DNA of 64,000 bases from Fructobacillus broussonetiae (GTDB taxonomy: Bacteria; Bacillota; Bacilli; Lactobacillales; Lactobacillaceae): contig NZ_JAAMFK010000004.1 in NCBI RefSeq assembly GCF_018437275.1, positions 62,001 to 126,000 of the forward strand. The letters run 5' to 3'. Below the pieces are notes generated by a model. That model worked only from the letters and a program-made list of their open reading frames with translations, made no database searches and was not told the DNA's origin. The position numbers were made by a program, and so were the translations under genes. Positions 1 through 64,000 of this stretch are shown here, in pieces; the first letter of the stretch is position 1; the number at the start of each line of letters is the position of its first letter.

Positions 1-34
1 AGACGTTGAAAAAAGGATTGCCGGAGGAAGAGAC

Positions 35-865
35 ATGCCTGAATTACCAGAAGTCGAAACGGTTCGTCGTGGTTTGACCGCCTTGGTTAAGGAGGCCATC
101 ATCGAAAAAGTTGACCTACCCTATCCAAAGGCGGTGACTTCTGATTTGAAGGCCTTCCAGCAAGAACCGGTCGGTCGAACAATCGAGGCCATCGAGCGTC
201 GCGGGAAGTACTTACTTTTCCGTCTATCCGGCAACGAGACCATCGTCTCTCACCTTCGCATGGAAGGGCAGTACTCGGTGGAACCAAAGGGGTCAACACC
301 TCACAAACACACCGAGGTCATTTTTACGTTAAAAGACGATCGCGTCCTTTTTTACAATGACACCCGTCGTTTCGGTCGTATGACCCTGGTGAAAACGGGT
401 GACGAAATGACACAGGTTTCGGGTTTGAAGGATCTTGGTCCCGAACCAACGGAAGAGACCTTAAGTCTCGACTACATGAAGGAAATCTTCAAGAAGTCGA
501 AGCGACTGATTAAGCCCTTCTTGCTTGACCAGTCAAACATCGCCGGACTCGGTAACATCTATACCGACGAGGTGCTTTGGCAGACGAGAATTCATCCCGA
601 AACGACAACGGATAAGATCTCGAGCCAAAAGATTCGCGAACTCCGAGAAAACATCATTAACGAAATTGCCCGGGCCACAAAGCACCACGGAACAACGGTC
701 CACTCCTTCTCCAACGTCTTTGGAGAGGTCGGCAAATTCCAAAACGAACTCGACGTATACGGTCGGGCAGGGTTGCCATGTCGACGCTGTGAAACACCTT
801 TGAAGAAGATTAAGGTGGCCCAGCGAGGCACGACCTTCTGTCCAAAGTGCCAAAAGAAAAAGTAA
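35..865 (+). CDS. mutM: Formamidopyrimidine-DNA glycosylase (Fpg/MutM)
   Basis: Bifunctional base-excision repair enzyme that removes 8-oxoguanine and other oxidised purines and nicks the abasic site. The protein (276 aa) starts MPELPEVETVRRGL, whose Pro2 is the catalytic amine after Met removal and Glu3 the acid. The RRGKYLLF segment carries the conserved beta-hairpin lysine, and the C-terminus has the C-x2-C-x16-C-x2-C zinc finger (PCRRC...FCPKC). Length is typical. A GGAGGA ribosome site lies 7 bases before the ATG. In lactic acid bacteria mutM normally follows polA; only 34 bases of upstream sequence are visible, so polA cannot be confirmed. The product acts in the cytoplasm on DNA. Identification is secure. 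Confidence 0.97.
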   Translation: MPELPEVETVRRGLTALVKEAIIEKVDLPYPKAVTSDLKAFQQEPVGRTIEAIERRGKYLLFRLSGNETIVSHLRMEGQYSVEPKGSTPHKHTEVIFTLKDDRVLFYNDTRRFGRMTLVKTGDEMTQVSGLKDLGPEPTEETLSLDYMKEIFKKSKRLIKPFLLDQSNIAGLGNIYTDEVLWQTRIHPETTTDKISSQKIRELRENIINEIARATKHHGTTVHSFSNVFGEVGKFQNELDVYGRAGLPCRRCETPLKKIKVAQRGTTFCPKCQKKK

Positions 866-875
866 AAAAATCGTT

Positions 876-1586
876 ATGCTACAAGTTGAACCAATTTCAC
901 GTAAGCGCGTCAAAGTGACCGCTAAAAAACAATTAAAAGAACACTTCAAAAAGGGACTCCAAGCGACTTGGCCCATCATCTTCATGCAGTTGATTCAAAC
1001 GGGGATGTTAGTCTTTACGCTTTACATGTTCTACCGGGGATACGTTTTGTCCCAGTCGGGGGTGAGCGATTCGGGTGCTGACCTGTACTTCTCACGCACG
1101 GTGTCTGGGGCCATTGCCCTTTTGGTTTCCTGGTCGGCAAAGTGGGCGATTATCGATGCCTTTCAAAAGCCTGATCGAAAGCTTTCATGGGCTTCTGGTT
1201 TACAGGCCTTTTCATTCAAGACCTTCTTCCCAGCCTTCCTACTCGCTTTCGTTTCGAAGATTTTACTCTTCTTCTGGTCCTTGTTGATTTTGCCAGCCAT
1301 TGTAAAGGTCTTTTCATACTCGCAGACCTATTACGCCTACAAGATGGATCTGCTCTTCGACCGTAAGCAAGCGTCTTTGACGGACTACATCACCATCTCA
1401 CGACGCGTGATGAGCGGGCGCAAACGGGAACTATTCTTGCTTGAATTGTCCTTTATCGGTTGGCACCTATTCGGTTTGTTAACGTTTGGTTTGGGCTACA
1501 TTTTTGTCACGCCCTACATCAACACTTGCCGCGTGGTCTACTCAACACAAGTATTTTCAAAAGCAATTGAAGGGGTATTGAAATGA
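876..1586 (+). CDS. DUF975 family integral membrane protein
   Basis: Hypothetical polytopic membrane protein (236 aa) with about four to five hydrophobic segments: near residues 30-50, 70-92, 108-140 and 185-220. The C-terminal pattern, in which an SRRVMSG-KRELFLLELSF stretch is followed by a glycine-rich helix and a PYIN motif, is typical of the DUF975 family of Firmicutes membrane proteins, whose function is unknown. The ATG has only a poor ribosome site 10 bases after the mutM stop, and the stop codon overlaps the coaE start (ATGA), so it is translated within the mutM-coaE operon. Its insertion between mutM and coaE is not the usual arrangement. Family call is by eye. Confidence 0.75.
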   Translation: MLQVEPISRKRVKVTAKKQLKEHFKKGLQATWPIIFMQLIQTGMLVFTLYMFYRGYVLSQSGVSDSGADLYFSRTVSGAIALLVSWSAKWAIIDAFQKPDRKLSWASGLQAFSFKTFFPAFLLAFVSKILLFFWSLLILPAIVKVFSYSQTYYAYKMDLLFDRKQASLTDYITISRRVMSGRKRELFLLELSFIGWHLFGLLTFGLGYIFVTPYINTCRVVYSTQVFSKAIEGVLK

Positions 1587-2182
1587 GAGTCATTGCGATT
1601 ACGGGAGGCATTGCCTCAGGTAAGTCCTTTGTGACGAATCAAATCCGAAACGCTGGGTACAAGGTGATTGATGCCGATTTAGTGTCCCGCCAAGTGGTTG
1701 AGCCTGGAACACACACCCTGGAAGAAATTAAGTCTGCCTTTGGCGACCAAATCATTTCAAATGGTGTTTTAGACCGGAAGGCCTTGGGTGAAAAAGTCTT
1801 TTCCAACCCAGCTTTGTTAAAAGAGCTCACCAACATTACGGCGCCAGAAATTCGCTCAAGCATTCAGGACTCGCTTTCGTTTTTTAAAATGAAGGGCGAA
1901 GAAGTAGTTTTCTGTGCGATTCCGCTTTACTTTGAACAAGGATATGACCAGAGTGGCTGGTTCGACCAAGTTGTCGTGGTTGTCTCGGACGAACGCGTTC
2001 AACTCGACCGCTTAATGGCCCGTGATGGATTGGAAGAATGGGCGGCCCAGACTCGGATTAAGTCACAGATGCCAAATGCCGAAAAGAAACAAAAAGCAGA
2101 CGTTGTCATTGAAAACAACGGAACGGAAGAAGAATTACAAAAGCAGGTTTCAGCCTACTTACAAACTTTGAAGGAGAACTAA
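1583..2182 (+). CDS. coaE: Dephospho-CoA kinase
   Basis: Last step of coenzyme A synthesis: ATP-dependent phosphorylation of the 3'-hydroxyl of dephospho-CoA. The protein (199 aa) has the P-loop GGIASGKS at residues 8-15, followed by DADLVSRQVVEPG, and a CAIPLYFEQG segment matching the conserved P-LLFE region of CoaE. Length is normal. It overlaps the preceding membrane protein gene by four bases and its stop codon directly abuts the dnaB start, so the three are co-transcribed and probably translationally coupled. The nrdR gene that usually separates coaE from dnaB in related bacteria is not here. Secure. Confidence 0.97.
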   Translation: MRVIAITGGIASGKSFVTNQIRNAGYKVIDADLVSRQVVEPGTHTLEEIKSAFGDQIISNGVLDRKALGEKVFSNPALLKELTNITAPEIRSSIQDSLSFFKMKGEEVVFCAIPLYFEQGYDQSGWFDQVVVVVSDERVQLDRLMARDGLEEWAAQTRIKSQMPNAEKKQKADVVIENNGTEEELQKQVSAYLQTLKEN

Positions 2183-3586
2183 ATGGTTGAGCAGCAAACA
2201 ACAGAATTTCAAGCAAGCACGCCCTTTGTTTTAGGCGCTGATAGCTCGATTTCTGCTGCCGATTTGGGCTTGGTTTTCAATTTATACATGCCGTTTTTGG
2301 GGCCTAAGGCCTTTGCGCTCTACCAGTTTTTGGTTGAAGAAGAAGCGGGTATGGAGCTAAAGGGAAAGCGTTCCTTTAGCGACCACTACTTGATCATGGA
2401 TTCTCTTTCCATGTCCGTCCCTGATCTCGTTCGTGCCAGGCACGCGCTAGAAGCAGTGTCACTCTTGAAATCGTATTCTGGCACTGCCATGGGTTCTGCA
2501 AGCTACCGCTATGTTTTAAAGCGTCCTTTGACAGCCGCTGCCTTTTTCAAGGAAGACTTGCTCTCAGGACTTCTCTTCCACTACGTTGGTGAAGAACGCT
2601 ACCTGGCGTTAGCTCAGCGCTACCAGGGGCGCAAGGGGAAGCCGTTAAACGATGAAGTTGACCAGTCGGCTTCCTTCCTAAAAGTCTTTGGCATGCCCGA
2701 AGCTACACAGAAGCCGACGGTGAGTGTGGCGGATGGTACGGCTGCAGTAGAAGCGGGAGACTGGGGCAAGGTCGGGTTTGACTTTGTCGGGATGTGCGAA
2801 CTCGTGCACGGAACGACGAAGGAAACCCTCGATCAGTACCTCGACCTCATCATGACCCAGCAGGTCCTCTACGGATTGAACGAATCTGAGATGGCAACGG
2901 CGATTACGCGTTCGATTAACTTAGACGACCACGATTTGAATAAGAAGGCTTTCTTTGCCTACTTGATGCAAAACTGGGATAGTCGCCGTCAAAGCGAACA
3001 GATGGCGGATTTGAACAAGAATAAACTGTCAACCAAAAGTGCTCCTGAACAAGGATCAATAACGGAACAAACGTCTGGAACGCGCCAGCCAAAGAAAATG
3101 ATGGCGCCAAAAAGCGCTGCCCAAAAGAAACAACTCCAAGCATTGTTTGATTCAGCCAACGCGCTGTCCCCGTTTGAGTTTGCAAACGACATTAAGCAGC
3201 GAAACAACGGCTTTATCTCGAGTGATGAGTCAGCAACGTTGTCTTACTTAATTAACAAAAAGACGCTCCCTGTACCTGTTATTAACATTATGATTTACCA
3301 TGTGTTGATCAACTTGGACCGCGCCGTCTTATCAAGGCAAACGATGGACACAATCGCAAATGATTGGGGTAAAAACAACGTGCAGACTGTGCAAGACGCG
3401 GTCGCAGCCATTGAAGCCTACCAAAAGAAACGCTTGGCGAATTCACGAGGACCACGTAACTGGTCAAATCGACCAACGAAGCAGGAACCTGCTTTTGCTA
3501 AAAACAAGGAAACGCAGGATTCGGTTGATCAAGAGGCCGTTAAGCGAACGCTCGACATCGTGAACAAGTACAAGAAAAAGGATTGA
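2183..3586 (+). CDS. dnaB: Replication initiation and membrane attachment protein DnaB
   Basis: Firmicute DnaB (467 aa), the primosomal protein that, with DnaD and DnaI, helps load the replicative helicase at oriC and at restarted forks; it is not the helicase itself. The N-terminal winged-helix-like region (LGLVFNLYMPFLGPKAFALY) and the C-terminal DnaB/DnaD-type region (residues 325-410, ending in the YQKKRL segment) fit the family. A variable, Gln/Lys-rich linker joins them. The start codon follows the coaE stop with no spacer; the ribosome site GGAG lies inside the end of coaE. The dnaI gene follows at once, the conserved order in Bacilli. Confidence 0.93.
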   Translation: MVEQQTTEFQASTPFVLGADSSISAADLGLVFNLYMPFLGPKAFALYQFLVEEEAGMELKGKRSFSDHYLIMDSLSMSVPDLVRARHALEAVSLLKSYSGTAMGSASYRYVLKRPLTAAAFFKEDLLSGLLFHYVGEERYLALAQRYQGRKGKPLNDEVDQSASFLKVFGMPEATQKPTVSVADGTAAVEAGDWGKVGFDFVGMCELVHGTTKETLDQYLDLIMTQQVLYGLNESEMATAITRSINLDDHDLNKKAFFAYLMQNWDSRRQSEQMADLNKNKLSTKSAPEQGSITEQTSGTRQPKKMMAPKSAAQKKQLQALFDSANALSPFEFANDIKQRNNGFISSDESATLSYLINKKTLPVPVINIMIYHVLINLDRAVLSRQTMDTIANDWGKNNVQTVQDAVAAIEAYQKKRLANSRGPRNWSNRPTKQEPAFAKNKETQDSVDQEAVKRTLDIVNKYKKKD

Positions 3587-3591
3587 TTTTC

Positions 3592-4545
3592 ATGCAAGAC
3601 TTAGGAACCGTTCTGAAAGAATTTATGAAGCGCTACCCCGCGATGACGGAGGGTGCCACCGCGCAAACTTTAAAGCGGATTCAAGCGGATCCAGACATTC
3701 AACAGTTCTGGACCGAACACCAAAGTGAATTGAAGCAAGACGCCCTCGTGGTTTCCATGATGGACCTCTTTGAATTCATGCGGGAAAAGAGTCGGGAACA
3801 AGACCCCAAAAAGGCACTTTATCCTGGCTATCGTCCAACTTTAGTTGTTGAAAAGGGCTATCCACACGTTTCTTATGAACCAACAAAGCAGTTGGTAAAG
3901 CAGATGAAGCAAAAGCAATTGTTGACCGCCTTTGCTGTTCCAAAGTCTGCCCTTAAGGCTGATTTAAGTGAAGTTGTCCAAGATTTCGTGCAGGACTCAG
4001 GACGAGCAAAAGCCATGAACGTCGTGGCGGATACACTGAGCCATTTGATTGAAAAGAAGCAGACAAAAAGTGACCGCTTTATCCCTGGTGTGTACCTTTC
4101 TGGTGATTTTGGGGTTGGGAAAACCTTCTTGATGGGGGCTTTTGCCAATTCCTTAGCAAACAATGAAATTCCTGTGATGATGGTGCACTGGGCATCGGTC
4201 ATTGAAGATCTCAAGGCCACGTTTAAGAAGAAAAATGATGAATCATTGAAAACGATGGTTAATCAAATGAAGCAAGTATCGGTTTTGATTATCGATGATA
4301 TTGGTGCCGATACGTTAACTTCTTGGTCGCGTGACGCTATCTTAGGTGTTATTTTGGAATACCGGATGCAACACGAACTGACGACTTGCTTCACGTCAAA
4401 CTTTGAAATGGATGGGTTGCAGGATTACTTGGCCCAAACCAAAGATGGTGTTGAGCAGGGGAAGGCGGCTCGTTTGATGCAACGTGTGCGTTTCTTGTCT
4501 GAACCACTCCAAATGAGTGGTGAAAACCGTCGTTTGATGCGTTAA
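3592..4545 (+). CDS. dnaI: Primosomal protein DnaI (helicase loader ATPase)
   Basis: AAA+ ATPase that loads the replicative helicase (DnaC in Bacillus nomenclature). The 317-aa protein has an N-terminal helicase-binding domain and a C-terminal ATPase with Walker A GDFGVGKT at about residues 162-169 and Walker B VLIIDDIG near 229-236. The ATG at 3592 is chosen because AAAAGGA ends 9 bases before it; an in-frame TTG at 3583 touches that ribosome site and is less likely. The gene overlaps nothing but sits 5 bases after the dnaB stop. Downstream neighbours are YibE/F genes rather than the thrS gene often found here in Bacilli. Confidence 0.96.
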   Translation: MQDLGTVLKEFMKRYPAMTEGATAQTLKRIQADPDIQQFWTEHQSELKQDALVVSMMDLFEFMREKSREQDPKKALYPGYRPTLVVEKGYPHVSYEPTKQLVKQMKQKQLLTAFAVPKSALKADLSEVVQDFVQDSGRAKAMNVVADTLSHLIEKKQTKSDRFIPGVYLSGDFGVGKTFLMGAFANSLANNEIPVMMVHWASVIEDLKATFKKKNDESLKTMVNQMKQVSVLIIDDIGADTLTSWSRDAILGVILEYRMQHELTTCFTSNFEMDGLQDYLAQTKDGVEQGKAARLMQRVRFLSEPLQMSGENRRLMR

Positions 4546-4560
4546 TAAAGAAGGTTACTT

Positions 4561-5646
4561 ATGCAAGCAGTCATTAAAAAAGCAGCCATTCTGCTTGGAA
4601 TGGCCTTGCTCTTCTTTTTCTTTGGTCGAATGGACAGTGCTTTTTACCAACAGCCGGTTGGTGAAGTGCTGTCTCAAAAGACCAGCTTTGTTTCCGATAG
4701 CCAAGATGAACACGGAAATCAAGATCAATCTTATAAACAAACGTTAAAAGTCAAAGTCATCAATCGCTCGAATAAAGTGGTTGAAATCGAAAACGACTAC
4801 CTGTCCTCCAAGGCTGAAAGTAGTCGTTATCGGGTACATGACCAATTGCTATTGAGTAAAATTGGTAGCCAGTACCAAGTCGACATGCCCAAGCGTGATT
4901 CGCTCCTCTTTGGCTTGGTAGCCTTATTGTTAACGGGCTTGTACATGGCTTCCGGACGAAAGAAGTTCTCTTATTTAACCCTGGCATTAGTATTCAACGC
5001 GATGTTGTTCTTATCGGTTGTCATCTGGGACGCTCGTTCAAGATCACTGCCGGTACTCGCTCTTTTTGTTATTTTGGCCGTGCTTCTATCAGCCATTGCT
5101 CTGGTATTCGTTCTCGGTCGAACGAAACAGGCCTTCATCACCTGGGTGTCGACTTGCCTGGCGACCTTGTTAGCGCTTGTCGCGATGGCTTTGGCGATGA
5201 CGGTCACCGGGGGTGCTGGCGTTCACTTTGAGACGATGTCTTACGTGACCCAGGTACCCGCACCAATCTTCTACAGCCAGGCTGTCATTGGTGTCCTTGG
5301 CGCTGTTATGGACGAGTCGGGTGACATTGTTGCAGGTCTTTTTGGAATGCAGCGTGAGTCAGCAAACCGGACCTTTTCGGAATACTATAAGTCCGGTTTG
5401 TCTATCGGAAAGGAAATCTTAGGTACCTTAACAAACGTGCTCTTCATGATTTTCATTGCTGAAACCATTCCGATGGTTGTGTTGATGCTTCGAAATGGCA
5501 ATAACTGGAGTTATATCTTGGATCAGGCAATGAACTTAGGTATCCTACAGACGGTGGTCTCTGCTCTTGGAATTGTTTGGGCTGTTCCGGTGACAGCCTT
5601 CCTGGCTGCACGTCGTCTGACCAAGGAAAAGGAGGTAGCAAAATGA
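4561..5646 (+). CDS. YibE/F family membrane protein, long member
   Basis: Membrane protein of 361 aa. A first hydrophobic helix (residues 5-22) precedes an extracytoplasmic-looking beta-rich part (about 30-115), then seven or so membrane helices. The VTQVPAPIFYSQAVIGVLGAVMDESGDI segment and the later TNVLFMIFIAETIPM stretch are characteristic of the YibE/F family (PF07907), which is of unknown function. Bacilli often carry two adjacent family members, as here: the next gene overlaps this one by four bases (ATGA). The start has an AAGAAGG ribosome site. Probably a heteromeric membrane complex with its neighbour; that is inference from the pairing. Confidence 0.85.
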   Translation: MQAVIKKAAILLGMALLFFFFGRMDSAFYQQPVGEVLSQKTSFVSDSQDEHGNQDQSYKQTLKVKVINRSNKVVEIENDYLSSKAESSRYRVHDQLLLSKIGSQYQVDMPKRDSLLFGLVALLLTGLYMASGRKKFSYLTLALVFNAMLFLSVVIWDARSRSLPVLALFVILAVLLSAIALVFVLGRTKQAFITWVSTCLATLLALVAMALAMTVTGGAGVHFETMSYVTQVPAPIFYSQAVIGVLGAVMDESGDIVAGLFGMQRESANRTFSEYYKSGLSIGKEILGTLTNVLFMIFIAETIPMVVLMLRNGNNWSYILDQAMNLGILQTVVSALGIVWAVPVTAFLAARRLTKEKEVAK

Positions 5647-6431
5647 ATGCGATTTTACTGTTAATCATTTTGCTCTTCTTGTCACTTTTTTGGATTGGTA
5701 AGAAGCAGGGGATGCTCACATTCTTGGGACTCTTCTTAAACTGCTTCTTATTGTTCTTGCTTATCACACTGGTTAACTGGGGATTTTCACCACTCGTTGT
5801 GCTCGTTGTGATGTCCGTGTTAATTCTATCCGTTGCGATTTTTCTATCAACTGGGCGGAGCCGCGTTTTAACCATCACCTGGCAGTCGGCGATTGTCGTG
5901 CTTGGCTTCATCATCTGCTTGGCCTATCTCGCTGAATACCTGGGCTACTTGCAAGGCTACACTTTGGAGAACTCGGATGAGTTGGAAGGCCTCTCAATGG
6001 CGGTCGGCATTGACTTTAGTAACCTGGCCGTCATCGTTATGGTCATTTCAGCGCTTGGTGCGATTGCGGAAGCCGCGATGGCCGTGACAGCCGATCTCTT
6101 TGAGGTGGTTGAACGGACACCTGAAATTAGCCTGAAAAACTTGAAGAAGCAGGGACAGGTCATTGGTTCTCAAATTCTCGGGACGGCGATTAACACGCTG
6201 TTCTTCGGGATGCTTGGTGCAAACATTCCGCTGTTTGTCTGGTTCTTCCGCCTGCACTATTCGCTTGCGGAATTTCTGAACGCGAAGTTGCTGATTTTTG
6301 AAGTGGTGACCATGCTCCTCGGAATGCTTGGAATCCTCGCGGCTATTTTGGTGGCAAACTACTTGGTTGAACATGCTTTTGCAAAAGAAGGAAGGGAGAT
6401 TCTAAATGAATCAGACATTTACGTTGATTGA
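5643..6431 (+). CDS. YibE/F family membrane protein, short member
   Basis: Second YibE/F protein, 262 aa, almost entirely hydrophobic with about six to seven helices. It shares with the first the motif around VISALGAIAEAAMAVTADLFEV and the GTAINTLFFGMLGANIPLF stretch. The ATG at 5643 is chosen because GGAGGT stands 6 bases upstream; a further in-frame start at 5577 lies deep inside the previous gene and has no ribosome site. It lacks the soluble N-terminal region of its partner. The 3' end overlaps the next small gene by 26 bases, suggesting a three-gene translational unit. Function unknown. Confidence 0.85.
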   Translation: MNAILLLIILLFLSLFWIGKKQGMLTFLGLFLNCFLLFLLITLVNWGFSPLVVLVVMSVLILSVAIFLSTGRSRVLTITWQSAIVVLGFIICLAYLAEYLGYLQGYTLENSDELEGLSMAVGIDFSNLAVIVMVISALGAIAEAAMAVTADLFEVVERTPEISLKNLKKQGQVIGSQILGTAINTLFFGMLGANIPLFVWFFRLHYSLAEFLNAKLLIFEVVTMLLGMLGILAAILVANYLVEHAFAKEGREILNESDIYVD

Positions 6432-6708
6432 AGAAATTACTCGTAACGACGGTTCCGTCTACTATGAGTTAGGAAATGTTACGGAGAATTCCCGCGCAGA
6501 ATACGCAGCGGACCACGGTTTCATCAAGGAAGTCCGTATCTTGAAGATGAACGTTCCGCGTTCTTCCCACTTGGAAAAAGTCGAAGCCTACCTTAATGAA
6601 ACCTACGAGGAATTGCCAATTGAGTGTGATCACTTCCCTGAATGGAAGAAGACACCTGAAATTCAAAAAGAGATGGACCAAATTCTTTTAGACAACAAGT
6701 TGGGGTAA
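6406..6708 (+). CDS. Small soluble hypothetical protein, 100 aa
   Basis: Acidic, apparently soluble protein of 100 aa that I do not recognise. It has no signal peptide or membrane segment; mixed alpha/beta composition with repeated Tyr/Glu-rich stretches and an LEKVEAYLNETYEELP helix in the middle. The gene begins inside the end of the second YibE/F gene (26-base overlap, different frame) with a GAAGGGAG ribosome site 7 bases before its ATG, which supports it being real and coupled to the membrane pair. It is the last gene before tRNA-Cys. A cytoplasmic partner of YibE/F is possible but unsupported beyond location. Confidence 0.75.
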   Translation: MNQTFTLIEEITRNDGSVYYELGNVTENSRAEYAADHGFIKEVRILKMNVPRSSHLEKVEAYLNETYEELPIECDHFPEWKKTPEIQKEMDQILLDNKLG

Positions 6709-6746
6709 CGTGCTTTCGTTAATCTGAATTTGCTGGGCTGAAGCGC

Positions 6747-6775
6747 TTGATATTTAGCTCATCTTTCTTTATAAT
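6747..6775 (+). promoter_or_regulatory. Promoter of tRNA-Cys
   Basis: TTGATA and a perfect TATAAT separated by 17 bases, placed so that transcription would start about 17 bases before the mature tRNA-Cys. Near-consensus sigma-A promoter, as expected for a stable RNA gene. Confidence 0.8.
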
Positions 6776-6799
6776 CATAAGCGTTGTTTAACGCTTAAT

Positions 6800-6870
6800 G
6801 GTGGTATAGCCAAGCGGTAAGGCATGGGTCTGCAACACCCTGATCACCGGTTCGATTCCGGTTACCACCT
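6800..6870 (+). tRNA. tRNA-Cys (GCA anticodon)
   Basis: A 71-nt cloverleaf. Acceptor arms GGTGGTA and TACCACC pair over seven bases with discriminator T (U73, the cysteine identity base); the D-arm contains AGCCAAGCGGTAAGGC; the anticodon loop reads CTGCAAC, giving GCA; the T-arm carries GGTTCGATTCC. CCA is not encoded. It is a single isolated tRNA with its own promoter; the next strong terminator is the hairpin at 6933-6968. Confidence 0.97.
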
Positions 6871-6932
6871 CTATGTACGTCCGTTTCTCAGTGTGACTGG
6901 AAGCGGGCTTTTTGTTTGAAAAAAGATGGAAT

Positions 6933-6968
6933 AAAAAGGCATGTAGCTCGATGCTGCATGCCTTTTTT
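6933..6968. terminator. Bidirectional intrinsic terminator
   Basis: GGCATGTAGC pairs with GCTGCATGCC (10 bp, one wobble) around the loop TCGAT, flanked by five A on the left and six T on the right. It can stop transcription from tRNA-Cys on the plus strand and from the converging coiled-coil genes on the minus strand. Confidence 0.85.
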
Positions 6969-6971
6969 GAT

Positions 6972-7373
6972 TTAGCGTTTGCACCAGAAGAAACCAAGGC
7001 AACTAACCAAAAGCGTCGTAAGACCAAAGCCAAGCTTTGATATCTTGCTAGATATTTGATCAGACAGCTTATACTCGATTGTTTCCATTCCTTTGATAAT
7101 TGAATCAAGCTTAGTGTTTTGCGACTCGATTCTTTCACTGAGAACGCTTGTTGTGGTTTTTAAATCGGCGATGTCTTTTTGCATGTCGTTTTGACGTTCT
7201 TCTAACTTATCAAAACGTTGATCGACCTTCTCAAAACGCTGATCGATTTTATCGAAACGTTGGTCTACTTTATCGAATCGTTCATCGACTTTTTGGAAAC
7301 GTTCATCAATACTTTTACTTAGCAGTTTAAATTCGTTTTGCGTGACATGGTTATTGTTCTTTGAATCCGTCAT
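6972..7373 (-). CDS. Coiled-coil protein with C-terminal membrane anchor
   Basis: Protein of 133 aa that I cannot assign to a named family. Residues 20-60 consist of near-perfect heptads (RFDKVDQ, RFDKIDQ, RFEKVDQ) predicting a continuous coiled coil; residues 61-105 are also helical and polar; residues 112-130 are hydrophobic and end FWCKR, a short positive tail. This is the topology of a tail-anchored or phage XhlA-like protein. A good AAAGGAG site stands 7 bases before the ATG. It lies downstream of, and resembles, the next minus-strand gene (both begin with a VTxxEF segment). The heptads correspond to five 21-bp DNA repeats. Function unknown. Confidence 0.8.
   Translation of the reverse strand: MTDSKNNNHVTQNEFKLLSKSIDERFQKVDERFDKVDQRFDKIDQRFEKVDQRFDKLEERQNDMQKDIADLKTTTSVLSERIESQNTKLDSIIKGMETIEYKLSDQISSKISKLGFGLTTLLVSCLGFFWCKR
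7210..7314. repeat. Five tandem 21-bp repeats inside a coiled-coil gene
   Basis: Five consecutive 21-bp units (starts 7210, 7231, 7252, 7273, 7294), each containing a variant of CAAAACGTTGATCGA on the plus strand. Each unit encodes one heptad of the minus-strand coiled-coil protein, so gain or loss of units would keep the frame and change rod length. Confidence 0.8.
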
Positions 7374-7391
7374 GTGTTTTCTCCTTTACTT

Positions 7392-7667
7392 TCATCTGCT
7401 GCTAAAGAATAGTCCTAAAATAGCAGCGACGATTGTAACGACACCAATAATTTGGTTCCGGTTCGAACAGGCTAGTTTTTTATCTAATATGAGACTTAAG
7501 TTATCGACTTTACCGTTTAAGACAGTTCCTTGAATTTCCATATCTTTACGTAAAATGGCCATTTCATTCGTTAATTTATCATGGGAACGTTCAATTTTAT
7601 GAGTGAAGTCCTGGAATTCTTGGTGAGTCACGTAGTCATTTGGCTTTCTTGTTTCTTGTACCGTCAT
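7392..7667 (-). CDS. Small coiled-coil, tail-anchored protein
   Basis: Protein of 91 aa, a shorter relative of the next minus-strand gene downstream. The N-terminal part (VTHQEFQDFTHKIER) matches the other protein's VTQNEFKLLSKSIDER; residues 25-65 are amphipathic helix; residues 72-88 (IIGVVTIVAAILGLFF) form one membrane helix followed by SSR. Ribosome site AAAGGAAGG lies 5 bases before ATG. The two genes are 18 bases apart and co-directional, so they form an operon transcribed from the AT-rich spacer. Small phage holin-associated proteins have the same layout, but there is no phage gene nearby. Function unknown. Confidence 0.78.
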   Translation of the reverse strand: MTVQETRKPNDYVTHQEFQDFTHKIERSHDKLTNEMAILRKDMEIQGTVLNGKVDNLSLILDKKLACSNRNQIIGVVTIVAAILGLFFSSR

Positions 7668-8045
7668 TTAGTCCTTCCTTTCCTTGTCAATCGTTGGGTT
7701 ATACTTTAGAAGCGAATAAATTCTCTTTCTTTTTCCCTTCGCGGGATTATACGTCGGAAGTTAGTGGTTATGGTTTTGATGGAGAAAAATTTCTGTCTTC
7801 ATTATATTTCCACAGCACGCCAAAAATTATTCTGATAATGAATGTTACAGAAACTGTGTAGAATAATAATACAACCTGTAAAAAAGTGAGCAAGTTGGCT
7901 ATCAAAGTAACATTAAAAGAATATAAAAGTTTCTATTGAGCCTTTTTGACAAAATAAATATTGAGCAAATTGGCCTATTTTGTATAAATATGTGTTATAC
8001 TATAAGCAATTATTCAAGCGAATAATGGAATAGGAGATATAATTC
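7668..8045. other. AT-rich spacer with divergent promoters, no gene seen
   Basis: About 380 bases, visibly richer in A+T than the surroundings. No convincing coding region: the open frames are short and lack ribosome sites. The right end holds an extended -10 (TG then TATACT at 7996-8001) and, before it, TTGAGC-16-TATAAA (7961-7988), which would drive the SemiSWEET-like gene; AGGAGAT precedes its ATG. The left end must hold the promoter for the coiled-coil pair. Confidence 0.6.
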
Positions 8046-8366
8046 ATGGGAATGCGTGTAGATAATTTTGTTCATCCCGATGAACGAAAGGTTGTTGATG
8101 AACGTCGGATTAAGATGCTGAAGTTGTTCTCAAAGATTGCAACGGCAATGTGTATCTTGATGTACGTTTCATACATCCCACAGATCCAGGCTAACTTCTC
8201 TGGAAATCCAGTTAACCCACTCCAGCCATTGGTTGCGATGATTAACGCCACCCTTTGGGTTGGGTACGGTTGGTGCAAGACTTACAAGGATTGGCCAATC
8301 ATCATTTCTAATATTCCGGGGGTTATCTTCGGATTGGTAACCGTTGTGACGGTTTACATTCACTAA
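8046..8366 (+). CDS. SemiSWEET family (PQ-loop) sugar transporter-like protein
   Basis: A 106-aa protein with a polar N-terminus of about 28 residues and three membrane helices (residues 30-46, 60-77, 86-104). The motifs YIPQI in helix 1, NPLQPLVAMINATLW in helix 2 and the KDWPIIISNIPG segment leading into helix 3 are those of bacterial SemiSWEETs, half-size sugar facilitators that work as dimers. Ribosome site AGGAGAT; own promoter in the AT-rich spacer and its own terminator, so a monocistronic unit. Substrate cannot be read from sequence. The polar N-terminal extension is longer than in the shortest family members. Confidence 0.85.
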   Translation: MGMRVDNFVHPDERKVVDERRIKMLKLFSKIATAMCILMYVSYIPQIQANFSGNPVNPLQPLVAMINATLWVGYGWCKTYKDWPIIISNIPGVIFGLVTVVTVYIH

Positions 8367-8379
8367 TCGAGTTATTTGA

Positions 8380-8406
8380 GTCGCTGCATTTTGCAGCGGC
8401 TTTTTT
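8380..8406 (+). terminator. Terminator after SemiSWEET-like gene
   Basis: TCGCTGC pairs with GCAGCGG around ATTTT, followed by six T. Confidence 0.85.
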
Positions 8407-8497
8407 GTTGCCTGAAAAAGTCGAGGACGTACCTTGCGCGCGTTTCTTTTCTCGATTACTGGTGGTAAAATATTTCTTATCAAAGAGGGGGGTGCTT

Positions 8498-10531
8498 ATG
8501 GCCATTTCAGTTGAAGATTCAGTCGACGTTTTGTCCGGAGTCGGGCCTAAGCGTCTACAGGCCCTGCAGGACTTAGGAATTTTTACCATTTATGATCTGC
8601 TGTCCTACTATCCCTTCCGTTACGATGACATGGGCGAGCGCTTACCATCCCAAACAATGGATGGTGAAAAGGTGACCTTCAAGGGTGTGATATCCACACC
8701 ACCCGTTGTGCGACGCTTTGGGAAGCGTTCGCAAACGGTGATTGGTCTGTTGGTTGACCGGGAAAACGTTCGCGTGACGTTTTTTAACCAACCCTGGATT
8801 GCCAAGAACCTGGAGGTTGGACAAGAAGTTGCAGTCTATGGAACGTACAACGCTGCACGGGCAGCGATGACTGCCATTAAGTTGGTGCCAGCATCGATTG
8901 ATGGCCTGTCACCCATCTACCCGGTTTCAAAAGCCATTAAGGCTAAGACAGTGGCTGAACTCGTGGAACAGGCCTGGGGCCAAGTTCGCGGTCAGATGGA
9001 TAACTTGGTGCCAAAGCACCTTCGCGAGAAGTACCGCTTGTTAGACAAAAACGAGCAGGTTGAATACAGCCATTTTCCAAATGACAAAATCGAGGCGAAG
9101 GCTGGTCGTCGCTCGGCTGCCTTCGAGGAGTTTTTCCTTTTTCAGATGCGCCTGCAACTCATTAAGCAGGCCGACCAGCGTTTCTTAGGCGAAGCGCTGA
9201 ACTACGATCGTAAGGCCGTCTCTGACTTTATCAAAGCCTTACCATTCGAACTGACCAATGCGCAGAACCGAGTGGTTGACGAGATACTCGCTGATCAAGC
9301 TTCGCCACAGCACATGAACCGTTTGCTGCAAGGAGACGTTGGTTCCGGTAAGACGGTGGTCGCTGCCATTGCCATGTTTGCTTCGGTAACAGCCGGAAAC
9401 CAGGCTGCCATCATGGCGCCAACCGAAATCCTGGCCCAGCAGCACGCAAAGGGGCTCGCTAAGCTCTTTGATGCTGCGGGCATCGATTTGCGCGTGGAAC
9501 TGTTGACCTCCGGATTGAAGGCTGCGCAACGTCGCCAGATTCTGGAAGACCTTGAAAACGGCGACATCGACGTTGTCGTTGGAACCCACGCCCTTGTGCA
9601 AGAGGGCGTACACTTCCACCACCTGGGCGTTGCTGTGATTGACGAACAGCACCGCTTCGGAGTGAAGCAGCGTGCAAAGTTACGTGAGGGTGGGGTCAAC
9701 CCGGACATCCTGGCGATGACCGCCACACCGATTCCTCGGACTTTGGCCATTACGGCCTACGGCGAGATGGAAGTTTCCGTGATTGACGAGCTGCCGGCTG
9801 GGCGAAAGAAGATTATCACGAAGCAACTGCCAAACCGTCAATACGACCAGGCTTTGGCCATGCTGAAGGAAGAGTTGGCCAAGGGGGCACAGGCTTACAT
9901 CGTCACACCCCTGATTGAAGAGTCGGAATCACTGGACGTTCAAAACGTGACGGCGGTCTACCAAGATTTGCAGGACGAGCTGCAGGAATACACGGTCGGT
10001 TTGCTGCACGGTCGCTTACCAAAGGAAGATAAGGACGCCTTGATGGCCGGCTTCTCGGACAACCAAGTTCAAGTTCTTGTTTCGACAACCGTTATCGAAG
10101 TTGGGGTCGACGTGCCAAACGCGTCGATTATGCTGATTCTTGATGCCGACCGTTTCGGGTTGGCGCAGCTCCACCAGCTTCGTGGCCGTGTTGGTCGTGG
10201 TGACCGCCAGTCCTACACGATTTTGCTGGCTGATCCAAAAACGGAATACGGAAAAGAGCGCTTGCAGGCCCTGGTCGACACGACCGACGGCTTCGAGTTA
10301 GCGCAAAAAGACTTGGAGCTTCGTGGTTCTGGTGATATTCTAGGAACGAAGCAGGCCGGTGTTCCAGAGTTCCAAGTGGGCGATCCTGTAAAGGATTTGA
10401 CGATGCTCACCATCGCCCAGGAGGAGGCTTTGAACCTCGTTAGAGAAGACGGCTGGGACCGCGAGGAAGACAACCAGGCTTTGGTTGAACATCTCTCAAA
10501 GACAATGGCTTCCTTCCGCCACTTTGACTAA
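8498..10531 (+). CDS. recG: ATP-dependent DNA helicase RecG
   Basis: Branch-migration helicase that remodels stalled forks and recombination intermediates (677 aa). An N-terminal helix-hairpin-like LSGVGPKRLQALQDLGI and an OB-fold wedge domain (residues 60-150) precede superfamily 2 helicase motifs: Walker A GDVGSGKT near residue 275, DEQH box (VIDEQHRFG) near 385, TATPIPRT, and the TRG-type C-terminal QLRGRVGRG. The ATG at 8498 is chosen because GAGGGGGG lies 5-6 bases upstream; the frame extends further back but only into the preceding terminator. A TGG-TAAAAT extended -10 lies at 8463-8471. recG followed by plsX and acpP is the common Bacilli order. Confidence 0.97.
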   Translation: MAISVEDSVDVLSGVGPKRLQALQDLGIFTIYDLLSYYPFRYDDMGERLPSQTMDGEKVTFKGVISTPPVVRRFGKRSQTVIGLLVDRENVRVTFFNQPWIAKNLEVGQEVAVYGTYNAARAAMTAIKLVPASIDGLSPIYPVSKAIKAKTVAELVEQAWGQVRGQMDNLVPKHLREKYRLLDKNEQVEYSHFPNDKIEAKAGRRSAAFEEFFLFQMRLQLIKQADQRFLGEALNYDRKAVSDFIKALPFELTNAQNRVVDEILADQASPQHMNRLLQGDVGSGKTVVAAIAMFASVTAGNQAAIMAPTEILAQQHAKGLAKLFDAAGIDLRVELLTSGLKAAQRRQILEDLENGDIDVVVGTHALVQEGVHFHHLGVAVIDEQHRFGVKQRAKLREGGVNPDILAMTATPIPRTLAITAYGEMEVSVIDELPAGRKKIITKQLPNRQYDQALAMLKEELAKGAQAYIVTPLIEESESLDVQNVTAVYQDLQDELQEYTVGLLHGRLPKEDKDALMAGFSDNQVQVLVSTTVIEVGVDVPNASIMLILDADRFGLAQLHQLRGRVGRGDRQSYTILLADPKTEYGKERLQALVDTTDGFELAQKDLELRGSGDILGTKQAGVPEFQVGDPVKDLTMLTIAQEEALNLVREDGWDREEDNQALVEHLSKTMASFRHFD

Positions 10532-10553
10532 GAGCGCCAGCAAAGTGGGCCTG

Positions 10554-10570
10554 GTCCGGGTCGGACTTTT
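10554..10570 (+). terminator. Weak terminator after recG
   Basis: GTCCG-GGT-CGGAC hairpin followed by four T. The T-run is short, so read-through into plsX is likely. A second CCGTCCGGGTCTGAC segment follows directly. Confidence 0.4.
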
Positions 10571-10637
10571 ACCGTCCGGGTCTGACTAATACAAATGAAA
10601 ATTAATAATGAATAACTGAGACTACAGGAGAAATGTT

Positions 10638-11669
10638 TTGATTAAGATTGCAATTGATGCCATGGGTGGCGATCACGCCCCAGAAGAAATCGTGAAGGGT
10701 GTTGAAATGGCCCGTGACCGTTACAAGGACCTGGAATTCATGCTCTTTGGAACGGAAAGTGAAGTGAAGCCTTTGATTCAATCCATGGAACGTTTGGAAC
10801 TTATTCCAACGAACGAAGTGATTGCGATGGGGGATGAACCCGTTAAGGCGATGAAGGAAAAGCAGGACTCATCATTGGTCCAAGCCGCAAACGCCGTGAA
10901 GGCAGGAAAGGCCGACGCGCTTTTCTCAGCTGGTAACACGGGGGCAATCTTGTCATCAGCCATCTTCATCGTTGGCCGTATCCGCGGAGTGGAACGTCCA
11001 GCCTTGGCAACGGCCTTTCCAGCATTTGGCGGACCACACAAGGAATTCGTGTTCATGGACTTGGGCGCAAACGCTGAAAACAAGCCATCACACTTGTACC
11101 AGTACGGTATCTTGGGAACCTTCTACGCGGAATCCGTTATGGGCATCGACAACCCACGCGTTCGCTTGTTGAACAACGGTGGGGAAGAAGATAAGGGTGA
11201 CGACGTCCACAAGGAAGCCCACCAGTTGATGAAGAACACGGATGCCTTTAACTTCTTGGGTAACGTGGAGTCACGTGAAATCATGGAAGGAACGGCTGAC
11301 GTGGTCGTTGCGGACGGATTCTCAGGAAACGCGACGTTGAAGGCCATTGAAGGAACGGCCTTGACGATGATGGGGCAGATTAAGGAATCCATTAAGGGTT
11401 CAGGAATCCGTGGCCTTTTGGGAGCCTTGTTGTTGAAGCCGGCATTGAAGGCGATGAAGCACAAGATGGACTTCCAGGAAAACGGGGGAGCCGTGGTGCT
11501 TGGTGTGAAGGCACCGGTTGTGAAGACGCACGGTTCAGCAAAGGCAAACGCTGTGGCAAACTCAATGGGTCAAATCCAGACGATGGTGGAAGAAAACCTT
11601 GTTGGAAAGACGACGGACTTCATTAAGGAAAACGCCGATAAGCTGAAGGTGAAGAAGGCGGCAAAATAA
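10638..11669 (+). CDS. plsX: Phosphate acyltransferase PlsX
   Basis: Converts acyl-ACP to acyl-phosphate, the acyl donor for the first step of phospholipid synthesis (with PlsY). The 343-aa protein begins IKIAIDAMGGDHAP, the PlsX signature, and contains LFSAGNTGAILSSA and VVADGFSGNATLKAIEG, also typical. The start is TTG at 10638; AGGAG ends 7 bases before it and the homologous N-terminus begins there. It is followed by acpP 66 bases downstream with its own ribosome site, linking acyl-phosphate synthesis to the carrier protein. Peripheral membrane enzyme. Confidence 0.96.
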   Translation: MIKIAIDAMGGDHAPEEIVKGVEMARDRYKDLEFMLFGTESEVKPLIQSMERLELIPTNEVIAMGDEPVKAMKEKQDSSLVQAANAVKAGKADALFSAGNTGAILSSAIFIVGRIRGVERPALATAFPAFGGPHKEFVFMDLGANAENKPSHLYQYGILGTFYAESVMGIDNPRVRLLNNGGEEDKGDDVHKEAHQLMKNTDAFNFLGNVESREIMEGTADVVVADGFSGNATLKAIEGTALTMMGQIKESIKGSGIRGLLGALLLKPALKAMKHKMDFQENGGAVVLGVKAPVVKTHGSAKANAVANSMGQIQTMVEENLVGKTTDFIKENADKLKVKKAAK

Positions 11670-11735
11670 GTCGGACAATTGACTGATTTTTGTGTTAGTA
11701 TAAGACTCGATTTAAAACCTTGAGGAGAATGTTCA

Positions 11736-11987
11736 ATGGCCTTATCGAAGGAGCAAATTTACGAGCAAATCAAAGATGAAGTTGCTAATCGTTTTGCGAT
11801 TTCTGCGGACAAGATTGAACCAAACGCGGACTTCGTGGAGAAGATCGGCGCGGATTCAATTGACGTGGTCGAATTAGTGGTGGAGTTGGAAGACGAGTTC
11901 GACATGGAAGTGCCGGACGAGGAGCTGGACGACTTGACGACGCTGAACCAGGTGACTGATTACGTGTATGCGCACCAGGGTAAGTAA
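11736..11987 (+). CDS. acpP: Acyl carrier protein
   Basis: Small acidic carrier (83 aa) for fatty acid synthesis. The phosphopantetheine attachment serine lies in GADSIDVVEL at about residue 42. The helix II sequence is very acidic (ELEDEFDMEVPDEELDDL), as in ACPs. Ribosome site GAGGAG. It is the downstream partner of plsX; the rnc-smc-ftsY genes that follow acpP in many Bacilli are not here, a SprT gene comes instead. Confidence 0.96.
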   Translation: MALSKEQIYEQIKDEVANRFAISADKIEPNADFVEKIGADSIDVVELVVELEDEFDMEVPDEELDDLTTLNQVTDYVYAHQGK

Positions 11988-12543
11988 GTTTTTTACGAAA
12001 AAACGGGCCCGTCCCGTGCCCTCCCCAACATCACGCCAACCGCATCCTGCGCGTCCAACTAAAAAACGCCAGGGGGACCAGACGAGCTTAGGCACCCCAA
12101 TGCAGGCTGCGCTCCAGCAGCAGGTGGAATCGATTTCCATCACCGCCTTCAACCGTCCTTTCACCCATGAAGCGGTGTGGAACGCCCGTTTGCAAACGAC
12201 TGGCGGTCGCTACCACCTGAAAGATCATCACCTGGATTTTAATCCCAAGATGAAAGATCAACCGGACTTTGATGCTATCATCAAACACGAGCTGTGCCAC
12301 TACCACCTCCATTTGCTGGGGCGGGGCTACAAGCATGCCGATGCGGACTTCAAAGCCCTGTTAAAGCAGGTTGGCGGTTCGCGCTACGCACCAGACGTTG
12401 GGGCAAGGCGCACGGTAAAACGCAAGTACCACTACACCTGTTCAAACGGTCATCTTTTTGACCGGGCCAGGCCGGTGGATACGAAGCGCTACCGTTGTGG
12501 TCGCTGCCGAGGAAAGCTCACCTTAGTGAAAAAGGATGACTAG
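11968..12543 (+). CDS. SprT-like zinc metalloprotease-fold protein
   Basis: SprT family protein (YdcK type). It has the zinc-binding HELCHYHLH motif, the AVWNARLQTTGGRYHL segment before it, and a C-terminal four-Cys zinc ribbon (YTCSNGHLF...YRCGRCRGKL). Family members are about 150 aa; as annotated this is 191 aa because of a basic, Pro-rich N-terminal 44 residues. The true start is uncertain: ATG 11968 overlaps acpP by 20 bases with AGGTGA 12 bases upstream, while ATG 12100 would give the normal size (147 aa) but has no ribosome site. Role unknown; eukaryotic relatives cleave DNA-protein crosslinks. Confidence 0.88.
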   Translation: MRTRVSKFFTKKRARPVPSPTSRQPHPARPTKKRQGDQTSLGTPMQAALQQQVESISITAFNRPFTHEAVWNARLQTTGGRYHLKDHHLDFNPKMKDQPDFDAIIKHELCHYHLHLLGRGYKHADADFKALLKQVGGSRYAPDVGARRTVKRKYHYTCSNGHLFDRARPVDTKRYRCGRCRGKLTLVKKDD

Positions 12544-12584
12544 GCCGGCCTGAAGCTATCGAACGGCTTGATGTGGATTGGTCG

Positions 12585-12781
12585 CGCACGCGACCGACTT
12601 TTATAAAGCTCGCCTCAAAATGACTGCCGTTAAGGCCAGGGTACGCGACGGACTTTTATAAAGCTGCCTCAAAATGGCGGGCGTTTAAAGCCAGCGCACG
12701 CGCCCCGCTTAAAACCTCACCAACCACCTCAGAAAGTGGCCGTTTAAAGTCAGCGCACGTGACCCACTTGAAACAAAACAG
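12585..12781. repeat. Array of about 55-bp degenerate direct repeats (3.5 copies)
   Basis: Units begin at 12585, 12640, 12695 and 12754 (partial), with lengths 55, 55 and 59. Shared elements are CGCACGCG or ACGCGACG at the start, GACTTTTATAAAGC, CCTCAAAATG and a closing TTAAAGCCAG or variant. Copies 1 and 2 are most alike, 3 and 4 have diverged. The first unit starts within a perfect dyad, GGTCGCG-CA-CGCGACC (12580-12595). With flanks this fills the non-coding 330 bases between the SprT gene and ccpA; no gene is seen. Confidence 0.75.
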
Positions 12782-12790
12782 TAATTTAGA

Positions 12791-12826
12791 AAAGCACGGG
12801 ACAATTTGCGACCCCGTGCTTTTTTT
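12791..12826 (+). terminator. Terminator upstream of ccpA
   Basis: AGCACGGG pairs with CCCGTGCT across a 12-base loop and is followed by six T. It ends transcripts coming through the repeat array. The ccpA -35 lies in its loop. Confidence 0.8.
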
Positions 12827-12834
12827 GCTAAGAT
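12806..12834 (+). promoter_or_regulatory. ccpA promoter
   Basis: TTGCGA, 17 bases, then TAAGAT with an upstream TG (extended -10). It overlaps the terminator above, so the promoter is insulated from upstream transcription. Confidence 0.6.
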
Positions 12835-12842
12835 ATTTTAAG

Positions 12843-12857
12843 AATAAAGCGCTTTCA
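12843..12857. promoter_or_regulatory. Probable cre site (CcpA autoregulation)
   Basis: AATAAAGCGCTTTCA has two mismatches to the catabolite response element consensus, with the central CG and right half intact and a palindromic AAAGCGCTTT core. It lies just after the expected transcription start, a road-block position, in front of ccpA itself. Confidence 0.55.
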
Positions 12858-12876
12858 AAAGAGGGTGGAAAAGACG

Positions 12877-13884
12877 ATGGACGAACAGAAGAAAAACGCA
12901 ACAATTTATGACGTGGCCGCAGCGGTCGGGGTCTCACTCGCAACCGTTTCCCGCGTTGTGAACGGCTCGGATAGTGTTCGGCCAGCCACCCGTGATAAGG
13001 TGTTGGCTGCCATCGAAGAATTGGGCTACCAGCCAAACGCCGTGGCCCGTGGTCTTGCGTCAAAGAAGACGACGACGGTTGGGGTGGTGATTCCAGATAT
13101 CACGAACCTTTTCTACTCCGAGCTCACCCGCGGAATCGACGACATCGCACGTATGTACCAGTACGACGTGCTGTTGACGAATACGGACGATGAGGAAGAG
13201 CAGGCGATGACGGCCATCAAGAACCTGGCGCAAAAGCAGGTGGACGGCATTATTTACATGGGAACGAAGTTGTCAGAAAAGGTCCTTTCGGCCGTTCGAG
13301 CAACTGGGGTTCCGGTTGTTCTGGCTGGATCAGTGGCCGGGGATGGTGCTTTGCCATCCGTGAACATTGATTATACGGCAGCTTTTCAAGAAATCACGAC
13401 GAAGTTTTTGAACAAAAACCACAGTCGTGTGGCCTTAGTGCTTGGTTCAAAGGACCGGACAATTGACGAGAAGTTCCGTTTGGAGGGCTACAAGAAGGCC
13501 TTGGAAGAAGCGGGCGAAAGCTTTGATGAAAGCCTGGTGTTCACGGGGGCAAAGGGCTATGCTGCGGGTCAGAAGTTGGCTGCCCAAATTATCGAGCAGA
13601 AGGCCCAGGCCGTGGTGGCCTACGAGGACGAAGTGGCACTTGGAATCTTGAACGCGGTGCAGGACGCGGGGTACAAGGTGCCGGAGGACTTGGAGATTAT
13701 TTCATCAAACAACACGACGTACACGTTGGTGGCGCGTCCGGAGTTGTCGTCGATTAACCAGCCGAAGTACGATATCGGAGCGGTGGCGATGCGGATGTTG
13801 ACGAAGCTGATGAATAAAGAAGAAGTGGGCGAGGACCAGGTGAAGTTGCCATATACGTTGGTGGAACGCGCTTCGACTATGTAA
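12877..13884 (+). CDS. ccpA: Catabolite control protein A
   Basis: LacI-family global regulator of carbon catabolite repression (335 aa). The helix-turn-helix TIYDVAAAVGVSLATVSRVVNG is followed by the hinge helix PNAVARGLASKKTTTVGVVIPDI, which is diagnostic for CcpA rather than other LacI members. The rest is a periplasmic-binding-like effector domain that contacts HPr-Ser-P. ATG 12877 is preferred over an in-frame GTG at 12865, because GAGGGTGG is well placed for the former and overlaps the latter. Monocistronic: terminator before, hairpins after. The gene product probably controls the gluconate cluster nearby through cre sites. Confidence 0.94.
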   Translation: MDEQKKNATIYDVAAAVGVSLATVSRVVNGSDSVRPATRDKVLAAIEELGYQPNAVARGLASKKTTTVGVVIPDITNLFYSELTRGIDDIARMYQYDVLLTNTDDEEEQAMTAIKNLAQKQVDGIIYMGTKLSEKVLSAVRATGVPVVLAGSVAGDGALPSVNIDYTAAFQEITTKFLNKNHSRVALVLGSKDRTIDEKFRLEGYKKALEEAGESFDESLVFTGAKGYAAGQKLAAQIIEQKAQAVVAYEDEVALGILNAVQDAGYKVPEDLEIISSNNTTYTLVARPELSSINQPKYDIGAVAMRMLTKLMNKEEVGEDQVKLPYTLVERASTM

Positions 13885-13955
13885 AAAACGCGCGACCAGC
13901 CGGCCGCGCTTACAAACGCCCAGCGGCACCCGGATCACACCGGGCGCCGCAAAAC

Positions 13956-13985
13956 AAAGCTAGCTGTTCTTGGTTAGCTTTTTTG
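13956..13985 (+). terminator. Terminator after ccpA
   Basis: AAGCTA pairs with TAGCTT around a 12-base loop, followed by a T-run. A second GC-rich hairpin, GGCACCCGG and CCGGGCGCC (13925-13948), precedes it without a T-run. Confidence 0.7.
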
Positions 13986-14066
13986 TTTAGAATGAAAATA
14001 AAGTAATTGCCTTTTTTAAAAGCGTCAACTAAAATATAACAAGCTAGAATATACGGAGGGAAGTTC

Positions 14067-15413
14067 ATGAAGAACATTCGTAGCTTATCAGCATTCTCAT
14101 TGGTGCTGTTATTTATCTCATTTACCATGTCGATTTCACAGTCGACGATGACCACCGCGTACCCAATTTTGATGAAGCAGTTTGGCATTGACGCCGCTGC
14201 CGTCCAGTGGGTGACGTCCGGATTCATGGTGGCCATGACCTTGGTGATGCCTTTGTCACCATGGTTGCTCGATAACTTGAAGTTGCGCACCCTGCTCAAC
14301 TTGATTGTTTCCACCTTCTTGGTGGGGACGGCGATTGCGGTGGTCACGCCAAACTTCTTGGGTGTTATCGTTGGTCGTTTGTTGGAAGGAGTGGCCGTTG
14401 GTGCGCTCTTCCCAACCTACCAGTCCGTCATTATGGAAAACACGGACGAAGCCAACCGTGGAATTGCCATGGGAGCCGTTGGTTTGGTGATGTCATCCGC
14501 CTTGGCAGTTGGGCCAATCGTTTCTGGAATTGTCTTGCAGTTCGGAACTTGGCGCTTGCTCTTTGCTTTCTTCTTCGTGGTCTTATTGGCCTTGATTTTG
14601 TCCGTTCAAGGAAAAATCAAGAACACCCACGAATTGAAGCCACGCAGCTTTGATTTCTTGTCATCCTTTTTGCTCATCGGTTTTGCCGGTTTGCTCTACA
14701 CGATTTCCATCTTGCCGAGCCAAGGATGGTCAGCACCTTTGGCCATCACGCTCATCATTTCCGTTGTGCTCTTGGTGGCCTTTGTTGTTCGCCAACTGAA
14801 GGAAAAGACGCCGTTCTTGGATTTGCGTGTCTTTAAGTACCGCGGCTACTTGTCAGCGATGCTTCTCACTGGAATGTCATACTCTGGTTTGATCACCGCA
14901 ACGGTTATCATGCCTTTGTACTTCCAGAAGGTCTTTGGCTTTGCGCCAATCATCTCTGGTTTCTTGATGATTCCAGCCGCCGTCTTCTTGTCCTGGTTGA
15001 ACCCACGGGCTGGTCGCTTGCTTGGTCAAATTGGTTTGCGCCCCCTCGTGTTGATTGGATCATCCATGATGGTTTTGGGTTACTTGACTTTGGCTGTCTT
15101 TGGAACGAAGTTCTTCCTCTTGGCCATCGTTGGGGCCATGTTGCTTGAAGGTGGAAACGCCTTCATCATGATGCCAGCCGTGACGGCTTCATCAAACGCC
15201 TTGCCAAAGGATTTGATCTCACACGGAACGGCAATCATCACGACGATGCGCCAGTTGATTGGTGCCTTGTCCATCTTGGTCGCTGGAATCTTAATCGGAT
15301 TCTTCTTGAATGACCACACCTACGGTATGTCATTGAATTTGACCGCCGCATGGTTTATCTTGATTCCGTTGTCAGGCTACCTCTTGGCAACCCGCTTGCA
15401 AGTTAAAAAGTAA
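14067..15413 (+). CDS. MFS drug:H+ antiporter (DHA2-like)
   Basis: Major facilitator transporter of 448 aa, twelve or more membrane helices. Helix 1 carries the STMTTAYPILMKQFGIDAAAVQWVTSGFM pattern common in the EmrB/QacA group, and helix 5 has the antiporter motif C (AVGPIVSGIVLQFGTWR). It is thus most likely an exporter of drugs or metabolites; the substrate is not evident. CGGAGGG lies 6 bases before ATG. It stands alone between two terminators. No adjacent TetR/MarR regulator is visible, so its control is unknown. Confidence 0.88.
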   Translation: MKNIRSLSAFSLVLLFISFTMSISQSTMTTAYPILMKQFGIDAAAVQWVTSGFMVAMTLVMPLSPWLLDNLKLRTLLNLIVSTFLVGTAIAVVTPNFLGVIVGRLLEGVAVGALFPTYQSVIMENTDEANRGIAMGAVGLVMSSALAVGPIVSGIVLQFGTWRLLFAFFFVVLLALILSVQGKIKNTHELKPRSFDFLSSFLLIGFAGLLYTISILPSQGWSAPLAITLIISVVLLVAFVVRQLKEKTPFLDLRVFKYRGYLSAMLLTGMSYSGLITATVIMPLYFQKVFGFAPIISGFLMIPAAVFLSWLNPRAGRLLGQIGLRPLVLIGSSMMVLGYLTLAVFGTKFFLLAIVGAMLLEGGNAFIMMPAVTASSNALPKDLISHGTAIITTMRQLIGALSILVAGILIGFFLNDHTYGMSLNLTAAWFILIPLSGYLLATRLQVKK

Positions 15414-15424
15414 AAACGTGAAAC

Positions 15425-15453
15425 AGTCAGTCCCGTTCGGGTCTGACTTTTTT
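15425..15453 (+). terminator. Terminator after MFS gene
   Basis: AGTCAG-T-CCCG, loop TT, CGGG-T-CTGACT, then six T. Confidence 0.85.
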
Positions 15454-15549
15454 ACTATTCTTTTTACTAGCCTTTTTTAAAAAGGTTTTGTAAAATAGGA
15501 ATAATATATTGAATAGTAAACAGCATGGCATTTAATTGTGGAGGCTATT

Positions 15550-16179
15550 TTGGCAAAGAAACCGTTTCTGATTGGAATTACCGGTGGGTCTGGTTCGGGT
15601 AAAACAACCGTATCGAAGGCCTTGATTACGCGTTTGTCGGATAATCATCCCATCTTGCTCCAGCAGGATGTCTACTATAAGGATCAGTCCGACAAGCCGA
15701 TGGAAGAACGGATGAAGACGAACTACGATCATCCCGATTCCATTGAAACCGACCGTTTCGTGGAAGACTTGAAGAAGTTGATTAACTACGAAGCCGTTGA
15801 TACGCCGGTTTATGATTACGCGGAACACACGCGTTCTTCTGAAACCACCCACGTCGAACCAGGTGACGTCGTCATCGTCGACGGTGTTTTGTTGTTCAAT
15901 GATGCCCGTGTCCGTGACCTCATGGATTTGAAGGTCTACGTTGATACCGATGATGATATCCGCTTCATCCGCCGTCTCCAACGAGACACGCACGAACGTG
16001 GCCGTACGGTGGAAGGCGTGATCGAACAGTACACGTCAACGGTTAAGCCCATGCACAACCAGTTCGTTGAGCCAACGAAGCGCTATGCTGACATCATCGT
16101 GCCAGAAGGTGGTGGAAACTTCGTGGCCATCGACATGTTGATGAACCAGGCCATTGCCATGGTGAAAAAAGAAGATTAA
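15550..16179 (+). CDS. udk: Uridine kinase
   Basis: Pyrimidine salvage: phosphorylates uridine and cytidine to the monophosphates. The 209-aa protein has P-loop [12 protein letters not shown] at residues 8-19, [10 protein letters not shown] (substrate-binding segment), YDYAEHTR and RDTHERGRT, all typical. The start is taken as TTG 15550, 5 bases after GGAGG; an in-frame GTG at 15538 overlaps that ribosome site and would add four residues not expected in the family. Monocistronic, ended by the hairpin that follows. Confidence 0.95.
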
Positions 16180-16183
16180 TTCA

Positions 16184-16213
16184 AAAAGACCCGCGCAAGC
16201 GAGTCTTTTTTTA
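16184..16213 (+). terminator. Terminator after udk
   Basis: AAAGAC-C-CGC, loop GCAA, GCG-A-GTCTTT, then T-run. Confidence 0.8.
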
Positions 16214-16238
16214 TTCTTGAAAAAGTCCATTCCGAACC

Positions 16239-16268
16239 AAAAAAGACCCGGATCACACCGGGTCTTTT
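16239..16268. terminator. Bidirectional terminator between udk and the RpiR regulator
   Basis: Perfect AAAAGACCCGG and CCGGGTCTTTT around loop ATCACA. Serves mainly the converging minus-strand regulator gene. Confidence 0.88.
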
Positions 16269-16309
16269 CATTTGAACTGAAAATGTTTTTCTTGATTGAA
16301 GATTGGACC

Positions 16310-17176
16310 TTATCTGTCTCGCCGCGTTCCTTCAATCACGTCACGCATCGTGTCGACCACGGCCTGTGTGGCCTTTGGCAACTTGGAACCGGCTAAGGTG
16401 AAGAGCGTATCCACGATGGTCAGTTGGGCGATCAGCGATGACATGGATTCGGAACGGTAGTTCACTTCTTCGGCTAGTGAGAGCAAGACGATGTCTGCCA
16501 TTTTGGCCAAAGGAGAATCCGCAAAGGAAGTGATGGCGATGAAGGGCACTTGGTGTTCCTTTAACTTCTGCGCCAAGAACAAGGTGTCGTCGTTTCGACC
16601 GGAGTGGGAGATGACAACGGCCAAATCCTGTGGTGTTAACTTAACGGCCTGCATCAACTGGATGTCGTAGTCCGGGTGGGAGATGACATCGATTGGGGTA
16701 CGCAGGAACTTGTGGTAGGCGTTGAAGGCAACGATGGAAGAACCACCGATACCAAAGAAACCAACGCGCTTAGCTGAGACAATCCAGTTCAAAGCCTTGT
16801 CCAAGCTTTCGGAAGGAAGGGCGTCCGAGGTCATCATCAAGGCGTTTTGAGCACCGGAGAATACCTTTTTTGCAATCGCCTTGGTGTTATCGTCATCAGA
16901 TATTTCACCGAACAAGTCCAGCGGGGCTTCCTTTTGCTTGTAGGAAGCAAGGGCCATAGAGAAGTCACGGTAGGATGAAAAACCAATCTTCTTAACGAAG
17001 CGGGAGATGGAAGCCGTTGAGACCTTTGTCTTTTCGGCCATCGATTGAATGGTGTCGGAAGCTGCTTGATCCAAATCTTCTTTAATGTATGAAACAAGCT
17101 TGCTTTCGGTTTGATTGTAGTTGTTTGGGCCTTGGCTCAGTTGAGCAAGGATGGCCCGGGCCTGACTTTCTTTCAT
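16310..17176 (-). CDS. RpiR/MurR family transcriptional regulator, probable gluconate regulator
   Basis: A 288-aa regulator with an N-terminal RpiR helix-turn-helix (TIQSMAEKTKVSTASISRFVKKIGFSSYRDF, residues 42-75) and a C-terminal SIS sugar-phosphate isomerase-like domain (residues 120-260, with FFGIGGSSIVA and VVISHSGRNDDT). SIS domains of this family sense phosphosugars. The gene is divergent from gnd-gntK-gntP, which strongly suggests it controls them in response to 6-phosphogluconate or gluconate; this is inference. ATG 17176 is chosen because AGAGGA lies 7 bases upstream; an in-frame GTG two codons earlier is less well placed. Confidence 0.92.
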   Translation of the reverse strand: MKESQARAILAQLSQGPNNYNQTESKLVSYIKEDLDQAASDTIQSMAEKTKVSTASISRFVKKIGFSSYRDFSMALASYKQKEAPLDLFGEISDDDNTKAIAKKVFSGAQNALMMTSDALPSESLDKALNWIVSAKRVGFFGIGGSSIVAFNAYHKFLRTPIDVISHPDYDIQLMQAVKLTPQDLAVVISHSGRNDDTLFLAQKLKEHQVPFIAITSFADSPLAKMADIVLLSLAEEVNYRSESMSSLIAQLTIVDTLFTLAGSKLPKATQAVVDTMRDVIEGTRRDR

Positions 17177-17212
17177 AAACACGTCCTCTTAATAAGATAA
17201 GTTTACCCGACA

Positions 17213-17227
17213 TGAAACTTATTTTCA
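17213..17227. promoter_or_regulatory. Operator-like dyad 1 in the gnd/RpiR intergenic region
   Basis: TGAAA-CTTAT-TTTCA, a perfect 5-bp inverted repeat with 5-base spacer, just upstream of the gnd -35. Its twin lies 32 bases downstream. Probable RpiR-regulator binding site. Confidence 0.6.
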
Positions 17228-17236
17228 ATTTTCGTC

Positions 17237-17265
17237 TTGTATTATGTAAATGATTTTCATATAAT
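17237..17265 (+). promoter_or_regulatory. gnd promoter
   Basis: TTGTAT, 17 bases, perfect TATAAT. The second operator-like dyad occupies the spacer. Confidence 0.8.
17245..17259. promoter_or_regulatory. Operator-like dyad 2, between -35 and -10 of gnd
   Basis: TGTAA-ATGAT-TTTCA, same format as dyad 1 with one mismatch between arms. Binding here would block RNA polymerase directly. Confidence 0.6.
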
Positions 17266-17279
17266 AGTAAGCGTAGTAT
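17265..17279. promoter_or_regulatory. Possible cre site at the gnd start
   Basis: TAGTAAGCGTAGTAT, two mismatches to the cre consensus, immediately after the -10. Its core AGTAAGCGTA resembles the better site before gntK. Confidence 0.4.
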
Positions 17280-17309
17280 AAAGATTATATTTAAAAAGAG
17301 GTAATGAAC

Positions 17310-18221
17310 ATGAAGTTTGCCATGATTGGTCTTGGAAAGATGGGTCTTAACTTGGTTAAGAACGCTGTCGACAACGGCCACGAAGTTGTTGCATTTGACT
17401 TGAACAAGGACTTTGTTGCAGAAGCAGATGCTTACTCAGACAAGGTTGAAGGTGTTAACACGTTGGATGACATGCTTGCAAAGTTGCCATCACCTAAGGT
17501 TGCTTGGGTTATGGTTCCTGCAGGTAAGCCAACGAACTCAACGATCGACACGTTGATCGAAAAGATGGACAAGGGCGACATCATCATCGATGGTGGAAAC
17601 TCAAACTACAAGGACAACCTTGAACAAAACAAGCGCACGACTGCCGCTGGTATCAACTTGTTCGATGCTGGTACGTCTGGTGGAATGTCAGGTGCACGTA
17701 ACGGTGGAAACTTCATGATCGGTGGAGACAACGCCGAAGCATGGAAGACGTTGGAACCATTGTTCGAATCAATCGCCCAAAAGGACGGTTACTTGTACAC
17801 TGGTCGCCTTGGTTCAGGTCACTACTTGAAGATGGTCCACAACGGAATCGAATACGGTATGATGCAAGCCATCGCCGAAGGTTTCGAAGTATTGGAAGCT
17901 TCACAATTCGACTACGACTACGAAGCAGTTGCTAAGTTGTGGAACAACGGTTCAGTTGTTCGTTCATGGTTGATGGAATTGATCGAAGAACAATTTGCTA
18001 AGGACCCTAAGTTGTCAGCAATCTCTGGCCGCATGCACTCATCTGGTGAAGGTAAGTGGACGGTTGAAGAATCACTTGACTTGGAAGTTCCAGCACCAGT
18101 TATCTACTTGTCACTTGCTATGCGTTACCGTTCATTGCAAGAAGACACGTTCACTGGAAAGGTTGTTTCAGCTTTGCGTAACGGCTTCGGTGGACACGCA
18201 ATGGACTCAGCTAAGAAGTAA
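17310..18221 (+). CDS. gnd: 6-phosphogluconate dehydrogenase, decarboxylating (short form)
   Basis: Oxidises 6-phosphogluconate to ribulose 5-phosphate with CO2 release, the entry of heterofermenters into the phosphoketolase route. The 303-aa enzyme is the short GndA/YqeC-type. It has the Rossmann start KFAMIGLGKMGLNL, the signature FDAGTSGGMSGARNGGNFMIGG, and the catalytic KMVHNGIEYG lysine segment. ATG 17310 is chosen since AAGAGG lies 8 bases upstream (an ATG two codons earlier is only 2 bases away). Codon use is strongly biased (almost only TTG and CTT for Leu, GGT/GGA for Gly), as for a very highly expressed gene. Followed by its own terminator. Confidence 0.95.
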   Translation: MKFAMIGLGKMGLNLVKNAVDNGHEVVAFDLNKDFVAEADAYSDKVEGVNTLDDMLAKLPSPKVAWVMVPAGKPTNSTIDTLIEKMDKGDIIIDGGNSNYKDNLEQNKRTTAAGINLFDAGTSGGMSGARNGGNFMIGGDNAEAWKTLEPLFESIAQKDGYLYTGRLGSGHYLKMVHNGIEYGMMQAIAEGFEVLEASQFDYDYEAVAKLWNNGSVVRSWLMELIEEQFAKDPKLSAISGRMHSSGEGKWTVEESLDLEVPAPVIYLSLAMRYRSLQEDTFTGKVVSALRNGFGGHAMDSAKK

Positions 18222-18237
18222 GACTTCTCGTCCATAT

Positions 18238-18265
18238 AAAAGCTCCCGCGCTAGGGAGCTTTTTA
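18238..18265 (+). terminator. Terminator after gnd
   Basis: AAAGCTCCC, loop GCGCTA, GGGAGCTTT. It separates highly expressed gnd from gntK-gntP. Confidence 0.88.
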
Positions 18266-18276
18266 TTTGCTAGGAT

Positions 18277-18291
18277 ACGTAAGCGTTAACA
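18277..18291. promoter_or_regulatory. Probable cre site upstream of gntK
   Basis: ACGTAAGCGTTAACA differs from the cre consensus at one fixed position only. It lies about 55 bases before the gntK start, consistent with CcpA repression of gluconate uptake and phosphorylation. Confidence 0.6.
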
Positions 18292-18344
18292 TTTAAAAAT
18301 CGCTGAAATGCGCCATGCAACTTTGCTAGAAATGGAGAAATGAC

Positions 18345-19898
18345 ATGGATTACATGATTGGAATCGACCTGGGTACCACGTCGACCAAGGCCGTCTTGTT
18401 TGACGACCAAAACCAAGTTGTTGCTCAAGCCAACTACGGTTATCCGCTTTACCGCGAAACAACCGATATGGCTGAAGAAGATTTGGATGAAATTTTTGTT
18501 GCCTTCACCAACGCCTTGGGCGCTGTGGTCCGCAAAGCAGAATTGTCAAAGGGAAACACCATTAAGGCCGTTTCCTTCTCATCTGCCATGCACTCACTTA
18601 TTGCCTTTGACAAGGACTGGCAACCATTGACCCGAGTGATCACTTGGGCCGACACCCGTGCCGTGAACTACACGGAAGAATTGAAGGCTTCTGGTCAGGG
18701 GATGGAAATCTATCAAAAGACCGGTACGCCAATTCACCCAATGGCACCTTTGTCAAAGATGCTCTGGTTGAAGAACGATAAGCCAGAAATCTTTGAAAAG
18801 GCTGCCCACTACTTGGGTATCAAGGAATACTTGTTCCACCGCCTCTTTGGTTCAAACAAGATGGACATTTCCATTGCTTCGGGTACTGGAATGTTTAACA
18901 TCTTTGAACTCGACTGGGACAAGCAAGCCTTGGAAGTCACTGGTGTGAAGAAGGAACAGTTGCCTGAAACGGTTTCACCTTACGAATACGAAACCAACAT
19001 GAACAAGGAATTGGCAGCTGTTTTGGGATTGCCTGAAGACACACCGTTTGTTTACGGTGCCGGTGACGGACCTTTGTCAAACCTTGGTGTCGACGCCGTT
19101 CAACCTGGTGTTGCGGCCATCACGATCGGTACGTCAGGTGCCATCCGTGTTGTTTCGGACAAGCCGGTCATCGATCCAAAGGGTCGTACCTTCACGTACG
19201 CCTTGGATAAGGACCACTGGGTTGTCGGTGGACCGGTTAACAACGGTGGGGATGTCTTCCGTTGGGCAAAGGACAACTTGTTTGATGCCGAGAAGTCCAC
19301 GGCCGCTTTGCTCGGTCAAGACCCTTACGATTTGATGACTGAAATTGCTTCAAAGATTCCTGCTGGTTCAGACGGTTTGCTCTTCCACCCATACCTCGGT
19401 GGAGAACGTGCACCAATCTGGGACGCCAACGCGCGTGGTTCATTCTTCGGTTTGAATCACGGACACACGCGAGCAAACTTGCTCCGTGCCGTCTTGGAAG
19501 GAATTACCTTTAACGTCTACATGGTCTCATTGGCCTTGGAAGAAGTGGTTGGCTCATTGAAGTCCATCCAAGCAACGGGTGGTTTTGCCCGTTCACCACT
19601 CTGGCGTCAAATGTTTGCGGACATTTTCGAACAACCAGTGACGGTTCCGCAAGCCTTTGAATCAGGTGCCTTGGCGGCCGTTGTGGTTGCCCAAAAGGCG
19701 CTTGGCCAAATCGATGACTTGTACGAAATTTCAAAGTACATCGGTAAGTCCAACACTTACCAACCAGATCCGAAAAACTTTGAAGCTTACCGTGAACTCG
19801 CACCAATCTTCATCCGCTTGTCACGTCAGCTTCAAACGGAGTACGACAACATCGCCGCTTTCCAACGGAAGCACGTAAAGCCTTCCGATAACAAGTAA
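18345..19898 (+). CDS. gntK: Gluconokinase (FGGY family)
   Basis: Phosphorylates gluconate to 6-phosphogluconate. A 517-aa FGGY carbohydrate kinase: N-terminal GIDLGTTSTKAVLFD phosphate-binding motif, AADT-like WADTRAVNY segment, TIGTSGAIRVV and the C-terminal ATGGFARSPLWRQMFADIFEQPV signature. The FGGY fold is shared by xylulo-, glycerol- and gluconokinases; position between gnd and gntP makes gluconate the substrate. GGAGAA lies 7 bases before ATG. Probable cre upstream. Gene order gnd-gntK-gntP is that of known gluconate operons. Confidence 0.93.
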   Translation: MDYMIGIDLGTTSTKAVLFDDQNQVVAQANYGYPLYRETTDMAEEDLDEIFVAFTNALGAVVRKAELSKGNTIKAVSFSSAMHSLIAFDKDWQPLTRVITWADTRAVNYTEELKASGQGMEIYQKTGTPIHPMAPLSKMLWLKNDKPEIFEKAAHYLGIKEYLFHRLFGSNKMDISIASGTGMFNIFELDWDKQALEVTGVKKEQLPETVSPYEYETNMNKELAAVLGLPEDTPFVYGAGDGPLSNLGVDAVQPGVAAITIGTSGAIRVVSDKPVIDPKGRTFTYALDKDHWVVGGPVNNGGDVFRWAKDNLFDAEKSTAALLGQDPYDLMTEIASKIPAGSDGLLFHPYLGGERAPIWDANARGSFFGLNHGHTRANLLRAVLEGITFNVYMVSLALEEVVGSLKSIQATGGFARSPLWRQMFADIFEQPVTVPQAFESGALAAVVVAQKALGQIDDLYEISKYIGKSNTYQPDPKNFEAYRELAPIFIRLSRQLQTEYDNIAAFQRKHVKPSDNK

Positions 19899-19935
19899 AT
19901 AGGAGAAAGGGGCCAAAAGCCCCGGGACAAATACT

Positions 19936-21315
19936 ATGGAATTTATCATGTTAGCGTTGTCCATCTTGCTTTTGCTGGTTTTGATCACCAAATTCAAGTT
20001 GAACACGTTTGTATCATTAATTATCACTGCCTTCGTATTGGCTTTGCTCTTGGGTATGAACCCAGAACAAATCCCTAACGCGGTTGGTATTAACGGAATG
20101 GGTAAGACCCTTGGACAAAACGCCGCCGTCTTCATCTTCGGTGGAATGATCGGGCGTTTGGTTGCCGATGCCGGTGGATCATACCGAATCGCCAAGACGT
20201 TGATTTCTTGGTTCGGTTTGAAGCGCTTGCAGTGGGCCGTGTTGCTCGCCTCATTCATCATCGGAATCTCAATGATTTTCGGTGTTGGAATGGTGCTTTT
20301 GATTCCAATCGTCTTTGCGGTTGCCATTGAAGCCGGTGTGCCACTCTTGTACTTGGGTGTTTCTATGACGGCTGCCTTGTCATCAGCACAAGGATTCTTG
20401 CCTCCACAACCAGCCCCAACGGCGGTTGCAAACGAAGTGCACGCCAACATCGGTTTGATGTTGATCCTTGGTTTGATCGTGGCCGTTATCACGGCCGTTG
20501 TTGCTGGTCCAATCTTTACGAAGTTGGCCCAGAAGTACGCGCCGGATGCCTTCCAATTCAAGGAACACATCGAAGCGGTTGGTGAAGTGAAGGAATACGA
20601 CTTGGATAAGACGCCATCATTTGGTCTTTCCGTTTTGACTTCTGTCTTCCCACTTCTCTTCATGATTGTGGCAACGGTTTACAAGTTGGTGGTCACTGGC
20701 GGAGTTAAGCCAGCGCATCCAAGCGTGACTTACCAAGTCATTGACTTCTTGGCTAACCCAGCCATTGCCATGACGATTTCATTGATCGTGGCCATCTTTA
20801 CGATGGGAACGATGCAAAAGCGTGACATGAAGACGGTTGCTTCTTCATTGAACGAAGGAATGAACGCCGTTTCTGGAATCTTGCTCATTGTTGGTGGTGG
20901 AGGTGCCTTGTCAGGTGTCTTGGTTTCATCAGGAATGTCAAACAAGATTGCTTCATTGTTCCAGTCATCTGGTTCAATGTCACCAGTCATGATTGTGCTC
21001 TTTGCTTGGGCGGTCGCCTCAATTCTCCGTGTCTCAGTTGGTTCTGCCACTGTTGCCGGAATGACGGCTGCTGGTGTGGTAACTGGTATCTTGAACGCCG
21101 CACCACACAACGAAATGCTCTTCGTCTTGGTTGCCTTGGCAATCGGGGCTGGTTCATTGATTGCTTCTCACGTGAACGACGCGGGATTCTGGATCTTTAA
21201 GGAATTCTTCGACTTGACGGTTAAGCAAACATTCCAAATCTGGACGGTTTTGGAAACCGTTATTTCATTGACAGGTTTGGCAATCATCTTAATTTTGACG
21301 GCGATCTTAGTCTAA
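19936..21315 (+). CDS. gntP: Gluconate:H+ symporter (GntP family)
   Basis: Gluconate permease of 459 aa with about 12-14 membrane helices; KFKLNTFVSLIITAFVLALLLGM and the VFIFGGMIGRLVADAGGSYRIAKTLI stretch are typical of GntP. It supplies gluconate to GntK encoded just upstream. The region between the two genes is odd: AGGAG stands 30 bases before the ATG and a GGGGC-CAAAA-GCCCC hairpin (19909-19923) lies between; a weaker GGGA is 8 bases from the ATG. The operon ends in a strong terminator. Confidence 0.94.
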   Translation: MEFIMLALSILLLLVLITKFKLNTFVSLIITAFVLALLLGMNPEQIPNAVGINGMGKTLGQNAAVFIFGGMIGRLVADAGGSYRIAKTLISWFGLKRLQWAVLLASFIIGISMIFGVGMVLLIPIVFAVAIEAGVPLLYLGVSMTAALSSAQGFLPPQPAPTAVANEVHANIGLMLILGLIVAVITAVVAGPIFTKLAQKYAPDAFQFKEHIEAVGEVKEYDLDKTPSFGLSVLTSVFPLLFMIVATVYKLVVTGGVKPAHPSVTYQVIDFLANPAIAMTISLIVAIFTMGTMQKRDMKTVASSLNEGMNAVSGILLIVGGGGALSGVLVSSGMSNKIASLFQSSGSMSPVMIVLFAWAVASILRVSVGSATVAGMTAAGVVTGILNAAPHNEMLFVLVALAIGAGSLIASHVNDAGFWIFKEFFDLTVKQTFQIWTVLETVISLTGLAIILILTAILV

Positions 21316-21321
21316 AAAACG

Positions 21322-21351
21322 AAACCACCGAAAAAATTCGGTGGTTTTTTT
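21322..21351 (+). terminator. Terminator after gntP
   Basis: ACCACCG, loop of eight bases, CGGTGGT, seven T. Confidence 0.88.
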
Positions 21352-21389
21352 GTAACATGTTTTGCATTTTAGTTAATCTCTGGTAAAAT

Positions 21390-21423
21390 AGTGACCATCG
21401 GTGATTATATTGTGATGGTCACT
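21390..21423. promoter_or_regulatory. 10-bp inverted repeat in the leader of an APC permease gene
   Basis: AGTGACCATC and GATGGTCACT, a perfect dyad with a 14-base spacer, directly after an extended -10 (TGG then TAAAAT, 21381-21389) and 24 bases before the permease ATG. Either an operator for an unknown regulator or an mRNA hairpin; it has no T-run, so it is not a terminator. Confidence 0.6.
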
Positions 21424-21447
21424 TTGAAAATGTGAAGAAAGGTTATT

Positions 21448-23085
21448 ATGAAATCTAATAAAATTGGTTTATTGCAGCTGGTCCTGCTAGGCCTTGGTGC
21501 ATTGATTGGATCAGGTTGGTTGTTCGGGTCCTGGGAGGCTTCGCGTATCGCGGGTCCAGCGGCTATTATTTCTTGGATAATTGGTGCCGTCGTTATCGGT
21601 GTCATCGCTTATACCTACGTTGAATTAGGAACGATGTTCCCACAATCTGGAGGAATGTCAAAGTTCGCTCAGTACACGCACGGTTCATTGCTCGGCTTCA
21701 TTGCCTCATGGGCCAACTGGGTTTCTTTGATTACGTTGATTCCGATTGAAGCTGTTGCCGCTGTTCAATACATGGCTACTTGGCCATGGTCTTGGGCTAA
21801 CTGGACAAAGAGTTTCTTGGATGGAAGTTCAATTACGACCCCAGGTTTGTTGGTGGTCTTCTTATTCATCATCATCTTTACCTTGTTGAACTACTGGTCA
21901 GTTTCACTGCTCACGAAGTTCACGTCATTCATTTCATTCTTTAAGTTGGGTGTGCCATTGTTGACAATCATCATGTTGACGATTGCATCATTCCACCCAT
22001 CAAACTACGGTTCAAACATGAGCCAGTTCATGCCATACGGAACGGCCCCAATCTTTGCGGCCACGACCGTTTCTGGTATTATCTTCTCCTTCAACGCCTT
22101 CCAGACCATCATTAACTTTGGTTCTGAAGTGAAGGATCCAACGAAGGATATTTCTCGTGGAATCGTGATTTCACTTACCATTGCCGCTTTGTTGTACATC
22201 TTGATTCAATCAACGTTTATCACGGCTATTGAACCAAGCGAAATCGCAAAGTACGGTTGGCACGGTATTAACTTCCAGTCACCATTTGCGGATTTGGCCA
22301 TCTTGGTTGGATTGCACTGGTTGTCTGTGTTGCTTTATACGGATGCCTTTATCTCACCATTTGGAACGGGTGTTTCATTCGCCGCTTCAACTGGTCGTGT
22401 TTTGGCTGCGATGGCCGACGACAAGCACATTCCATCATTCTTGGGTAAGATTAACAAGAAGTACGGAATTCCTCGTGTTGCCATGTTGGCGGATGCGATT
22501 TTGTCCATGCTGATGGTTTCCTTGTTCCGCTCATGGGGTACGTTGGCGGCTGTTATCTCCACGGCTACGTTGATTGCCTACATGACCGGTCCAGTGACGG
22601 TTATGTCACTTCGTGAAATGGCGCCTGAATTCACGCGTCCATTCCACTCAAAGGCCATGAAGTGGGTGGCACCATTGGCCTTCGTCTTGGCATCACTTGC
22701 CACGTACTGGGCAATGTGGCCAACGACGATTGAAGTTATCATTATTATTATCTTGGGTCTGCCATTCTACTTCTTCTACGAATGGCGCCAAGGATTCAAG
22801 TGGGAACGTCACAAGAAGCAACTTCAAGGTTCATTCTGGTTGCTTTCATACTTGGTCGTTTTGTCAGTTGAATCATACATTGGTTCCGTTGAATTTAACG
22901 GTATCGGATGGGTTCACTACCCATTGGACTTCTTGATGGTTGCCGTTGTTGCCTTGGGATTCTATGCCTGGGGTAAGGGATCACACTTGATCACGAAGTA
23001 CTTCAAGCGCGCTAAGAAGATTAACGATACAGTCGATTACGAAGAAGAAATCGAAGATGTCGAAAAGGCTATTTCAGAAAAGTAA
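21448..23085 (+). CDS. APC superfamily amino acid permease, YveA-like
   Basis: Amino acid/proton symporter-like protein of 545 aa with twelve or more membrane helices. The N-terminus has the GALIGSGWLFGSWEASRIAGPAAIISW consensus of the APC superfamily (unwound helix 1 motif IGSGW), and EVKDPTKDISRGIV is the conserved helix 6-7 loop. It resembles the long aspartate/dicarboxylic amino acid symporters (YveA type) more than the two paralogues that follow. The C-terminal 30 residues are charged and cytoplasmic. Own promoter with a leader dyad and own terminator, so independently regulated. Substrate not determinable. Confidence 0.88.
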   Translation: MKSNKIGLLQLVLLGLGALIGSGWLFGSWEASRIAGPAAIISWIIGAVVIGVIAYTYVELGTMFPQSGGMSKFAQYTHGSLLGFIASWANWVSLITLIPIEAVAAVQYMATWPWSWANWTKSFLDGSSITTPGLLVVFLFIIIFTLLNYWSVSLLTKFTSFISFFKLGVPLLTIIMLTIASFHPSNYGSNMSQFMPYGTAPIFAATTVSGIIFSFNAFQTIINFGSEVKDPTKDISRGIVISLTIAALLYILIQSTFITAIEPSEIAKYGWHGINFQSPFADLAILVGLHWLSVLLYTDAFISPFGTGVSFAASTGRVLAAMADDKHIPSFLGKINKKYGIPRVAMLADAILSMLMVSLFRSWGTLAAVISTATLIAYMTGPVTVMSLREMAPEFTRPFHSKAMKWVAPLAFVLASLATYWAMWPTTIEVIIIIILGLPFYFFYEWRQGFKWERHKKQLQGSFWLLSYLVVLSVESYIGSVEFNGIGWVHYPLDFLMVAVVALGFYAWGKGSHLITKYFKRAKKINDTVDYEEEIEDVEKAISEK

Positions 23086-23097
23086 TTTTCAAATGTA

Positions 23098-23129
23098 AAA
23101 GTCGGGCCCGTACCGGGCCCGGCTTTTTT
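23098..23129 (+). terminator. Terminator after YveA-like permease
   Basis: GTCGGGCCCG, TA loop, CCGGGCCCGGC, six T. Very GC-rich, strong. Confidence 0.88.
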
Positions 23130-23219
23130 GCTTGCTTGAAAGTGTTTCTAAGGCTGGGCAAGGAAAAATCTGACTGGCGAATAAGAGCCTGACTATCTAG
23201 ACCGGGAACGTTTCCTAAA

Positions 23220-23248
23220 TTGACTTTGCTCTTTAAAATTGGTAAAAT
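23220..23248 (+). promoter_or_regulatory. Promoter of first tandem APC permease
   Basis: TTGACT, 17 bases, TAAAAT; an upstream TTGG precedes the -10. Places the start about 30 bases before the gene. Confidence 0.7.
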
Positions 23249-23285
23249 TTTTAGCAGTTTATAAAGACAGGAATTGGTGCAGAAC

Positions 23286-24719
23286 ATGACTGAAAAGAAG
23301 GGCTTTTCCTTCAAGTTTAACCGGGCGGATCCAAGCGCGTTTGCGCAGAGTGACAGCCATTTGAAGAAGACGTTGGGTGTCAAAGACATGCTGGCGCTTG
23401 GTATTGGAACCATCGTTTCAACTGCCATCTTTACGCTACCTGGAATCGTGGCTGCGGACCACGCCGGAGCAGCCGTGACCATTTCGTTTTTAATTGCGGC
23501 GGTGGTGTCTGGTTTGACGGCCTTTGCCTACGCTGAATTTGCGTCCGCTTTGCCATTTGCTGGCTCTGTCTACTCATGGGCTTCCGTCGTGTTTGGCGAA
23601 GTCTTTGGCTGGATTGCGGGTTGGGCTTTGCTTGCCGAATACTTCATCTGTGTGGCCTTCGTGGCCTCCGGATGGTCAGCAAACTTCAAGCTTTTCTTGT
23701 CCGCCTTTGGACTGGCCTTGCCAAAATCACTTTCTGGTTCCGTTTTCGGTAGTCAGGGTGGCGCCATTGATTTGCTTTCAATCTTGGCCATCTTGATTGT
23801 GATGACCTTGCTCTTCAAGGGGACACACGGAACGGCCAAGGTCGAAAACACTTTGGTTGTGATGAAGGTGCTCGTTATCTTGCTATTCATCGTGGTGGGG
23901 GCAACAGCCATCCACCCAGAAAACTATGCAGAGTTCATCCCAAAACACGTGCCTGGTACCACTTTCGGTGGTTGGCAGGGAATCGCTGCGGGGGCTTCTC
24001 AAATCTTTTTGGCTTACATTGGTTTTGATTCCATTGCGGCCAATGCAGCCGAAGCTAAGAACCCTGAAAAGACGATGCCACGTGGAATTATCGGTTCCCT
24101 TTTGATCGCCACGATTCTCTTCGTGACGGTTGCCTTGGTGATGGTTGGTATGTTCCACTACAGCAAGTACGCGAACAACGCTGCACCAGCTGGCTGGGCC
24201 TTGATGCAAGCGGGTCACCCAATCGTGGCCAATATCTTGTCTGTTGTGGCGCTGGCCGGCATGTTTACCGGTTTGATTGGAATGATGTTGGCCTCTTCAC
24301 GTTTGCTCTACGCCTTTGGCCGTGATGGCCTCTTGCCTCAGTTCGTCGGTAAGGTAAACAAGGGTGGGCAACCAAACAATGCCTTGGTCTTACTCACGAT
24401 TGTGGGGCTCTTATTGTCCTCACTATTCTCGTTCAAGCAGTTGGCCTCCTTGATTTCCGCTGGAACGTTAATCGCGTTCGTGATTGTTTCCCTCGGAATC
24501 TACGCCCTGCGTCCCCGAGAAGGAAAGGACCTGCCAAAGGCCGGGTTCCAGATGCCACTCTACCCATGGTTGCCAGCAATTGCTGCCGTGGGTGCGGCCT
24601 ACATTTACATCACCTTGGACAAGTCAGCCCAGATTTATTCGACGATCTGGTTCCTACTTGGGTTGGGGATTTACTTTGTTTACGGTCGTAAACATTCATC
24701 AATCACAAATCGTAAATAG
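23286..24719 (+). CDS. APC family amino acid permease, tandem paralogue 1
   Basis: Twelve-helix amino acid permease, 477 aa, of the cationic/branched amino acid transporter type (YfnA-like): LALGIGTIVSTAIFTLPGIVAADHAGAAV at helix 1, WALLAEYFICVAFVASGWSANFK, and EAKNPEKTMPRGIIGS. About 70% identical by eye to the next permease, from which it is separated by a terminator and promoter. ATG 23286 is chosen; an in-frame TTG and GTG upstream are too close to AGGAA. Both paralogues share TTGGTG three to four codons before the ATG, so the duplication included the start region. Close to the 2-epimerase gene, hinting at branched-chain amino acids. Confidence 0.88.
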   Translation: MTEKKGFSFKFNRADPSAFAQSDSHLKKTLGVKDMLALGIGTIVSTAIFTLPGIVAADHAGAAVTISFLIAAVVSGLTAFAYAEFASALPFAGSVYSWASVVFGEVFGWIAGWALLAEYFICVAFVASGWSANFKLFLSAFGLALPKSLSGSVFGSQGGAIDLLSILAILIVMTLLFKGTHGTAKVENTLVVMKVLVILLFIVVGATAIHPENYAEFIPKHVPGTTFGGWQGIAAGASQIFLAYIGFDSIAANAAEAKNPEKTMPRGIIGSLLIATILFVTVALVMVGMFHYSKYANNAAPAGWALMQAGHPIVANILSVVALAGMFTGLIGMMLASSRLLYAFGRDGLLPQFVGKVNKGGQPNNALVLLTIVGLLLSSLFSFKQLASLISAGTLIAFVIVSLGIYALRPREGKDLPKAGFQMPLYPWLPAIAAVGAAYIYITLDKSAQIYSTIWFLLGLGIYFVYGRKHSSITNRK

Positions 24720-24754
24720 CAAAAAGATATTTGCCCCTGGTGAGTATGTTAAAA

Positions 24755-24786
24755 GAGAGCAGACTGCGGTCTGCTCCTTTTTTTAT
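24755..24786 (+). terminator. Terminator between the tandem permeases
   Basis: GAGCAGAC, loop TGCG, GTCTGCTC, then a run of seven T after CC. Confidence 0.88.
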
Positions 24787-24893
24787 GCGTTACATAAGAA
24801 AAACTAATACTTACATTAAAAATATCTGTTTTACTTATATATAATATTCGTTTAATCTTTTCATTAACATCTAATAAAGGTTTGGTGAACAAT

Positions 24894-26330
24894 ATGTTTC
24901 AAAGAATTATGAACAGTCGCGCCTTTCAAAAGGCGAAGACGGAGGATTTCGCAAAAGCGGATTCTCACCTGAAAAAAGAATTAGGCGTTAAAAATATTTT
25001 GGCCCTTGGATTGGGAGTGGTTGTTTCAACGGCCATCTTCACCTTGCCTGGAATCGTTGCCGCAAACCATGCTGGACCAGCGGTTGCCTTATCCTTCTTG
25101 GTGGCAGGGGTTGTCGCGGGATTGACAGCTTTCGCCTACGCCGAATTTGCTTCGGTTTTGCCCTTCGCAGGTTCAGCCAACTCTTGGATTTCTGTAGTTT
25201 TCGGTAAGCTCTTTGGTTGGATTGCCGGATGGGCGCTATTAGCCGAGTATTTCATTGCCGTTGCTTTTTTGGCATCAGGGTGGTCGGCTAACATGAAGTT
25301 GTTCCTTTCGACTTTTAATTTGCGTTTACCAGACGCATTGGCCAATTCATTCGTAGCGGGTAATGGGGGAGTCGTTGACTTCTTTTGCTTGGCTGCCATT
25401 ATCGTCGTTGGTTGCTTGCTCTTTGGAGGAACAAGAAACACGGCGCGCGTTGAAAATACTTTAGTTTTCTTGAAGTTGATCGTGGTTGTGGTCTTCATCG
25501 TCGTGGGCGCAATGGCGGTTCATCCGGCCAATTACAATCACTTCATTCCAGCAAATATTCCCGGTACGACCTTTGGTGGTTGGCAGGGAATCGCTGCCGG
25601 TGCTTCACAGATTTTCTTGGCCTACATTGGGTTTGATTCCATTGCAGCCAATGCGGCTGAAGCAAAGAACCCACAAAAGACGATGCCACGTGGAATCATT
25701 GGTTCCCTAGTCATCGGAACGGTTTTGTTTATGGCTGTCTCCATTGTTCTTGTGGGGATGTTCCACTACACGAAGTATGCCGGTAACGCTGCACCTGTTG
25801 CCTGGGCCCTTCTTCACACGGGACACCCATTCATTTCAAACATGCTTTCCGTTGTGACCTTGGCTGGTATGTTTACGGCCATCATCGGAATGATGCTTGC
25901 TGGTTCACGTCTGGTCTACGCTTTTGGGCGTGATGGAATGTTGCCTTCATTTGTTGGCCGGGTCAACAAGCAAGGACGTCCAAATACGGCCCTCGTCATT
26001 GTGACGGTGACCGCCGTCTTAATCGGATCCATTTTCTCATTCGAAGAATTAGCTGGCTTGATTTCAGCGGGAACGCTAGTTGCTTTCATGATGGTAACGG
26101 TTGGGATTTACGCCCTTCGTCCACGTGAGGGAAAGGACCTGCCAAAGGCAGCCTTCAAGATGCCACTCTACCCAGTTTTGCCAGCGCTTGGCTTTGTGGG
26201 TTCAGCCTACATCTTCTGGTCACTTGATGTGCAGGCAAAAGTATACACGGCTGGTTGGTTTGTCCTCGGTTTGATTGTTTACTTTGCCTACGGCCAAAAG
26301 CACTCGCGCTTGGGTCAAAAGAAGAATTAG
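24894..26330 (+). CDS. APC family amino acid permease, tandem paralogue 2
   Basis: Second copy, 478 aa, same fold and motifs as the preceding gene (LALGLGVVVSTAIFTLPGIVAANHAGPAV; EAKNPQKTMPRGIIGS), with divergence concentrated in residues 120-175. An AT-rich 5' region carries TATAAT at 24840-24845. The start is uncertain between TTG 24882, GTG 24885 and ATG 24894; ATG is chosen, though AAAGG is 13 bases away. Its stop is 30 bases from the epimerase start with no terminator between, so permease and epimerase are co-transcribed, implying transport of the epimerase substrate or product. Confidence 0.88.
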   Translation: MFQRIMNSRAFQKAKTEDFAKADSHLKKELGVKNILALGLGVVVSTAIFTLPGIVAANHAGPAVALSFLVAGVVAGLTAFAYAEFASVLPFAGSANSWISVVFGKLFGWIAGWALLAEYFIAVAFLASGWSANMKLFLSTFNLRLPDALANSFVAGNGGVVDFFCLAAIIVVGCLLFGGTRNTARVENTLVFLKLIVVVVFIVVGAMAVHPANYNHFIPANIPGTTFGGWQGIAAGASQIFLAYIGFDSIAANAAEAKNPQKTMPRGIIGSLVIGTVLFMAVSIVLVGMFHYTKYAGNAAPVAWALLHTGHPFISNMLSVVTLAGMFTAIIGMMLAGSRLVYAFGRDGMLPSFVGRVNKQGRPNTALVIVTVTAVLIGSIFSFEELAGLISAGTLVAFMMVTVGIYALRPREGKDLPKAAFKMPLYPVLPALGFVGSAYIFWSLDVQAKVYTAGWFVLGLIVYFAYGQKHSRLGQKKN

Positions 26331-26360
26331 GACATTGTTATGAAAGAGGGGGGATTCGGT

Positions 26361-27704
26361 ATGGCAACGGATCAAAACAAAGAAATTTTAAACGTTGAGT
26401 CAAAGGCCCGTGCAACAGCTGGTCGGATTTCATACTTCGACATGGTTGTTGAATCAGCCAAGGGGGCGATCGTAACGGATGCAAATGGCCGTGAATACTA
26501 TGATTTGTTGGCCTCTGCCTCAGCCATTAACGTGGGCCACTGCCATCCGAAAGTCGTGTCCGCGGTGAAGGAACAAGCAGACAAGTTGTTGCTTTATACA
26601 CCGGCCTACTTCTCCAATGTTAAAACGGCTGAGCTGTACAGTCGCTTGGCCGCCATCACGCCTGGGAACTTTGCTAAAAAGGTTGCTTTAGGGAATTCCG
26701 GTTCCGATGCCAACGATGCCATGATTAAATTTGCGCGGGCTTACACGGGTCGCCAGTACATCGTTTCCTATACCGGAGCCTACCATGGTTCAACATACGG
26801 TGCGATGTCTGTCTCTGGGGTGTCATTGAACATGACCCGGAAGATGGGGCCAATGGTTCCAGGCGTTGTGAAGGTGCCATATCCAGATCACATTCAACGG
26901 CATAAGGGGGAAAGCGACCATGACTATTCCGTTCGGATGTTCCAACTCTTTAAACTTCCATTCGACACTTACTTACCGGCCGATGAAACAGCCATGGTTT
27001 TGATTGAACCCATTCAGGGGGATGGTGGTATCGTAAAGCCACCCCAGGAATACATGGATATGGTCTATCAGTTCACCCGTGAAAACGGCATTGTCTTTGC
27101 GGTGGATGAGGTAAACCAAGGGCTTGGTCGGACTGGCAAGATGTGGTCGATTGACCATTTTGGCATCGAACCAGATTTGATGGCCATAGGAAAATCGGTG
27201 GCTTCAGGACTTCCGTTGTCCGCAGTGGTTGGTCGAGCCGAAATGATTGATGCTCTTCAGTCACCTGGAAACGCATACACAACGGCCGGCAACCCAGTAG
27301 CGGCTGCCACTGCATTGGCAACACTTGATGTGATTGAAGAAGAAAACTTGGTTCAGCGATCAAAGGATATGGGTGAGCGGGCAGAGGCCTTCTTCAAGAG
27401 ATGCCAACAGGACTTTTCATTCATCGGGGCTGTGCGCATGTACGGATTTAACGGTGGCGTCGATATCGTGGATGAAAACGGCAATCCTGACCCGGACGCA
27501 ACCAACCGGATTCTGTACCGCATGTACGAACTTGGAGCCATTATGATTTCATTGCGTGGCAACACCCTTCGTTTCCAACCCCCGTTGGTCATGACAGACG
27601 ACGAATGGCACCATGCCTCGGCCATTATTTTACAGGCCTTTGTTGATGAGAAAGACGGGATGATAAAAGAGCCGGACGCAGCTGGCCATATTGGTTGGTC
27701 ATAA
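26361..27704 (+). CDS. Branched-chain amino acid (isoleucine) 2-epimerase, PLP-dependent
   Basis: Class III aminotransferase-fold PLP enzyme, 447 aa. It resembles the Lactobacillus buchneri isoleucine 2-epimerase as I recall it: DLLASASAINVGH near the N-terminus, GNSGSDANDAMIKFARAYTGRQYIVSY, LIEPIQGDGGI, DEVNQGLGRTGKMW with the PLP-binding Asp, the Schiff-base lysine in AIGKSVASG, and a C-terminal GHIGW. That enzyme interconverts L-isoleucine and D-allo-isoleucine and racemises valine and leucine. ATG 26361 is chosen because GAGGGGGG is 7 bases upstream; ATG 26340 is an alternative. A 4-aminobutyrate or other aminotransferase role cannot be fully excluded. Operon with the permease upstream. 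Confidence 0.85.
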   Translation: MATDQNKEILNVESKARATAGRISYFDMVVESAKGAIVTDANGREYYDLLASASAINVGHCHPKVVSAVKEQADKLLLYTPAYFSNVKTAELYSRLAAITPGNFAKKVALGNSGSDANDAMIKFARAYTGRQYIVSYTGAYHGSTYGAMSVSGVSLNMTRKMGPMVPGVVKVPYPDHIQRHKGESDHDYSVRMFQLFKLPFDTYLPADETAMVLIEPIQGDGGIVKPPQEYMDMVYQFTRENGIVFAVDEVNQGLGRTGKMWSIDHFGIEPDLMAIGKSVASGLPLSAVVGRAEMIDALQSPGNAYTTAGNPVAAATALATLDVIEEENLVQRSKDMGERAEAFFKRCQQDFSFIGAVRMYGFNGGVDIVDENGNPDPDATNRILYRMYELGAIMISLRGNTLRFQPPLVMTDDEWHHASAIILQAFVDEKDGMIKEPDAAGHIGWS

Positions 27705-27751
27705 CTTTGAAGACGTCTTTTCCTTTCAGTAGAAAGGGGCCGACTTTTTTA

Positions 27752-27780
27752 TTAGAAAGCGTCTTAGGATGTGCTATAAT
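27752..27780 (+). promoter_or_regulatory. alaS promoter
   Basis: TTAGAA, 17 bases, perfect TATAAT with TG one base upstream (extended -10). Start expected near 27787, just before the T-box. Confidence 0.7.
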
Positions 27781-27786
27781 AAAGAC

Positions 27787-27996
27787 ATTCATTGGTCATG
27801 CAGTCACATTGATTTCTTCTAGAGAGGCCCCGGTTGGTGAGAGGGACCAGGAATCATTTGGCTGTGCTCCCAATCAACTTGTCGTCGAAAGACGACCGCG
27901 ACCCAGCGTTAACGGGCTTGAGGTAAGACTTTAGCAGTCATTACAAACAGCGGTGGTACCACGGTCACGCGTCCGCTCTTTGTGATGGCTTTTTAT
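27787..27996 (+). promoter_or_regulatory. T-box leader of alaS (tRNA-Ala sensing)
   Basis: Between the promoter and alaS lies a 210-base leader with T-box features: AGAGAGG near the 5' part of stem I, an Ala codon GCT in the expected specifier region (27861-27863 or 27866-27868), and the T-box core GGTGGTACCACGG at 27952-27964. Its TGGT would pair with the ACCA end of uncharged tRNA-Ala. CGGTCAC pairs with GTGATGG (one mismatch) before a T-run as the terminator. Uncharged tRNA-Ala should stabilise the antiterminator and raise alaS transcription. With the preceding 80 bases this explains the 315-base gene-free stretch. Confidence 0.9.
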
Positions 27997-28019
27997 TTTG
28001 TTTTTAAAAGGAGCTTGAG

Positions 28020-30701
28020 ATGAAAGAATTATCATCAGCAGAAATCCGCCAAATGTTCTTGGATTTCTTTGCCAGCAAGGACCACTTGGTTGTTCCAGCC
28101 AAGTCTTTGATTCCTGAAAACGATCCATCTCTTCTTTGGATCAACTCAGGGGTTGCCACGTTGAAGAAGTACTTTGATGGATCCGTTGTGCCACCAAAGC
28201 CACGTTTAACAAACGCCCAGAAGGCCATCCGTACCAACGACATCGAAAACGTTGGTAAGACGGCTCGTCACCACACGTTGTTTGAAATGATGGGGAACTT
28301 CTCAATCGGTGATTACTTCAAGGAAGAAGTGATTCCATGGGCATGGGAATTGTTGACGTCACCGGAATGGTATGGCTTGGACAAGGAAAAGCTGTACGTG
28401 ACGGTTTATCCTAAGGACCAAGAATCACGCAAGATCTGGGAAGAAAAGACAGATTTGCCTGACGGTCACATCTACGAAGTGGAAGATAACTTCTGGGACA
28501 TCGGTGAAGGACCTTCTGGACCGGATTCTGAGATTTTCTACGACCGTGGGGAAGCCTTCCAAGACATTCCTTCAGACGATCCTGAAATGTATCCAGGAGG
28601 GGAAAACGAACGTTACCTCGAAATCTGGAACATCGTCTTCTCACAGTTCAACCACTTGCCTGGTTTGACGGATAACTCAGAGTACCCTGAATTGCCACAC
28701 AAAAATATTGATACGGGGATGGGACTCGAACGTTTGGTATCCGTTTTCCAAAACGGACGGACGAACTTTGATACGGACCTCTTCTTGCCAATCATCCGTG
28801 CTACCGAACCTTTGACGGATGGTAAAGTCTATGACACGACACAGGATACGGAAGACAACGTTTCCTTCAAGGTAATTGCCGATCACATCCGTGCCGTGGC
28901 CTTCGCCATCACGGACGGCGCAAAGCCATCCAACGAAGGACGTGGATATGTTATCCGTCGTTTGCTCCGTCGTGCCGTCTTGCACGGTCAAAAGCTTGGC
29001 ATCAAGGAAAACTTCTTGGCTAAGCTCGTGCCAGCTATGATTGGTACGCTCGATTCCTTCTACCCAGAATTGAAGGAAAAGGAAGGCTTGATTGAATCCA
29101 TCATGACGGCCGAAGAAAAGCGCTTTAACAAGACGTTAAAGGCCGGCCTTTCCATGTTTGATGACTTCGTTAAGGAAGCCAAGGCAAAGGGCTCAACGGA
29201 AATCTCAGGGCAAGACGCCTTCAAGTTGTCTGACACGTACGGATTCCCAGTTGAATTGACGGCTGAACAAGCTGAGGAAGTGGGGATGACGGTTGACATG
29301 GACGGCTTCAAGCAAGCCCTCCAAGAACAAAAGGACCGTGCCCGTGCCGCACGTGGTGACCAACACGCCATGGGTGTTCAAAACGCCGCTTTGACCGATT
29401 TGAAGGTTCCTTCAACTTACGTTGGTTGGTCAGAAACTTCAGTTGACGGGGCTAAGATTGTAGCCATCATCGCCCACGATGATTCAGGCGTTGCGGTTGA
29501 TTCAGAGTCAGCCAAGGCCGGTAACCCAGCTTGGTTGGTCTTTGATAAGACGCCGTTCTACGCTGAAATGGGTGGACAGGTTGCCGACTGGGGAACGGTT
29601 AAGGATGCTTCAGGTAACATCGTTGCCGAAGTAGAAGATGTTCAAGCTGGACCAAACGGACAAAACATCCACGAGGTCAAGCTTGTCGAAGACATTAAGG
29701 TTGGCCAAACGGTGGACCTTGCCGTCGACATGGAACGTCACCACGCGGTTTCTTTGAACCACACGACGACCCACTTGCTTGACCAAGCCTTGCGTAACGT
29801 CATTGGTGGAGACATTCACCAGGCCGGTTCATTGGTTGAACCTGAGTACTTGCGCTTTGACTTCAACCACGAAGGACCAGTTGACCAAGCAACCTTGAAC
29901 CAAGTGCAAGACGAAGTGAACTTGCAGATTCAAAAGAACTTGCCAATCTCATGGGAAGAAATGTCCATTGAAGATGCTAAGAAGCTTGGTGCCGTTGCTG
30001 TCTTTGACGACAAGTACGGTGACACGGTTCGAATCGTTTCAATCGGTGACTACAACCAAGAATTCGATGGTGGAACGCACGCTAAGTCCACGGCTGAATT
30101 GAACTTGTTCAAGATCACTTCAGAATCCGGAGTTGGTGCTGGTATTCGTCGTATCGAAGCCATGACGTCATTGCCTGCCTTGACGGACTTCCAAGCCGAA
30201 GAACAGACCTTGCAAAAGATTGCTTCAAACTTGAAGGTGCCAAACCTCTTGGCAGTTTCTGACCGTGTGTCGGACCTTTCATCAGAATTGAAGGACGCTA
30301 AGTCTACGATTGAAGCCTTGCAAGCGCAATTGGCTTCATACCAAGCACAAAGCCTCTTGGATAACGCTGAAAAGGTTGGAAACTTGACGGTTGTTGCCGC
30401 CCAAGTGAAGGTTGATAACGCGGGTGCCCTTCGCCAAATGGCGGACGCATGGCGTGATAAGGGTGCCTCAAACGTCTTGGTCTTGGCTGCTGCCATCGGC
30501 GAAAAGGTGAACCTCTTGGTCGCTGCCGATAAAGACGCCAACGCCGCTTCTTTGAAGGCCGGTGATTTGATTAAGAACATCGCCCCAATCGTTGGTGGTG
30601 GTGGAGGAGGACGTCCTGACTTGGCACAAGCCGGTGGTAAGGATGCCTCAAAGATTGATGACGCTTTGGTCGCTGCTAAGAAGTTCATCGAAGAAGTTTA
30701 A
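28020..30701 (+). CDS. alaS: Alanyl-tRNA synthetase
   Basis: Class II synthetase charging tRNA-Ala, 893 aa, slightly longer than typical. Domains in order: catalytic core (residues 1-240, with [20 protein letters not shown] and motif 2/3 regions), tRNA-recognition, editing domain with the [11 protein letters not shown] zinc-type motif near residue 580 and the distal Cys/His segment, coiled coil near 730-770, and C-Ala ending in [23 protein letters not shown] lies 7 bases before ATG. Controlled by the T-box upstream. Its order before ireB-ruvX-yrzB is conserved in Firmicutes. Confidence 0.97.
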
Positions 30702-30864
30702 GAAACGCGTAATTCTAAGGAAGTGCGCCTCTGACTTTGTAAGCTAAGGCACTAGGTCTAGACCGAATCGAGTTTTTAGCCCGATTAGCGGTTTCACATG
30801 CTAAAACGTGTTAGAATAGAGCCAGCTAGAAAGTTAAGATTTGATAAAGAAAGGAGTGTGTACG

Positions 30865-31116
30865 ATGAGCGTAAGTGATGAAACAGCCATCTTTGATTTT
30901 GGCAACCAAGAACCAAAAGACATTCATGAAACCATGGTGTTGGTGTACGCCGCCTTGGAAGAAAAGGGTTACAACCCCTTTAACCAAATCGTCGGCTACC
31001 TGATGTCTGGAGATCCAGCATACATTCCTCGTTTGCACGATGCTCGTAACTTAATTAAGCGTCACGAGCGTGATGAAATTATCGAGGAACTCGTACACGC
31101 TTATTTGAAAAAATAA
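30865..31116 (+). CDS. ireB: IreB family regulatory phosphoprotein (YrzL/UPF0297)
   Basis: Small cytoplasmic protein of 83 aa. [12 protein letters not shown] matches the N-terminus of IreB, in which Ser/Thr residues near positions 4 and 7 are phosphorylated by the PASTA kinase IreK in enterococci, affecting cephalosporin resistance; Ser4 and Thr7 are present here. [17 protein letters not shown]...ARNLI is the family signature. AAGGAG stands 9 bases before the ATG at 30865; an upstream in-frame start has no ribosome site. An extended -10 (TGT-TAGAAT, 30809-30817) precedes it. It overlaps ruvX by one base. Confidence 0.93.
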
Positions 31117-31547
31117 TGCGGATACTCGGATTAGACGTAGGCTCAAAGACAGTTGGTGTTGCCTGTTCTGACCCAATGGGTTGGACGGCGCAGGGTGTGG
31201 AAATCATCCGCATCAACGAAGATGAAAAAGAATTCGGCTTGGACCGTCTTGGTGAAATCATCAAGGAAAAGGGTGCCAAGGCTGTCGTATTAGGTCTGCC
31301 CAAAAACATGAACAATACCGAAGGGCCACGTGCTGAGGCGTCTCGCGCCTACGCGGCCATGGTTGAGGAAAAGTTTGGACTACCAACGGATTTTCAAGAT
31401 GAACGGCTCACAACGGTTGAAGCCGAACGGATGTTGATTGAAGAAGCCGACGTTTCACGAAAGAAGCGGAAAAAGGTGATTGATAAAATCGCAGCCGAAT
31501 TCATCTTGCAAAACTACCTGGATCGAAACGGGAAGTTAACCAAATAA
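31116..31547 (+). CDS. ruvX: RuvX/YqgF family putative Holliday-junction resolvase, pre-16S rRNA nuclease
   Basis: RNase H-fold nuclease of 143 aa. [18 protein letters not shown] supplies the first catalytic Asp, [11 protein letters not shown] the central strand, and [15 protein letters not shown] the DERLTT motif; a C-terminal Asp follows in the [12 protein letters not shown] helix. Family members process the 5' end of 16S rRNA and were once called Holliday-junction resolvases. The start codon shares one base with the ireB stop, the conserved ireB-ruvX-yrzB operon. Confidence 0.94.
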
Positions 31548-31581
31548 AACGCTAGCAAATACCCAGAAAAAGGATAGAATG

Positions 31582-31881
31582 ATGGCAAAAGAACAACCAG
31601 AAATTGATAAGATTACACTCGTGGACGACAATGGAGACGAAGCATTATACGAAGTGCTTTTCACGTTCCACTCAGAAGAATACGACAAGTCATACATCTT
31701 GCTCGTTCCAGACGGTGTTGAAGAAGATGAACAAGTTGATGTTCAAGCATACATTTTCAACCCTGAAGAAGACGGCGAATCAAAGGATGGCGACTTGATG
31801 CCAATCGAAGACGACGCCGAATGGGCCATGGTCGAAGAAGTGTTGAACACGTTCTTGGACGATGATGCCAACTTCGAATAA
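31582..31881 (+). CDS. yrzB: DUF1292 family protein (YrzB)
   Basis: Very acidic 99-aa protein with the DUF1292 pattern: ITLVDDNGDEALYEVLFTF near the start, YILLVP in the middle, and a closing DAEWAMVEEVLNTFLDD. Function unknown; almost always encoded after ireB and ruvX. AAGGA is 8 bases before ATG 31582; the adjacent ATG 31579 is equally possible. Ends the operon with a terminator. Confidence 0.93.
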   Translation: MAKEQPEIDKITLVDDNGDEALYEVLFTFHSEEYDKSYILLVPDGVEEDEQVDVQAYIFNPEEDGESKDGDLMPIEDDAEWAMVEEVLNTFLDDDANFE

Positions 31882-31889
31882 ATAGATGA

Positions 31890-31917
31890 TAAGCACGGGC
31901 TTTGCCCGTGCTTTTTC
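31890..31917 (+). terminator. Terminator after yrzB
   Basis: AAGCACGGGC, loop TTT, GCCCGTGCTT, then T-run. Confidence 0.9.
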
Positions 31918-32010
31918 TTTGCCTTTTTATTCGATATTAGAATGCTTCCATTTTATTTGACCTTTTGTGAAAAGAAGACTAATCTAAAGAAGAAAGGGAG
32001 GCTTCGTCTC

Positions 32011-32049
32011 ATGATTAAAGATTTTAAGTTAGAAGATATGTCAAAATGA
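32011..32049 (+). CDS. Twelve-codon leader ORF coupled to the next gene
   Basis: ATG ... TGA encoding MIKDFKLEDMSK. GGGAGG is 9 bases before its ATG, the best ribosome site in this interval. Its stop overlaps the start of the following gene as ATGA, and that gene has no good ribosome site of its own. Likely a translational-coupling leader or a small peptide; could also be chance. Confidence 0.5.
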   Translation: MIKDFKLEDMSK

Positions 32050-32393
32050 ATAAGTGGATTGCTGGAATTGTTGTTGCCGTCATCGTGATTGCGGTTGCGG
32101 GAACGTTGATTGGCTTGCAAATCAAGCAAAGTGCCACTCAGCTGACTGGTACATACTCCAACAAGGAAGTAAAGAACAAGATTGAATTCAAGGGGAATAC
32201 ATTTAAGCTCTACAGCACCGAAAACACTTCCCAAAAGGTTAACGGAACCTACTACGTCAAAGACAACGTCGTTGTTCTCTTGTACCCAAAGAATTCTGAC
32301 ACGGTCAAGCAAAGCGGTGTCCGCGGCATTGCTTTCCAAATGAAGGACAACAAGAAGACCATCGATATTCAAGGTGCAGACTTCAAGAAATAA
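32046..32393 (+). CDS. Small membrane-anchored extracytoplasmic protein
   Basis: A 115-aa protein not recognised. One N-terminal membrane helix (residues 4-25, WIAGIVVAVIVIAVAGTLIG), no lipobox or clear signal peptidase site, then a beta-rich domain with alternating Tyr/Thr/Lys (LTGTYSNKEVKNKIEFKG, VNGTYYVKDNVVVLLY) resembling small lipocalin-like or DUF-type secreted domains. It is probably anchored with its C-terminus outside. Translation depends on the 12-codon ORF just upstream. Monocistronic, with terminators on both sides. Confidence 0.75.
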   Translation: MNKWIAGIVVAVIVIAVAGTLIGLQIKQSATQLTGTYSNKEVKNKIEFKGNTFKLYSTENTSQKVNGTYYVKDNVVVLLYPKNSDTVKQSGVRGIAFQMKDNKKTIDIQGADFKK

Positions 32394-32408
32394 GCCCTCA
32401 GTCTTTAA

Positions 32409-32440
32409 TCGGTCGTTCCGTTCTGCGGGACGGCTTTTTT
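32409..32440 (+). terminator. Terminator after small membrane protein
   Basis: GTCGTTCC pairs with GGGACGGC (two wobbles), six T follow. Confidence 0.8.
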
Positions 32441-32518
32441 GGATTTCACATTTGCTCAAGTCGAGTTGAAAAAGGTATACTTTAATTTAGAAACTTTAGC
32501 CGAAAGGAGGACGAATTC

Positions 32519-33145
32519 ATGGCTAGAAGAAAAAGAAAGTTTATCAAACTGCCACGAAATAAGAAGGCAAAAAGACGTTATTTTGCTGTTTTGTTCGTCC
32601 TTTTGGCACTCGTTGTGGCAGCCGCCACGCTGACGCCATCCTTCTTGCAACGCCGCCAGGATCAATTGCTTGAGGATGCGCATTCTAATCAACTGAAGAA
32701 GTGGGCGCCATACGCCCAACAGCTGCAGCAACAAGACGGCGTCTTTGCATCGATTTCGCTTGCCCAGGCGGCATTGGAGTCCGATTTTGGCCAATCGGAC
32801 TTGGCAAAGCGCGCCCACAACCTTTACGGGGTGAAGGCGGGAGCTGGTCAGCCGTCCGTGACGATGGCCACCAAGGAATACGAGGACGGCGAATGGAAGA
32901 CCGTTGATGCCGCTTTTGTTTCCTATTCATCCTGGCAAGCCTCGATGAAGGCCCACGCCGAACTCTTGAAGAACGGAACGGCCTGGAACCCGACCCAGTA
33001 CGCGCACGTGTTGTCCGCCAAGGATTACAAAGAAGCGGCCCAGGGCTTGGTAAAGGATGGTTACGCCACCGATCCGGATTACGCGGCGAAGTTGGTTCGC
33101 GTGATTGAAAAGTACAACTTGCACCGGTTTGATATCGCACAATAG
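32519..33145 (+). CDS. GH73 glucosaminidase, membrane-anchored
   Basis: Peptidoglycan hydrolase of 208 aa. Residues 1-20 are strongly basic, 21-42 form a membrane helix (signal anchor), and 60-205 are a glucosaminidase domain: ISLAQAALESDFGQSDLA with the catalytic Glu, HNLYGVKAG, and YSSWQASMKAHAELL. It has no cell-wall binding repeats, so it is a minimal, membrane-tethered form; family members cleave the N-acetylglucosaminyl bond of glycan strands. AAAGGAGG is 9 bases before ATG. Monocistronic. Confidence 0.9.
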   Translation: MARRKRKFIKLPRNKKAKRRYFAVLFVLLALVVAAATLTPSFLQRRQDQLLEDAHSNQLKKWAPYAQQLQQQDGVFASISLAQAALESDFGQSDLAKRAHNLYGVKAGAGQPSVTMATKEYEDGEWKTVDAAFVSYSSWQASMKAHAELLKNGTAWNPTQYAHVLSAKDYKEAAQGLVKDGYATDPDYAAKLVRVIEKYNLHRFDIAQ

Positions 33146-33157
33146 GAATCTTTAAAT

Positions 33158-33187
33158 AAAAGTCTGGTCCGCACCAGACTTTTTTAT
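33158..33187 (+). terminator. Terminator before pcrA
   Basis: AAAGTCTGGT, loop CCGC, ACCAGACTTT, T-run. Confidence 0.9.
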
Positions 33188-33296
33188 TTGGGATTTTTTC
33201 TTCAGAATTGTCTTCTTTTTGAGCTGTGTTCGAGCCGAATTAAGACCGGCTTTATGATAAAATGAAGGAAGTAAATTAAGACTTTAGGATGGCAAA

Positions 33297-35549
33297 ATGA
33301 CTGTTGAAGAACTAACCAAAGGGATGAATGATAAGCAGGCCGAAGCGGTTCGAACGACTGAGGGACCGCTTTTAATTATGGCCGGGGCTGGTTCCGGTAA
33401 GACCCGTGTTTTGACGCACCGGGTTGCCCACCTGATTGAAGATTTGGACGTCCGCCCATGGCGGATTTTGGCCATTACCTTTACGAACAAGGCGGCCCGC
33501 GAGATGCGCGAACGTATCGGAAACCTGGTGAACCCTGAAATCGCCGGCTCTATCTGGGTATCCACTTTCCACGCCTTGGCCGTTCGAATTCTTCGACGTG
33601 ACGGGGAACAGATTGGTCTTGGAAAGAACTTTACCATCTTGGATGGTTCCGCCCAGAAGACCTTGATTAAGCGCGTGATTAACGAGTTGAACCTGGATAC
33701 GAACCAGTACGACCCACGCACCGTTTTGGGAACGATTTCAAACGCCAAAAACGAATTACTCACACCAAAGGAGTTCCAAAAAGAAGCGGGGAACTTCTAC
33801 GAAGAGCGTGTGGCTGAAGTGTACGTGGCTTACCAGAAGGCCTTGCGTCAAGCACAGTCCGTTGACTTCGACGACTTGATCATGCTGACGATTGAGCTGT
33901 TTGAAAAGGTGCCTGAAGTGCTTCAGCGCTACCAAGAACAGTTCCGCTACTTGCACGTCGATGAGTACCAGGATACGAACGACGCCCAGTACAAGATTGT
34001 GAACTTGTTGGCCCAGGGTTCACGCAACCTGGCCGTTGTTGGTGATGCCGATCAGTCCATTTATGGTTGGCGTGGGGCCAACATGCAAAACATTTTGAAC
34101 TTTGAAAAGGACTGGCCAGACGCTAAGTCCGTCTTCTTGGAACAAAACTACCGGTCAACGCAAAATATCCTGGATGCGGCCAACGACGTCATTAACAACA
34201 ATCAGGAACGCGTGCCAAAGAAGTTGTGGACGGATAACGGAAAGGGTGAAAAGATTACCTACTACCGTGCCCAGTCCGCACAAGACGAAGCCTACTACGT
34301 GCTTGGTAAGATTCAAAAGGGACAGCGCGAACAAAAGAAGTCTCTTTCTGACTTTGCCATCCTGTACCGAACGAACGCGCAGTCACGTGCGATGGAAGAA
34401 GCGCTGGTGAAGGCAAACATTCCCTACACGATTGTCGGGGGACACAAGTTCTACGACCGGAAGGAAATCTTGGACATCATGGCCTACCTGTCATTGGTGG
34501 CCAACCCAGCAGACAACGCGGCCTTTGAACGAATCGTGAACACGCCAAAGCGTTCCATCGGTCAGACATCCGTTGATCGTTTGTTCTCTTTTGCCGATCA
34601 GATGGGCTTGCCGATGTTGGCGGCCATTGACCAGATTGAATTGGCGCCAGACATCCGACCGGCAGCCGCTTCAAAGCTCTTGTCCTTTGCTGAAATGATT
34701 CATAACTTCAAGCAACAGGCGGAGTTCTTGGACGTGTCCGAATTGACGGACTTGATTTTGGACCAGTCGGGTTACCGCAAGGAATTGCAGGCGAAGTCCG
34801 ACCCCGAGTCACAGTCCCGCCTCGAAAACTTGGAGGAATTTATTTCCGTTACCAAGGAATTCGAGACGAAATATGATCCAGACGCGGAAGACGCGGTTGA
34901 CCCACTGACGGATTTCCTTGGCTCAACGGCCTTGGTCGCCGAGCTGGACAACGTGGAAGAGGATTCGGGTCAGGTGACCTTGATGACGCTGCACGCCGCC
35001 AAGGGATTGGAATTCCCAACCGTTTTCTTAATTGGTTTGGAAGAAGGGCTCTTCCCATTGGGACGCTCGGCACAAGACGAGGACCTGTTGGAAGAAGAAC
35101 GCCGTTTGGCCTACGTGGGAATCACCCGTGCCGAACAGAAGCTGTATTTGACAAACGCGTTCTCCCGTATGCTCTATGGAAAAACGCAAGCTAACCAACC
35201 ATCACGCTTTATTGATGAGATCTCTGATGATTTGATTGATAAGGCTTACCCTGCTGGTTCATCAGCGACGCAACCAGGACTTTCTTCAAAGTTCCTGGCC
35301 GCGACGCAAACGACCTACAACGGCCGTCCGGTTAAGGCCTCTGCGGTTCAGAAGTCCGAAGCAAAGACGACCGGTGCCGAAGGCGTTTCTTGGCAGGCTG
35401 GTGACAAGGTGCAACACAAGAAGTGGGGAGTCGGAACGGTTGTTTCCGTGACCGGTTCTTCCGAAGACCAAGAATTGAAGGTTGCCTTCCCAGAAGACGG
35501 CATCAAGCAACTCTTGGCTGCCTTTGCCCCCATTACAAAGGCGGAATAA
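33297..35549 (+). CDS. pcrA: ATP-dependent DNA helicase PcrA
   Basis: UvrD/Rep-type superfamily 1 3'-5' helicase, essential in Gram-positives for repair, rolling-circle replication and removing RecA from DNA. The 750-aa protein has Walker A IMAGAGSGKTRVLTHR near residue 30, FTNKAAREMRER (motif Ia), VDEYQDTN (motif II), DQSIYGWRGA (motif III), LMTLHAAKGLEFP and YVGITRAEQKLYLT (motifs V-VI). The C-terminal 60 residues include the Tudor-like WQAGDKVQHKKWGVGTV that binds RNA polymerase in B. subtilis. First gene of the conserved pcrA-ligA-camS group. Confidence 0.97.
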   Translation: MTVEELTKGMNDKQAEAVRTTEGPLLIMAGAGSGKTRVLTHRVAHLIEDLDVRPWRILAITFTNKAAREMRERIGNLVNPEIAGSIWVSTFHALAVRILRRDGEQIGLGKNFTILDGSAQKTLIKRVINELNLDTNQYDPRTVLGTISNAKNELLTPKEFQKEAGNFYEERVAEVYVAYQKALRQAQSVDFDDLIMLTIELFEKVPEVLQRYQEQFRYLHVDEYQDTNDAQYKIVNLLAQGSRNLAVVGDADQSIYGWRGANMQNILNFEKDWPDAKSVFLEQNYRSTQNILDAANDVINNNQERVPKKLWTDNGKGEKITYYRAQSAQDEAYYVLGKIQKGQREQKKSLSDFAILYRTNAQSRAMEEALVKANIPYTIVGGHKFYDRKEILDIMAYLSLVANPADNAAFERIVNTPKRSIGQTSVDRLFSFADQMGLPMLAAIDQIELAPDIRPAAASKLLSFAEMIHNFKQQAEFLDVSELTDLILDQSGYRKELQAKSDPESQSRLENLEEFISVTKEFETKYDPDAEDAVDPLTDFLGSTALVAELDNVEEDSGQVTLMTLHAAKGLEFPTVFLIGLEEGLFPLGRSAQDEDLLEEERRLAYVGITRAEQKLYLTNAFSRMLYGKTQANQPSRFIDEISDDLIDKAYPAGSSATQPGLSSKFLAATQTTYNGRPVKASAVQKSEAKTTGAEGVSWQAGDKVQHKKWGVGTVVSVTGSSEDQELKVAFPEDGIKQLLAAFAPITKAE

Positions 35550-35623
35550 AAACAATCACATTCGGGTTTGACTTTTATAGCTACGGCTAAAAGGGTCGGC
35601 CCAAGTACATAGCAAGAAAGTAA

Positions 35624-37675
<2,052 letters not shown>

Positions 37676-37742
37676 GTTGGGCTTCTTTCCAGTGCAAGCT
37701 GGACAATCCCTTATTCACATCACCAAATAAAGAGGAAATACA

Positions 37743-38882
37743 ATGTTGAAGCGTATCAAAACGAAAAGCTGGATTTGGATTGGCCTTGCCGTGGTCATTG
37801 TTCTTGGTCTTTTCTTCTACTTTGTTAACTTGTCATCCGTTGGCCCTTCCGTTAGCAAGAGCAAGGGTGTTCAACTGACACAAAACGGTGCTGGCCAGTA
37901 CCAAACCGTTATTAAAGATGGCCACTATTTGACCTCCGCTGCCCGTGGTTTGACGGCGACGTCACAAGGAAACCAGGTCGATACAAAGGACTTCGAATCA
38001 GGTTTGTTGAACGTGGCCAAGAGCCACTTCAAGACTGGTCGTTACATCTTCCAAGAAGGCCAGTACTTGAGCTCGGACACGATGTCATCCCTTCTTGCCC
38101 GTCAATCCGATTCGAACCCAAATGGTTTGAACCCAAAGGATAACGGAAAGACGGATAGTGACCGTGAGCCAATCTACATTCAAAGTATGACGGAACAGGA
38201 CTTCATGACAAAGGATGGTTCCAACCTGCGCCTTGCCGGGATGGTTGTTGGTGTGGCGATGAACACGCAAGACATCTACCAGAAGGAACAGTACGGGGCA
38301 AACTACTACCAAAACATCTCAGAAGAAAAACGAGTTGAATACGGTAAGAAGATTGCACCAAAGATCATCAAGCGAATCCGTGAACAAGAGGGTGTTCCAA
38401 AGAACATTCCGATTGTCTTGGCCATGTACGCCAACGCACCGGAAGATTCTCTTGGCGGGGGATACTTCTACTCAGAAGCGACGTCAAAGCGTTCTACGGC
38501 CTTGACGGCCTGGACGCCAATCGACCAGAAGACGGTGGTCTTCCCGAAGGAATCTTCAGATTCTTCATCCCTTGGCTCTGATGAAAACACTGGCTTCACG
38601 AACTTCAAAAACGATATTGCCAACTTCTTCCCAAACATCGCCGGGGCAACTGCCACGGGTAAGTTTGAGAACGGTAAGATAACGTCCATGAAGGTGACGG
38701 TCACGACACAATTCTACTCACAGACTGAAATTGAGGCCTTCACGAACTACGTCTCATCGGCGGCCGTGAAGTTCCTCCCATCATCAGCAAACGTTCAGAT
38801 CACGATTAAGACGGCTAACGAGACCCAGGCTCTCCTGGTCCGTAAGTCAGACGATAAGTCTTACACCGTGACGATGATGTAA
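37743..38882 (+). CDS. CamS family sex-pheromone-type protein, lacking a lipobox
   Basis: CamS-like protein of 379 aa, recognised from its place after pcrA-ligA and segments such as SHFKTGRYIFQEGQYLSSDTM, GLNP and NIPIVLAMYANAPEDS followed by GGGYFYSEATS. Classical CamS proteins are lipoproteins whose signal peptides yield pheromone peptides. Here residues 12-30 are a membrane helix (WIWIGLAVVIVLGLFFYFV) followed by NLSSVGPS, and no Cys occurs, so it should stay attached by the uncleaved helix instead. Its role is unknown. AGAGGAAA precedes the ATG. Ends the operon at two stacked terminators. Confidence 0.88.
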   Translation: MLKRIKTKSWIWIGLAVVIVLGLFFYFVNLSSVGPSVSKSKGVQLTQNGAGQYQTVIKDGHYLTSAARGLTATSQGNQVDTKDFESGLLNVAKSHFKTGRYIFQEGQYLSSDTMSSLLARQSDSNPNGLNPKDNGKTDSDREPIYIQSMTEQDFMTKDGSNLRLAGMVVGVAMNTQDIYQKEQYGANYYQNISEEKRVEYGKKIAPKIIKRIREQEGVPKNIPIVLAMYANAPEDSLGGGYFYSEATSKRSTALTAWTPIDQKTVVFPKESSDSSSLGSDENTGFTNFKNDIANFFPNIAGATATGKFENGKITSMKVTVTTQFYSQTEIEAFTNYVSSAAVKFLPSSANVQITIKTANETQALLVRKSDDKSYTVTMM

Positions 38883-38909
38883 ATTTATTATTTTAAGGCA
38901 TTATTCAAG

Positions 38910-38938
38910 TCGCCCGCGAACCGCGGGCGGCTTTTTTG
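38910..38938 (+). terminator. Terminator after camS
   Basis: CGCCCGCG, loop AAC, CGCGGGCG, then CTTTTTT after one more pair. Confidence 0.9.
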
Positions 38939-38957
38939 CTTTGAATGAAAACCTCTC

Positions 38958-38988
38958 AAAGGACGGTGTGTAAACATCGTCCTTTTTT
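38958..38988 (+). terminator. Second terminator after camS
   Basis: AAAGGACGGTGT pairs with ACATCGTCCTTT over 12 bp (one wobble), loop GTAA, T-run. With the first it isolates the surface-protein gene. The next 150 bases hold only possible promoter elements. Confidence 0.88.
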
Positions 38989-39144
38989 ATGCGCCATTCC
39001 AGCTTAAAGGACCGTTGTTCTAAGGGTTTGAAACGCTTGTTATAAAAATACACGCATTTGCAACAAAGCGCGCCGTGGCCTGCAATAATGGGGCTGTACA
39101 CTTGTGAAGTCACAATAAATATAAATAAGGATTTGCAGTTATAT

Positions 39145-42100
39145 ATGATCACGAAAAATGAAATGCAAAAAAACAAGAAAGTCGTCCTACAGTCTTTCTT
39201 GATCTCATTGGCGCTCACAGGTGGAGTGGGTACGAGTACCGTCTCTGCGCTTTTGGGGATGTCGCCACTAGGCTTAGACGCGTCAGCCGATTCTTTCCAA
39301 TGGGAAGCGGACCGCGCCGTCAACTCAGGAGACATCGATGGAAATAAAACATACGATACGGTCGATGACGTGACCTTCGACGACCCGGAAGGGGCCGTTG
39401 TTGGTAAGTGGGTTAACCTGGCAAAGGTTCAAAAGGTTGCTCGTATCAGTAAAGAAATCGAACGCGCCCGAAAAGAGGGGCGTGACCAGTCTTATATCGA
39501 CCTCTTATTAAGTGGGCCAGAAAAACAAGCTGGTGGTAACTACGACCAATGGATTGACTACCAAGTTAAGAACGTCTACGTTCGAAAGGACCCGGATACG
39601 GGTAAGAACATCGCCGCCTACGTCGGTGGAAAGACGCAAATTTCAATCTGGCCCCAGGGACGTGCCAATTCCGTTTCCATCCTGATGGGAAAAGACGGCC
39701 AACCAAACAGCTACCATATCTACAAAAGATATAGTCGTGCCCGTGAAAATTACCGAGACGTCGATACGAGAAAGCAAACTGTCTTTGCCGGTGTGGCCGT
39801 TGAGCCAAAGAAAACCATTTTCCCACATACCGAATACAACAATCTGGGCAAGGAACACAAAATCTTGCTATCCGATCAGTTTGATAATAATGTCGACAGT
39901 ATTCAGGTGTCTTATACATCCGATGGTAATTTGGGTGAGCAAAGCTATACAACGCCACGACTTCAATTACGTACGCAATCCGTTTTGAAGCAAGAAATTC
40001 AAAAAGCTTTGCAACGCCGTGTGGAATCAAAGGCCAAGAAGTTAGCGGCAAAAGAAGCCATTGAAAAGGCCAAGAAAGAGCTGTACGACGCAATCGATAG
40101 CGATGACACGTTGAACCACCAGGAAAAACAGGACCAGAAGTTTGAAGTTGATACGGCTTTTGCTGGAACAGACTACGACGTGGAACAACAGGATAACGCC
40201 GACAGTGTTCAGGATGTGATTAATAAGCGAAAGGCTGCAGCCGAGGCCAAGCACAAGTCAAATCCATCCGTTAAAGACCGAAAAGACGAAGTCTTTGCAA
40301 GCATTGAAGAGGCAGCAAAGACAAAGCGGACTGAAATTGATACCGACCCCGACTTGACGACGGAAGAACGTGAAAAGCTTTATCCCGAAATCGATAAGGT
40401 AACCGCTCAGTTGAAGGAAAAGTTTGACTCGGTTTCAAATGCGGAAGACTTGGACGACAAGATTTTGAGTCATTTACCAGGTGAAGCCTATGCTGGCATC
40501 TTGATCAAGCCGAACCAGACACTGGACGAACGAAAGGATAGCGCGAAGACTTCCATTGCCCAAACTGGGGAAACGGTGAAGAGCGATTTGGACCAACGGG
40601 CGACGGATGCAAAGTCCAAGATTGACCTCGATGGTGGGTTAACGCCCGACGAAAAGCAACACCAAAAGGACGCCATCGATAATGCCGTTTTGAAGGCAAA
40701 AGAGGACCTTGAATCAAAGGACGCCAACGACGCCATGAAGGTGAACGCCATCCGCGCGAAGGCGGAAGCGGACCTAAAGGTTTTGACGGACAAGAAGAAG
40801 GAAGCCCGTCATTCGGCTGCACGATTAGTAACGGACAAGATTACTGACATTAACTACAACGACAAGTTAACCCAGAATCAAAAGAATACCTACGATACGA
40901 ACCTGACAAACGATTACACGGACTTCGTGAATAAGATTGATGCGGCACGGACAACAGACGAGATACCTTCGGCCTCGTCCGGGTCTGACTTTGCCAAAAA
41001 GATTGAAGAGAAGGGGCAAGTTGCGGCTGATAGCTTCAATAAAACCAAGGAGTCTGCAGAAAACGACGTTCAAAAGAAGGCCGACCAAGCAAATGCTGAC
41101 ATCAAGAAGATGAATAACTTGACCGAAGACGAGAAGCAAGAGGCTTACCGTCAAGTTCAAGCTGAAGCAGACCGTATCAAGAACTTGGTCAAGGACGCGC
41201 CAAACGCGGCCCGCGTTGAAGAACTCGTGAAGAATGCGGAAATGCCGATTCCCAAAAACTTGCCAATTGACGGCCTGATTGAGGTTGCCAAGAAGAATGC
41301 CGGCGACGAAGCAAAGGCTGCTCAAGATGAAATTGGGAAAAACACGGGCTTGGATTCTGACCAAATTAAGCAGCTCCAAGATGATGTTGAAAGGGCAAAG
41401 AAGACGTATGCTGACTCATTCGATGGCGTGTCTGATGCCGATGAATTGGCGAAGAAAAAAGCTGAAAAGACATTAGCCAACGCCATTGAAAAAGCCAAGG
41501 ACGATGCGACGAAGTACGCGGCTGAAAACCTTCGCAAGAAGGAAGAAGCGCTGCGTCAAGCAAAGGATAACGCCAAGGGCGATATCAAGAAGGACGCCGA
41601 TGCCAAGCGTGCTGAAATTGATAAGATGACGGACCTTGCGCCTAATCAGCGTGAGAAGTTGAAGCAGAAGATTACGGATGCTGAAAACGACGTCGACAAG
41701 CGTATCGAAGGCGTAACAAACTTCGATAAGATGGCCGCTGATATTGATCAAGCTAAGCAGGGAACGGACGTTGACGACGCTTTCAATAAGGCGAAGGGCG
41801 AAGTTGCTGGCCAACTCTTGGATAACAAGAAGAAGGCCCGCCAGGCTGTCATCGATCAAAAGGAAAAGGACGCCAAGGCTGCCGTTGATGCTTTGAAGAA
41901 TTTGTCTGAAACGGAAAAGTCAAAGGCGAAGGCGGACATTGAAAACGCTGCTAAGAAGAGTCGTGATGCGGTGAATGCCGTGACAAAGGACGAAGACTTC
42001 AGCAACGCCGACCAGAACGCAACATCAAACAAGGGTGTTGAAGAAGCACTTGCCAAGGCTAAGCAAGACGATTGGGACACAATCTCAAAGAAGGCCGCTG

Positions 42101-42468
42101 AAGCCGAGCAGTCAAAGAAGGAAGCGGATGCTGCACAGGCTGCTAAGGAAAAGGCAGACCATGAATTGGCTGAAGCAGAACGTCTGGACGGTGAAACGAA
42201 GGCAAAGCTTGAAGGTGAGCAGTCTAAGAAGGAAGAAGCTGACAAAAAGAAGCTCGAAGCTGAAGGTGAAAAGAAAAAGGCAGACACTGCCAAAAAAGAG
42301 GCAGACGGTGCGTACGATAAGGCAAAGCAGGCGGTAGAGGAAGCGGAAAAATCAAAGACGGATGGCTCCGGGGATTCAAGTTCGAACCAACGAATCCGGA
42401 TACGCAACCAAGTGGTTCGAAAACGACCCCAACCGATCAAAATAATAAGAAGCCCCTTAGTGAATTGA
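39145..42468 (+). CDS. Giant DUF1542-repeat surface protein, N-terminal part (frameshifted)
   Basis: First part of a very large secreted protein. Residues 1-48 form a signal peptide (basic start KNKKVV, hydrophobic LQSFLISLALTGG, small residues ahead of ASA). Residues 49-300 are a non-repetitive beta-rich domain I do not recognise. From about residue 310 to 960 run Lys/Asp/Ala-rich helical units of DUF1542 type, each with an LT-EEK or LSETEK turn. A long KKEADAAQ-like coiled coil follows. Coding sense ends at TDGSGDSSS (about 42381); the last 28 residues (NQRIRIRNQ...) are out of frame and unlike the rest. The true protein continues in the next reading frame. ATG 39145 is chosen because the signal peptide follows it; AAGGA is 13 bases away. 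Confidence 0.85.
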   Translation: MITKNEMQKNKKVVLQSFLISLALTGGVGTSTVSALLGMSPLGLDASADSFQWEADRAVNSGDIDGNKTYDTVDDVTFDDPEGAVVGKWVNLAKVQKVARISKEIERARKEGRDQSYIDLLLSGPEKQAGGNYDQWIDYQVKNVYVRKDPDTGKNIAAYVGGKTQISIWPQGRANSVSILMGKDGQPNSYHIYKRYSRARENYRDVDTRKQTVFAGVAVEPKKTIFPHTEYNNLGKEHKILLSDQFDNNVDSIQVSYTSDGNLGEQSYTTPRLQLRTQSVLKQEIQKALQRRVESKAKKLAAKEAIEKAKKELYDAIDSDDTLNHQEKQDQKFEVDTAFAGTDYDVEQQDNADSVQDVINKRKAAAEAKHKSNPSVKDRKDEVFASIEEAAKTKRTEIDTDPDLTTEEREKLYPEIDKVTAQLKEKFDSVSNAEDLDDKILSHLPGEAYAGILIKPNQTLDERKDSAKTSIAQTGETVKSDLDQRATDAKSKIDLDGGLTPDEKQHQKDAIDNAVLKAKEDLESKDANDAMKVNAIRAKAEADLKVLTDKKKEARHSAARLVTDKITDINYNDKLTQNQKNTYDTNLTNDYTDFVNKIDAARTTDEIPSASSGSDFAKKIEEKGQVAADSFNKTKESAENDVQKKADQANADIKKMNNLTEDEKQEAYRQVQAEADRIKNLVKDAPNAARVEELVKNAEMPIPKNLPIDGLIEVAKKNAGDEAKAAQDEIGKNTGLDSDQIKQLQDDVERAKKTYADSFDGVSDADELAKKKAEKTLANAIEKAKDDATKYAAENLRKKEEALRQAKDNAKGDIKKDADAKRAEIDKMTDLAPNQREKLKQKITDAENDVDKRIEGVTNFDKMAADIDQAKQGTDVDDAFNKAKGEVAGQLLDNKKKARQAVIDQKEKDAKAAVDALKNLSETEKSKAKADIENAAKKSRDAVNAVTKDEDFSNADQNATSNKGVEEALAKAKQDDWDTISKKAAEAEQSKKEADAAQAAKEKADHELAEAERLDGETKAKLEGEQSKKEEADKKKLEAEGEKKKADTAKKEADGAYDKAKQAVEEAEKSKTDGSGDSSSNQRIRIRNQVVRKRPQPIKIIRSPLVN

Positions 42469-45053
42469 AGCAGGATGAAGCAAATGCCAAGGCCGCGGTC
42501 GATCAGGCAGATGGTGAAGTGAACAAGGCTCAAAACGCTTTGAACACTGCGAATGATGCTGCTGATCGAGCTAAGACAGATTACGAAAACGCGGATTTGG
42601 ATGCTAAATCAAAGGCTTCCGTTTTGGAAGACAAGAAAAAAGCTGCCTCAGCTGCTGATGAAAAGAATCGAGTTGCTCAAGAGCAAGCCAATCAGGATGC
42701 AGCTAAGCGTCAAGCAGCCCTTGACGCTGCTAAGAAGGCAGCTCAAGCAATCATCGAAAAGCAAAAGGCAGATGCCGAGGCGAAAATCAAAGCCATGCTT
42801 GACTTGGCCAAGGACAGCGATGGTAATGTCGATGGCGATGTGAACAATGCAGCCAAGTCTGAATTAGCAAAGATCAATCAAGATTATGAAAAGGCTCAGA
42901 AGGCCATTTCAGGTGCAAAGGATTCTTCTGAGCTGTCCGATGGAAAGAACGCTTTTGATACAAATTCTTCTGTTGATGTCGTGAAGAATAAGCTTTCCGA
43001 AAAGACAAACACCGATCAGCAAAAGGAAGCCGCTAAGGCAGCCATTAAGCACAAGACCGAAGAAGCACAAAAGAGCTTGGACAACCTCGATGGTTTGGAT
43101 GAGAAGGCAAAGGCCCTTGTTCAAGATAAGGTGAAGGCGGATGCCAAAAAGGCAAACGATGTCATCGAAAACCAGGTTGCAGGTTTGGACCACGTGTTTG
43201 ATGGTGGTAACCATGACACGGATTCACTGGTCGACATCGTAAATAACACCAACTTTGACAAAGATGTTCAAGACGCCAAGGATAAGGTGAAAGCCTTTGC
43301 CGACGCCTTGAAGAAGTCACAAGACAAAGTGAAAAACGAATCCGCCCGTCAACAGGGTCAAATCGATAACATGGACAACATTTCGCAGACGGACAAGGAT
43401 GCCGCCAAGGAAAAGGTCCGTGCCGAAGAAAAGAAGACCTTGGACAAGGTCAACGCCTCAACGAGTGCCGATGACATCCAGGCAAAGGAAGATGATGGCC
43501 TTTCCTTCAAAATGGATACGGATAGCATCTTTGATGACTTGAATAAGCAAGACAGCTTGGAAAAGCAGAAGAAAGACGCCACGGATCTAATTGACCAGGA
43601 TATCGACGTGAAGAAAGCGTCCATCGATTCGATGAACAACTTGAGCGATGGCGAGAAATCCAAAGCCAAAGATGACCTTGATAAAGAAGCCAAGCGTGCA
43701 AAGAATCAAATTAACGGTTCACACGATAAGGATGACTTGACGAACAATTTCGAAAATGGTTCGTATGAAAAGAATGCCTCCGGAATTATTGATGGTGTTG
43801 GAAACAACGAGTCTCTTTACAAGCAAAAAGTAAAGGCAATGGACGCCGTTGATGAAGATGCCGATGCCCGTAAGGTTGAGATTGATGCCATGGACAAACT
43901 TTCAGCTGATGATAAGGAAAAGGCAAAGTTTGAAATCGATTACTACGCAACAGAAGCGAAGGATAAGATTGATGACAGTATCGATGCCGACGCCTTGATT
44001 AAGCAAGGCGCGGAATCGACTTTCCCATCCCACCGCGACGCCATCATGGATAAGATTGCTAAACAACCATCCATGGACCAACAAAAGGCTTCTGCCAAGG
44101 ACGCCATTGACCGAGACGCTACTGCTAAGAAGAATGCCATCGATAAGATGGACAACCTGTCTTCAAAGGAAAAGCAAAAGGCCAAAGAAGATTTGGATAA
44201 GGCCGTTATCAAGGACAAGGCGGCCGTTGACGGGGCTAAGAAAAAGGCCGACATCGATGCCATGAAGACCTTGACCAAGGACCAGAAGGAAAAGGCCAAA
44301 GCCAAGATTGATGCCGCTGCGGAAGAAAATAAGGCGGCCATCGACCACACCGTAAACAAGGATAAGTTGACGGATCAGATTGACGACCCAACCTTTGATA
44401 ATCAGGTGCAAAAGGTCGACGAACAGATGGCTTCAAACGGTTCAATCGATGACCAGAAGGCAAAGATTCAAAAGCAAATGGAAGATGCTTTGGCCAAGGC
44501 CAAGGCACAAATCGACCGGGACCCTACTTTGAGTGAAGACGAAAAGGCAGCCCAAAAGGCGAGCCTTGATCAGAACTGGGCGCAAAAGAAGGCCGCTTTG
44601 ATGAATGCTGAAGACGCCGACGCGCTTTTCCTTGAAAAGGAAGCCGCGATGGACCTCTTCGAAGATGTTCACTTGTCAGGTTTGTCTTTGAACCAGCAAA
44701 AGCAAGTGGCCAAGGACAAGGTAGCAGCCCGTGTTGCCGCCATGAAGAAGGCCATCGAAAACGATATGAACCTCACCCACCTGAAGAAGGAACTCCGTTT
44801 GAAGATGTTGGACAAGGTTCAAAGTGATTTCTTTGAAAAGCTTGACCAGGCAGAATCAACGGATGCCATCCGTGATTTGTTGACTAATTTTGAGGACGCC
44901 TTGTCTGCTGCACAAGACGGTCACTTGACCGCTTTGCCAGAGGCAGGAAAGCGGGCGAACCTTTCAAACGTGTTGACGGAAATCATGCTTGGGATGACGG
45001 CTACGCTTACTTCTCTTGCTTACTTTGCAACGAAGAAGCGTGACCAAGGCTAA
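42465..45053 (+). CDS. Giant DUF1542-repeat surface protein, C-terminal part with LPEAG anchor
   Basis: Continuation of the previous gene in the -1 frame. The frame is open from 42321, and protein-like sequence (EPTNPDTQPSGSKTT...) begins at 42384, ahead of the nominal TTG at 42465, which has no ribosome site. From 42384 it encodes about 889 aa: an Ala-rich coiled coil, at least seven DUF1542-like units (for example KASIDSMNNLSDGEKSKAK, VEIDAMDKLSADDKEKAK), then LPEAG at 44934-44948, a hydrophobic helix and the tail KKRDQG. This is a sortase cell-wall anchor with Ala in place of Thr. Without the upstream signal peptide this half would not be exported. Ends at a strong terminator. Confidence 0.82.
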   Translation: MKQDEANAKAAVDQADGEVNKAQNALNTANDAADRAKTDYENADLDAKSKASVLEDKKKAASAADEKNRVAQEQANQDAAKRQAALDAAKKAAQAIIEKQKADAEAKIKAMLDLAKDSDGNVDGDVNNAAKSELAKINQDYEKAQKAISGAKDSSELSDGKNAFDTNSSVDVVKNKLSEKTNTDQQKEAAKAAIKHKTEEAQKSLDNLDGLDEKAKALVQDKVKADAKKANDVIENQVAGLDHVFDGGNHDTDSLVDIVNNTNFDKDVQDAKDKVKAFADALKKSQDKVKNESARQQGQIDNMDNISQTDKDAAKEKVRAEEKKTLDKVNASTSADDIQAKEDDGLSFKMDTDSIFDDLNKQDSLEKQKKDATDLIDQDIDVKKASIDSMNNLSDGEKSKAKDDLDKEAKRAKNQINGSHDKDDLTNNFENGSYEKNASGIIDGVGNNESLYKQKVKAMDAVDEDADARKVEIDAMDKLSADDKEKAKFEIDYYATEAKDKIDDSIDADALIKQGAESTFPSHRDAIMDKIAKQPSMDQQKASAKDAIDRDATAKKNAIDKMDNLSSKEKQKAKEDLDKAVIKDKAAVDGAKKKADIDAMKTLTKDQKEKAKAKIDAAAEENKAAIDHTVNKDKLTDQIDDPTFDNQVQKVDEQMASNGSIDDQKAKIQKQMEDALAKAKAQIDRDPTLSEDEKAAQKASLDQNWAQKKAALMNAEDADALFLEKEAAMDLFEDVHLSGLSLNQQKQVAKDKVAARVAAMKKAIENDMNLTHLKKELRLKMLDKVQSDFFEKLDQAESTDAIRDLLTNFEDALSAAQDGHLTALPEAGKRANLSNVLTEIMLGMTATLTSLAYFATKKRDQG

Positions 45054-45177
45054 GAACGGTGCTTAAGCACCAATTCTTATGGCTCGTTTTAACTCCTATG
45101 CAGATTCTGCAGACAGAAGTAAGGTGAGGCATAAGACGTGATCATGAAGTGCTGATTGTAGGAGATGAGCACCTCAA
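45054..45177. other. Palindrome-rich spacer after the surface-protein gene
   Basis: Contains a perfect 14-base palindrome GGTGCTTAAGCACC (45058-45071), TGCAGA-T-TCTGCA shortly after, and a related AGTGCT ... GAGCACC pair further on. No gene or ribosome site is seen. Confidence 0.5.
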
Positions 45178-45219
45178 AAAAAGACCGGACGTTTTTTTAA
45201 ACGTTCCGGTCTTTTTTTG
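45178..45219. terminator. Bidirectional terminator at a convergent gene end
   Basis: AAGACCGG-ACGTTT pairs with AAACGT-T-CCGGTCTT (one bulge), flanked by A-run and T-run. Serves the surface-protein gene and the converging membrane-protein gene. Confidence 0.88.
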
Positions 45220-45226
45220 CTGTCCT

Positions 45227-46120
45227 TTAAATGAACAGCATGGTTAATAAGAGGGCAATCGAAGCCGTGATAGCTTGTACTCGGTAAGTTAAAGGTCGAA
45301 TGAATGAAAGGACGTAAGTGCCAAGCGTGAGCACGAGAGCCACGATAACGCCCGTTCCAAAAGCGTGGAAGAGAAGGACGTTAATCAAAAAGGCGGATCC
45401 AGTTAGCAAACCTAACAGGCGCCCTTTCGCCTTTGGTAAGACCAAAGGCGTTAAGTAAAAGAGCGTGGTGTAGAAAAAGGTCCAAGCCTCATTCAAGAAG
45501 GCGTTGTCGACGTAGTTGTTTGCCAAGAAAGTGATGCAGACAGGCACCGTGAAGGCGACCATAGAGGTCAAGGCCAGTAGGCCGAGACCGTTTTGTAATT
45601 GAACCAGGGTGAAGGGCAATATGGCTAACACCAACAAGAAGAGCAAGAGCAGCGCCAAGATTTCAAAGCGCGTCCGCAACGACGAGTTCACGAGCACCAC
45701 AAGCGATGCCACGAGCGCCGCATACACCCGCCAGTCTTTCTTTACGAAGCGGGAGCTGATGAGAAAACCCATCGCAAGCGCCGTACAAAAGGAGTACAGC
45801 AAAAGCGGCCAAACCTGAGCGAAGGTCAAGCGATTGACGAGCGTGCCGTTCAGCATTGGCTTCAGCCACCAAATTAGTGGGAAGGCGATAGCGACCACCG
45901 GCACCGTCCAACGGTTAACGGCTGGCAGTTTCGCGTATACTTCTGCCGGTGATGGCTTGTTTTCTTCCGCTGCCGCTTTCTCTTCGCTGTTTCGACGAGC
46001 TCTTGAAAAGAAATTTTGCGCGTTTTGCTGCCCAAATTTAAATCCAGAAGACGCTTTGGAATCGCCCTCGGTAGGGACTTTTACATCATCATTTACTTGT
46101 TGATCATCATGTTCAACCAT
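45227..46120 (-). CDS. Polytopic membrane protein with acidic cytoplasmic N-terminus
   Basis: A 297-aa protein of no family I can name. Residues 1-70 are polar, acidic and disordered-looking (MVEHDDQQVNDDVKVPTEGD, then NFFSRARRNSEEKAAAEE). From residue 72 there are eight to nine membrane helices with short loops; PLIWWLKPMLNGTLVN and RVYAALVASLVVL are representative. No transporter signature motifs were seen. AAAGGA lies 8 bases before the ATG on the minus strand. It is divergent from metK, sharing the 235-base intergenic region that holds the metK riboswitch. Confidence 0.8.
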   Translation of the reverse strand: MVEHDDQQVNDDVKVPTEGDSKASSGFKFGQQNAQNFFSRARRNSEEKAAAEENKPSPAEVYAKLPAVNRWTVPVVAIAFPLIWWLKPMLNGTLVNRLTFAQVWPLLLYSFCTALAMGFLISSRFVKKDWRVYAALVASLVVLVNSSLRTRFEILALLLLFLLVLAILPFTLVQLQNGLGLLALTSMVAFTVPVCITFLANNYVDNAFLNEAWTFFYTTLFYLTPLVLPKAKGRLLGLLTGSAFLINVLLFHAFGTGVIVALVLTLGTYVLSFIRPLTYRVQAITASIALLLTMLFI

Positions 46121-46141
46121 CGTCGTTTTCCTTTACTGTAG

Positions 46142-46170
46142 TTGTGCTTTCTTATTTTATCATTTATAAT
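46142..46170 (+). promoter_or_regulatory. metK promoter
   Basis: TTGTGC, 17 bases, perfect TATAAT. Start expected about 12 bases before the riboswitch P1 helix. Confidence 0.75.
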
Positions 46171-46189
46171 AAGTTTTATACATTACAAC

Positions 46190-46312
46190 ACTATCAAGAG
46201 CAGGGAAGTGATACAGCACGATGAACCTGCACCAACCGGCATTCGCACGGTGGTAATTCTGTAAGATAGACCAAGTCGCATGATTCGCTCAGGCTGGTCC
46301 TGGGCGTTTTTT
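46190..46312 (+). promoter_or_regulatory. S-box (SAM-I type) riboswitch upstream of metK
   Basis: The aptamer spans 46190-46270: CTATC and GATAG close P1, followed by AAGAG; GCAGG and CCTGC form P2 with GATGAA on its 3' side; then ACCAACC, a small P3 (CCGGC...GCACGG) and GGTGGTAATTCTG, which matches the GGTGCTAATTC element of S-boxes. The expression platform is a terminator, GCTCAGG and CCTGGGC with six T (46287-46312). The alternative pairing GACCA (46269-46273) with TGGTC (46295-46299) would disrupt it as antiterminator. SAM binding should switch off metK transcription. The aptamer is short for the class. Confidence 0.82.
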
Positions 46313-46355
46313 ATTTGCCTTTCTTGATGTGTGAGAGACTAAAGGAGACAGAAAC

Positions 46356-47516
46356 ATGACAAAGTACTTTACCGCCGAATCCGTTGCCAACGGACACCCC
46401 GACAAGGTGGCTGACCAAATTTCAGATGCCATCTTAGACGCCGTTTTGGAAAAGGACCCACAGGCCCGCGCCGCCATCGAAGTCACGACTTCAACCGGGG
46501 ATGTTTCCATTTTCGGTGAACTCTCAACGAAGGCCTACGTGAACATTCGTCAAATTGCCGTTGAAACGGTTCGTGCCATCGGGTACGACAAGCCAGAACT
46601 TGGCTTCTCAGCCGATTCCATCAACGTTTCAAACAAGATTGTTGAACAGTCAGCAGACATCGCCCAGGCCGTTGACGCCGCCGAAGACGATCCCGACCAG
46701 TTGGGTGCCGGCGACCAAGGAATGGTCTTTGGATACGCGACTAACGAAACGGACGACTACTTGCCATTGGCCCTTGATTTGTCACATCAAATGATGCGCC
46801 AAATCCGTGCCGTCCGTGAAGAAGGCGCCGTTTCATACTTGCGTCCCGACGCCAAGGGGGAAGTGACGTTGGCCTTGTCAAACGACGGTCAAGTGGAACG
46901 CATCGCCGCCGTTGTCTTGTCAACGCAACACGGTGAAGATGTTTCGTTGGATCAATTGCGTGCCGACATGAAGAAGCTTGTTTTGGACCCAGTGTTGCCA
47001 GCTAACTTGGTTGACGAAGACACGAAGTTCTACATCAACCCATCCGGTCGCTTTGTTCTTGGAGGACCACAAGCCGACTCTGGTTTGACTGGTCGTAAGA
47101 TCATCGTTGATACCTACGGTGGAGCCGCTCACCACGGTGGGGGAGCCTTCTCTGGTAAGGATGCCACCAAGGTTGACCGTTCCAGTGCTTACTACGCCCG
47201 CTACGTCGCCAAGAACTTGGTTGCTGCTGGCTTGGCTGAGAAGGCCGAATTGCAGGTGGCCTACGCCATCGGTGTGGCTGCGCCGGTGTCACTTAACATC
47301 GACACTTTCGGTACAGCTAAGGTTTCAGAAGATAAGATCGAAGAAATCGTTGAAGAACTCTTCGACTTCCGTCCATTGGCCATCATCAAGGCCTTGGACT
47401 TGCAAAAGCCAATCTACAAGCAAACCGCTGCCTACGGTCACTTCGGCCGTCCTGACTTGGACCTTCCATGGGAAAAGTTGGATAAGGTGGAAGCCATCAA
47501 GGCAAAGCTTGGTTAA
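46356..47516 (+). CDS. metK: S-adenosylmethionine synthetase
   Basis: Makes SAM from methionine and ATP; 386 aa, normal length. Motifs: [19 protein letters not shown] (ATP and methionine binding His), [16 protein letters not shown] (here GAGDQG, usually PGDQG or AGDQG), and [29 protein letters not shown] (P-loop-like and K+/Mg2+ site). AAAGGAGA is 7 bases upstream of the ATG. Product feeds back on its own riboswitch. Monocistronic. Confidence 0.98.
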
Positions 47517-47530
47517 TTAATTGAATGAAA

Positions 47531-47558
47531 AAAGACGACGTTGTCGTTTTTTTTTTTG
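47531..47558 (+). terminator. Terminator after metK
   Basis: GACGAC, loop GTT, GTCGTT, then a run of ten T. Confidence 0.85.
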
Positions 47559-47595
47559 ATAAAATAGCGGTATTGATTGATTTTAAGGAGTAACT

Positions 47596-47841
47596 ATGAG
47601 CAAAGTGGTGCTGAACAAGAGAATCCTGAATGTGATTTGGGTTATTCAAGTTTGCCTTGGTGTGGCCTATTTGACAACCGGTGCTAAATGGTCCCTTTTT
47701 CTTGCTGCCATTCTCGTGTGGATTTGGGGTATTCTTTCTTTTTACGTGGATAAAAAAGAAGAGAAAGATAAAGAGATGACGCGTGTTGCTCGTTTGGTCT
47801 TGAAGTTGAAGAGACGAGAACTGAAGAAAGAAAAGCAATAA
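47596..47841 (+). CDS. Small two-helix membrane protein, 81 aa
   Basis: Unrecognised protein of 81 aa: two membrane helices (residues 10-27 and 31-49, VIWVIQVCLGVAYLT and LFLAAILVWIWGILSF) followed by a very basic/acidic cytoplasmic tail (DKKEEKDKEMTRVARLVLKLKRRELKKEKQ). TAAGGAG lies 6 bases before the ATG. Monocistronic. Function unknown. Confidence 0.75.
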   Translation: MSKVVLNKRILNVIWVIQVCLGVAYLTTGAKWSLFLAAILVWIWGILSFYVDKKEEKDKEMTRVARLVLKLKRRELKKEKQ

Positions 47842-47974
47842 GGGCCTTGTCCTAAATGACATTGAAATTGGACAAAGTGTACACGACTTCATAAAATAAA
47901 AGTAGTCGAGAGCCTTATGCGTTAAGGCAAGATATGATAGTTTTTGATTAAGCCTTGTTCGTCAAGGATGAAAC
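47842..47974. other. Hairpin-rich gene-free spacer
   Basis: Three hairpins: CCTTGTCC with GGACAAAG (47845-47877, one mismatch), GCCTTA-TGCGT-TAAGGC (47912-47928) and CCTTG-TTCGT-CAAGG (47953-47967). None has a T-run of its own. May be part of termination, or a small RNA; nothing more can be said. Confidence 0.4.
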
Positions 47975-48007
47975 GAAAAAAGACGACCCCAGCGGGTCGT
48001 CTTTTTA
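47975..48007. terminator. Bidirectional terminator
   Basis: AAAAGACGACCC, loop CAGC, GGGTCGTCTTTT. Terminates the minus-strand lipid-kinase-like gene. Confidence 0.9.
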
Positions 48008-48012
48008 ATTGC

Positions 48013-48957
48013 TTATTTGTTGTGGTGCTTGCCTTCCGGCTTAACCTGTACGGCCTCAATCAATGGGTAAGTGCCCCATGTAGATAAGGTGAAGGTGTAG
48101 GCCCCGTTGTCCAAAGGACGACCGTCAGTCTTTACGGACTGAATGTCGCGAACGTGGATGTCGGCCTGTTCCTTGATGTCAAAGGAAAGAAAACCACGAC
48201 GGGAAGGGTTTTGGCGCCCCTTCTTGCCTTGGAAGTAGGTTAAGAAGATTTTCGGCCATGGCACCTGGTTCACCAAACGGATGGTGTAGGGTGCTTCTGT
48301 TTCGGCCTTTTCATCCAAACCGTTGTTCAGAATCTGCATCCCAAGCGTCTTTGAGAAGTGCTGGTAGGTGCGCCCATGTCGAAGCGTCCAACCGAAAGTT
48401 AACGCATTCTGGTTACTTGAAAGAAAGTTCCAGAAGTTCAAAAACTGGCGCCAAGCTTCCTTGATGGCAAACTTTTGGTCAAACTTTGGAAGTAGGGCGG
48501 AAAAGTCTTGCCCGACCTGGACGTAATCCAGGAAGTATCGTTGTCCCTTTGAGGGGACGTCGCCGGAAATGAGTCCGACCGGCGCTTCTTTGATTTGCAT
48601 CGCCGCCAAGGACGTCATGATTTGACTGATCAAAGCTTCAATGTGGCCGCCCTTTTCAGGCCATGAAACCAGAAGAATCGGGTGCTTCTTATTTTCATCC
48701 ACAGCTAAGAAGCCAGAAAGCACTTCGTTTCTTGAACCTTCGTTTCCAATGACAACGATCGGAAGGTTCTGTTCTGAGAAAGCCTTATCGCGCGCGACTA
48801 ACTTAGCCTTTTGAAAGAGTGAATGGTGGGGACGGGACTTGCGGAAGGAAACCGCAAGTCCGCTCTGAGTTAATTGTCCTTGGAGTTGATCAAGTGCGCC
48901 CTGATCCTTTTGTCGGACGAGCTTTGATTCAACGAAGATGTGTGCTTGTGTGGGCAT
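48013..48957 (-). CDS. Diacylglycerol/lipid kinase-like protein with degenerate motifs
   Basis: A 314-aa protein that appears related to the DagK/YegS lipid kinase fold. LPIVVIGNEGSRNEVLSGF lines up with the kinase motif GGDGTxNEVLNG, but Asp is lost (NEGS), and the later P-GTGND-R motif is replaced by APVGLISGDVPS. YFLDYVQVGQDFSALLP resembles the next conserved strand, and the C-terminal beta region is in the expected place. So either a pseudo-enzyme or a divergent kinase. ATG 48957 follows AGGAGGGTG closely; an earlier in-frame start at 49008 lacks such a site. Transcribed after rnjA, 57 bases downstream of its stop. Confidence 0.6.
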   Translation of the reverse strand: MPTQAHIFVESKLVRQKDQGALDQLQGQLTQSGLAVSFRKSRPHHSLFQKAKLVARDKAFSEQNLPIVVIGNEGSRNEVLSGFLAVDENKKHPILLVSWPEKGGHIEALISQIMTSLAAMQIKEAPVGLISGDVPSKGQRYFLDYVQVGQDFSALLPKFDQKFAIKEAWRQFLNFWNFLSSNQNALTFGWTLRHGRTYQHFSKTLGMQILNNGLDEKAETEAPYTIRLVNQVPWPKIFLTYFQGKKGRQNPSRRGFLSFDIKEQADIHVRDIQSVKTDGRPLDNGAYTFTLSTWGTYPLIEAVQVKPEGKHHNK

Positions 48958-49014
48958 CGTCACCCTCCTAAAGATTTGCTTGAAAAAAGGCATGCCGAAG
49001 CATGCCAATTTGCC

Positions 49015-50697
49015 TTAAACCATGATAAGCATTGGCAAAATCATTGGCTTTCGGGCCGTTTCTTTGTGTAGATACTTTGACAAGTCATCGATGATGGCCT
49101 GACGAATGTCCGATTCAGAAGGTGTCTTTTGAGACATTACCTTACGAATCGTATTAAAAATCACGTGACGACCGTCGTTAATCAAATCACCGGATTCGCG
49201 CATGTAAACGAAACCACGGGAGAGGATGTCTGGGCCAGAAAGGATTTCCTTTTTCTTCAGGTCGATGGTTGCCGTCACGATAACCAAGCCGTCTTGTGAC
49301 AGCTTCAATCGATCGTGCAAGACAACGGAACCGATATCACCGATACCAGAACCATCAATGTATGTGTCTTCCGCAGGGAAGTGACCGGCCAAGCGTGGTT
49401 CGTTTACGCCGTCGAAGGCCAAAACGTCACCGTTTTCTTGGATGAAGGTGTTTTCCTTTGGAATGTCTAATTCTTCAGCCAATCCGGCGTGAACCTTCAA
49501 CATGCGGAACTCACCGTGGACGGGCATGAAGTACTTAGGCTTCATGAGTGAAAGCATCAACTTCTGTTCTTCTTGGCCACCGTGACCAGAAGTGTGAATG
49601 TTGTTTAACTTTCCGTGGATGACGTTTGCGCCACCTTCTTCCAACTTGTTAATCACGGCGTTAACAGATGCCGTGTTACCAGGAATTGGAGAAGATGAGA
49701 AGATGACGTTATCCTTTGGCTTCAAACGCACTTGCTTGTGCGTACCGTTGGCGATTCGAGCCAAGGCAGCCATTGATTCACCCTGAGAACCAGTTGACAT
49801 AATCAAGAGTTCATCATCTGGGATGTTCTTGATTTGAGACTGTTCAATCAAGGCGTCTTCGGGGATATCTAAGTATCCCAGGGCACGACCATTTGTGATG
49901 GCCGATTCCATTGAACGACCGAAAACCGCAATCTTACGACCGTTTGCAATGGCAGCGTCCGTTGCCATCTTAATCCGGTTCATGTTGGAAGCGAAAGTAG
50001 CAAAGATGATTCGTCCGTGCTTCAATTGCTTGAACAACTTATCAACCGTCTTTTGAACCCACGCTTCGGATTTTGTCCATTCAGGACGTTCCGCGTTGGT
50101 TGAATCGGACATTAAGAGCAAGACACCTTCTTCACCGATGCGAGCCATTGACCAGAGGTTTGGCTTTTGCTTCGTGGTAGGGGTCAAATCAAACTTAAAG
50201 TCACCGGTTTCAACGATTGTTCCAACGGGTGTCTTGATGGCAATTCCAAAGACGTCAGGAATTGAGTGGGTTGTTCGGAAGAATTCAGCAGAAGTCTTAC
50301 CGAAGTCCACCACGGAACCGTCTGTGATTTCGTGGAGCTCCACCCGGTTTAACATTTGCTTTTCTTCCAACTTGTTGCGGATCAAAGCCATTGCTAATGG
50401 ACCCGCGTAAACCGGCACGTTAACTGCTTGTAAGAAATAAGCAATCGCACCAATGTGGTCTTCGTGTCCGTGGGTGATGACAAGGCCTTTGACCTTGTCG
50501 ATGTTTTCGACTAAGTACGAGTAGTCGGGGATGACGTAGTCAATCCCTAAAAGGGAGTCTTCCGGGAACTTGATACCGGCATCGACAATGATGATTTCAT
50601 CTTGGTATTCGATACCGTAGGTGTTCTTCCCGATTTCGCCTAGACCACCAAGGGCGTAAACCGCAACTTCGTTGGGCTTGATGTCAACTTTATCCAT
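49015..50697 (-). CDS. rnjA: Ribonuclease J1
   Basis: Metallo-beta-lactamase/beta-CASP RNase with 5'-3' exo- and endonuclease activity, central to mRNA decay and rRNA maturation in Firmicutes. The 560-aa protein contains YALGGLGEIGKNTYGIEY, the metal-binding THGHEDHIGAIAY, and GHGGQEEQKLMLSLMKPKYFMPVHGE (beta-CASP region). Length matches RNase J1. It lies six bases downstream of rpoY, the usual pairing in Firmicutes. Start ATG at 50697. Confidence 0.97.
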   Translation of the reverse strand: MDKVDIKPNEVAVYALGGLGEIGKNTYGIEYQDEIIIVDAGIKFPEDSLLGIDYVIPDYSYLVENIDKVKGLVITHGHEDHIGAIAYFLQAVNVPVYAGPLAMALIRNKLEEKQMLNRVELHEITDGSVVDFGKTSAEFFRTTHSIPDVFGIAIKTPVGTIVETGDFKFDLTPTTKQKPNLWSMARIGEEGVLLLMSDSTNAERPEWTKSEAWVQKTVDKLFKQLKHGRIIFATFASNMNRIKMATDAAIANGRKIAVFGRSMESAITNGRALGYLDIPEDALIEQSQIKNIPDDELLIMSTGSQGESMAALARIANGTHKQVRLKPKDNVIFSSSPIPGNTASVNAVINKLEEGGANVIHGKLNNIHTSGHGGQEEQKLMLSLMKPKYFMPVHGEFRMLKVHAGLAEELDIPKENTFIQENGDVLAFDGVNEPRLAGHFPAEDTYIDGSGIGDIGSVVLHDRLKLSQDGLVIVTATIDLKKKEILSGPDILSRGFVYMRESGDLINDGRHVIFNTIRKVMSQKTPSESDIRQAIIDDLSKYLHKETARKPMILPMLIMV

Positions 50698-50703
50698 GAA
50701 GAA

Positions 50704-50919
50704 TTAAAAAGTCGTGATTGAGAATTCTGGATCAGCCTGTTCGTACACCAGTGCTGCGTCAGAGAGTTCTTCAACCGTTTCGATGTTGTAGTTCTTGTTG
50801 TTCTTTTGAACCATTGCGTATGCGTCGGCGTGGTTGTCAGCCTCTACGTAGAAAGATTGCGTGAATTCACGCTTTGGGTTCTTATCCATACTGTCTTGAT
50901 AATAAACTTTAAAGACCAT
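50704..50919 (-). CDS. rpoY: RNA polymerase epsilon subunit
   Basis: Small auxiliary RNA polymerase subunit (71 aa) of Firmicutes, YkzG/DUF1447. MVFKVYYQDSMDKNPKREFTQSFYVEA is typical, and the C-terminal SDAALVYEQADPEFSITTF also. Ribosome site GGAGAAAA before the ATG on the minus strand. First gene of the rpoY-rnjA operon, divergent from efp. Confidence 0.96.
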   Translation of the reverse strand: MVFKVYYQDSMDKNPKREFTQSFYVEADNHADAYAMVQKNNKNYNIETVEELSDAALVYEQADPEFSITTF

Positions 50920-51113
50920 GTTGTTTTCTCCTAAAATCTGTTCTTTTATTTTGTCACGAATCGAAAACCTTAACTGCTATTTTAGCATATATAGAAAGGA
51001 GTGACGACTTTTATTAGACGAAATTAGGCGAAAAATTCGCAAGAGAACCGTGCGGACGAGCATTTTTTTTGCTATAATATTCAGTAATCAAGAATAAACG
51101 AGGGATATGCTTT

Positions 51114-51674
51114 ATGGCAATCGGAATGAACGATTTGAAAACAGGTTTGACAATTGAGTACTCAAACTCAATCTGGCGTGTATTGGAATTCCAACACGTT
51201 AAGCCTGGTAAGGGAGCGGCCTTTGTCCGCTCAAAGTTGAAGAACTTGCGTACGGGAGCGGTGAACGAAGTAACGTTCCGTCCTGGTGATAAGTTTGAAA
51301 CTGCTGAAATTACGACTCGTCCAATGTCATACTTGTACGCCGAAAACGACGGACGAGTATTCATGGACACGGAAACGTTTGAACAGATCAACATCCCTGA
51401 TTCAAACTTGCAAAACGCCTTGAAGTACATGCTTGAAGGTATGGAAGTGAAGATCACGATGTACGGTTCAGAAGTGCTCGGCGCTGACTTGCCTGTTTCT
51501 GTTACTTTGAAGGTTGAAGAAACACAACCAGGTATCAAGGGTGCTACTGCAACGGGTTCTGGTAAGCCAGCCGTTGTTGAAACGGGTGCTACGATCACTG
51601 TTCCTGACTTCGTTAACGAAGGTGACATGATCATCGTTAACACGGAAGACGGATCATACAAGGGTCGCGCCTAA
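51114..51674 (+). CDS. efp: Elongation factor P
   Basis: Translation factor that relieves stalling at consecutive prolines (186 aa). Three beta-barrel domains: KOW-like N-terminus ([40 protein letters not shown], modified-loop residue at GKG), OB-fold, and the C-terminal signature [22 protein letters not shown]. An extended -10 (TGC-TATAAT, 51070-51078) precedes it. In many Bacilli efp, asp23 and nusB are neighbours, as here. Confidence 0.97.
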
Positions 51675-51678
51675 TGTA

Positions 51679-51716
51679 TTGACTGCTTTCCTTACGGTAA
51701 GCAGTCTTTTGTCTTT
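51679..51716 (+). terminator. Terminator after efp
   Basis: GACTGCTT, 10-base loop, AAGCAGTC, then TTTTGTCTTTT. Imperfect T-run. Confidence 0.75.
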
Positions 51717-51764
51717 TGTAAGACTGGATTTAAAACGCAAACTGGTCATAGAGGAGGAAAGCCG

Positions 51765-52229
51765 ATGGCAAAGTCCAACGATTTGATGAACAAGAACTTT
51801 TTATTAACCAAAGAAGAAATGGCTGACGGGCAAATGCTCGTTTCAAAGTCTGCCTTGGAAGCAGTTGCTTCCTCAGCTGCTTTGGGTGTTAAGGGCGTTG
51901 TTGCGATGCAAGAAAACGTCTACGACCACTTGCCAAAGTACTTGACCAAGGTCGCTGGTGCAATGCCTAAGGCTTCCGGTGTTTCCTTGAAGCAAGAAGA
52001 CGGTGAAGTCTACGTTGACATGGCCGTTGTCCTTGAATTCGGTGCCATCATTCCAAAGGTAGCCTTTGCTGTACAACAAGCTGTGAAGACGGACTTGGCC
52101 AACTTGGCAGGATTGACGGTTAATACGGTAAACGTAACGGTTTCAAGCCTTGTGCCTGACGATGATCACCAAAACATCGATCCGGAACACCTTTTTGATC
52201 AAAGCAAGCAAAAGGAGCCTGCGAAATGA
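51765..52229 (+). CDS. Asp23/Gls24 family protein (YqhY-like)
   Basis: Asp23/Gls24 envelope stress family protein, 154 aa, cytoplasmic without signal peptide. Segments ISKSALEAVASSAALGVKGVVAM-type start and YVDMAVVLEFGAIIPKVAFAVQQAVK are the family core. In Bacillus the orthologue YqhY sits with accBC and nusB and affects fatty-acid synthesis; here it directly overlaps nusB by four bases. AGGAGG lies 9 bases before ATG. Confidence 0.92.
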   Translation: MAKSNDLMNKNFLLTKEEMADGQMLVSKSALEAVASSAALGVKGVVAMQENVYDHLPKYLTKVAGAMPKASGVSLKQEDGEVYVDMAVVLEFGAIIPKVAFAVQQAVKTDLANLAGLTVNTVNVTVSSLVPDDDHQNIDPEHLFDQSKQKEPAK

Positions 52230-52636
52230 CCCAACTGTCACGACACGAGGAGCGACAGGCAGCCTTGCAAATTCTCTTTGCATCGCTAAACGATGTTCCT
52301 GACGATAATAAGTTAGACTTGGACTACGACCTCGTGGTTCAAAACAACGAGTACCAAGCCTTTTTGCCACAGTTGGTAAACGGGGTCTTGGCTTCCCGCA
52401 AGGAATTGGACGAAAACTTGGCCAAGCACCTTGCAACGGGATGGAAGCTCGATCGAATTGCCCGGGTTAACCTGGCAATTTTGCGAATTGCAGCCTATGA
52501 ATTAACTTTGCCAGAACCGACCCCTTACAAGGTTGTGGTCGACGAAGCAGTTGAATTGGCTAAGGAATTCTCAACGCGAGAAGACGCTGCTTTTGTTAAC
52601 GGAGTCTTAAAGAATTACGCTCCAGACAACGCTTAA
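52226..52636 (+). CDS. nusB: Transcription antitermination factor NusB
   Basis: All-helical rRNA antitermination factor, 136 aa. SRHEERQAALQILFAS at the N-terminus and the C-terminal DEAVELAKEFSTREDAAFVNGVL are the NusB signatures. Overlaps the preceding gene by four bases (ATGA). The usual downstream folD-xseA-xseB genes are not adjacent: xseA appears 10 kb later. Confidence 0.96.
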   Translation: MTQLSRHEERQAALQILFASLNDVPDDNKLDLDYDLVVQNNEYQAFLPQLVNGVLASRKELDENLAKHLATGWKLDRIARVNLAILRIAAYELTLPEPTPYKVVVDEAVELAKEFSTREDAAFVNGVLKNYAPDNA

Positions 52637-52645
52637 GTATCTTTT

Positions 52646-52671
52646 GGACTAACCCCCGGTTAGTCCTTTTT
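52646..52671 (+). terminator. Terminator after nusB
   Basis: GGACTAACC, loop CCC, GGTTAGTCC, five T. Confidence 0.9.
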
Positions 52672-52728
52672 CTTTACCGTGTAAAAAGCGTCCTGTGCTA
52701 AAATAAGACAAGATAAAAGGAGATTTCA

Positions 52729-53523
52729 ATGGCTATCTACGACCCAAGAAAACAACCAAGCCCAAGCTTTGATACGCACAATCATCTTAATGACGATGCG
52801 TTGTACTTTGACGTACCAGCTTACCTTGGTCGCGCCCATGAATTTCAAGTTCTTGAAATGAACGTTGTGGGCTGCGAAAAGGAAGGTAACGAGCGGGCAA
52901 TCAAACTAGCTGAAGAAAACGAAGGTGTGAACGCCATCATTGGATACCAGCCCGAAGATGCTCCAAAATTTGACGACGAAGCCTTAAAGACCTTAAAGGA
53001 ACAAATCAAGAATCCCGTCGTTGTCGGAATCGGTGAAACTGGTCTTGACTATCACTGGGATACGGATCGTGACGCGCAGATGAAGGCTTTTTACGCCCAA
53101 ATCGAACTCGCCAAGGAGTCTGGACTACCATTGATTATTCACAACCGTGAAGCCTTTGACGATGTTTACCGCATCTTGAAGGAGTCGGGCTTGAAGAAGG
53201 TTATCATCCATTCCTTCTCTGGTACGCCAGAACAAGCAAAAGCCTTTGCTGACCTGGGTTACTACGTTTCCTTCTCTGGCGTTGCCACCTTTAAGAAGGC
53301 CGAAGAGGTTCGTGAAGCGGCTAAGGTTGTGCCGCTCGACCACATTTTGACCGAGACGGACGCCCCATACTTGGCACCAACGCCAAACCGTGGGAAGACG
53401 AACGAACCTGCTTGGGTGAAGTACGTGGTCGACTCATTGGCTGAGACACTCGGTATGAATCGCGATGAATTCGCCGACCAAACGGTTAAGAACGCACACC
53501 GCGCTTTTTTGAACCATGACTAA
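52729..53523 (+). CDS. tatD: TatD family metal-dependent DNase
   Basis: TIM-barrel hydrolase of 264 aa. FDTHNHLND supplies two metal ligands (here HNH instead of HCH), GIGETGLDYHWD the bridging Glu, IIHNREAFDD and IHSFSGTPEQA further His ligands, and ETDAPYLAP the last Asp. Family members are 3'-5' exonucleases involved in DNA repair or quality control. Genomic order tatD-rnmV-rsmA is conserved in Firmicutes. AGGAGAT lies 6 bases before ATG. Confidence 0.95.
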   Translation: MAIYDPRKQPSPSFDTHNHLNDDALYFDVPAYLGRAHEFQVLEMNVVGCEKEGNERAIKLAEENEGVNAIIGYQPEDAPKFDDEALKTLKEQIKNPVVVGIGETGLDYHWDTDRDAQMKAFYAQIELAKESGLPLIIHNREAFDDVYRILKESGLKKVIIHSFSGTPEQAKAFADLGYYVSFSGVATFKKAEEVREAAKVVPLDHILTETDAPYLAPTPNRGKTNEPAWVKYVVDSLAETLGMNRDEFADQTVKNAHRAFLNHD

Positions 53524-54130
53524 GGGCTCTGGTGCACAATCCAGTGCTTCTGCTTTGCCGGTGATTAAGGCGGCTGTTGTTGTCGAAGGTTGGTCGGACA
53601 CGCAGCGTTTGGCGCTCGCCGTTTCTTGCGACACCATTGAGACCCGGGGGTCGGCGCTTGAAAAGCCGGTACTCGATCAGATTAAACGGGCCCAAGAGGA
53701 ACGGGGCGTCATCGTCTTGACCGATCCAGACTTCAACGGGAATCGCTTACGAAACTTGATTTTGAAAGCGGTGCCCGAGGTAACGCTCGCTTCGATTTCA
53801 AAGGATGAGGGACGAGCCGACCGCGATAATCCGCACAAGTCTCTTGGAATCGAACACGCCTCTGTTGAAACGCTGCGTGCGGTGTTGCTTGACGCCGATG
53901 AACAGGCGGGAAAAGTTCGCCCGGTTTCAGATATTGACCGGGACTTTCTCTTTGAACTCGGTTTGCTTGGGTCGGGGGATGCCAAGAAAAAGCGTGAACG
54001 AATCGGGAACGCTTTGTCTTTTGGCTATGCCAACGGAAAGCAGCTACTGAGCCGATTGACCGCACTCGGTTACCAAAAAGAAGACGTATTAAACGCATTA
54101 AAAGGAGGCCAACATGGCCAAAACAATTGA
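53516..54130 (+). CDS. rnmV: Ribonuclease M5
   Basis: TOPRIM-domain endonuclease that matures 5S rRNA (204 aa). The N-terminal AVVVEGWSDTQRLALAV gives the catalytic Glu and VIVLTDPDFNGNRLRN the DxD acidic pair. The C-terminal half (GLLGSGDAKKKRERIGNALSFGY) is the RNase M5-specific RNA-binding region. It overlaps tatD by 8 bases and rsmA by 17, so translation is coupled; no separate ribosome site is visible at its start. The residues before VIKAAVVVEG are poorly conserved, so the start could be slightly later. Confidence 0.95.
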   Translation: MTKGSGAQSSASALPVIKAAVVVEGWSDTQRLALAVSCDTIETRGSALEKPVLDQIKRAQEERGVIVLTDPDFNGNRLRNLILKAVPEVTLASISKDEGRADRDNPHKSLGIEHASVETLRAVLLDADEQAGKVRPVSDIDRDFLFELGLLGSGDAKKKRERIGNALSFGYANGKQLLSRLTALGYQKEDVLNALKGGQHGQNN

Positions 54131-55004
54131 TATTGCCAGTCCAGCCCGGACTCAGGCAATCTTGAATCAGTACGGTTTGCGTGCAAAGAAGAAGTTCGGT
54201 CAGAACTTCTTAACGGATGGCAACATTTTGTCTGGCATCGTTGATGCTGCAAACCTAACAAAAGAAGATCACGTCGTTGAAATTGGACCGGGTATCGGAG
54301 GGTTGACGGAATACTTGGCACGCGCTGCAAAGGACGTTTTGGCCTTTGAAATCGATTCCGATATGGTGAAGGTGTTGTCCGAAACGCTTGCGCCATACGA
54401 CAACGTCGAAGTTCGCGAACAAGACGTTTTGGAAGCGGACTTGAAGACGGTCTTTGCTGAGACCTTTGGCGAAGGCGAACCGGTCAAGGTTGTGGCCAAC
54501 CTGCCATACTACATCACGACGCCAATTCTGCTCGCCCTCTTACAAGCAGGTTTCAACTGGCAACAGCTCGTCGTTATGATGCAAAAGGAAGTGGCCGATC
54601 GCTTAGCTGCTAAGCCGGGAACCAAGGAATACGGTGTCTTAACCGTGATGCTGGATTATTACGCTCAGGTTGAAACGGCCTTAAAGGTTCCTGCAGCTGC
54701 CTTTAACCCAGCACCAAACGTTGACTCTGCCGTCGTTTCTTTGACACCAAAGCCAGCAGAACGTCCGGTTGAAAAGCCAGCCAAGCTTTTCTCACTTGTG
54801 AAATCTTGCTTTGCGCACCGCCGGAAGTCCTTATGGAATAATCTGACCCAGCGTTTTGGTAAGGAAGAGGAAACGAAGGATAAGCTCCACGCTGCATTGG
54901 ACGAAGCCGGCATCGATCAAGGAATCCGGGCCGAACGCTTGACACTAGGCGAATTTACGGACTTGTTCTTGGCTCTCCAAAAACATGGTGTTTATGACAT
55001 CTAA
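54114..55004 (+). CDS. rsmA: 16S rRNA dimethyladenosine transferase (KsgA)
   Basis: Dimethylates A1518 and A1519 in helix 45 of 16S rRNA, a late ribosome assembly checkpoint; loss gives kasugamycin resistance. The 296-aa protein has KKFGQNFLTD, SAM-binding VVEIGPGIGGLTEYLA and the catalytic NLPYYIT. C-terminal helical domain ends LGEFTDLFLALQKH. AAAGGAGG lies 6 bases before the ATG, within rnmV. Confidence 0.97.
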   Translation: MAKTIDIASPARTQAILNQYGLRAKKKFGQNFLTDGNILSGIVDAANLTKEDHVVEIGPGIGGLTEYLARAAKDVLAFEIDSDMVKVLSETLAPYDNVEVREQDVLEADLKTVFAETFGEGEPVKVVANLPYYITTPILLALLQAGFNWQQLVVMMQKEVADRLAAKPGTKEYGVLTVMLDYYAQVETALKVPAAAFNPAPNVDSAVVSLTPKPAERPVEKPAKLFSLVKSCFAHRRKSLWNNLTQRFGKEEETKDKLHAALDEAGIDQGIRAERLTLGEFTDLFLALQKHGVYDI

Positions 55005-55042
55005 CCGTAACAAACGACACGTTTGTGACACATTGTTAGTTA

Positions 55043-55071
55043 TTGAACAATTTCACAAAATGAGTTATAAT
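55043..55071 (+). promoter_or_regulatory. veg promoter
   Basis: TTGAAC, 17 bases, perfect TATAAT. Fits the strong constitutive veg promoter known from Bacillus. Confidence 0.8.
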
Positions 55072-55102
55072 TAGTTTTGTCTAATTGAGAAAGGCGGTTT
55101 AC

Positions 55103-55333
55103 ATGTCAACCTTAGAGGATATTAAAGCACGTTTAGACGCGCACATTGGAGAGACAGTTACGGTAGTTTCACAGGCTGGCCGCAAAAAATATACAGAACG
55201 TTCTGGGATCTTACGTTCAACATTTCCATCATTATTCGTGGTAGAACTGGACGAAGAGGCCCAGTTCAAACAAGCATCGTACTCATACACGGACGTCTTG
55301 ACGAAGACGGTTGATGTTAACTTTGCTGACTAA
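55103..55333 (+). CDS. veg: Veg family protein
   Basis: Small conserved protein of 76 aa, DUF1021/Veg. LEDIKARLDAHIGETVTVVSQAGRKK and GILRSTFPSLFVVELDE are its signature. In B. subtilis Veg promotes biofilm formation by inhibiting SinR-dependent repression; its role in lactic acid bacteria is not known. ATG 55103 is chosen since AAAGGCGG lies 5 bases upstream; an in-frame TTG at 55085 precedes that site. Monocistronic, as usual after rsmA. Confidence 0.94.
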   Translation: MSTLEDIKARLDAHIGETVTVVSQAGRKKYTERSGILRSTFPSLFVVELDEEAQFKQASYSYTDVLTKTVDVNFAD

Positions 55334-55336
55334 TGT

Positions 55337-55367
55337 AAAAAAAGGCCCGACCGGGCCTTTTTTTATT
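55337..55367 (+). terminator. Terminator after veg
   Basis: AAAGGCCCG, loop AC, CGGGCCTTT, seven T. Confidence 0.9.
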
Positions 55368-55394
55368 CGACAGATTAATTGAAAAGGTATTGAT

Positions 55395-56108
55395 ATGCAA
55401 AACCAAATCTCAGTACAACACTACGTGGCGGCCTTTGGAAAGCGCGTCATCTTAAAGGATGTGTCCTTTTCCATTCCGAGCGGTCAATTAACCGTTGTCC
55501 TAGGGGAAAACGGCGCTGGAAAGACGACCTTAATCAAGGCCATCCTGAATGCTTACTTGCAACCGAAGTCTGCGGCTGACGAGGTAAATGGAATTGAAGT
55601 ATCCACTAAAAAGCTTGCTTACGTACCACAGTTTCGTGATCTCGGCAGCGACTACCCACTTTCACTTGCGGCCTTTGTCGGTCTTGCCATTCGTCAGAAG
55701 GGGTGGCCGTTTTTAACAAAGAAAGAAAAGGGGCGCGTGCAAGAAGCACTTGCACTTGTTGATCTCACTGATCTCAAGGACCTACCGCTTTCAAAGGCAT
55801 CGGGGGGTCAAAAGCAACGTGCCTACATTGCCCAAGCACTTGCACAAAATCCCGACTTGCTCATTTTGGATGAGCCAACCGCCGCACTTGACGCCAAGCA
55901 TAGCCAAGAAGTTGTAAGCCAAATCCGAAACGCTCAGCAAAAGAAGGGGATGGGGGTACTCTGGATTTCCCACGATACCAGTTGGGTTAAGGATTTCTCT
56001 GACAACTACCTCTGGCTTCACGATGGCCAAGCGGAATTTGGCTCTGTCGACTCACTGCCAGACGCTGCCCGTTCGATCCACCAAGAGGAGGTAAACGATG
56101 TTAACTGA
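55395..56108 (+). CDS. Metal ABC transporter, ATP-binding protein (ZnuC/AdcC-like)
   Basis: ABC ATPase of 237 aa. Walker A GENGAGKTT (residues 36-44), signature ASGGQKQRAYIAQAL (Ala replaces Leu of LSGGQ), Walker B LLILDEPTAALD and the switch ISHD. Closest to Zn/Mn uptake ATPases of the ZnuC/AdcC/MntB group by context: the downstream gene is a ZnuB-type permease overlapping by 11 bases. No substrate-binding lipoprotein gene lies nearby, so a solute receptor must be encoded elsewhere. Confidence 0.9.
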   Translation: MQNQISVQHYVAAFGKRVILKDVSFSIPSGQLTVVLGENGAGKTTLIKAILNAYLQPKSAADEVNGIEVSTKKLAYVPQFRDLGSDYPLSLAAFVGLAIRQKGWPFLTKKEKGRVQEALALVDLTDLKDLPLSKASGGQKQRAYIAQALAQNPDLLILDEPTAALDAKHSQEVVSQIRNAQQKKGMGVLWISHDTSWVKDFSDNYLWLHDGQAEFGSVDSLPDAARSIHQEEVNDVN

Positions 56109-56886
56109 AGCCTACATGCAACACGCCTTCCTCGCAGGGACCATCATCGCCGTTGTTTCGGCCTTGGTCGGAACCTTCGTCGTGGCTCGTTCTTACAACT
56201 TTTTGACCCACTCGCTTTCTGAAATCGCCTTCGCTGGTGCAGCATTGGGCTTCTGGCTCGGCTTTGCGCCCTTACTCGGAATGATGATTGCGACAGCTTC
56301 TTCCGCCCTTGCCATCGGTGCTTTGGAAAACGCCAAGGTAAAGTCCGACAACGTGACCTCCGCTATCTCTGCGATGGCCATCGGCCTTGGAATCCTTTTC
56401 CTCGCATTGGGGAATTCCTCCTCAACGGCTGCGACTGGCATTCTTTTTGGATCTGTTTTGGGTATCTCCATGGGCGACATTGCGCTCCTCGCACTCATGG
56501 CAGCTGTCGTCATCGGGCTCATCTTCATCTTGTTCCGGCCTTTGTCACTCTTGGCCTTTGATGAAGCGGGGCTGCTCTTGTCCGAACGGAAAAAGGGCCT
56601 CCTCCGGGTTGCCTTTCTCTTAATCATGGCCCTGTCCGTTGCGATTTCATCCCAATTGGTTGGATCGCTGTTGATCTTCGTTTTGGTGACACTTCCAGCT
56701 GCTTCCGCTCGAACTTATCAAAAGTCAGTGGCGGGCCTGATTGCTTTGGCAGTGTTCTTCGCACTCTTTGGAACTTGGGCTGGATTAGCTTTGGCCTATC
56801 TCACCAACTTGCCAACATCAGTTTTCATCGCGTTGATTGAAGTCGCTATCTACTTGCTTTCACTAGCTTTAGCCAAGTTGGACTAA
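56098..56886 (+). CDS. Metal ABC transporter, permease (ZnuB/AdcB-like)
   Basis: ABC-3 family permease of 262 aa, eight or so helices. FLAGTIIAVVSALVGTFVVARSYNFLTHSLSEIAFAGAALGFWLG is the conserved N-terminal region, and VGSLLIFVLVTLPAASARTYQKS the characteristic EAA-like segment. Works with the upstream ATPase to import zinc or manganese. GAGGAGG lies 7 bases before the ATG. No zinc-regulator box (AdcR or Zur type) was recognised upstream of the pair. Confidence 0.92.
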   Translation: MLTEAYMQHAFLAGTIIAVVSALVGTFVVARSYNFLTHSLSEIAFAGAALGFWLGFAPLLGMMIATASSALAIGALENAKVKSDNVTSAISAMAIGLGILFLALGNSSSTAATGILFGSVLGISMGDIALLALMAAVVIGLIFILFRPLSLLAFDEAGLLLSERKKGLLRVAFLLIMALSVAISSQLVGSLLIFVLVTLPAASARTYQKSVAGLIALAVFFALFGTWAGLALAYLTNLPTSVFIALIEVAIYLLSLALAKLD

Positions 56887-56908
56887 GCGCAAACGTAACA
56901 AATATTTC

Positions 56909-56950
56909 AAGTCTCAAAAGGCGAATGTTCGCTTTTTGGGGCTTTTTTTA
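56909..56950 (+). terminator. Terminator after metal transporter
   Basis: AAGTCTCAAAAGGCGAA pairs along its whole length (17 bp with wobbles) with TTCGCTTTTTGGGGCTT, then six T. The tip GCGAATGTTCGC is itself a perfect dyad. Confidence 0.85.
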
Positions 56951-56982
56951 TGCTATAATTGTTTGGATATTTTGTTTAATTA

Positions 56983-57002
56983 AAGGAGGCGGGCGCAAGC
57001 TC
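56983..57002 (+). promoter_or_regulatory. Unusual ribosome site of purR with an intervening hairpin
   Basis: A strong AAGGAGG (56983-56989) is 25 bases from the purR ATG. Between them GGGC-GCAA-GCTC (56991-57002) forms a GNRA-capped hairpin; looping it out leaves a 13-base spacing. TGC-TATAAT (56951-56959) upstream is the promoter -10. Confidence 0.5.
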
Positions 57003-57014
57003 GACGACCCAAAT

Positions 57015-57842
57015 ATGAAGATAAGACGTGCTGACCGATTGGTCGATATGACTCACTATTTACTGGAACATCCCCGCGAACTCGTTTCCCTCAACTTTTT
57101 CGCCGAGCGCTACGAAACGGCTAAGTCCTCCATCTCTGAAGATTTGGCCATCGTCCGTCGCGTTTACAAGACCCGCGGAACGGGTGATCTCAAGACCTAT
57201 CCAGGTGCTGCCGGTGGTGTGTACTACACGCCTTTGATGGGCCAAGAAGAAGCCGAAGACTTCGTTTCCGGTATCATCAAGGCCGTGTCTGACGACACGC
57301 GCGTTTTGCCTGGTGGCTACGTTTACTTATCCGACCTTCTCGGACGTCCAGACGTTCTCCGTCAAACGGGACGCTTGCTTACGACGCAGTACGCCGACAA
57401 GGAAATCGACGCCGTGATGACCGCCGCTACGAAGGGAATCCCTTTGGCACAGGCCGTTGCCAATGAATTAAACGTGCCCTTTGTCATCGTTCGAGACGAC
57501 GCTAAGGTGACGGAAGGTTCCATGATTTCCGTGAACTATTTGACGGGTTCATCAAAGCGGGTCGAAAAGATGGCCTTGTCCAAGCGCTCACTGCGCTCTG
57601 GCGCCCGTGTCCTCATCGTTGATGACTTCATGAAGGCCGGTGGAACGGTTCAAGGGATGCAAACTCTTGTCCGTGAATTCGGTGGCGAAGTGGTTGGAAC
57701 CGCGGTGTTTGCCGAAGGTCGTTCCAATGTCCGCTTGATCGAAGACTACACGTCTTTGCTCCACATCGACACGAGCCTCGATGGCGCGGAAGCCATCAAG
57801 GTTTCGGATGGAAACTACTTAGAACGCATTTACAAGAAGTAA
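57015..57842 (+). CDS. purR: Purine operon regulator PurR
   Basis: Gram-positive PurR, 275 aa: an N-terminal winged helix (KIRRADRLVDMTHYLLEHP ... AKSSISEDLAIV) and a C-terminal phosphoribosyltransferase-fold domain with the PRPP loop VLIVDDFMKAGGTVQGM. PRPP or (p)ppGpp binding modulates DNA binding at PurBox sites. ATG 57015 is chosen by homology of the N-terminus; the ribosome site is unusually far (see the separate entry). It is followed by glmU 15 bases later, the conserved purR-glmU neighbourhood of Firmicutes. Confidence 0.95.
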   Translation: MKIRRADRLVDMTHYLLEHPRELVSLNFFAERYETAKSSISEDLAIVRRVYKTRGTGDLKTYPGAAGGVYYTPLMGQEEAEDFVSGIIKAVSDDTRVLPGGYVYLSDLLGRPDVLRQTGRLLTTQYADKEIDAVMTAATKGIPLAQAVANELNVPFVIVRDDAKVTEGSMISVNYLTGSSKRVEKMALSKRSLRSGARVLIVDDFMKAGGTVQGMQTLVREFGGEVVGTAVFAEGRSNVRLIEDYTSLLHIDTSLDGAEAIKVSDGNYLERIYKK

Positions 57843-57857
57843 GGTTAGGTTAGATTT

Positions 57858-59231
57858 ATGGAAGGAACAAACGTTGTCATTTTGGCAGCCGGAAACGGTT
57901 CGCGGATGAAGTCCGACTTACCAAAGGTTCTTCACGAAGTGGCCGGCCAAGCCATGGTCGACTGGGTCATTTCTGCGGTTGAACCCTTGATGCCAGAACA
58001 AATCTTAACAGTGACGGGTGTCGGTGCCGAACGTGTTCAAGAACACCTGAAGGGCCGCTCTGACTTTGTCATTCAAGAAAAGCAACTGGGAACGGGACAC
58101 GCTGTCTTGCAAACAAAGGACGCCCTCGGGGATAAGACCGGGGCGACCTTGATTCTTTCAGGTGACACGCCGCTCTTCACGACGAAGACATTGGAAGCCC
58201 TCTTAGAAGAACATTCTCGCACGCAAAACGCTGTAACGGTTTTGACCGCCCACGCGGATAACCCAACGGGTTACGGCCGAATCGTCCGCGATGACGATGG
58301 CATGGTCTTGAAGATTGTTGAAGAAAAGGATGCTTCCATCACGGAACGCCGTATTCAAGAGATCAACACGGGTGTTTACGTCTTTGATAACAAGTTACTC
58401 TTTGAATCCTTGGCTTCTGTTGGAAACGACAACGCCCAAGGCGAATACTACTTGCCAGATACGCTGGACATTTTGCGTGAAGCCGGTCAACCAATCGGTG
58501 CTTACGAAACGATGGACTTCTTCGAGTCACTTGGTGTGAACGACCGAGTGGACTTGGCAAAGGCAAATGAAATCATGCATGCCCGCATCAACGAAAAGCA
58601 CATGAAAAACGGTGTTGAATTCATTGCGCCTGCCCAAACGTACATCGAAGCTGGTGTTCAAATTGGAAAGGACACGGTTATCGAAGGAAACGTGACCTTG
58701 AAGGGCAAGACGGTCATCGGATCAAACAACGTTTTGACCGCCGGAACCCGCATTGAAGATTCAACGATTGGGGATGGCAATGTCATTACTTCTTCCCACT
58801 TGGAAGAAGCCACGGTGAAGGACAACACGACGATTGGGCCATACGCACACTTGCGACCAAAGGCTGTCATCGAAGACGAGGCCCACTTGGGTAACTTTGT
58901 CGAAGTGAAGAAAGCGACCGTTGGCTTGCGTTCAAAGGTTGGTCACTTGTCATACGTTGGAAACGCCACCCTTGGCGAAGACGTCAACATCGGGGCCGGT
59001 ACCATCTTTGTGAACTACGACGGTGTCAACAAGTTTGATTCCAAGGTTGGCGACCGCGCCTTCATTGGCTCAAACACGAAGATCATCGCGCCTGTAAACA
59101 TTGAAGATGAAGCCATTACGGCTGCTGGTTCAACCATCACAGACGACATCAAAAAGCACGAAATGGGTATCGCTCGAACACGCCAGACCAATAAGTCTGA
59201 CTTCTGGAAGCGTATGCCACACAAAAAGTAA
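57858..59231 (+). CDS. glmU: Bifunctional GlcNAc-1-P uridyltransferase / GlcN-1-P acetyltransferase
   Basis: Makes UDP-GlcNAc, precursor of peptidoglycan and teichoic acids. The 457-aa protein has an N-terminal nucleotidyltransferase (ILAAGNGSRMKSDLPKVLHEVAGQAM; GTGHAVLQTK; LSGDTPLF) and a C-terminal left-handed beta-helix with hexapeptide repeats from about residue 250 (VQIGKDTVIEGNVTLKGKTVIG ... GPYAHLRP ... HLSYVGNATLGEDVNIGAGTIFVNYDG). Normal length. Lies behind purR in one transcription unit. Confidence 0.97.
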   Translation: MEGTNVVILAAGNGSRMKSDLPKVLHEVAGQAMVDWVISAVEPLMPEQILTVTGVGAERVQEHLKGRSDFVIQEKQLGTGHAVLQTKDALGDKTGATLILSGDTPLFTTKTLEALLEEHSRTQNAVTVLTAHADNPTGYGRIVRDDDGMVLKIVEEKDASITERRIQEINTGVYVFDNKLLFESLASVGNDNAQGEYYLPDTLDILREAGQPIGAYETMDFFESLGVNDRVDLAKANEIMHARINEKHMKNGVEFIAPAQTYIEAGVQIGKDTVIEGNVTLKGKTVIGSNNVLTAGTRIEDSTIGDGNVITSSHLEEATVKDNTTIGPYAHLRPKAVIEDEAHLGNFVEVKKATVGLRSKVGHLSYVGNATLGEDVNIGAGTIFVNYDGVNKFDSKVGDRAFIGSNTKIIAPVNIEDEAITAAGSTITDDIKKHEMGIARTRQTNKSDFWKRMPHKK

Positions 59232-59240
59232 TTTATTAAA

Positions 59241-59270
59241 AAGGAGCAACTTCGGTTGCTTCTTTTTTTG
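59241..59270 (+). terminator. Terminator after glmU
   Basis: GGAGCAAC, UUCG tetraloop, GTTGCTTC (one wobble), seven T. Confidence 0.88.
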
Positions 59271-59399
59271 TTGTATCCATGAATAATTATTCATAATATT
59301 TCAGCTAGACCAATTAAAAACATTCGATTCTATGTGTTACAATAGATGGGACAAGAGTTAAGACAACTTTTATAAAAACGTTATACAAAGGAGTTATTC

Positions 59400-60737
59400 A
59401 TGGACTTTTCAGTACTCTACATTGGATCAGGTCAAGCAACGTGGAACGGTGCCGTTCCTTTGGCTAAGTCAGGCGTCAAAGTCGGTGTGATTGAAGAATC
59501 ACAGTACGGTGGTGTCTGCTCAAACAAGGGTTGCAACGCCAAGATTATCTTGGATAAGCCCCTCCAATTAATTGACCAAATCAAGGCCTTGCAAGGCCGT
59601 GGCTTGGACGGTGTTCCTGAAGTGAACTGGGAAGACCTCATGGCCCACAAGCACGAACTCATCGTGCCACAGGACCAACACGGTAAGGACCGCCTTGATA
59701 ACGTCGGCATCCAAACGATTAACGGCCACGCCGAATTCGTGGATGCCCACAAGGTTAGGGTTGGAAAAAAGACGTACACGGCCGATAAAATTGTTATCGC
59801 CACTGGTTTGCGTCCACACCGTTTGGACATTCCTGGTGCCGAAAACTCAACGGACTTCTTGTCCTTGCCACACATGCCGGAACACGTGACCATTTTGGGT
59901 GGTGGTTTTGTTGCCATCGAATTCGCCACGATTGCTTCAGCGGTTGGTGCCAAGGTTGACGTGATTACCCGTGGTAAGCAAATCTTGAAGCAATTTCCTA
60001 AAGAATACACGGCTTCCATCCAAGCGGACTTGAAGAAGGCCGGTGTACGCTTCATTCCTGACATGGAAGTGGAACGTGCAACAAAGGACGAAGAGGCCGG
60101 CACGATTACCTTGGAAGGCCCTAAGGGCTTTGAACTCACGACCGACTACGTCTTGGATGCAACGGGACGTGTGCCAAACCACGACCAATTGAACTTGGAA
60201 GCGGTTGGCGTGAAGGCTAACCACCGAGGAATCGAAGTAAACGAATACTTGCAGACGAACGTGGAAAACATCTACGCTGCAGGGGATGCCGTGGATAAGA
60301 CAATCCCTAAGTTGACGCCAACGGCCGCCTTCGAATCCCGCTACTTGGCTGCGAAGTTCATGGGGACAAACAACGGCCCAATTCAGTACCCAGCAATTTC
60401 AGAAATCGTCTTCACTTCACCACGAATCGCTCAGGTTGGTGTGAAGTTGGACGAAGCGAAGGCTAACCCTGACAAGTACGAAATCACCCAGGCTTCATAC
60501 GATGGTGACTGGTACCGTCAGGTTGAAAACGAACAGGGCGCAGAGCTCGCCTTGATCTTCGAAAAGGATAGCCAGCAATTGGTTGGAGCGGCTGAAAAGG
60601 CCAACGCCGCCGAAGAGACGATTAACACCATCGTGCCTTACGTGCAGATGCGCTTGACAAAGGAACAGCTAAACGACTTCGTTTACGTCTTCCCATCCAT
60701 CGCTTACACGTTGCAACGTCGTTTGCCACTGGTTTAA
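59400..60737 (+). CDS. Class I pyridine nucleotide-disulfide oxidoreductase, lacking the catalytic His
   Basis: Flavoprotein of 445 aa with the fold of glutathione/lipoamide reductases: FAD-binding start VLYIGSGQATWNGAVPLAKSG, redox pair GGVCSNKGCNAK (C-x4-C), NAD(P) motif VTILGGGFVAIEFATIASAVGAKV and second FAD motif YAAGDAVDKT. Glutathione reductases and lipoamide dehydrogenases end with an HPT-SE motif whose His activates the thiol; here that position reads VYVFPSIAYTL, without His or Glu. It may be a flavin NAD(P)H oxidase- or mercuric reductase-like relative, or use another acid. AAAGGAG lies 7-8 bases before ATG. Monocistronic. Substrate unknown. Confidence 0.88.
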   Translation: MDFSVLYIGSGQATWNGAVPLAKSGVKVGVIEESQYGGVCSNKGCNAKIILDKPLQLIDQIKALQGRGLDGVPEVNWEDLMAHKHELIVPQDQHGKDRLDNVGIQTINGHAEFVDAHKVRVGKKTYTADKIVIATGLRPHRLDIPGAENSTDFLSLPHMPEHVTILGGGFVAIEFATIASAVGAKVDVITRGKQILKQFPKEYTASIQADLKKAGVRFIPDMEVERATKDEEAGTITLEGPKGFELTTDYVLDATGRVPNHDQLNLEAVGVKANHRGIEVNEYLQTNVENIYAAGDAVDKTIPKLTPTAAFESRYLAAKFMGTNNGPIQYPAISEIVFTSPRIAQVGVKLDEAKANPDKYEITQASYDGDWYRQVENEQGAELALIFEKDSQQLVGAAEKANAAEETINTIVPYVQMRLTKEQLNDFVYVFPSIAYTLQRRLPLV

Positions 60738-60752
60738 AATAATTACTGATGT

Positions 60753-60786
60753 AAAAGTCTGATCCGTACGTGATTGGACTTTTTTC
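60753..60786 (+). terminator. Terminator after oxidoreductase gene
   Basis: AGTCTGAT pairs with ATTGGACT (two wobbles) over loop CCGTACGTG, T-run. Confidence 0.82.
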
Positions 60787-60842
60787 TTTTCTGTAAAGAG
60801 GGCCCTGTGCTATACTCTTTTTGTTAAGCAAAGGAGAATCTC

Positions 60843-61331
60843 ATGGAATTATCAGGTGAAACAATCGTTGACTTAGTTGAAAATCAGTCATACGAAGATA
60901 AAGTGGTTGCTAATCCAGCCGGTAAAGAAATCGATTTGGATTCTCTCTTTGCAGCCTTTACAGACTTAGCCAAACAAGAAACACCAGCCCGTGCAGCCCT
61001 GGACGTTGACGGCGGTATCGAGCAGGGTGGCACGACGCTTTCGATGGAAGCAAACGTTATCAACTTGCCACTCCGCTACAAGAACCAGGAAAAGAAGTTG
61101 GTCTACGTCGATCAAGCCTATGAGCTATCCGTCTACATGATTGTGGACAACGCCCACGTCTCGAAGTCCGCTTTGAAGATTGAAAAGTTATCGTCATTGT
61201 CTGCTTTCTTGGACGACCCAGACTCCGTTTTGGACAAGGGGGCCAAATGGTTCGCAACGCAGTTGGACGCCATCCGAGAAAACCAGGCGGCGGCTGTTTC
61301 TGAAGAAGAGAAGCAGGAAGAAGAAAATTAA
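60843..61331 (+). CDS. Hypothetical acidic protein, 162 aa
   Basis: Unrecognised, soluble, acidic protein. Residues 1-50 are helical and polar, 60-105 beta-rich (GGTTLSMEANVINLPLRY, KKLVYVDQAYELSVYMIVDN), 105-150 helical, and it ends in a Glu-rich tail (SEEEKQEEEN). No signal peptide or membrane segment. AAAGGAGA is 7 bases before the ATG. Own terminator; no operon partner. Could be a lineage-specific protein. No function proposed. Confidence 0.75.
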   Translation: MELSGETIVDLVENQSYEDKVVANPAGKEIDLDSLFAAFTDLAKQETPARAALDVDGGIEQGGTTLSMEANVINLPLRYKNQEKKLVYVDQAYELSVYMIVDNAHVSKSALKIEKLSSLSAFLDDPDSVLDKGAKWFATQLDAIRENQAAAVSEEEKQEEEN

Positions 61332-61339
61332 CGTTTTAA

Positions 61340-61376
61340 AAAAAGCTGACCGGCAGGTGCTGGTCAGCTTTTTGTT
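61340..61376. terminator. Bidirectional terminator at convergent ends
   Basis: AAAAAGCTGACC, 10-base loop, GGTCAGCTTTTT. Serves the 162-aa gene and the converging 84-aa gene. Confidence 0.9.
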
Positions 61377-61378
61377 TT

Positions 61379-61633
61379 TCATTCTTCTTTAAGATGGGCA
61401 GACAAGTGGTAGGCCTTTCCGTCCTTTTCCACTGACGCCTTCAGCACGCCCGGCGACGACACGTGCGAGTAGGAGGACAGCTCGCCCAAGTCATAGGCCT
61501 CAATCACCGCCTGCACCACGTCCTTCTTCGAGCCAAAGCCCGTTTCCGGAATTGCCAGGTCATCCCAATCCCAGGATTCCGCCGGCCCGTAACTCTTCAA
61601 TTCTTTTGTCTTAATTTTCGTGATTAATAGCAT
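61379..61633 (-). CDS. Small hypothetical protein, 84 aa
   Basis: Unrecognised soluble protein with a basic first helix (LLITKIKTKELKSYG), an aromatic acidic segment (ESWDWDDLAIPETGFG), and a C-terminal beta-hairpin-like VLKASVEKDGKAYHLSAHL. ATG 61633 is chosen as it gives a soluble protein; AAGGA is only 2-3 bases away, so the start is uncertain, and a longer frame to 61696 would add a hydrophobic N-terminus. Its shared promoter region is the interval to the next plus-strand gene. Confidence 0.6.
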   Translation of the reverse strand: MLLITKIKTKELKSYGPAESWDWDDLAIPETGFGSKKDVVQAVIEAYDLGELSSYSHVSSPGVLKASVEKDGKAYHLSAHLKEE

Positions 61634-61773
61634 ATCCTTAGTATAAGGCCTGCCTGCAAGGGCGTAAAGCAAAAGAAAACATGCACTTATTTTCACATAT
61701 ACTTTAGAATAACGATATGATATTCTAATCTCAACAACCGTAGAGAAGTGTTCGAACTAAGAAAGGGACAATC

Positions 61774-62019
61774 ATGAAGACGGGAACTTTTGTTACATTT
61801 TGCTTTGGCTACGCTTTCGTTGTGTTTTACGTATACGAAGAATTCTTTTCACGTTACATCAACGGCTTCTGGATCAATTACCTTGTCCAGACCGCCATTC
61901 TCGTTCTTGGTCTGATCATCATCTTCATCTTCAAAGTCGTCATGGACTACAAATCCGGTGTCTTGGATGAGTCCGACAAGCTCGACCAACTCGAAACAAT
62001 CGAAAAACTTGAAGACTAA
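61774..62019 (+). CDS. Small two-helix membrane protein, 81 aa
   Basis: Unrecognised. Helix 1 (residues 6-22, FVTFCFGYAFVVFYVYE) and helix 2 (38-56, LVQTAILVLGLIIIFIFKVV), then an acidic cytoplasmic tail (DYKSGVLDESDKLDQLETIEKLED) predicted to be helical. GAAAGGGA is 8 bases before the ATG. It is immediately upstream of a structured RNA gene but has no visible terminator of its own; the RNA has a separate promoter. Function unknown. Confidence 0.75.
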   Translation: MKTGTFVTFCFGYAFVVFYVYEEFFSRYINGFWINYLVQTAILVLGLIIIFIFKVVMDYKSGVLDESDKLDQLETIEKLED

Positions 62020-62027
62020 GTGAGCAC

Positions 62028-62056
62028 TTGCTATTTTAGTCAAAAGCTGACATAAT
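62028..62056 (+). promoter_or_regulatory. Promoter of the structured RNA gene
   Basis: TTGCTA, 17 bases, CATAAT with TG one base upstream. Start predicted near 62062, at the edge of the RNA's terminal helix. Confidence 0.7.
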
Positions 62057-62059
62057 AAA

Positions 62060-62297
62060 GGTATGCGATGAGTCGAACGCGTCTTTTAGGACGCTTATGC
62101 GGCCTGCTCGGATTAAATTCCAAGCCACGGATTTGGTGCAGGTGTTATGACTGTTGTGGAACTTTCATATCTCACCATGACTACTAGCTTTTGCTAGGGT
62201 GACGCTGACTTGTTTCAATCGTGACTGATTGAAACCGCCCGTCGAAGCGAATTCGGCATGCCAAACTAAGAGCTAACTACGGTTAGCTCTTTTTTAT
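62060..62297 (+). ncRNA. Free-standing structured RNA, about 235 nt, family not identified
   Basis: The 342-base gap between a small membrane-protein gene and xseA holds a unit with promoter, folded body and intrinsic terminator. GGTATGC (62060-62066) pairs with GCATGCC (62256-62262), so the body is closed by its own ends. Within are GCGTC-TTTTAG-GACGC (from 62080), a helix GCGG (62099-62102) with CCGC (62235-62238), CCTGC (62103-62107) with GCAGG (62138-62142), CACC/GGTG plus CTAGC-TTTT-GCTAG (62174-62201), and GTTTCAATC-GTGACT-GATTGAAAC (from 62212). No open frame with a ribosome site. It does not match tmRNA, RNase P RNA or SRP RNA; 6S RNA is the main known alternative. Confidence 0.65.
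62268..62296 (+). terminator. Terminator of the structured RNA
   Basis: AAGAGCTAAC, loop TACG, GTTAGCTCTT, T-run. Separates the RNA from xseA, which has its own TATAAT at 62323-62328. Confidence 0.9.
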
Positions 62298-62361
62298 TGC
62301 CAATTTTTACGAGGGCTTTTGTTATAATAAAGAAAGCAGTTTTAACTTTTGAGGAGTCTCC

Positions 62362-63639
62362 ATGGTCGAACAGGCACAGTATTTAAGTGTTGGTGCACTA
62401 ACTAAATATCTCAAGGCAAAGTTTGATAACGACCCCCACCTGGGCAAGGTCTATCTGACGGGTGAAATTTCCAACCTTGGAAACCGTCGCTCCCGCCACC
62501 TCTACTTCTCCATCAAGGATCCAAAGGAGAAGGCCGTCATCCGTGCCGCCATGTTCTCCTATGCTTCCCGCTTGAAGTTCGAGCCAGAAGAGGGAATGAA
62601 GGTCCAGGCCATCGGACGTGTTCAGGTCTACGAACCGGCCGGTTCCTATTCGATCATCTTAGAGCAGATGACGCCCGCCGGTGTCGGTGACCTCTTCATG
62701 GCCTTACAGCAGTTGAAAGAGAAGCTGTCCAAAGAAGGGCTCTTCTCTCAACCTAAGAAGGCCTTGAAGCCTTTGCCTAAGAAGATTGCCGTTATCACGT
62801 CACCAACCGGTGCCGTCGTCGAAGACGTGGCCAAGACCGTGGAACGCCGCTTGCCCCAAGCACAGGTCGTGCTTTTGCCTGCCGTTGTTCAGGGAGATGG
62901 TGCGGTGCCATCGCTCTTAAAACAGTTGGACCGTGTCGATGACATGGGCTTTGACGCCGTCATCATCGGTCGTGGTGGTGGTTCCATCGAAGACCTCTGG
63001 GCCTTTAACGACGAAAGTCTGGTCCGCAGGGTTGCCGCGATGAACACGCCGGTCATTGCCTCCGTTGGGCACGAAACCGACAACACACTGGTTGATTTGG
63101 TCGCGGATCAACGAGCCGCCACGCCAACGGCCGCAGCTGAATTAGCCACGCCGGTCTCCAACCAAAACCTGGTCGACCGCGTGATGGAGTTATCCTCCCG
63201 CTTGACCCTAGCTGGCCAACAGCTTGTGGCCAACAAGAAACAGGCTTTGAACTACGTGGTCGAGCGACCAATCATGAAACAGCCCGACCGCTTGTATGCC
63301 ACCTACCAACAGGAAGTTGACTCCCTTGAGAAGCGCCTCTACCAAGCCTTCTCCCGTCGAGTCGACAACCGTCGCTACGAGGAAAAGGCCCTGGTTGAAC
63401 GGCTGGTTGCCCAGAAGACTCAACTCCTTCGGCCTTACAAGGAAAAGGTTTCTTTGGCCGCTGCCAAGCTGGACCTGGTATCGCCACTTAAGATTTTATC
63501 TTCCGGTTACACCTTCGTGAAGGGGCCGGATGGCGAAATCGTGAAGAGCAAGAAGGATTTGAAAAAAGACGACGAGGTGCGCCTGACCTTTGCAGACGGG
63601 GACTTAAGCGCCAAGATTTTAGGAGAGCAAAATGACTGA
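62362..63639 (+). CDS. xseA: Exodeoxyribonuclease VII large subunit
   Basis: Catalytic subunit of the ssDNA exonuclease ExoVII (425 aa). N-terminal OB-fold: [32 protein letters not shown]; catalytic core with [36 protein letters not shown] and [28 protein letters not shown]; long helical region 270-370 and a C-terminal strand ([11 protein letters not shown]). GAGGAG lies 8 bases before ATG. Overlaps xseB by 8 bases. folD, usually just upstream, is missing. Confidence 0.97.
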
Positions 63640-63859
63640 AAAAGTATCTTTTGAAGACAAGTTGAAACAATTGGATCAAATCGTGACCGCTTTGGAACAA
63701 GGTGACCGACCATTGGAAACGGCCTTGGCTGATTTCAAGACGGGCGTTACCTTGGCTAAGGACTTGCAAAAGACCCTTGCCGAAGCCGAAAAAACATTGG
63801 CTAAGGTCATGCAAGACGACGGTTCCATGACGGATTTGGAATTGACGAACAATGACTAA
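63632..63859 (+). CDS. xseB: Exodeoxyribonuclease VII small subunit
   Basis: Helical small subunit (75 aa) that wraps the large subunit's coiled coil. [49 protein letters not shown] is the family pattern (E-G at the turn, followed by L..F..G). Overlaps xseA and the next gene by 8 bases each, so stoichiometry is set by translational coupling. GGAG is 8 bases before ATG. Confidence 0.96.
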
Positions 63860-64000
63860 TTTCAAGGACTTCATCAACCAATACAAGCCACGCGTTGAAG
63901 AAGCCCTCGTGGAAGAAAGTAAGCAGCACGGAGCAGAAGTTTCCAAGGATTTTGAGAAGGCCTTGCAATACGCCTTGCTCACGCCTGGAAAGCGTCTCCG
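63852..64000 (+). CDS. Polyprenyl synthetase (farnesyl/geranylgeranyl diphosphate synthase), partial
   Basis: Only the first 49 residues are inside the window. ATG at 63852 overlaps xseB by 8 bases. The sequence ends in [17 protein letters not shown], which is the conserved start of trans-prenyltransferases (LxxGKRLR before the first Asp-rich motif). xseA-xseB-ispA is the standard order in Firmicutes, so farnesyl diphosphate synthase (IspA) for isoprenoid chain elongation is the likely identity; the diagnostic motifs lie beyond the window. Confidence 0.88.

Follow-up and report, generated by a model that had tools for sequence, protein, structure and literature searches.

MarS of S. pyogenes is described as an independently transcribed, stable sRNA, the deletion of which does not significantly slow growth and alters virulence gene expression (PMC5613026). 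In gel shifts it binds the 5' UTR of mga, and this binding is abolished by a CC-to-GG change at nucleotides 88-89 (PMC5613026). The asd RNA of S. agalactiae corresponds to Srn046, which was seen at about 200 nt on Northern blots and is reported to be down-regulated in late stationary phase and in acid (PMC4448216), and that of S. pneumoniae D39 is annotated as srf-17 (PMC6212727). Weinberg et al. assign asd to Lactobacillales in a listing whose entry has three columns, two of them holding question marks (PMC2864571). These published facts on the relatives leave the invariant 5' end described below unexplained.

The locus compared here with these RNAs lies in a 64,000-nt stretch of Fructobacillus broussonetiae DNA (the window), in which an earlier note had described a free-standing, multi-helix RNA gene that it could not place in a known family. 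At the Rfam gathering thresholds nothing was found at the RNA, and the whole window gave one tRNA and one SAM riboswitch match alone, the riboswitch at 46188-46272 (+) with 44.9 bits against a cut-off of 44.4. A permissive covariance-model search of 721 nt, of the kind that the note had suggested, matched Ref68/Lacto-3 (RF02840) with 36.8 bits (E 2.7e-6), below the gathering cut-off of 44. The alignment was full-length, bringing model positions 1-124 onto window positions 62064-62164 from the seed through hairpin P3. The asd/MarS model (RF01732) stayed below its gathering cut-off of 84 (20.1 bits, E 0.17). The SRP RNA and tmRNA models gave no match in 61700-62420 up to E 10 and there was no 6S (RF00013) match at the locus, in agreement with the note's view that this is not 6S RNA. 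The RNA can therefore be placed, contrary to the note, as a sub-threshold long relative of Ref68/Lacto-3 that aligns with the full model. A divergent 6S candidate was seen elsewhere in the same genome (L128, G000:C10:7379-7561; its 42.2 bits fall just short of the 46.4 required), and non-canonical 6S RNA has been reported in this group of bacteria, according to the part of the source cited (PMC8414754).

A Weissella-group relative (L045, genome G029) scored 56.3 bits, above the Ref68 cut-off of 44, and shows every part of the long architecture, which makes it a link between the window RNA and the Ref68 family. Among 148 Lactobacillales genomes, Ref68 matched 72, the window's own included, and asd matched 32, with one match per genome. 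The union covered 89 of the 148 genomes and seven of the nine Lactobacillales families sampled; the remaining 59 genomes had neither a Ref68 nor an asd match. The Lactococcus lactis genome included as a control scored above the cut-off with asd and below it with Ref68. Because the two models hit the same locus in all 15 genomes matched by both, Ref68 and asd/MarS are taken as one superfamily. Scanning 84,980 species with a pattern of the seed plus TTGTGGAA identified 57 stretches, all in Lactobacillales, of which 51 were long forms from Fructobacillus, Convivina, Leuconostoc, Weissella, Oenococcus and related species. The other six comprised five short forms (Pediococcus, Enterococcus) and one broken-off Weissella confusa record (L105), in which the RNA breaks off within the pseudoknot and continues into other sequence. 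Since that pattern served to pick these records (L071-L127), the conservation of either motif cannot be argued from them. Judged by model matches and alignments, the locus is a Fructobacillus member, in a previously unrecognised long form, of a single-copy Lactobacillales superfamily, and the predicted 3' pseudoknot domain is an addition specific to the former Leuconostocaceae.

The features of the locus are collected in Table 1. The promoter TTGCTA-17-CATAAT read by the earlier note is present and carries the TG of an extended -10, and the promoter scan gave five promoter-like sites in 61500-63000 against 1.4 +/- 1.2 in shuffled sequences. The terminator also held up: its stem is kept in relatives with compensating changes (alignment columns 222-243), while the terminator scan by itself showed no excess, with one found against 1.7 +/- 1.2 in shuffles. 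Terminator hairpins of the GCTAAC..GTTAGC type, 83-88% identical to that of the RNA, were seen at other loci in relatives (L017-L020). The fold energy of 62060-62297 was -86.7 kcal/mol (z -5.09), and none of 200 shuffles was equally stable. As the note had it, the region is without a credible ORF, the ORF search returning no frame of at least 40 aa on the RNA at 62060-62297. Two small coding possibilities at the 5' end were rejected. A leaderless minigene AUG-CGA-UGA loses its UGA in nine of 89 genomes, which read CGACG, and its AUG in five of 89, where position 1 is C, T or G. An open frame of 39 codons beginning at the second AUG, followed by eye, is broken by length changes among relatives. 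With its covarying fold, own promoter and own terminator, the stretch 62060-62297 (+) is almost certainly a real stand-alone RNA gene homologous to the Ref68/asd RNAs, and the note's reading of a free-standing, multi-helix gene is supported.

In 100 of 118 loci, a spacing of 6 or 7 nt separates the end of the -10 from the first A of the seed. The +1 is accordingly predicted at about A62063, and 62063 to about 62296 is the better span for the RNA. The note had also proposed paired ends, GGTATGC/GCATGCC. The letters are present, but the GGT is probably untranscribed because the -10 spacing sets the +1 at about A62063, and in the remaining AUGC/GCAU pairing no pair changed on both sides and one of the four pairs fails in eight of 22 sequences. 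This pairing also competes with pseudoknot stem S2. Pairing between the 5' and 3' ends of the RNA was rejected, there being no covariation for it among the 22 sequences.

Table 1. Features of the RNA locus and its surroundings (window coordinates)
Feature	Coordinates	Strand	Basis
orf162, conserved neighbour without family match	60843-61331	+	family search, close loci
orf105m, conserved neighbour without family match	61379-61696	-	close loci
Promoter TTGCTA-17-CATAAT, extended -10 (TG)	62028-62056	+	promoter scan
RNA gene (Ref68/asd superfamily, long form)	62063-62296	+	predicted +1 to end of T run
5' seed AUGCGAUGAGUCGA, the block that is invariant in A1; complement of 23S 2512-2525	62063-62076	+	alignment, complementarity
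Hairpin P1, in the window sequence with 6 pairs and a loop of 4 nt	62079-62094	+	fold and alignment; less reliably aligned between genera
Core domain, with H1 (62099-62101 with 62203-62205) as its closing helix	62099-62205	+	covariation
Hairpin P2, inside core	62102-62143	+	covariation
Hairpin P3, GUGG loop, inside core	62147-62168	+	covariation
Hairpin P4, inside core	62172-62202	+	covariation
Hairpin P5 of 3' extension	62213-62234	+	covariation
H-type pseudoknot: S1 (62236-62238 with 62247-62249), S2 (62241-62246 with 62252-62257)	62236-62257	+	covariation, direct search
3' linear element UGCCAAACU; complement of 23S 2495-2503	62259-62267	+	complementarity
Intrinsic terminator (stem 62268-62291)	62268-62296	+	scan and alignment of relatives
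Separate extended -10-like sequence TGTTATAAT before xseA	62320-62328	+	read from sequence, absent from promoter-scan list
xseA, downstream neighbour	62362-63639	+	gene comparison

For the secondary structure, a DNA search of 60 genomes matched 18, of which 16 matched at the RNA, the own genome included, and two at the terminator only. The 16 sequences (L001-L016) make up alignment A1, for which RNAalifold predicted 61 pairs; in 34 of them, one or more of the sequences have both partners changed. Alignment A2 holds 22 sequences from Fructobacillus, Convivina, Leuconostoc and near relatives. Its 49 pairs were formed in 96.3% of cells and 31 of them changed on both sides; none of 500 shuffles matched the structure, and versions of it slid along the alignment were 31-41% paired. 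Hairpin P5 showed changes on both sides at six of its seven pairs, with 86.7% of cells paired. The earlier note's count of at least four internal hairpins is borne out by covariation in P2, P3, P4, P5 and the terminator. A possible AGUCG/UGACU contact of the seed with P4 was seen by eye and lies outside the counted pairs.

The 3' pseudoknot was examined in alignment A4 (10 Weissella sequences), in which all 12 of its pairs were formed in all cells and four changed on both sides. Shuffling reached this count of four changed pairs in 70 of 500 cases and the covariation score in none of 500. For a direct search, 70 candidate long forms were reduced by dropping five short forms (L073, L113, L099, L100, L126), four records that were cut off, broken off or species repeats (L074, L105, L118, L078) and L081, which is long-form-like without a match to the 3' motif. 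Removal of 10 exact duplicates left 50 long forms, and removal of nine more that were over 97% alike left 41. An H-type pseudoknot was present in all 41 of these distinct long forms; any such knot arose in 162 of 820 shuffles, and the observed median score was reached in five of 820. In L112 the best-scoring knot is elsewhere than in the other 40 long forms, and it is the weakest. A covariation comparison with Leuconostoc and Weissella relatives, of the kind that the earlier note had outlined, thus found covarying helices but no covariation at the paired ends, and the predicted core fold and 3' pseudoknot are established by these alignments.

Complementarity of the 5' end to 23S rRNA was then considered. 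No 23S gene was found by a 23S search in the window's own draft genome, whereas four Fructobacillus genomes have one, and for this reason the 23S rRNA of the genus was used, numbered as in the Fructobacillus sequence L145. The seed can form 14 consecutive pairs, one of them G.U, with UCGGCUCAUCGCAU at 2512-2525, which we take to lie beside the peptidyl-transferase centre. This is the top run of complementarity between the RNA and 23S, and its bounds are those of the invariant block in A1. Seed pattern searches returned several copies of ATGCGATGAGCCGA in many genomes, and in G045 and G052, where coordinates were compared, the copies are within 23S genes, antisense. In tests that, like those on seed variation and on a second site below, were chosen after the match had been noticed, random 14-mers of the window matched 23S with at most one G.U in eight of 40000 draws and the shuffled seed in none of 20000. 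Taken as a whole, the RNA is within chance against whole 23S, its best run being reached by 40 of 1000 shuffles, and ordinary tiles of the window score above it. RNAduplex with the whole RNA against 23S was set aside as uninformative because it ignores intramolecular folding. In predicted ensembles the seed is only half unpaired (0.50 against 0.36 for the body), although it is the more open of the two in 97 of 110 RNAs. The 5'-terminal 14 nt probably act as a base-pairing element. That 23S rRNA is the physiological partner of this element has, in our judgement, roughly even prospects.

Variation in the seed was tabulated for 89 genomes, comprising the covariance-model matches and the window only. 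Changes occur at positions 1, 7, 9, 11, 12 and 14 only, that is, at six of the eight positions with U or G as a possible 23S partner, whereas the six facing A or C never vary (Fisher p 0.009; with A taken as the partner of position 7, p is 0.051). Beside the peptidyl-transferase centre, two versions of 23S were seen among Lactobacillales, CTCATCGC and CTCGTCGC (L145-L175). The partner of seed position 7 is A or G by lineage, as read at the site in 31 of 32 loci. This position is U in all 27 A-type and in 24 of 31 G-type genomes, and C in nine of the 89, namely seven of the 31 G-type genomes and two untyped ones. The 23S type is lacking for 31 of the 89 genomes, and the 27 A-type assignments come from 23S model matches in 12 cases and from extra ATGCGATGAGCCGA copies among the matches listed in 15. 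The nine C genomes belong to three genera of one family, so that the C at position 7 may represent one event. Elsewhere, a G at position 11 makes an internal G-G mismatch in seven of 89 genomes, and the terminal seed pair is lost in four of 89 (C or T at position 1). The table gives modest support to the view that seed changes fall mostly where a wobble can keep the 23S pairing.

A second site of complementarity was suggested by the long forms. When the seed was removed from the 41 long forms, the stretch beside the seed site was the best 60-nt window of 23S for runs of at least 6 and the second best for runs of at least 7. The 54 short forms, treated likewise, showed no preference, 47% of windows doing as well. 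With A2 alone the stretch ranks among the best 0.5% of windows, the very best starting at 2452 and overlapping it, and with alignment A3 alone it is the single best 23S window. Column-permuted alignments reached its score in three of 400 cases (A2) and five of 400 (A3); the two results are not independent because homologous motifs are common to both alignments. Each of 15 long forms inspected has UGUGGA (23S 2479-2484) and GCCAA within UGCCAAAC (23S 2496-2503). A third candidate, CCCGUCGA to 23S 2485-2492, was rejected as a general element, since Fructobacillus has it and other genera either lack it or have a shorter version. On 23S, the sites of UGUGGA and UGCCAAAC do not run colinearly with that of the seed; therefore at most the seed and UGCCAAAC could form a simple bracket.

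On the basis of these features, we propose that the RNA acts in trans and would base-pair through its 5'-terminal 14 nt. The likeliest partner would be 23S rRNA, probably as a precursor or unfolded, a state we favour because the mature 50S subunit buries this part of 23S beside the peptidyl-transferase centre. In the long form, UGCCAAACU would pair just upstream on 23S, so that the two arms would bracket the 8-nt CCUCGAUG at 2504-2511 (L145), which we take to contain the base called A2503 in E. coli numbering. The RNA may delay, chaperone or mark the folding of this part of domain V; alternatively, it may be titrated by nascent rRNA. We are evenly divided on the explanation as a whole, in which a single-copy, independently transcribed RNA would act in trans with 23S rRNA or its precursor as the likely partner. 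A guide- or chaperone-like pairing of the seed with 2512-2525 and of UGCCAAACU with 2495-2503, timing the folding, modification or quality control of the catalytic centre, is a more tentative proposal, which we put forward with some doubt.

The main rival is an ordinary trans-acting regulator of mRNAs like MarS, with lineage-specific targets and a coincidental 23S match. We consider this rather unlikely, although it can draw on the binding of MarS to mga and its loss on changing nucleotides 88-89, on the shift in virulence gene expression upon marS deletion (PMC5613026 for both, in the part cited) and on the whole-RNA complementarity to 23S being no better than chance. The position of the mga site can be read in two ways: mga, the sole tested target of a relative, uses nucleotides 88-89 and not the 5' end, which suits this reading, but since the site is outside the invariant 5' block the pairing fails to explain that block. 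In addition, the IntaRNA fdr values given for the MarS targets are at least 0.46 (PMC5613026). Across 13 Fructobacillus genomes there are 16 copies of CGACTCATCGC, the exact 11-nt complement of the seed. Thirteen of these are the RNA gene itself, and the remaining three sites, in two genomes, have unrelated flanks, so that this long perfect match gives no recurring target. A conserved exact 11-nt seed target was accordingly rejected, none recurring in the 13 genomes besides the RNA gene when perfect matches only are counted.

An RNA with a structural role in a ribonucleoprotein, in which the invariant 5' block and the loops bind protein without any pairing in trans, would fit the strong conservation of the fold and of several linear motifs, the single copy per genome and the extra pseudoknot domain in one lineage. 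The clustering of seed changes where the 23S wobble survives is unexpected for a protein site alone, although this evidence is modest. We regard the structural role as improbable. We give almost no credence to a cis-acting leader or attenuator of xseA. Such a role is favoured by xseA lying downstream in 14 of the 16 close loci, but the RNA ends in its own terminator, the separate TGTTATAAT stands before xseA, and other genera carry different downstream genes. A promoter and a terminator of its own make a trans-acting RNA, as opposed to a leader, the simplest reading. Besides xseA, the neighbours recurring in the close loci are orf105m (15 of 16) and orf162, distant relatives of which also adjoin the Ref68 RNA in L021 and L023. 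Across genera the neighbours include xseA, comEA-like, the hprK region, udk, hemH, asd and others (all but xseA read by eye), and because they differ in this way the genomic position gives no functional hint. An 81-aa ORF at 61774-62019 (+), which ends 43 nt before the RNA, has no Pfam or NCBIfam match, and tblastn found only the window's own locus among the loci compared. Further upstream, 59400-60737 (+) encodes a FAD-dependent disulfide oxidoreductase, for which none of the 25 NCBIfam models listed reaches its curated cut-off.

Our preferred reading of a trans-acting RNA paired with 23S rRNA would, if true, be the first known sign of a bacterial trans RNA acting on the catalytic core of the ribosome, and MarS-type RNAs would gain a conserved function apart from their lineage-specific mRNA targets. 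We know of no bacterial example of a snoRNA-like guide or chaperone that pairs with rRNA, and no proposal of such sRNA-23S pairing was found in titles and abstract openings of a literature from which subscription journals are mostly outside. With the placement described here, two orphan Rfam families, Ref68/Lacto-3 and asd/MarS, merge into one single-copy RNA present in seven of nine families. The window RNA has in common with Ref68/Lacto-3 the 5' AUGCGAUGAGUCGA, P1 and two further hairpins, one containing CGGAUU and the other with the GUGG loop. It differs in having about 60 nt more as a 3' domain, made up of P5, the pseudoknot and UGCCAAACUA, which is absent in the short forms inspected. The asd/MarS RNAs have the same 5' block and the same locus as Ref68; however, they are shorter, and their loop hairpin has UGUGUGAA where the window RNA has UGUGGAA. 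Finally, the proposed two antisense arms flanking a stretch of the large-subunit rRNA core would resemble those of archaeal and eukaryotic guide or chaperone snoRNAs, a likeness limited to the proposed mode of action.
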